Of a DNA stretch of 21,236 nucleotides, positions 1-21,236 are shown piece by piece (the first letter of the stretch is position 1; each line of letters starts with the position of its first letter). The stretch comes from a bacterium (GTDB lineage: Bacteria; BMS3Abin14). The stretch covers positions 1,313-22,548 of the forward strand of contig JARGFV010000033.1 in NCBI GenBank assembly GCA_029210545.1, read 5' to 3'. The notes beneath the pieces are model-generated. The model made no database searches. It was not told where the DNA came from and worked only from the letters and a program-made list of their open reading frames with translations. Made by a program: the position numbers and the translations under genes.

Positions 1-668
1 TTATCTCCAACTCCCCTATCATCCAGAATGTTGCGAGCATCATTAATCCAGCCAGGCTGTACTTCGAGCTTCGGCATTGACGCCTCGAACTCCTCCGATC
101 CCAGCAGGCGCACGAACATGGCATTTCGCTCCAGCTCCATGAGATCCGGTTCCCGGGCTGGAAAAAGCCGCGTATACCACCGGTCAGACATGATCCGACC
201 GGCAGTCGAAATATTATCCGCTCCCGCTTCCCATCCGATCCGTTCCGGAGCCATGCTTAACCTGATCAGAGCGTCCCCCAGCATCGCTTCCCTGCTTCTG
301 GTCGGGTTAAGAGCAAGATCGAACCTGTTGCTCCTTACCTCCCTTGCGATCGAGTACCTGTATTTGACAGAGGAGAGAAAACGTGACCGATCAAGGGGCA
401 GAACATGGTCCGCGAACCCCTGACCTGTCAGAAGGCCTGTCCACATGGCGTTAACGGCCAGGGTCAGCTCCCAGCTCTCTGAAGGGTACCTCTCCCGGAT
501 CGCCCTCAAAGCATCCGTGAACAGGACGAGATCGCCCATGGCGTCCAGCCGTACCACGAGAACTTTTTTGCGCCCTCTCGCATCCGCAGGCCTGGTGGGC
601 AAAGCTATAGCCAGGCTGTCGACAGCTAGCATGAGTCCGCGGCTCATTTTACGCTTCAGATCCTTCAT
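1..668 (-). CDS. Glycosyltransferase family 9 (heptosyltransferase-like), C-terminus cut off by window edge
   Basis: The reading frame opens at an ATG and stays open to the left edge, giving 222 residues of a family usually about 350 long, so the nucleotide-sugar-binding C-terminal half is missing. After a basic leader, residues about 34-60 read KVLVVRLDAMGDLVLFTDAL, the typical GT9 N-terminal strand and loop (ADP-heptose:LPS heptosyltransferase fold). A later LALNPTRSREA segment and an RIGW motif also fit the family. Known members transfer heptose or related sugars to LPS core or O-antigen at the inner face of the inner membrane. Its ATG overlaps the stop of the upstream methyltransferase (ATGA), so the two are probably translationally coupled. 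The exact donor cannot be told. The family call is firm; a true heptosyltransferase role is only likely. Confidence 0.88.
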   Translation of the reverse strand, partial: MKDLKRKMSRGLMLAVDSLAIALPTRPADARGRKKVLVVRLDAMGDLVLFTDALRAIRERYPSESWELTLAVNAMWTGLLTGQGFADHVLPLDRSRFLSSVKYRYSIAREVRSNRFDLALNPTRSREAMLGDALIRLSMAPERIGWEAGADNISTAGRIMSDRWYTRLFPAREPDLMELERNAMFVRLLGSEEFEASMPKLEVQPGWINDARNILDDRGVGD

Positions 669-1369
669 CGGTTGTACGCTACCGCCTTGACCTCGAAAGT
701 ATATACACGGGGGCTTGGACCATGCCAGGAACTGCCCGTCATCCTGTTGACCAGCGTCCTGGTCCATCCATACAGAGAGACCAGTGCCTTTCGCAAGGCT
801 GCCTTTACCGGCCCCAGACCTGCAAGACCGACAGGATCGACGAGTTCGATCCGGGTGAAACCCGCAGCCGAGAGGACATGGTAAAGGCTCCCGGAAGTAA
901 AGATGGTGGAATGGGTGAAATCCTCGTAAGCCCAGTATCCACCTGTGGGAGATTGAGCATTAGGAACCGACACCACGATCCGGCCGCCGGCCGCCATCCT
1001 TGACCTGATGGCGGTCAGCGACGCAATGATCTGATCTTTTTCCAGGTGTTCGAGCACGTGGAGCATGAGAACGAGGTCAAAACGCTCGTCAATGGTTCCG
1101 GTAAACTCCTGGATGCTCGAGATGAGACGAACATCCAGCCCTGCCTCCCGGCAGTGGGTAACAGCCCACTGGTCCACATCCACTCCAACCAGGGCAAAGT
1201 AACCCCGGTCCCTGAGAGTTTTCAGGACAACTCCCGATCCGCAGCCGACTTCCAGCACCCGCTCACCGGGATCTGTCAACACCTCCTCAAGCCATTCAGG
1301 AGGTTCGGCTATCTCATCGGGTCCTGGCGGATTCATCCTCCTCAGATCGAAATATCCGGGTGTGCTCAT
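665..1369 (-). CDS. Class I SAM-dependent methyltransferase
   Basis: This 234-residue protein has a Rossmann methyltransferase core. Motif I reads VLEVGCGSGVVLK (residues 38-50) and is followed by an acidic strand-2 end (VGVDVD). The post-motif region LVLMLHVLEHLEKD and the PNAQSP segment are typical of UbiG/Methyltransf_11-type enzymes in glycan clusters. It probably methylates a sugar or a glycan terminus in the cytoplasm using S-adenosylmethionine; the substrate is unknown. The ATG overlaps the upstream stop by four bases (ATGA), with a GGAAGG/AGG-rich stretch upstream, which supports the chosen start. That overlap also shows where the frameshifted upstream gene is meant to end. Alternatives such as protein or small-molecule methylation cannot be excluded. 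Confidence 0.85.
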   Translation of the reverse strand: MSTPGYFDLRRMNPPGPDEIAEPPEWLEEVLTDPGERVLEVGCGSGVVLKTLRDRGYFALVGVDVDQWAVTHCREAGLDVRLISSIQEFTGTIDERFDLVLMLHVLEHLEKDQIIASLTAIRSRMAAGGRIVVSVPNAQSPTGGYWAYEDFTHSTIFTSGSLYHVLSAAGFTRIELVDPVGLAGLGPVKAALRKALVSLYGWTRTLVNRMTGSSWHGPSPRVYTFEVKAVAYNR

Positions 1370-1614
1370 CGATCAACCTGACCTTCCTTGATCCTCAGGA
1401 TCCAGTGGGCGTTGCCGAACCGGCGGGAAATCTGGAAATCGCCGGGATCAGATTTAAAGAAGAACGGACCGGTCACGAAATTCCAGAAAGCTGCTCTCAG
1501 ATGAGCTGCAACTACAGACTGCGGGGCTTTCCGCAAACGACCCACCAGCTTGTCGTAAAGGCCGTCTCTCCTCTCCCAGAAGATATCAGCGGCAACCGTC
1601 CGGTAATCCCTCCC
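1366..1614 (-). pseudogene. Displaced C-terminal part of the neighbouring methyltransferase, out of frame
   Basis: This frame carries about 80 residues (from RDYRTVAADIFWERR to the final KEGQVDR) that look like the natural tail of the methyltransferase beginning at 2212. It has no start signal of its own. It ends in TGA overlapping the ATG of the next gene, the same coupling seen at other junctions of this operon. Removing one base from the CCC runs of CCCTCCC (1608-1614, plus strand) would join the two frames into a 281-residue protein reading QYRALREDYRTVAADIF. Whether this is a genuine mutation or a sequencing or assembly error cannot be decided from one sequence. Confidence 0.6.
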
Positions 1615-2212
1615 GAAGGGCCCGGTACTGATCGGAACCGAACCGGTACTGGAAAAACACCTTTTGCCCGGCACGGGCCTGAGCTCCGTAGATATCCGAA
1701 TCGACCCACTCTTCCCGATGCTCACCGGCCACTGGAAAGGTCAGGTAGATATAACCACCGGGCCGGGTAACTCTCACCATCTCATCAATGACCGATCCAT
1801 ATTCCTCGTAAACATGCTCGATGACACTGATGGACACCACCAGGTCGAACGTCCCGTCCGGAAAGGCGAGATCCCTTGCATCCTGGACCTCGAAGTGCGG
1901 GTTCGACGTCCCTCCAACGAACCTCGCCTCACCCGGATTGATGTCCGTTTTCGTTACGGAATAACCCCGGCGGGCCAGGATGTGGGATATCATCACCGGA
2001 GATGAGACGTCCAGCACGGCGCCGGGCCGGTCCTTCCTCTGGTCGAGAAACTCCAACAGGTATCCGAACTCCAGGTACCGGGTGGCGTCCAGAGGTTTTA
2101 ACAGGAACAGGTACTTGTACTTTCCCGGAACCGACCAGGCAGCCCGCCAGGCGGCTGAAAGGGTCCCCAATATCCGGACTGCTCCGATCTTCAACAGTTC
2201 GGACCCCGGCAC
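1586..2212 (-). CDS. SAM-dependent methyltransferase, frameshifted near its 3' end
   Basis: This is the main open part (208 residues) of a class I methyltransferase. A helical N-terminus is followed by a degenerate motif I, AVLDVSSPVMISHIL (about residues 66-79), in place of the common VLDVGCGxG. The acidic strand-2 end TKTDIN, motif FDLVVSISVIEHVYEE and RPGGYIYLTFPV are clear. This DVSSP variant is, to my knowledge, found in glycan-cluster methyltransferases. The start is a GTG that overlaps the upstream glycosyltransferase end by 22 bases. The last residues (LPDGCR) look unnatural, and the expected tail lies in the neighbouring frame, so the protein as read is truncated by about 75 residues. 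The substrate is unknown; a sugar of the encoded glycan is likely. Confidence 0.75.
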   Translation of the reverse strand: MPGSELLKIGAVRILGTLSAAWRAAWSVPGKYKYLFLLKPLDATRYLEFGYLLEFLDQRKDRPGAVLDVSSPVMISHILARRGYSVTKTDINPGEARFVGGTSNPHFEVQDARDLAFPDGTFDLVVSISVIEHVYEEYGSVIDEMVRVTRPGGYIYLTFPVAGEHREEWVDSDIYGAQARAGQKVFFQYRFGSDQYRALREGLPDGCR

Positions 2213-3120
2213 CGGAAAAGATGTCCTAATTTATTCCTGATCCTCACCGACAGGGTTCTCCGGTAGCAGGTGTCGAAGGTCCTGCGGTCAGCGTTTTCGT
2301 CCACCGAGGTGCCGGGGGGATGTCTCAGGGGGAAGGTTATTTCCCCGGTTTTCATGCAGGCCAGCAGGCTCCTGCCGCGTGTGTGTGTCGCCTCGTCGCC
2401 GAAACCGATATTGGTCACCAGGTTGACAGTGGGCAGGACAGCCACTCCGCCGGCAAGCCACGTGGACAGGGTCCACCGGTATGCCCAGGAATCAACCTCG
2501 TTCCGGTATGCTTTATCGAACGCCTCTTTCCAGTAGCGCGCCGCTTCAGGGTCTCCGAGGACCTTTCCGAGAGTCCCGTCCTCCCTGGCCTGCGGCCACC
2601 GTGTCATGTCGTTGTCGTAAGCTTCCCACGACCTGCTCCAGCTGGCCCACCCCCAGCAGTGGTTATACCGGGAGAAATAGTAGCTGTAAGGGGTTTTATG
2701 GGCCCCGAACTGGAAGTTGACGCCGGACACCGCCATGACCTCGGGGGTGTGACGATACCTCTCAAGGAGTTCGGTGCAGAAGGGGAAAAAACTGCCCGAT
2801 GGAACACAGTCATCCTCCAGGACGATCCCTTCCTCCTCCTGTCCGAAGAACCAGTCCAGAGCCCCGCTGACGGCAGCCCGCAGCCCGAGGTTCCCCTCCC
2901 TGAACAGGGTTTTCACATCGCAGGGCCAGTCCACATTGGTAGCGGCCCGTCGGGCTTCGGCACAAAGGCGCTTCTCCCCATGGACACTTTCACGTGGACC
3001 GTCGGCAGCAACGTAGAGCGTGGCCGGCCTGGCTTGCCTGACACGCTCGAACACCCGAGCCGCCGCATCGGGCCTGTTGAAGATGAGCAGGAGAACGGGG
3101 GCTGTTGACGGATCAGGCAT
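2191..3120 (-). CDS. GT-A fold glycosyltransferase (GNT-I/HlpA-like)
   Basis: This 309-residue protein begins PVLLLIFNRPDAAARVFERV, the signature opening of a group of GT-A nucleotide-diphospho-sugar transferases that resemble eukaryotic GNT-I and are often annotated as hemolytic protein HlpA-like. The divalent-metal/nucleotide motif appears as VLEDDCVPSG (residues 100-109), the DXD equivalent. Downstream aromatic-rich segments (SYYFSRYNHCWGWASW) match the acceptor region of this family. It should act in the cytoplasm and add one sugar to a lipid-linked or LPS acceptor. The ATG lies 28 bases downstream of the preceding methyltransferase. Donor and linkage cannot be predicted. Confidence 0.8.
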   Translation of the reverse strand: MPDPSTAPVLLLIFNRPDAAARVFERVRQARPATLYVAADGPRESVHGEKRLCAEARRAATNVDWPCDVKTLFREGNLGLRAAVSGALDWFFGQEEEGIVLEDDCVPSGSFFPFCTELLERYRHTPEVMAVSGVNFQFGAHKTPYSYYFSRYNHCWGWASWSRSWEAYDNDMTRWPQAREDGTLGKVLGDPEAARYWKEAFDKAYRNEVDSWAYRWTLSTWLAGGVAVLPTVNLVTNIGFGDEATHTRGRSLLACMKTGEITFPLRHPPGTSVDENADRRTFDTCYRRTLSVRIRNKLGHLFRCRGPNC

Positions 3121-3148
3121 ACGGACTTTCCAGTGGCATCATTGCAGG

Positions 3149-3850
3149 TCACTCCTTGACAAAAAGCCCCACCCACCCGGTGACGCGGCCGGCCATACGG
3201 CAGGTGGCAAGGTGAAAAACGGCCAGAAGCAGGTTCACAAGACCCGCAAGTGTAAATCCTCCTGAAGTCCCGATCCCCCTGGCGAAGGTAATGGACCAGG
3301 GCTGCCGCCGGTACCACAGGTCCACCAGGCGCAGTCCGTGCCGTCCGCGCAGCCGAACCTGGTGGTCCCCCTCACCGAAGATCATGAGGATGCTTCCGGG
3401 ATGGTAAGGACGGACATGGTCAGGATCCTCGAAGAACCGTGGTGAGAAAACAGGTGTGGCAATGAGGACATGGCCGCCGGGCTTCAGTCTGTCGAGGTAA
3501 CTGTCCATAAAACCCACGAGGCCGTCCGCATCGAAGTGCTCGATGATGTGGGACATGAGGATGACATCGTAAAGGTCCGCTGTCTCCCTGAACTCTCCCG
3601 CGGTCAAACAGGACAGGCCGCTTTCCCTTACCGCGGTGACGGCGTCCTGGTTGACATCCACACCCACTGCCTCGTAACCCGCTGAGGCGATCTTTCTCAA
3701 CTTGGAACCGTAACCGCACCCCACGTCCAGGACGCGGCGACCGGGGGCCGACCCGATGGACTTGATGAAAGAAAGGATGCGGTCCTCTTCTGGTTGGACC
3801 AGTGCGCACCTCTCGATCCAGTCTCGTGCCGAGCGCAGCACTTCGATCAT
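3149..3850 (-). CDS. Class I SAM-dependent methyltransferase with hydrophobic tail
   Basis: This 233-residue methyltransferase has motif I RVLDVGCGYGSK (residues 39-50), an acidic VGVDVN loop, a central LMSHIIEHFDADG region and LKPGGHVLIATPV. The C-terminal 35-40 residues contain a hydrophobic stretch (TLAGLVNLLLAVFHLATC) that could tether it to the membrane, reasonable for an enzyme working on a lipid-linked glycan. The ATG overlaps the flippase stop (ATGA) and has a strong GGAGGAG ribosome-binding site directly upstream, so the start is secure. It is one of three methyltransferases within 3.2 kb, which suggests a heavily or terminally methylated glycan. The acceptor is unknown. Confidence 0.85.
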   Translation of the reverse strand: MIEVLRSARDWIERCALVQPEEDRILSFIKSIGSAPGRRVLDVGCGYGSKLRKIASAGYEAVGVDVNQDAVTAVRESGLSCLTAGEFRETADLYDVILMSHIIEHFDADGLVGFMDSYLDRLKPGGHVLIATPVFSPRFFEDPDHVRPYHPGSILMIFGEGDHQVRLRGRHGLRLVDLWYRRQPWSITFARGIGTSGGFTLAGLVNLLLAVFHLATCRMAGRVTGWVGLFVKE

Positions 3851-5244
3851 TTCTCCTCCCCAAGATCGTCACCGAAGGATGCGGGCATCAGCACCATGGC
3901 CCTGAGCATGCTCAATCCCGTTCCCCGCAATGCGGGGAAAAGGAAACAGGCACCGTGGACCTGTACCCAATAGGCGATCAGGGAGGCGGTCACCGCTCCC
4001 ATGCCGCCGTATACCGGGATCAGTATGAGGTTCAAGGCGACGTTTATCAAGGCTCCGAGCACCGAGCTTGCCATGTGAAGGCGAGTCCAGTTCATCGTGG
4101 TCAGAAAGGCCGTGCGGGCCAGGCCCAGGTTCACGAACAGCACTGTGATCAGGAGCCACCGGAGCATGGGAACAGCCTCCACATAGGCTTCGCCAAAAAG
4201 CAGGAGCACCAGCCGGTCGGCGAGCAGCCACATGGGCACGATGATCATATAGGCGAGGCCAGACATGAGCCGGTAAAAGCTGTGCATACGGCGATCGAGC
4301 AGGGCACGGCTCACCTCCCCGGCCCTGACGATGCTGGGCATGAGTGTGGACTGAAGGATGATCGGTATGAAGTACCAAAGCTCCGTGAGCCTGACAGCCA
4401 CGGAGTAGATCCCCACCTGGCGGTCCCCAAGCATGCCGCCCATCATTACCTGATCGATACGCATGTTGATGACGATGAGGGCAGAGGAGATCAGCAGGGG
4501 CCAGCTATCTGCAAGCAGCTCCCGTACCTGCCCTAAAGCCGGTCTCCATCGGTTTAAAGCCGGCGTGTCCCGGCGCATCAGGTAGACGATGGTGAGGGCC
4601 GCCGCAGCAGAAAGAAGTTCGGCTCCGTAGACCCATCCGAAGGCGACCACCGAGGCCCCGGCCACGATCAGTGCCACCTTTGAGGCCGAAGCAGCAAGGA
4701 ACACGAGTCCCTTGGGCAGAACGGTGAACCGGGATTCAACCCTGGACTGGTTATAGTAATCCACCACGTCGAAGGATTGGAAGACCATCCCCGCCGCGAC
4801 AGCCAGAACGAGGCTGCGGACAGTGGCGTCACCTGGGCGTATCACGCCGACGGCGATTCCGGCAGCGGCAAAGGCGGCCACCCCTCCGATCAGCATGGGC
4901 AACATGGAACTGGCCATGACAGGACCCGCATCCCCGGGTCTTTTCACCAGTTCCCGGACCGCGACCCGCTCCAGGCCGAGGCTGCGAATGGGAGAGAACA
5001 GGAAGGTGAAGGCGATAGCGTAGCTGTAAACCCCGAAACTCTCAGGGCCGAGGTAGCGGGCGAGCCAGACACCAACGACAAGACCGGCACCCATTCGAAC
5101 CACCCGGTCCCCGAAAAGCCAGGCTGTATTGGAAGAGATCTTACGCCGGTTTTCCGTTCCCGAAGTGATCTCGGCCAGGGAGGACGGTACCAGCCTTGAC
5201 AAAAAACCGGACAGGACGCTCTTACCCCGTGGGGAGGTTGTCAC
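3847..5244 (-). CDS. Polysaccharide flippase (Wzx/MOP superfamily)
   Basis: The 465-residue protein is almost entirely hydrophobic, with about 12 or more membrane spans. After a short basic leader it shows NTAWLFGDRVVRMGAGLVVG and WLARYLGPESFGVYSYA, the hallmark N-terminal region of Wzx-type polysaccharide exporters. Wzx proteins move undecaprenyl-diphosphate-linked repeat units from the cytoplasmic to the periplasmic leaflet. The start is GTG, overlapping the upstream TGA (GTGA), with AGGAGG seven bases before it. Its place between the glycosyltransferases and methyltransferases fits an O-antigen, capsule or exopolysaccharide locus using the Wzx/Wzy route. No Wzy polymerase could be identified with confidence. 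Confidence 0.88.
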   Translation of the reverse strand: MTTSPRGKSVLSGFLSRLVPSSLAEITSGTENRRKISSNTAWLFGDRVVRMGAGLVVGVWLARYLGPESFGVYSYAIAFTFLFSPIRSLGLERVAVRELVKRPGDAGPVMASSMLPMLIGGVAAFAAAGIAVGVIRPGDATVRSLVLAVAAGMVFQSFDVVDYYNQSRVESRFTVLPKGLVFLAASASKVALIVAGASVVAFGWVYGAELLSAAAALTIVYLMRRDTPALNRWRPALGQVRELLADSWPLLISSALIVINMRIDQVMMGGMLGDRQVGIYSVAVRLTELWYFIPIILQSTLMPSIVRAGEVSRALLDRRMHSFYRLMSGLAYMIIVPMWLLADRLVLLLFGEAYVEAVPMLRWLLITVLFVNLGLARTAFLTTMNWTRLHMASSVLGALINVALNLILIPVYGGMGAVTASLIAYWVQVHGACFLFPALRGTGLSMLRAMVLMPASFGDDLGEEK

Positions 5245-6953
5245 CTGAATGCCTCCTGACCACCCAGGGGGTAGATCAGGACACGCTCATCCTGGTAGAC
5301 AGGCCTGAGCCCGGCGAAGCGCCCGGCATGATCCTTTTCCATGATGACGAAATCCAGACGATGCTTCCGGGACGCTTCCATGAAATCAGCCGGTGTCCTG
5401 GAGCGGTAGAAGGCGGCGGAACGGGCCCCTGTCCAGCTCCCTGAAATTTCCTTCAATTGGGCCGCGCTTCCGTAAAGGCGGGCATAACGGTCGGTGTACT
5501 CAGCGAAAAAATCCTCCCGGAAGGGGAAACCATTGTTGGCGTAAACCGGTCTGCGGGTAAACACCGGGAGGAAAAGGTTGAGGTACCCCGGATACACCGC
5601 AAAGGTGGACTTTTCCGGAGTCGAGGCGATCCATTTGAACAGCCCGCCGTAATGACGCGTGACCCGGCTTTCCGGATCGTCAATAAGGACCGGAGAGAGG
5701 ATCGATGTCACGAGAACAACGGCAGCCAGAACAAGCCCCGTGACCGGCCACACGGGGAAGGGCCGGGCCTGACGGCCGACAGGGACCGAAAAGACCCACC
5801 TTCCGGACATCGCATCCGCCGCATCTGCCAGCATCATGGACCAGCCCATGACCACCATGAGGTAGCCGAAAATGGTGAACCTTATGGGCCCGAGAACCGC
5901 GACCTGCTTGACAGGAAACACCACCACGAAAAACCACTGCGCGGCCAGGCTTCCCGTATAGGCTGCCGTAAAAAGCGCAGCGGGAGCAAACCTGGCCAGA
6001 TCCCGTCGGCGGGCGAAGTAGACCAGCGGCAGGATCATGCACATAGTGACCACCGTAAAGCTTCGGTACCATGGCCAACTGGTCAGCGTGCCAAAGGCTG
6101 ACGGCAGGTAGTGACTGGGATGCCTTTCCACAACATAGGTACGCACGAACTCGGCGGCGTTTATCTTCAGGTCAGGAGGGAACATGAGCGAAACGGCCAT
6201 TCCCGCGAGGAACGCTGTCATCCCCACCATGGCCAGCCTGGGCCTGGATGTGATGCCCACCCTGGACAGGATCACCACGGCGGCAAGAAAGATCCCGATG
6301 GCCGGGTGGATCAGACACGAAAGGGCCAGGAGTCCAAGACCTGCCGCAAAGAGAACTGCCCCCGACTCTGCGACAAGGATGACACCTGTCATACCGATGA
6401 GAAGGGACAGGGATTGAGGGGTGGCGTCAACCTTGTACGGCTTGAACCAGGCCACCGACAGGTACTCCCCGAGCCGGGTGGACACGATAAGAACGATACC
6501 GAGAACCGCCACACATATGGCCACCAGGCTTCCTTGCCAACTGCGGAAGCGGTCGGCAGTAAGCCGCCAGGTTGTGAGGAAATAAAGCGGGGGGAAAGCC
6601 AGTGCGCACAAGAGCTTCATTCCAAACAGGACCTGGTACCAGCCCCATCCGAGGAGAGCGCCTGAAGACAGGACCAGTTTCCCGAATACATGCCGCGGGT
6701 TCGGGGCAGCGCTCGCTTCCGTGAAGAAATCCCCCCTGAGAAAATCCGGATCGGCAGCCCTTTCAAAATAGAGCGCCATGTCAAGGGCCGGCCATTCGAA
6801 GGCGGTGCTCCCGGATGCAAGGAACTGCTGGAACCCGCGCAGGGCAAGGGGGTAACAGATAGCCGCCAGAAGGAATGGCTGCCACCGGTTGCCTTGAAAC
6901 AGCCGGATGAGCCAAGGAAGCTTCTCCACCCACCCGCTCTGATCATTTATCAC
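5241..6953 (-). CDS. Large multi-span membrane protein, possibly GT-C type
   Basis: The protein is about 570 residues, with some 10-11 hydrophobic segments spread over the first 430 and then a hydrophilic C-terminal domain that begins after a last span (GLVLAAVVLVTSILSPVLI). A DPDFLRGDFFTEA segment in the first large loop and a C-terminal RLDFVIMEKDH...VLIYPL pattern recall bacterial GT-C-like or DUF6798-type membrane proteins, but I cannot name a family with certainty. It could be a polyprenyl-phosphate-sugar-dependent transferase, a polymerase or an unknown glycan-locus membrane protein. Two in-frame GTG codons are possible starts. AGGAG sits directly against the first (6962) but eight bases before the second (6953), so the second is preferred. 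It ends by overlapping the flippase start. Confidence 0.7.
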   Translation of the reverse strand: MINDQSGWVEKLPWLIRLFQGNRWQPFLLAAICYPLALRGFQQFLASGSTAFEWPALDMALYFERAADPDFLRGDFFTEASAAPNPRHVFGKLVLSSGALLGWGWYQVLFGMKLLCALAFPPLYFLTTWRLTADRFRSWQGSLVAICVAVLGIVLIVSTRLGEYLSVAWFKPYKVDATPQSLSLLIGMTGVILVAESGAVLFAAGLGLLALSCLIHPAIGIFLAAVVILSRVGITSRPRLAMVGMTAFLAGMAVSLMFPPDLKINAAEFVRTYVVERHPSHYLPSAFGTLTSWPWYRSFTVVTMCMILPLVYFARRRDLARFAPAALFTAAYTGSLAAQWFFVVVFPVKQVAVLGPIRFTIFGYLMVVMGWSMMLADAADAMSGRWVFSVPVGRQARPFPVWPVTGLVLAAVVLVTSILSPVLIDDPESRVTRHYGGLFKWIASTPEKSTFAVYPGYLNLFLPVFTRRPVYANNGFPFREDFFAEYTDRYARLYGSAAQLKEISGSWTGARSAAFYRSRTPADFMEASRKHRLDFVIMEKDHAGRFAGLRPVYQDERVLIYPLGGQEAFR

Positions 6954-6964
6954 CTTTTTCACTC

Positions 6965-9136
6965 CTAACTGCTCCAGCTCACCTTTTCCGAGACACAGAT
7001 GAGAAACAGCAGTTGCAGGCAGCCTGGGAGTCCATCGGTAAACTCAAACTGGGGTGCGATCTCTTCGAGGTTAGGGATGACCGTCCGGGCAACGGAGGAC
7101 AAACCGGCGGCTTCAACGCTGCCCGAAATAACGAGTGCCTGCCACTTGGCGTCGACATAAGGTTCGTGCTCGATGTGCAGGGTCTCATAGCGGCTGAGTT
7201 CCTGCATCGCCCTCGCAAGGCCAAAACTGTTTACCAGCATCACGTGCAGGTCAACCTCGATCACGGTATCCAACGCCAGGTCCTCAACTTCACTCTTCGT
7301 CATCCAGTGAACGATGATGTCGGCGTAGGCTCTCTGGGGGATGATGAAATTCGCGCGATCAGGCTCCCTTTCCTGGAGGGAGTATAATACCTCCTCAGGC
7401 CTGTATCCTCGCTCCCGCACATCCCGCCGGATTTTCCAGTATCTGCGAAGTTTCTCGTCAGGGTCGAGAAAAACTTTCAGGTCATACAGGTTCCGCATGG
7501 TCTCCATGGACAGGGAATGAAGTCCCTGGTAGACGACATACTGATCAGGGTCCAGTGGCCAGGCCTCTGTGAACTGCCCGGTGGAATGGTCGTAACTGCC
7601 CTTGATGATGGTCTTTCCATCATGGACAGCGATGGCATGTTCCTGCTGCAGGTGGAGTTCGTTGGCATGAACATCGAGATGAGTGAAAACTTGCCACATC
7701 TCGTGGCCTCTCGGCCAGCGGTGGTAATCGTCCCCCGCCACTGACGTGACCCGTTCCCTGCCGAGGGCCTGTGATATGAGCTCAACAAAACTATCCTTGC
7801 CCGAAGCGCTGTCGCCTGCCACACCGATCATGAATGGAGTGTTTCTCATGCGGTAAACAGCGTTACTTCTCACACCGAACAAGTACATATTGAGAACGAT
7901 CCCGGCCAGGGACACCTCCATCATTGTGTAAGCAAGGTTAACCGCGATACCCGCCTTGACCGGTCCCAGGGGCCCCTCAAGGAGCATCAGCGGTTCCTTA
8001 ACTGATGCCAGGGCCGGGAAAGTCACACTCCAGGCGTCGAACAGGTCCGAACCGCGGCTCATCCAGAAGAACACCAGGTAGGAGATAGAGTAGGCATGGT
8101 AGGGGGTCTGATAGGTCCTGCCGGATCTGCAGAGGAAAAATACCACGAAGGGCAGTGACCAGAGAAAATAACCGGGACGGGGTGGAATGAGCAGGACAAA
8201 CACCGAGAACAGGACTCCGATGTACAGGATAAACAGGTCCCAGTTCTTGCGTGCGTATGCGGTAAACCGGAACCAGAGAACGATAATGGCGCATGGCGCC
8301 AGGAGCAGGGACAGTTCCTGGGGCCCCACAGGGATGGAAAAGGCGAAAAGACGGGATTGCTCTGCTGTACCGAACACCATGGCACGAAATGCGTAACTTC
8401 CCAGGTAGGGCGCCATGGGGAGGAGGAAGGAGACAAGGGAGACGCCAAGACCCTGTAAAGCCCGGAACAGCCCGACCCGGTGCACAAGGTAGATGAGAAC
8501 GAAGGGCCAGGCAGCCAGAAGGTGGGTCTTCGCACAGGTGGCCAGCCCGAGAAGGACCATGCCGCCGAGGTTGCGGTTCTCCTTTAGAAGAGTGAGGGCC
8601 ACCATGAAGATCGCCGTTGGAATGATGTCCAGCTGCCCATGCCAGTAACAGATGTAGATGACCACCGGTGAGCACCAGTAATACAGGAGGATCCGCTTTA
8701 CCCGGTGAGGGAACCAGTGAACCAGTACCGCAGCTACGACGATGTCTCCAACCAGCAGGGGAAGCCGCATGGTAAGAAGATGCCAGTTGGTCACTACATC
8801 GACACCGCTCTGGAGGAACGGGCTGAGGATGAGCCTCGGGAGACCCAGGACAAGGAGCATTATGGTGGGATAGGGGAAGCTGTTGAGACGACCCATGGCG
8901 AAGAAATACTCCCATGGCGACTCCAGGGGTGCCTCGGCAAACCGGTTAATAAAAGGGACAAACAGGTCGCTCAGGAAGTAGGATGCAGCGGAAAAACCAA
9001 GAAAGAGCTTAAAGGCAAGAAGGACCCAGAAGAATCGGCTCTTGAAAAGAGGGGCCAGCCCGAAGAGGTCCAGCCATCGCCATGATCTAATCGGGCCGTG
9101 ATCGACATCCATGTTCACCTGTCCCCTCTTCGTCAT
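6965..9136 (-). CDS. Fusion of a GT-C-like membrane domain and a phosphoribulokinase-like kinase
   Basis: From the chosen ATG the protein has 723 residues. Residues about 30-425 form some 9-11 membrane spans, with a WHGQLDIIPTAIFMVAL segment and GLATCAKTHLLAAWPF like those in GT-C mannosyl/glucosyltransferases (Alg8/PIG-M type). Residues about 434-723 are a P-loop kinase: Walker A GVAGDSASGKDS (438-449), DDYHRW (469-474), YDHSTG, YQGLHSL (about 535-541), then KVFLDPDEKLRRYWKIRRD and QRAYADIIVHW. This order matches the phosphoribulokinase/uridine kinase family, closest to phosphoribulokinase, except that the usual EGLH reads QGLH. A GTG at 9238 would overlap the upstream gene by 88 bases; ATG at 9136 follows GGAAAGG, and ATG at 9112 follows AGGTG. 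The role is unknown: probably phosphorylation of a sugar precursor at the membrane, or of the GT-C product. Confidence 0.82.
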   Translation of the reverse strand: MTKRGQVNMDVDHGPIRSWRWLDLFGLAPLFKSRFFWVLLAFKLFLGFSAASYFLSDLFVPFINRFAEAPLESPWEYFFAMGRLNSFPYPTIMLLVLGLPRLILSPFLQSGVDVVTNWHLLTMRLPLLVGDIVVAAVLVHWFPHRVKRILLYYWCSPVVIYICYWHGQLDIIPTAIFMVALTLLKENRNLGGMVLLGLATCAKTHLLAAWPFVLIYLVHRVGLFRALQGLGVSLVSFLLPMAPYLGSYAFRAMVFGTAEQSRLFAFSIPVGPQELSLLLAPCAIIVLWFRFTAYARKNWDLFILYIGVLFSVFVLLIPPRPGYFLWSLPFVVFFLCRSGRTYQTPYHAYSISYLVFFWMSRGSDLFDAWSVTFPALASVKEPLMLLEGPLGPVKAGIAVNLAYTMMEVSLAGIVLNMYLFGVRSNAVYRMRNTPFMIGVAGDSASGKDSFVELISQALGRERVTSVAGDDYHRWPRGHEMWQVFTHLDVHANELHLQQEHAIAVHDGKTIIKGSYDHSTGQFTEAWPLDPDQYVVYQGLHSLSMETMRNLYDLKVFLDPDEKLRRYWKIRRDVRERGYRPEEVLYSLQEREPDRANFIIPQRAYADIIVHWMTKSEVEDLALDTVIEVDLHVMLVNSFGLARAMQELSRYETLHIEHEPYVDAKWQALVISGSVEAAGLSSVARTVIPNLEEIAPQFEFTDGLPGCLQLLFLICVSEKVSWSS

Positions 9137-9150
9137 GGGACCTTTCCGGG

Positions 9151-9882
9151 TTATGCCCGGCTGCTGAATCTGAGCCGGAAGATATAACGTATGGTGGCCA
9201 TTATTGTCCTGAATCTGGACCGGAAAGTTGCCGCCCACCTGGATTCACCGTGAATCCGCTCCCCGAAATGGACGGGGATGGTCCGGATACCATAACCCTG
9301 CCTTCTGGCAATGTACAATACGTAAAGGTCAAACTGGAAACCGTCCGGCGGGTCGCTCAGGAAAGTCAGCAGATCACGTTTGAAGACCTTGGGCTGGGCA
9401 TTGATATCGGAAAGAGATGCTGCAAGCACCGTGGATGCGATCACGGACATTCCCACGGTGATCAGTTTCGCCGCGATGCCGCGCGGATTCGTCCGCAGTC
9501 CTTTTACAACGATCCGGTCCGGATCGGGAGCACGCATTGATTCGTGATAGGCCCTGAAAGGATCGGCCGGACTGCACTGCATGTCGGCATGGGACCAGGA
9601 AAGGTACTCCCCTCTGGCTGCAGACAGCCCGGCAGCGATACCGTGCCCGTATCCTCGGTTGCGTTTGACACGCACGACCCTGGCAAAGGAATACTCGGGC
9701 CGTGAAAGTTCCCTTTCCAGAACAGTGGCCGTTTCGTCTGTACTTCCGTTATCGACAAGGACAAGCTCGGCGGGAAGGTCCTCCCAGACCTCCCGGTAGG
9801 AAGCCAGCAGATCGGGAAGTGAATCGGCCTCATTGTAACAAGGCAACACGATGGACAACCTGGGCGCACCCTCAGAGATCAA
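9151..9882 (-). CDS. Family 2 glycosyltransferase, polyprenyl-phosphate-sugar synthase type
   Basis: This 243-residue GT2 has the opening RLSIVLPCYNEADSLPDLL, the nucleotide-binding LVLVDNGSTDET, a GYGHGIAAGLSAARGEYL segment and HADMQ in the DXD position (DPM1-type enzymes have DADLQ). PKVFKRDLL and the C-terminal HFGERIHGESRW (usually R-x-x-G-xSK/R) also fit the DPM1/polyprenyl-phosphate sugar synthase group. Such enzymes load a sugar on undecaprenyl phosphate to feed GT-C transferases. That suits its position directly before the GT-C-like fusion protein, 14 bases away. The start is TTG, overlapping the upstream gene by 11 bases, behind a GAGGGGGGCGG stretch. The sugar is unknown. Confidence 0.85.
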   Translation of the reverse strand: MISEGAPRLSIVLPCYNEADSLPDLLASYREVWEDLPAELVLVDNGSTDETATVLERELSRPEYSFARVVRVKRNRGYGHGIAAGLSAARGEYLSWSHADMQCSPADPFRAYHESMRAPDPDRIVVKGLRTNPRGIAAKLITVGMSVIASTVLAASLSDINAQPKVFKRDLLTFLSDPPDGFQFDLYVLYIARRQGYGIRTIPVHFGERIHGESRWAATFRSRFRTIMATIRYIFRLRFSSRA

Positions 9883-11464
9883 CTGGACCGCCCCCCTCGC
9901 TTACCGTGTACGGATGGTGGGAAGCTATTGAAAAGTAGCGTTCCCAGTATTCAAAAGTCCGGACATCGTCGGGGGTGCCGAAACAGATGTAGTGGATCAC
10001 ATCGAAGACACATGCCCTCCGCCCGGCGCCAACCAGGAAATCGATGGCCAGATCCACATAAAACTCTCCGTTGATGCGGGCATCCGCGGCGATCATGGCA
10101 TCGGCAGCCTCCAGAAAATAACGGGCCTTGCGGAACCAGAACGCACCTGTCACCCCGGGGTCGCCGGAAACATCCTCTCCCAGCGGCTTTTTACACGACA
10201 CCCCCGTCACTGAACCGTCAATATCCGTCTGAACCCAGCCGTACTGCTCCGGGTTCCGGTTAGCGTGGGGATGGTCCCGGAAGGTCCAGACGAGACAGTC
10301 GATCCCCGGTTCGTTGAGCGCTTCAGACAGCGCACCTTCGTGGTAGACGAAGCCGGCATCACACGGACCGATAAAAAGTGGGGTTTCCATACCCAGTTGA
10401 TCCCTGGCCAGGAGACAGGTGCTCGCCTGCCCTTCCGTGGGCTGTTCAACGACCATGACCTGGACCTTCCTGCCGCCTCTTTCAAGGGCTGGGACCAACC
10501 GGGGATCCTCGAGGTGGCTGGAAAGACACAGGGTGATCCAACGGCTGCAGGGAGGGAACGATCCCATGGAGCGATCCACCATGGGACGTCCTGATACCGG
10601 GATGAGCGGTTTGGGGTCCTCATACTGTTCCCGGACAAACCGCAGACCCTCCCCTGCCATGGGGACAAGCCCCTCCCCAACGCCCTGCCGCGCGGCAGGA
10701 ACCCAGCTGGCCCAATGTGTGAAGTAATCGGACCATTCCTTGTATTCCTCGAGGTCCTCCGGTGTCCCCCACTGGAGAAAGTGTTCCAGTTCGTAGACAA
10801 GGACATCAAGACCGTCCTCAAGGAGGAGGTTGTACGGCAGGCTGGCGTAGTACTCACCTCCCGTGGTGAGCCCCTCTTTATAAGCTCTCTCAAAGTAGTG
10901 TATAAGCATCTGCCCGGTGCGAAAATAGTAGGTTCCGGCCGAGGCAAACTCGTTCATACGATCGTCGGTAAAGGATCCCTTCTCGCGGATCTCCAGGAGC
11001 CGGCCGTTTTTCTCCCGCATGTAAGCGTACAGGTTCGGACCGAGGCTGTGAGGGTGAAAACCACGATACGCTGTAATGCAGCCGTCACAACCTGTCTTCG
11101 ACGTGGTCCTTTTAAAATGGGAGTAATCCCAGGTAACGGAAAAATCGCAGTAGTTAACCACGACCGGGGTATCGTTGCGGACAAACTCCCGGGCCTCGAG
11201 AACTGTGTGTACCGGACCAAGTTTGTGCGGTTCCACCACGGCAATGATGCCCTGGGGCACCAGGTCACTGAGAACCGAGCGCAAGGGGGTTTCCTCCAGA
11301 TGGTCCCTGGCGCAGATGAACAGGAAGTCGGTTTCTCCCGGGTACATGGCCACGACATGTTCGATGATCGGCATGCCGTCTACCTCTATGAGAGGTTTAA
11401 TCTCCCTGAACCCTGCCCTCACAAAGCGGGATCCCCTGCCTGACATGGGAACAACCACCTGCAC
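9872..11464 (-). CDS. Double nucleotidyltransferase (two sugar-1-phosphate nucleotidyltransferase-like domains)
   Basis: This 530-residue protein contains two copies of a nucleotidyltransferase fold. Domain 1 (about 1-248) has VVPMSGRGSRF, KPLIEVDG, NYCDF with the likely metal-binding Asp107, and WGTPEDLEEYKEW. Domain 2 (about 264-512) repeats these as LVPMAGEGLRF, KPLIPVSG, GPCDAG with Asp369, and FGTPDDVRTFEYW. Single-domain relatives join NTP and a sugar or polyol phosphate to give an NDP-activated precursor and pyrophosphate. The glycine-rich loops deviate from GxGTR in both copies, so base and substrate specificity are open. The GTG start shares one base with the aldolase stop (TAGTG) and has AAGGAG eight bases upstream. 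It may perform two successive activations, or one domain may be regulatory. Confidence 0.85.
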   Translation of the reverse strand: MQVVVPMSGRGSRFVRAGFREIKPLIEVDGMPIIEHVVAMYPGETDFLFICARDHLEETPLRSVLSDLVPQGIIAVVEPHKLGPVHTVLEAREFVRNDTPVVVNYCDFSVTWDYSHFKRTTSKTGCDGCITAYRGFHPHSLGPNLYAYMREKNGRLLEIREKGSFTDDRMNEFASAGTYYFRTGQMLIHYFERAYKEGLTTGGEYYASLPYNLLLEDGLDVLVYELEHFLQWGTPEDLEEYKEWSDYFTHWASWVPAARQGVGEGLVPMAGEGLRFVREQYEDPKPLIPVSGRPMVDRSMGSFPPCSRWITLCLSSHLEDPRLVPALERGGRKVQVMVVEQPTEGQASTCLLARDQLGMETPLFIGPCDAGFVYHEGALSEALNEPGIDCLVWTFRDHPHANRNPEQYGWVQTDIDGSVTGVSCKKPLGEDVSGDPGVTGAFWFRKARYFLEAADAMIAADARINGEFYVDLAIDFLVGAGRRACVFDVIHYICFGTPDDVRTFEYWERYFSIASHHPYTVSEGGGPVDL

Positions 11465-12597
11465 TATGACTCTCCTTCCCGAAATTGATCCCGGTCCACG
11501 ACCCCGCGCCTGTACCTTTCAGACTCCATGCATTCGATAAATCGGATCTCCTCCTCCGGAAGAAAAACCGGGTGTCCCTGCAGCCGTGCAATGAGAAAGC
11601 GAACCAGAACGTGAGCGAGCAAGGTCTCCTCCATGGCATCGACAGCATCGGGTGAAGCGGCCCCAAAAACCGTCCCTCCTCCCTTCACAGCCACGGCCAA
11701 CCTGTCCGGGGGGAGATCGGGCATCTCATCAACACACCTTTGGGCCGGGTCGGAGATTTCCGTTTCAATGAGCCGGTGCACACCGTAGACCACGTCGTCA
11801 GGAACTAGAGCTCCTGCATCGCCCGATGACGCCGGATCGCTTCCGTACCTGTTCACAAACACCCTTTTTGAAGCCCTCACTTCAAGGGCAGAACCGGGGA
11901 ACCGTTTGGACAGGGCCGATTTGAGATCACCGCCCCACCGTTTCAAGTGCTCAGGCGGGTCCTCCACACCCAGGCCATCGGGGGGAATGGGCCCGACCAG
12001 GGACTCCGCATGGGCAAGGACACATTCCATGATCGTCCTCACCCGCCGCACATCCCCGCCGTGGACCACCAGCCCGTGGTTCTGGAAAACCAGGATTCCC
12101 TCATTCTCATCAGTACACCAGCTGGCAACCCTGGCACCCAGCTCGACTCCCGGGGGCGCATAGGGAACCCATATTCCTTTGGAAAGGACATCCCGGCCGC
12201 CTTCCAGGCATGCCAGGGAGTTGATTAAAACAGGATGCGTGTGGAGCACCACATCTCCGAGAACCGCATGGAAAAGGGTCTCCAGGGAGGGTCTGAGACC
12301 AGTATCGTCCCTCACTGCCGCGAGCACCATTTTTGAGGACCTTTCCTGGGCAACCTGACGGTCCTCATCTTCCAGCGAGGGCAGGTCGAGAACACCCCGT
12401 ACAGCTGGCAGATACACCTTGACGATACCGGTGGATGGGGTCACATCTGCCAGCCTGGTTCCGGAAGCCTTGACCCACATCCACTGGCCGTCGCCGGATT
12501 TTATGGAAGCGTTTCCACCGCCGCCCTGGACCTGGAGGAGATCCATGCCATAAAGACGACAGACACTCACGAGGTCGTGGATCGCCCGATCAGACAC
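11464..12597 (-). CDS. Class II aldolase/adducin-family protein with C-terminal extension
   Basis: The 377-residue protein starts with a class II aldolase domain (about 1-215). It has QGGGGNASIK (24-33), which forms the phosphate-binding loop, Glu106 in PSLETLFH as the likely catalytic acid/base, and the zinc ligands His119 and His121 (HTHP) and His174 (NHG). Family members split or form sugar phosphates (fuculose-1-P, rhamnulose-1-P) or epimerise ribulose-5-P. All key residues are kept, so activity is likely. The extra 160 residues are not part of a minimal aldolase and I cannot assign them. The start is GTG with GGAGG seven bases before it, overlapping the HAD stop by eight bases. Its neighbours suggest that it supplies or remodels a sugar phosphate for activation by the double nucleotidyltransferase. 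Confidence 0.85.
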   Translation of the reverse strand: MSDRAIHDLVSVCRLYGMDLLQVQGGGGNASIKSGDGQWMWVKASGTRLADVTPSTGIVKVYLPAVRGVLDLPSLEDEDRQVAQERSSKMVLAAVRDDTGLRPSLETLFHAVLGDVVLHTHPVLINSLACLEGGRDVLSKGIWVPYAPPGVELGARVASWCTDENEGILVFQNHGLVVHGGDVRRVRTIMECVLAHAESLVGPIPPDGLGVEDPPEHLKRWGGDLKSALSKRFPGSALEVRASKRVFVNRYGSDPASSGDAGALVPDDVVYGVHRLIETEISDPAQRCVDEMPDLPPDRLAVAVKGGGTVFGAASPDAVDAMEETLLAHVLVRFLIARLQGHPVFLPEEEIRFIECMESERYRRGVVDRDQFREGES

Positions 12598-13303
12598 CTA
12601 GCAGCCTCCCCAGCTCGGCCCAGCTGTTTACGACAGCGTCAGGATCGGAGTGACCGCCCTTTCCGCAGCCCTCGCCGTAACGATCGAACCAGACGGTGAA
12701 GACTCCTGTCTTTTTTCCGGAACCGACATCATCGGTGAGACTGTCTCCCACGATCCAGGTATCTACCGGGCCCATACCAAGTCTTTCCATGGCCAGGAGA
12801 AGAACTGCAGGGTCAGGCTTGTCTGCACCGGCCTCCTCAGAGGTGACAAGGAGATCGACAGCCCCGGACAACCCCAGGTGTTCAAGCTTCAGTAATTGAC
12901 GCTCCGTTGTAAAATTGGATACCCATGCCGATCTTATCCCGGCACTCCTGACCCTGCACAGGACATCTTCGCATCCGCTGTCGGGTTTCATCTGATCGAA
13001 GTAGCCGCTCCAGTATATTTCCTCCAGTTCCCTGGAACAGCCGGTGTCGGTGCGACCAAGCACCGCTTCGAACATGGCCTTGAAATAGAGAAGCCGGCTG
13101 TGAGAAGCAGCCGCACCCCTGATCTGTTCCTTGACCCGTTGACGAGCCCGATCGTATCCATCCAGAAAGGCGGCCTTATCGGCCCAACTCCCTACCATAT
13201 CGACAGAGGCTGACCAGGCCGCGTTGAGTCCCGCCTGGTGACACGGGCTGTAGGCATAAACGGTATTATCGAGATCGAAAAGCACGGATCGGGGCTGAGT
13301 CAT
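12590..13303 (-). CDS. HAD-superfamily hydrolase (probable sugar-phosphate phosphatase)
   Basis: All four HAD motifs are present in this 237-residue protein: LFDLDNTVY with nucleophile Asp10 and acid/base Asp12, WVSNF (motif II Ser129), Lys162 in ADKPDP, and VGDSLTDDVGSG (motif IV, Asp187/Asp192). The alpha-helical cap between motifs I and II places it in HAD-IA. Such enzymes remove phosphate from small metabolites, commonly phosphorylated sugars or glycerol-type compounds. Start and upstream stop share one base (TGATG), so it is translationally coupled to the membrane protein before it. Next to the aldolase and nucleotidyltransferase it probably performs a dephosphorylation step in precursor synthesis. 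The exact substrate is not visible. Confidence 0.88.
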   Translation of the reverse strand: MTQPRSVLFDLDNTVYAYSPCHQAGLNAAWSASVDMVGSWADKAAFLDGYDRARQRVKEQIRGAAASHSRLLYFKAMFEAVLGRTDTGCSRELEEIYWSGYFDQMKPDSGCEDVLCRVRSAGIRSAWVSNFTTERQLLKLEHLGLSGAVDLLVTSEEAGADKPDPAVLLLAMERLGMGPVDTWIVGDSLTDDVGSGKKTGVFTVWFDRYGEGCGKGGHSDPDAVVNSWAELGRLLGV

Positions 13304-14295
13304 CAGTTGTTTTCCTTATTCAACCGGATAGACATGAACTCGCGATCCACCGCGATCCACCACAGGAGAAGAAACCCGAAACCGAGGATACTGACGAACC
13401 ACAGTGTGCATGCCCGAACCAGGATGACCGGGATAACAGCCGTGGCCGCCGGAACACCAACTGCTGCAAGAAGCAGAAGCATGGCCGCTTCCATGCTTCC
13501 GATACCGCCTGGCATCATGGACAAGGCACCGATAATCGTCGAAAAGCCGTAAATAAAAAAAATCGTAACAACCGGGACCCCTATACCTACTCCCTCCAGT
13601 ATCAAGGCAAAAGCCACAGCCTCACAGGCCCAGGCAACAAGAGCGAGGGCCAGTCCGGTCACAAAGGGAACAAACCGGAAAAGGCTCACAGCCGATGAGA
13701 GGAACCGTTCTACCCTCTCTACCATGGCTTTTGCGGGAGCGACCCTTGACGCCATGGCGGCGACCATTCTGCGGGCAGGGGAGTATACGATGAGAAAGGT
13801 GAGCAGGGCGATGACCGCTCCGCTGACGAGCAGGTAGACTGAAGCGTCCACGAAAACAGTCATCCCGCCCAGGGCCAGTAAAAACACGGCTATCAGGTCC
13901 CCGAGCCGTTCGGCAAAGAGTATGGCGAAGGTCTCGGTGATGGACGTGCCGTACCGGGATCGGAGAAGGCCTGCCTTGACGATCTCTCCCATTTTGCCCG
14001 GGGTGGCTGTAAAAGCAAAGCTTGCGAGAAATACCAGGAAATTGTGGCCGACAGGTACCGTCCAGTTCAAGGTGCGTGTAAAAAAGTGCCAACGGTACGC
14101 TCTGATGAACCAACCGGTCAGGACCAGCCCCAGAACGAGGGGCAAGGTGGAGCCCGAGCGAACCATGGACAGGGAACTGCGCAGTGCCCCGGACCCGGAC
14201 CAGACAGTCAGCCCGATGTAGAGTACCATGGCCGCCGTCATGATCAGGATAACCCGCCTTATCCAGGTGCGTATTGTCTCTGCCGTTCCGCGCAA
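13303..14295 (-). CDS. Lysylphosphatidylglycerol synthase-type (UPF0104/AglD-like) integral membrane protein
   Basis: The 330-residue protein has seven or eight hydrophobic spans and the family marks FAFTATPGKMGEIVKAGLL, FAERLGDLIAV and the C-terminal SMMPGGIGSMEAAM. These belong to the LPG_synthase_TM family, which includes flippase domains of MprF and dolichol-phosphate/AglD-like proteins of glycan loci. In glycan loci such proteins are thought to help translocate or handle lipid-linked sugars; the mechanism is not established. No ATG is available at the 5' end. The first usable codon is a TTG two bases after an AGGTGA stretch, so the start is uncertain, and Met19 (IMTAAM) is an alternative. 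Confidence 0.82.
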   Translation of the reverse strand: MRGTAETIRTWIRRVILIMTAAMVLYIGLTVWSGSGALRSSLSMVRSGSTLPLVLGLVLTGWFIRAYRWHFFTRTLNWTVPVGHNFLVFLASFAFTATPGKMGEIVKAGLLRSRYGTSITETFAILFAERLGDLIAVFLLALGGMTVFVDASVYLLVSGAVIALLTFLIVYSPARRMVAAMASRVAPAKAMVERVERFLSSAVSLFRFVPFVTGLALALVAWACEAVAFALILEGVGIGVPVVTIFFIYGFSTIIGALSMMPGGIGSMEAAMLLLLAAVGVPAATAVIPVILVRACTLWFVSILGFGFLLLWWIAVDREFMSIRLNKENN

Positions 14296-14296
14296 A

Positions 14297-14875
14297 TCAC
14301 CTCATCCAGTCATCACAAAAATCGCTGCACACCGCATCGATGGGCATCCCTGATAGAAGCCGGCGGTATTCCCGGATACTCTCCCGGGGATGGCCCTGGA
14401 GTTCCGGGGACACCAGGCAGATCTGAAAATGCTTCCTCAACTGCTCGTACGTACCCCTGTCGAGGGGGAGTTGGGTGAAACAGTCCACCCAGACCCATCT
14501 GGCCTGGCCTGCAAAAGCCAGGGCAAATTCGACAGGCTCGAACTCGGAAAAACGTACGGCGATATTATGGTTCCCTTCCCTGGCCAGGCGCACGAGAGTC
14601 GGGTTGGCCAGGTCGAGGAAAAAATAATCGGACACCTGGTACCGCTGGGCAAGTTCTTCTATACGCCCTTCTATCCCGTCGCACTTGGTGTTGAAAATGG
14701 CCAGGGCGTGATCGTATGCATTCAGGAACTTTTCCAGCGTCTCCCCTCCGAGAAAGGGGTCGTGAACGAGTCTTAGTTCACCGTCGTAATCCCTGATATC
14801 GATCTCGATTCCCCGATCCCGGGGTACCTCTAACAGTTGCTTCACCGTGTTCACCCTGTGTTCAACAAGAAGCAT
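14297..14875 (-). CDS. Glycerophosphodiester phosphodiesterase-like (PLC TIM-barrel) protein
   Basis: This 192-residue protein opens EHRVNTVKQL and continues GIEIDIRDYDGELRLVHDP. His6, Glu24/Asp26 and His38-Asp39 sit as in the GDPD/PI-PLC barrel (HRG..NT, ExD, HD). It is shorter than ordinary GDPDs (about 240-260). It also contains FFLDLANP, an aromatic RWVWVDCF segment and SPELQG, which I associate with a distinct subgroup from polysaccharide loci rather than with lipid catabolism. The function there is not known to me; phosphodiester cleavage or lyase chemistry on a precursor is possible. It starts at ATG behind a weak ribosome-binding site and runs to two bases before the next start. Confidence 0.72.
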   Translation of the reverse strand: MLLVEHRVNTVKQLLEVPRDRGIEIDIRDYDGELRLVHDPFLGGETLEKFLNAYDHALAIFNTKCDGIEGRIEELAQRYQVSDYFFLDLANPTLVRLAREGNHNIAVRFSEFEPVEFALAFAGQARWVWVDCFTQLPLDRGTYEQLRKHFQICLVSPELQGHPRESIREYRRLLSGMPIDAVCSDFCDDWMR

Positions 14876-14901
14876 TGCCCGTTGTTCCTTTTCGAAAATG
14901 T

Positions 14902-15303
14902 TCAGACAAGATCTCTTGCGCTGATCATGTCGAGGATATGCAGGTGGATCCGGTCATCGAAATGTGCCGGCACCGTTTTTTCTACCGGCTGTCTGTCGAC
15001 GGGGACCATAACGACCAGCCTGAACCGGTTAAACCCCTGGCTGTCGCGGACAACCCTCCCCGCCTCCAGCATACGGCTCACCGTCTTACTGTCGGAAACG
15101 CGCGTCACAGCGACCAGGAGACGCCCGCCCACAGCAAGAACCCGGTCCAGATAATGAACCAGGCCCGGCTCGACTGACGTAAAAGCGGCGAAGAGAGGCC
15201 CCTCCGTCAGATCCACTTCGTTGCGGATCCCACGGAACAGCTCCTCAGGGCATCGGCAGCCGAGGGTATCACGGATAAAGGTGATGGCTTGGAGAGGGGT
15301 CAT
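14902..15303 (-). CDS. Small conserved-looking protein with a CxCPEE motif
   Basis: This 133-residue protein is of no family I can name. Near the N-terminus it has LGCRCPEELFRGI (residues 14-26), a Cys-x-Cys-Pro pair that could bind a metal or react with thiols. The rest alternates hydrophobic strands and helices (GGRLLVAVTRV, RLVVMVPVDR), suggesting a small alpha/beta fold. It ends with a hydrophilic helix (HLHILDMISARDLV). The ATG has TTTGGAG ten bases upstream. It stands between the hydrogenase operon and the glycan operon, 26 bases from the GDPD-like gene, so it may be the first gene of the glycan operon or an accessory of the hydrogenase. Confidence 0.65.
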   Translation of the reverse strand: MTPLQAITFIRDTLGCRCPEELFRGIRNEVDLTEGPLFAAFTSVEPGLVHYLDRVLAVGGRLLVAVTRVSDSKTVSRMLEAGRVVRDSQGFNRFRLVVMVPVDRQPVEKTVPAHFDDRIHLHILDMISARDLV

Positions 15304-15338
15304 GAAAATTCAACTCCAAATTTCAAATTCCACATTTC

Positions 15339-15368
15339 AAAAAAACACCGTGGGTTCCACCTTCAGTG
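15339..15368 (-). terminator. Possible intrinsic terminator of the hydrogenase operon
   Basis: Read on the minus strand, CACTG pairs with CGGTG (one G-T pair), with an inner TGG/CCA stem, and is followed at once by seven T. The stem is short and bulged, so termination may be partial. It lies only 35 bases before the ATG of the next gene and could also act as an attenuator. Confidence 0.4.
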
Positions 15369-15394
15369 TACTTTAACTCATTCGGCATCCCTTT

Positions 15395-15422
15395 GGAATT
15401 TGGAATCTGGAATCTGGAATCT
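15395..15422. repeat. Four tandem copies of a 7-bp unit (GGAATCT/GGAATTT)
   Basis: The plus strand carries GGAATTT once and GGAATCT three times without a gap. Related sequence in the opposite orientation (CCAAATTTCAAATTCC) lies at 15316-15331, so the two flank about 60 bases as an imperfect inverted repeat. It lies directly downstream of the hydrogenase alpha gene. Confidence 0.75.
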
Positions 15423-15423
15423 G

Positions 15424-15444
15424 GTTCCGTTCAGTGAACGGAAC
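15424..15444. repeat. Perfect palindrome over the hydA stop codon
   Basis: GTTCCGTTCA and TGAACGGAAC are exact reverse complements around a single G. The stop codon of the alpha subunit lies inside. No T-run follows on the minus strand, so it is not a canonical intrinsic terminator; mRNA stabilisation or a mobile-repeat origin is possible. Confidence 0.8.
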
Positions 15445-16756
15445 AGGAAATGCAGGGGTCGTAGGCGCGGGCGATGACCTGGAGGAGGAACGGCAGATCC
15501 TTTCCGTTCAGGGGGGCCATCCCCGGCAGCAGGAGTCCGTCCCTCCCGATCATTGAACCGTATCTCTCGGTGATCAGCCGGAGGTCCCGCTCGATGTTGG
15601 ACAGGTTCTGGGCGGTGGGGGTGATGATGTCGGCGTCCACGATAGTGCCCTCTTCATCGAACTCGTACTGATGGTAGAGGATCCCTCTCGGCGCCTCGAT
15701 GAGCCCGATACCTGTTCCGGAGCGGGGGACGATCTCCGGCCGTTTTTCTTCCGTTGGAAATGCGCCATCCAGGAGCATCTGCAGGTTCCTGGCCGCGGTC
15801 TCGAGAGAATAGACAAGTTCAACGGCCTGCGCCAGCCCGTTGAACAGCGGGTTCCCTTGACCGAAGGGCCCTTGCTGACCGCCAAACCGGTCGAGGGCGA
15901 CCCTGGCCTGCCCCTCCAGCCTGTCTCCTGCCAGAACGACTCTGGACTGGGCGCCCACTGCAAAAGGGCGTTTCGAGTACAGGGACTGTTTGGCATGGGA
16001 GTGTGAAACGACACGTTCATGGCAAATCGAAGCGAACTCTTCGACACTGTATGTAGAACCGTCGGAGGCCGCGATCCGCCGTGACACGAACCCGTAACCT
16101 TCAGGCGGGAGGAGGGCGAGGTAGACCGTCTCCTCCTCCAGGACCCGTGGTACGGGGATCCCGGCCATGAGTTCCACGAGGATGGGGATCATCTCCATCC
16201 CCATCCTGACCTTCTCCACCAGGTTTTCGAGGGCCGAAGGGGAAGGCATCCTGCCGAAACCGCCCACCAGGACGTTGGGAGGATGGACGGCCCGTCCTCC
16301 CACGGTCTCCTGGATAAGGTTCCCCAGCTGTTTAAGGGCGAGCCCCATCCTGGCGGCGTGGCCGTGGTCCCTGGCCATGTCGAGGGCCGACGGGTACCCC
16401 AGGTAGTCAGGAAGTACCAGGAGAAAAAGGTGGAGGGCATGGCTCTCGATGTTCTCCCCCTGGAGCAGAAGGTCCCTGAGCAGCCGGGTCCTGGGGGAGA
16501 TCTCGATGCCGAAGGCATCCTCCACGGCTATCTGGGCGCACACCGCGTGGGATGCGCTGCAGATGGCGCAGACCCTTGAAACGATGGGGGCCAGGGTGTG
16601 ATACGGTTTGCCCCTGACGAGGGCTTCGTAGAACCTGCCGCCCTCGAAGATGTCCATGTGGACATCCCGGACCTTGCCTCCGTCAAGGAACACTGTTATT
16701 CCCCCGTGTCCCTCGACCCTCGTCAGGTGTTTTATTTCAATGATTTTATCACCCAA
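15431..16756 (-). CDS. hydA: [NiFe]-hydrogenase large (alpha) subunit, group 3b type
   Basis: This about 441-residue protein holds the NiFe(CN)2CO active site. The N-terminal L1 motif is RVCAICSASH (Cys63, Cys66 and His70 from the chosen start) and the C-terminal L2 motif is DPCISCSVH (Cys435, Cys438, His441); IKHLTRVEGHGG is the usual opening. The Ala in the CAIC motif and the length fit group 3b, soluble NAD(P)-linked hydrogenases and sulfhydrogenases. The reading frame stops directly after the L2 His, so the C-terminal peptide that a maturation protease normally removes is absent. Two starts are possible: GTG at 16765, which itself lies within GAGGTG, or TTG at 16756, properly spaced behind AGAGGTGA and preferred here. 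It ends the operon. Confidence 0.93.
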   Translation of the reverse strand: MGDKIIEIKHLTRVEGHGGITVFLDGGKVRDVHMDIFEGGRFYEALVRGKPYHTLAPIVSRVCAICSASHAVCAQIAVEDAFGIEISPRTRLLRDLLLQGENIESHALHLFLLVLPDYLGYPSALDMARDHGHAARMGLALKQLGNLIQETVGGRAVHPPNVLVGGFGRMPSPSALENLVEKVRMGMEMIPILVELMAGIPVPRVLEEETVYLALLPPEGYGFVSRRIAASDGSTYSVEEFASICHERVVSHSHAKQSLYSKRPFAVGAQSRVVLAGDRLEGQARVALDRFGGQQGPFGQGNPLFNGLAQAVELVYSLETAARNLQMLLDGAFPTEEKRPEIVPRSGTGIGLIEAPRGILYHQYEFDEEGTIVDADIITPTAQNLSNIERDLRLITERYGSMIGRDGLLLPGMAPLNGKDLPFLLQVIARAYDPCISCSVH

Positions 16757-16792
16757 TTTTTTCACCTCTGTGAAAAAAATTATCCTCAGCCG

Positions 16793-16823
16793 GAAAATCC
16801 AGGATGGTGTTCCTGAAATTTTC
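16793..16823. repeat. Imperfect hairpin between delta and alpha hydrogenase genes
   Basis: GAAAAT and AGGA pair with TCCT and ATTTTC around a small internal loop and a six-base apex. It begins at the delta stop codon and occupies half of the 66-base gap, the only real gap within the hydrogenase operon. It may tune alpha-subunit translation or mRNA decay. Confidence 0.5.
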
Positions 16824-17590
16824 TAGTCGAACTCCTTTTCCAGCCTCTCCCCCATTCCGGCCGGGGTCGAGAAGAGCAGCATCTCCTTCCGAACGACTTC
16901 CCTGGTCACCCCCCTTGCGGCCAGGAACTCCATCTCCGCCCGGTAATAAGCGTCCTCCACCGGTCCCCGGCAGCCGAGGCAGGGAACATCCAGGCTCGGG
17001 CAGCGGGCTTTGCACCCCCCCCGGGTCAGGGCGCCGCAGCATACCTGTTCCTTTTCGATGACCAGGCAGACGTTTTCCCGGATCCGGCAGTCGGCGCAAA
17101 CGGGGGTCGTTGGGATCTCCGGAAAGCTTCCTTTCAGGAGACACGATATTGTCTCCAGAAGCTGCTCCTTTTCCACCGGGCACCCGGGCAGCATGAAATC
17201 CACATCCACATAGGTGGAAAGCGGCCTGGCCCTCTGGATCGCGAACAGATCCCCTTCGGTTCCGTACACTTTCTCCTTGAGGATCTCCGGATCGAGCCGC
17301 TGGTCCATGGCAGCCACACCACCGAAACAGGCGCAGGTACCCAGGGCCACAAGGTTATGGGCACGGCCACGGACCTCCCTGAGCAGGGCAAGGTCCCGGG
17401 GCTGGCAGACGGATCCCTCCACGAAAGCGACCTCGATCTCTCCTCCCACTTCTGTGGTGGAGGCCATTTTGAACGATTTCATGCGGACTTTTCCGGCGAT
17501 GGCGAGCAGCTCATCCTCGCAGTTGAGGAGGGTCAGCTGGTCTCCGGCGCATCCGGTAAGGCCGAAGATGCCGACCGTCAGCTGATCCAC
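16823..17590 (-). CDS. hydD: [NiFe]-hydrogenase small (delta) subunit
   Basis: The true protein is 255 residues from a GTG preceded by AAGGAG at six bases; the reading frame extends 75 residues further upstream but that part is antiphase to the gamma gene. It carries the electron-relay iron-sulfur clusters. GLTGCAGDQ (10-18), GTCACFGG (84-91) and PGCP (135-138) surround the proximal cluster. The Cys-rich second half (PVCADCRIRENVC, VCCGALTRGGCKARC, DVPCLGC) should hold the medial and distal clusters. Asp17 stands where many small subunits have the second Cys of CxxC. It passes electrons between the NiFe site in alpha and the flavin/NAD(P) gamma subunit. It overlaps the gamma stop by 13 bases. 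Confidence 0.92.
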   Translation of the reverse strand: MDQLTVGIFGLTGCAGDQLTLLNCEDELLAIAGKVRMKSFKMASTTEVGGEIEVAFVEGSVCQPRDLALLREVRGRAHNLVALGTCACFGGVAAMDQRLDPEILKEKVYGTEGDLFAIQRARPLSTYVDVDFMLPGCPVEKEQLLETISCLLKGSFPEIPTTPVCADCRIRENVCLVIEKEQVCCGALTRGGCKARCPSLDVPCLGCRGPVEDAYYRAEMEFLAARGVTREVVRKEMLLFSTPAGMGERLEKEFD

Positions 17591-18441
17591 GGCTCTCCTT
17601 CTCTCATTTCGATAAGCTCCGGCATATTGAAAGCGTCCCAGTAGTTGAAGATAGGACCGTCCACACACGTATAGCGGTAACCAACACCGCAGTGCCCGCA
17701 CTTGCCGATCCCGCATTCCATGCGCCGTTCCAGGGACATGTAGACGAGCCTCTTGCTGAGTCCTTCCGCCAGAAGAGCGCTCACGGCATACCGATAGAAG
17801 ACCGGCGGCCCGCACATGGCCGCGAAGGTCCGGGTGGGCCTGGTGACCGACCCCGGGATAAGGTCGGTGACAAAACCCGTTCTGTCTCCGAACCGTTCCT
17901 CGTAGGGACCGGCTCCCGTTATCTCCTGAACGATAAGCTGGATATTGATGTCCCTGGAAAGGCCCAGGAGATCGTCGATAAACAGGAGTTGGGCGTCGGT
18001 ACCGGCTCCATACAGAACGGTCACCTGGCCGAACTCTCCCGGCAGGTCGACAGCGTAGTTCACCAGAGATCGCAGGGGCACTATCCCCAGCCCGCCGGCC
18101 AGGAGGACGAGGTCATTCCCCCGCATCCTTTCCAGCGGAAAACCGTTGCCGAAGGGTCCCCTGATCCCCACGCGGTTGCCTGCTCTCAGCCCGGCTATCG
18201 CCGCCGTCAGCCGTCCAACCTTGCGGATGCACATCTCCAGGGTTCCCGGGCGTGTGGGGCTCGACGACACCGAGACGGGAGCCTCCCCGATACCGTGAAC
18301 GGAAATCTGGAAAAACTGTCCGGGACTGTATTCAGGGACACCGCCTCCCCCGCTGGGAGAGAGGGAAACGAAAAAGTGGCCAGGGATGATCTCCCTGATC
18401 TCGAGGATGGTCCAGTCGGCCGTAAGGTAGAGGTTATTCAT
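17578..18441 (-). CDS. hydG: Hydrogenase gamma subunit, FAD/NAD(P)-binding reductase with [2Fe-2S]
   Basis: This 287-residue protein of the ferredoxin-NADP reductase/PyrK type has an N-terminal flavin-binding barrel with APVSVSSSP (54-62) and GPFGNGFPL. The nucleotide-binding half starts at LLAGGLGIVPLRSL (113-126), with MCGPP later. A C-terminal [2Fe-2S] loop has Cys243, Cys248, Cys251 and Cys259 (CGIGKCGHCG...YTC). In sulfhydrogenase-type complexes this subunit exchanges electrons with NAD(P)H. The name follows Pyrococcus hydBGDA and is not the [FeFe]-hydrogenase maturase HydG. Start ATG overlaps the beta stop by eight bases. Preference for NADP or NAD cannot be read from the sequence. Confidence 0.92.
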   Translation of the reverse strand: MNNLYLTADWTILEIREIIPGHFFVSLSPSGGGGVPEYSPGQFFQISVHGIGEAPVSVSSSPTRPGTLEMCIRKVGRLTAAIAGLRAGNRVGIRGPFGNGFPLERMRGNDLVLLAGGLGIVPLRSLVNYAVDLPGEFGQVTVLYGAGTDAQLLFIDDLLGLSRDINIQLIVQEITGAGPYEERFGDRTGFVTDLIPGSVTRPTRTFAAMCGPPVFYRYAVSALLAEGLSKRLVYMSLERRMECGIGKCGHCGVGYRYTCVDGPIFNYWDAFNMPELIEMREGEPWIS

Positions 18442-19492
18442 CGACGGGGAGCCTTTCGCGGGCCAGGGACTGGAAGACCTCCACGAAGTGGATCCCGGTG
18501 GGGCACAACTTGATGCACCGGCCGCAGCCTACACAGGAGGGTTTGCCGAACGCCTCGGCAAAACCGACCTGCTTGTGGTAGTAGCGGTTCTGGATGCGCT
18601 CGGACCGGTGAGGTCTGAAGTTGTGATCGCCGGCAACCCGGGCAAAGTCCCTGTAAAGGCACGCGTCCCAATTCCTCACCCGGGAAGATCCGCCTTCAAG
18701 GTCGTTGGTGTCCCTGATGTTGAAGCAGGTGCAGGTAGGGCAGCCCAGGCTGCACACACCGCAGGCGAGGCACTGTTCGCCGAGGCGGTCCCAGAGGGGA
18801 TCGGCCTGGTGGAGTTTGATGGCCTGCGGCAGGATCGAGGGGTCCAGGTCCAGGGTGTAGGCGCTTTCCCGGCGCTCCGTGTACTCGAGAAGGGCCTCCA
18901 GCTCCTCCGGCTCCGCCTCGGGGAGGGTGTCGGCGCGATCGGCGAGCATGATGTCTCCTTCCACGGTTCCGAGGGAGACGAAAAACACCTTTTCCCCGCG
19001 GTCCTGATTTTCCGGATCGATATCGTGGAAGAAAAGGTCGAATCCGGAAGCGGCCGAGTCACAGTCCATGGAACGGCAGAAACAGTGCTCGTCGGGAAGG
19101 CATGAAAGCCCGACGATCCTCAGGCGGGCCCTGCGCCTCTGATAGTACCAGTCCGGCTTGTCGAAGGATGAGAAAAAGGTGTCGAGGATCCGGATGCCGT
19201 TGATGTCGCAGGGATGGACCCCGAACAGGACCAGATCCCTGGCCGGCAGATCCGGCACTGTCGTCTCCCCCGAGGGGGCCCGGTTGAAGAGAACCTCCTC
19301 GGGTGGAAAGACGAACTTCTTGGGGGGGAGGACGGTTCGGGTGTAGGACAGGTCCAGCTCTTCGAAGGTCGTATAGGGCTCAAACCGGTGAACCTGCTTA
19401 CCGGCCGGCATCGGCACGTAAAGGTCGACGGTCCCGCTCAACTCGTCTAGCCACTTTTTCAACTGGTCACGGCTGATCTTCAGAACACGCAA
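18434..19492 (-). CDS. hydB: Hydrogenase beta subunit, two-cluster ferredoxin-like protein
   Basis: This 352-residue protein resembles the sulfhydrogenase beta and anaerobic sulfite reductase A families. It has an N-terminal VLKISRDQLKKWLDEL, a conserved VHPCDI (92-97), a Cys-rich SCLPDEHCFCRSMDC, and two C-terminal [4Fe-4S] sites, CLACGVCSLGCPTCTC (241-256) and CVGCGRCIKLCP (320-331). It relays electrons from gamma towards ferredoxin or sulfur acceptors. The frame could start ten codons earlier at a TTG (19522), but that overlaps the promoter -10 box. TTG at 19492 lies nine bases after AGGAGG, so it is chosen. It is the first gene of the operon, and its order before gamma, delta and alpha matches Pyrococcus hydBGDA. 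Confidence 0.9.
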   Translation of the reverse strand: MRVLKISRDQLKKWLDELSGTVDLYVPMPAGKQVHRFEPYTTFEELDLSYTRTVLPPKKFVFPPEEVLFNRAPSGETTVPDLPARDLVLFGVHPCDINGIRILDTFFSSFDKPDWYYQRRRARLRIVGLSCLPDEHCFCRSMDCDSAASGFDLFFHDIDPENQDRGEKVFFVSLGTVEGDIMLADRADTLPEAEPEELEALLEYTERRESAYTLDLDPSILPQAIKLHQADPLWDRLGEQCLACGVCSLGCPTCTCFNIRDTNDLEGGSSRVRNWDACLYRDFARVAGDHNFRPHRSERIQNRYYHKQVGFAEAFGKPSCVGCGRCIKLCPTGIHFVEVFQSLARERLPVDE

Positions 19493-19501
19493 GGAAGCCC
19501 C

Positions 19502-19507
19502 CCTCCT
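19502..19507 (-). promoter_or_regulatory. Ribosome-binding site deciding the hydB start
   Basis: The minus strand reads AGGAGG, a perfect anti-16S match, nine bases before TTG 19492. It argues against the longer reading frame that begins at 19522. Confidence 0.75.
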
Positions 19508-19521
19508 ATGCTCAGGGTACA

Positions 19522-19550
19522 AGTATAACTTGGTATGGGGGGAGTATCAA
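19522..19550 (-). promoter_or_regulatory. Sigma-70-type promoter of the hydrogenase operon
   Basis: On the minus strand, -35 TTGATA (19550-19545) and -10 TATACT (19527-19522) are separated by exactly 17 bases; each differs from consensus by one base. Transcription would begin near 19515, leaving a leader of about 23 bases that contains the AGGAGG site. No operator was recognised. Confidence 0.78.
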
Positions 19551-19729
19551 GAAAGACCCGAAGCCCGAAATCCGAGATTGGTTTTGTCTGGCCTCCGTTC
19601 GGCGCGTCTGAGAGGCTGCTTTTTCGTTTTGGGTCTGATGAACCGGACTAATTGCCGTCAGGTGCTGTCGACCAGCGCCGAAGCCCCGGCCAAAAGGGCC
19701 CAATCAGCGGATTTCGGGTATAGTTCCCC
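19551..19729. other. Non-coding stretch, nothing recognised
   Basis: Between the hydrogenase promoter and the palindromes I see no protein-like reading frame on either strand and no RNA gene. The frames that are open have no family resemblance and odd composition. It may be decayed insertion-element sequence or upstream control region. Confidence 0.5.
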
Positions 19730-19748
19730 CCTGCCTGCGGCAGGCAGG
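19730..19748. repeat. Perfect palindrome CCTGCCTGC-G-GCAGGCAGG
   Basis: Nine-base arms around one G, very GC-rich. It lies eight bases from a second, longer palindrome. The pair resembles dispersed REP/BIME-type elements, but copy number elsewhere cannot be seen here. Confidence 0.75.
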
Positions 19749-19755
19749 CTCAGGA

Positions 19756-19787
19756 ACACGGAATCCGGACGGATCCGGATTCCGTGT
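19756..19787. repeat. Perfect 14-bp inverted repeat with CGGA loop
   Basis: ACACGGAATCCGGA pairs exactly with TCCGGATTCCGTGT. It sits at the point where the transposase-like reading stops, so it may be an insertion scar or a REP-like element that interrupted the transposase. Confidence 0.8.
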
Positions 19788-20169
19788 GTAGCCGCAAAAC
19801 CCCTTGTACGTCATGCGAGCCGAACTCTTGTCCGCCTCGATGGCCGTCGCGTCAATGTCCAGAGTACAGGGGTCTTAAACCTCAGGCGTAGCAGTTCCCG
19901 GTTCACACGGTCCAGACCACACAGCCCACCGTTCATCCCAGCCCAGAAGATCCAGAAGAGCCGTATCCCTCCTCACTTCCCGAAGATCCTCCAAAGACTG
20001 ACCGCCGCCGTTGAGCATCAACACCAGGAGCCTGTCGGAGAACATCTCACAGGCTCCTGGCTGTTATTCTCCGGAATAAACACTCCTGATCAAGAAGAAC
20101 GGGCAGTCCCAACCCCTCTGAAAACTCACCCAGAAGGGCCAGACCGGCATGGGCTGTGATTGAGTCCCA
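19783..20169 (-). pseudogene. Decayed IS1380-like transposase fragment
   Basis: Three pieces in two frames on the minus strand fit in order to a DDE transposase of IS1380 type. ITAHAGLALLGEF is at about 20160-20122. RLLVLMLNGGGQSLEDLREV and RRDTALLDLLGWD are at about 20031-19933. LDIDATAIEADKSSARMTYK followed by GFCGYT is at about 19854-19783, after an in-frame TAA. The LDIDAT Asp is probably the first catalytic residue. A stop and a frameshift near 20045, a second stop, a shortened middle and loss of the whole C-terminal half show that it is dead. Terminal inverted repeats were not found. The family call rests on recalled motifs, so IS4-related groups remain possible. Confidence 0.7.
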
Positions 20170-20225
20170 GGTCGCTTAAGCTTGAAACGTAACTTACCAT
20201 GTCAACAAGGTTTTTTTATCTCCAC

Positions 20226-21236
20226 TCACGGGATTTTACGATCCGCCGTAAAATCCCGTGTCACTTCGATGAGCTTTAACGGATTCACCTTCACACCTCG
20301 GATAAAGGCACCGAAGTGCAGATGGGGCCCCGTTGCCCGGCCGGTTGTCCCCACCGTTCCGATGGCCTGGCCCCGTTCAACCCGCTGCCCTTCCCTCACC
20401 CCTATCTGGTCCATGTGGCCGTAGATGGTGCAGATACCCCAGCCGTGGTCCACGACAACGGTTTTTCCCGAAAGGTAGAAATCGTAGGCAAGGAGGACCT
20501 TTCCGCTGTTGGAGGCAAGAATGGGGGCGCCCTTTCCGGCGGCGACATCCACACCACTGTGAGATGAGCGGGGCTTCCCGTTGAGAACCCTTCCCGTTCC
20601 GAACCTTGTGGAGATGCGTCCCTCCACAGGAATGACAAACCCGTCCCTCCAGAACCGCTCCCGCGTCCTGGTGGCGAGACTGTCGCCCAGGGAACGGTTG
20701 TCGGAGCGGACCTGCCTGATCCTCCTTTCTGAAAGGTCGACCATCCCGGCTGGCAGGGCCAGTTCCTGAACCTCCCTCTTCCCGGGGACCGGCTCGCGGA
20801 TCATGAGGTCGGCCCGGATCCGGTAGGGAGGCCCACCCTTGGCAGGAAAGAGGGAAAGGTCAACGGGAAGGGAGGGATCTTTACGCTTCGTAGAGACACC
20901 GACAAGGGCGACCCATGACCTGTTTCCGGCAGGCAGCAGGGGAAAGCGCTCACCACCGAAGAACGCGTCGGCGGCCATGAGATCGACCGGCGACGTCACT
21001 GTGACGGGGACAACGCCGCCCAACACCACCAGACCCGGGTCCCAGGTCACACGGATCGTCGCGGCCAAAGATGACCCGGCAAACAGCAACAAACCCGGAA
21101 TAAGAGTTATGGCAACGAACCTTGATAGAGTCGCAAAAAATCCAGGCGGAACTTTTCCTGGCTCATTAATGTCTTGGGGAAAGGGAAAAGCGTCGTTTTC
21201 CCTTTCCTTACAAATCAATGACTGCTGATAGATCAC
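20226..21236 (-). CDS. M23 (LytM-type) zinc metallopeptidase, 5' end uncertain
   Basis: The 336 codons up to the edge encode a putative signal sequence (RFVAITLIPGLLLFAGSSLAA, ending near residue 59), a middle beta-rich domain and a C-terminal M23 peptidase. The peptidase has SSHSGVD with zinc ligands His226 and Asp230, IYGHMD and TGPHLHFG with His305/His307. All catalytic residues are present, so it likely cuts peptidoglycan cross-links in the periplasm or, if it lacks activity in vivo, regulates amidases. The edge GTG is followed by 37 residues that do not look like part of a signal peptide and include a hairpin, so the real start is probably downstream, near the hydrophobic segment, though no in-frame ATG exists there. 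It could also lie beyond the window. The gene has no visible link to the hydrogenase. Confidence 0.85.
   Translation of the reverse strand: MIYQQSLICKERENDAFPFPQDINEPGKVPPGFFATLSRFVAITLIPGLLLFAGSSLAATIRVTWDPGLVVLGGVVPVTVTSPVDLMAADAFFGGERFPLLPAGNRSWVALVGVSTKRKDPSLPVDLSLFPAKGGPPYRIRADLMIREPVPGKREVQELALPAGMVDLSERRIRQVRSDNRSLGDSLATRTRERFWRDGFVIPVEGRISTRFGTGRVLNGKPRSSHSGVDVAAGKGAPILASNSGKVLLAYDFYLSGKTVVVDHGWGICTIYGHMDQIGVREGQRVERGQAIGTVGTTGRATGPHLHFGAFIRGVKVNPLKLIEVTRDFTADRKIP
20227..20260. repeat. Perfect 14-bp hairpin over the end of the M23 peptidase gene
   Basis: CACGGGATTTTACG and CGTAAAATCCCGTG are exact reverse complements around ATCCGC. The arms encode the last codons, and the TGA stop overlaps the outer end. 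On the minus strand an A-run rather than a T-run follows, so it is not a standard terminator. Confidence 0.8.
21178..21207. repeat. Perfect 12-bp hairpin at the 5' side of the M23 peptidase gene
   Basis: GGAAAGGGAAAA pairs exactly with TTTTCCCTTTCC around GCGTCG. On the minus strand it is followed by CCAGG...CCTGG and six T, which looks terminator-like. It may close an upstream gene or form a leader, which would place the peptidase start downstream. Confidence 0.75.

Follow-up and report, generated by a model that had tools for sequence, protein, structure and literature searches.

A GT-C membrane domain fused to a phosphoribulokinase-like kinase recurs with sugar-activating genes in bacteria and archaea

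Introduction

What does a phosphoribulokinase (PRK)-like kinase do when it is built into a membrane protein of a glycan locus? PRK belongs to the textbook machinery of carbon fixation, and a GT2 enzyme, a flippase and a GT-C enzyme make up the established arrangement of Gtr systems. The two meet in a stretch of bacterial DNA of 21,236 nucleotides (the window, by which we mean the whole stretch analysed). A first-pass annotation had placed here, in a glycan locus, a GT-C domain followed by a PRK-like kinase, and had known of no characterised enzyme of such architecture. The results presented here indicate that the fusion is a real, widespread and apparently undescribed enzyme: neither a description of the fusion or its gene cassette nor a characterised counterpart was found in the open-access literature searched. 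The superfamilies of both halves and the three-component scheme were known before; what seems new is the fusion and its cassette. Its recurrence with the same sugar-activating genes in bacteria and archaea suggests that it starts and finishes a pathway adding a sugar to cell-surface glycans. The pathway proposed below is built on folds, residues and co-occurrence, taken from sequence and structure comparison, from which every reaction in it is inferred.

Results

One reading frame joins a GT-C fold to a kinase

The fusion gene (6965..9136, minus strand) is translated without interruption into 723 aa, as the first-pass annotation had noted. An alternative in-frame GTG at 9238 would give a fusion of 757 aa. 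We consider the ATG at 9136 to be the better start, because the GT2 gene upstream has its stop 14 nt before it, a GGAAAGG sequence precedes it, and residues 1-16 are disordered anyway. The AlphaFold model of the fusion, built on 56 relatives, had a pLDDT of 93.4 and a pTM of 0.83 and was confident except for those first 16 residues, also across the join between the two halves. The GT-C domain occupied residues ~28-430 (7847..9055, minus strand), its last helix (382-426) running into the PRK-like kinase domain of residues ~431-723 (6968..7846, minus strand). The former was assigned from VIA alignment and from Pfam GT87, ALG6 and ALG3 matches in relatives, and the latter from PF00485, VIA Z scores to PRKs and PRK-type substrate residues. 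Model and alignment thereby confirmed both halves of the protein as annotated. Our own reading of the model, the hydropathy profile and the charge bias gave about 12 membrane helices, rather than the roughly 10 spans counted before, in an N-in/C-in arrangement. With this topology, the kinase would be cytoplasmic and the conserved residues of the GT-C half would face the outside.

The kinase half is of the PRK type

All of the kinase motifs previously picked out (GDSASGKDS, DDYH, GLH, RRYWKIRRD and QRAYAD) were present. That a complete P-loop kinase follows the membrane part was borne out by Pfam PRK (PF00485), which matched residues 436-617 (E 1.8e-32), was complete over the model and was found in all 56 relatives, and by VIA, in which the C-terminal half aligned with the PRK structures 9qkp (Z 31.2, rmsd 2.4, 281 residues) and 5b3f (Z 29.2). 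The subfamily model PRK07429 gave 212.7 bits on the window kinase (cut-off 236), and udk/TIGR00235 gave 72.7 bits, below its cut-off of 220.3. A tree was built from 56 fusion kinases, 14 PRKs and 26 uridine kinases, with groups relabelled by score, and in it the fusion kinases formed one clade with no other kinase inside (SH-like support 0.865). This clade stood on the PRK side, apart from the uridine kinases, as sister to the 14 sampled PRKs and not nested within them.

In M. hungatei PRK, ribulose 5-phosphate (Ru5P) is bound via R59, Y98, H100, H55 and K151, and ATP via R154 (PMC5241800). By alignment, the equivalents in the window kinase are R476, Y515, H517, H472, K568 and R571, respectively, and the identical residue stood at all six positions in 56/56 fusions and 14/14 PRKs. 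All or most uridine kinases have other residues at four of these positions (H55, R59, H100 and K151, corresponding to H472, R476, H517 and K568). Residue 471, beside the substrate site, was D or M in most fusions and Y in PRKs and uridine kinases alike, and H540 was invariant in the fusions and present in only 3 of the 14 PRKs. Judged by its sequence, the kinase is PRK-like, not uridine-kinase-like. It resembles type II PRKs (Methanospirillum 5b3f, cyanobacterial 9qkn-9qkp) in its fold over ~280 residues, its P-loop, its Ru5P-binding residues and its position as a sister clade. In contrast to them, it is joined to a membrane domain, lies in a glycan cassette and occurs in genomes without RuBisCO where this was checked. 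RuBisCO was found in none of 8/8 carrier genomes checked, the window's own and seven others, and a RuBisCO or carbon-fixation role was rejected on this ground. The window's own genome encodes no second PF00485 protein.

The membrane half has a GT-C fold with an unusual first loop

Five kinds of GT-C enzyme aligned with residues ~28-430, over lengths of 268-366 residues, with VIA Z scores of 27.9 for GPI-MT-I with Dol-P-Man, 26.1 for ALG3, 24.1 for ALG6, 19.4 for PimE and 18.9 for ArnT. Two features that define the fold, ~7-13 membrane helices and a small external domain after the first of them, were both seen. This fold call is based on the full-length model; the N-terminal half modelled alone, without an alignment, reached a pLDDT of 45. 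Pfam gave no match on the N-terminal half of the window protein, and in the 56 relatives it recognised GT87 in 11, Alg6_Alg8 in 3 and ALG3 in 3. Residues F59, F62, F87, Y89, Q168, D170, K203 and W326 were invariant and lay mostly on the predicted periplasmic side. GT-C enzymes usually, though not universally, hold their catalytic base as an acidic residue in the first external loop. No conserved acid was found in this loop of the fusions, where no acidic column reached 50% in residues 50-92 of 56 sequences; outside these residues, D131 and D170 were invariant in the same set. The GT-C half also carries an HGQLD motif, which we take to resemble GT-C loop motifs. The likeness to polyprenyl/dolichyl-phosphate-sugar GT-C enzymes (the five above and Pfam GT87) lies in the fold and in this motif. 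The fusion differs from them in that its first external loop lacks a conserved acid, in its C-terminal kinase, predicted to be cytoplasmic, and in that most members fall below Pfam recognition.

The fusion lies in a conserved cassette

The fusion is one of eight minus-strand genes that follow one another head to tail between 14875 and 5241 of the window, with their ends overlapping or nearly touching. They start with a short GDPD/PI-PLC-like phosphodiesterase of 192 aa (14297..14875), followed by a flippase-like LPG_synthase_TM protein (13303..14295; PF03706, E 5e-43), a HAD phosphatase (12590..13303) and a class II aldolase with a RhaD/FucA-type zinc site and a C-terminal extension (11464..12597; PF00596, E 3e-15; E106, H119, H121 and H174 invariant). 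Then come a tandem sugar nucleotidyltransferase of 530 aa (9872..11464), assigned from PF12804 and a tandem alignment, and a DPM/GtrB-like GT2, a candidate polyprenyl-phosphate sugar synthase (9151..9882; PF00535, E 2.3e-21). The fusion is next, and the last gene (5241..6962) encodes a second large membrane protein of 573 aa, which has no Pfam match and has relatives in three other cassettes; at a guess, it is possibly another membrane transferase. In many other loci, the nucleotidyltransferase is encoded as two adjacent genes of ~260 aa. A hydrogenase set (15431-19522; NiFe large and small subunits, FAD/NAD reductase and 4Fe-4S subunit) adjoins the cassette in the window and is apparently unrelated to it.

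Conservation was assessed in 52 loci, among the matches listed, with at least 5.5 kb on either side of the fusion. These loci were picked by the fusion alone and, therefore, the partner genes were not selected for. The nucleotidyltransferase and the HAD were each present in 49/52 loci, the GT2 in 47/52 (possibly an overcount, since the glycan loci may hold further, unrelated GT2 genes), the class II aldolase in 44/52, with no recognisable aldolase in the other 8, and the GDPD in 43/52. All five core partners occurred in 37 of the 52 loci and at least four in 44. One locus that was scored without partners (L048) has them further along the same contig (L144). As to the three-component (Gtr-type) set, the GT2 was accompanied by GtrA in 20/52 loci and by the LPG_synthase_TM protein in the window; a flippase was not recognised in every locus. 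The LPG_synthase_TM protein takes the place that GtrA has in many cassettes, two unrelated families being apparently interchanged. Extra large membrane proteins of variable kind accompany many cassettes, and the fused GT-C is constant.

The nearest family of the window HAD is that of RuBP 5-phosphatases: model NF053830 scored 198.3 bits, below its cut-off of 330 and best by 103 bits (next model 95.6), and 25/25 HAD members matched this RuBP-phosphatase model. A haloarchaeal RuBP phosphatase produces ribulose-1-P from RuBP (PMC9700705). The aldolase, which is similar to the aldolases for rhamnulose- and fuculose-1-P, retains the zinc-site and catalytic residues of class II. In the short GDPD-like protein, H6/R7 are nearly invariant and E24, D26, H38 and K64 invariant, a GDPD-like pattern. 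Profile comparison and a PDB search gave nothing useful for this assignment, which is based on the motif residues, on the database annotation of orthologues as GDPD/PI-PLC and on replacement by a canonical GDPD. The replacement was seen in Bacteroidota cassettes in which the aldolase was not found (L077:11995-12789, L092:12165-12881, L088:6665-7390 and L067:3674-4468), where a canonical GDPD (PF03009) stands instead of the short protein; this supports a putative phosphodiesterase role for the latter. In one genome (G267, 95% complete), GDPD, GT2, tandem nucleotidyltransferase and aldolase genes lie side by side (L142:482-4555) and no fusion was found anywhere.

The fusion is widespread but sparse

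A profile of six sequences run against the genome collection gave at least 80 loci, in Bacteroidota, Bacillota, Pseudomonadota, Myxococcota, Omnitrophota, Cyanobacteriota/Melainabacteria, CPR bacteria and DPANN archaea; a relative of some kind is encoded in 506 candidate stretches, of which many probably hold plain kinases. The two-domain order was sought in other genomes and found there: among the matches listed, at least 71 ORFs of 655-770 aa have the same order, from bacteria and archaea alike. The fusion was present in 3 of 386 sampled genomes, the window's own included, and in none of 11 other genomes of the window's phylum. In another phylum (that of G270), 6 of 74 genomes carry full-length fusions and the remaining matches are weak and single-domain. 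The first-pass annotation had allowed that the halves might always be separate genes elsewhere, or the join an assembly artefact. The halves are fused in at least 71 copies from independent assemblies, and no split form was found among the 386 sampled genomes or the 74 of the G270 phylum, in a scan that favours full-length matches.

Copies of the fusion also occur on plasmids of Azospirillum brasilense, Hirschia baltica and E. coli, and archaeal and bacterial fusion kinases are intermixed in the tree. This sparse, mixed and plasmid-borne distribution suggests that the fusion has spread horizontally. A phage origin was rejected, with a single phage record covering the kinase part only. In E. 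coli, the whole cassette lies on an IncR plasmid with IS elements nearby (L046:6022-14984) and is found in 2 of 5426 complete genomes. Lachnospiraceae genomes (L105 and L107) carry two different copies of the fusion separated by no more than about 10 kb.

Discussion

On balance, we lean towards reading the fusion as an enzyme with two functions, encoded in a cassette dedicated to surface glycans. The cassette would be a three-component glycosylation system (GT2, flippase and GT-C) with its own sugar supply, in which the first enzyme is fused to the last. The kinase would phosphorylate a pentulose 5-phosphate, probably Ru5P, at C1, and the HAD would take off the 5-phosphate, leaving a 1-phosphate for the aldolase to reshape and the nucleotidyltransferase to activate. 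The GT2 would load the sugar onto polyprenyl phosphate, the flippase would turn the polyprenyl-linked sugar over, and the GT-C half, or a second membrane transferase, would attach it to a glycan. With the first and last steps fused, the donor may be supplied at the membrane and in step with its consumption. Such a dedicated donor pathway is proposed by analogy, from a C5-to-C1 phosphate relay followed by a nucleotidyltransferase, as in heptose logic, together with the GT2/flippase/GT-C pattern. The earlier suggestion that the kinase phosphorylates a sugar precursor would fit the PRK-type substrate residues and the adjacent phosphatase and nucleotidyltransferase genes. Direct coupling of phosphorylation to transfer, also suggested, is unsupported, because the conserved GT-C residues are predicted to be periplasmic and the kinase cytoplasmic, which puts the predicted active sites on opposite sides of the membrane. 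PRK phosphorylates C1 of its ketose, a non-anomeric carbon; a nucleotide donor made directly from such a product would therefore be unusual, and an isomerisation is either missing from the scheme or done by the aldolase. A bolder proposal, which we offer tentatively and rate below an even chance, is that bacteria and archaea share an unrecognised pathway, passed on horizontally, in which RuBP or a closely similar pentulose bisphosphate is formed for glycan synthesis and not for fixing CO2. The product would be a lipid-linked donor of a new kind, carrying a pentose or a pentulose, and one protein would catalyse both the pathway's first step, in the cytoplasm, and its last, in the periplasm.

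Alternatively, the kinase might act not on Ru5P but on another sugar phosphate or polyol that the aldolase forms from DHAP plus an aldehyde; the same architecture, with the aldolase first, would then produce a donor of a novel kind, a ketose or a polyol. In favour of this, ketose 1-phosphates are the substrates of the aldolase family, residue 471 near the substrate site differs from PRK, and nucleotidyl transfer to a ketose primary phosphate has a precedent in CDP-6-D-fructose (PMC10918830). However, the kinase retains all six named PRK residues for Ru5P and ATP and the HAD is nearest to RuBP phosphatase, and we hold this reading to be rather doubtful. It is unlikely that the GT-C half lacks transferase activity and serves as an anchor, transporter-like or regulatory, in a fusion that does no more than tether the kinase to the membrane, with the transfer left to the separate membrane proteins of each locus. 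The acid-free first external loop and the variable large membrane proteins beside a constant fused GT-C are compatible with an anchor, but the many invariant GT-C residues, mostly predicted periplasmic, are as expected of a working site and the fold matches donor-bound GT-C enzymes.

Because some relatives are labelled uridine kinase in database records, a nucleoside (uridine-type) salvage kinase fused by chance to a membrane protein was also considered. This is very improbable given PRK-type residues at all diagnostic positions, the placement on the PRK side and the conserved sugar-activation neighbours, and the diagnostic residues and the tree led us to reject it. An assembly or annotation artefact joining two genes, for which the 241 contigs of the window's genome and the absence of the fusion from the 11 other genomes of its phylum might speak, has next to no probability; it was rejected on the full-length copies in independent assemblies and on the Azospirillum, Hirschia and E. 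coli plasmids, and the model is confident across the join.

The proposed bifunctional pathway shares parts with several known systems. The heptose bisphosphate relay of GDP-heptose synthesis consists of HddA, GmhB and HddC. The cassette would follow the same order, with a kinase, then a HAD removing the distal phosphate, then a nucleotidyltransferase, but with a non-homologous kinase fold, a probable pentulose substrate and, in addition, an aldolase and a GDPD. The haloarchaeal non-carboxylating pentose bisphosphate pathway (PMC9700705) likewise pairs a HAD of the RuBP-phosphatase kind with a class II aldolase, and RuBP is the likely shared intermediate; in the haloarchaea, RuBP comes from nucleosides and is degraded, whereas the cassette combines a PRK-like kinase with glycan genes and has an aldolase of another subfamily. 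Finally, an analogous three-component scheme, with a different lipid-loading enzyme, adds pentofuranoses (PMC11127046). As in these GT136 systems and in Gtr-type periplasmic glycosylation generally, lipid-loading enzyme, flippase and GT-C are encoded together. In contrast to the GT136 systems, the cassette donor is probably loaded by the GT2 and not by a PRPP-dependent polyprenyl phosphoribose synthase, the GT-C is fused to the kinase, and kinase, HAD, aldolase, nucleotidyltransferase and GDPD are added. Papers on xylulofuranose O-antigens held no matching gene set.

A close PRK sister fused to a glycosyltransferase, in hosts without RuBisCO where checked, suggests that pentulose bisphosphates have a second use. 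The cassette is carried by cultured bacteria (Flavobacterium, Eudoraea, Paenibacillus, Acetobacter and Lachnoanaerobaculum) and by plasmids, and the sugar should therefore be findable through gene deletion and reading of the glycan. The cassette genes also provide an exact marker with which genomes can be searched for the modification. A related but distinct module, in capsule-type or plasmid loci, combines a distant GDPD-like protein with a HAD and one or two nucleotidyltransferases, without aldolase or fusion (L143:9146-12216, and also L130, L131, L133 and L134). It was seen in G180, Azospirillum lipoferum, Pseudomonas alcaligenes, Acetobacter persici and Rhizobium tumorigenes, and may be a second sugar pathway that shares the phosphodiesterase step.
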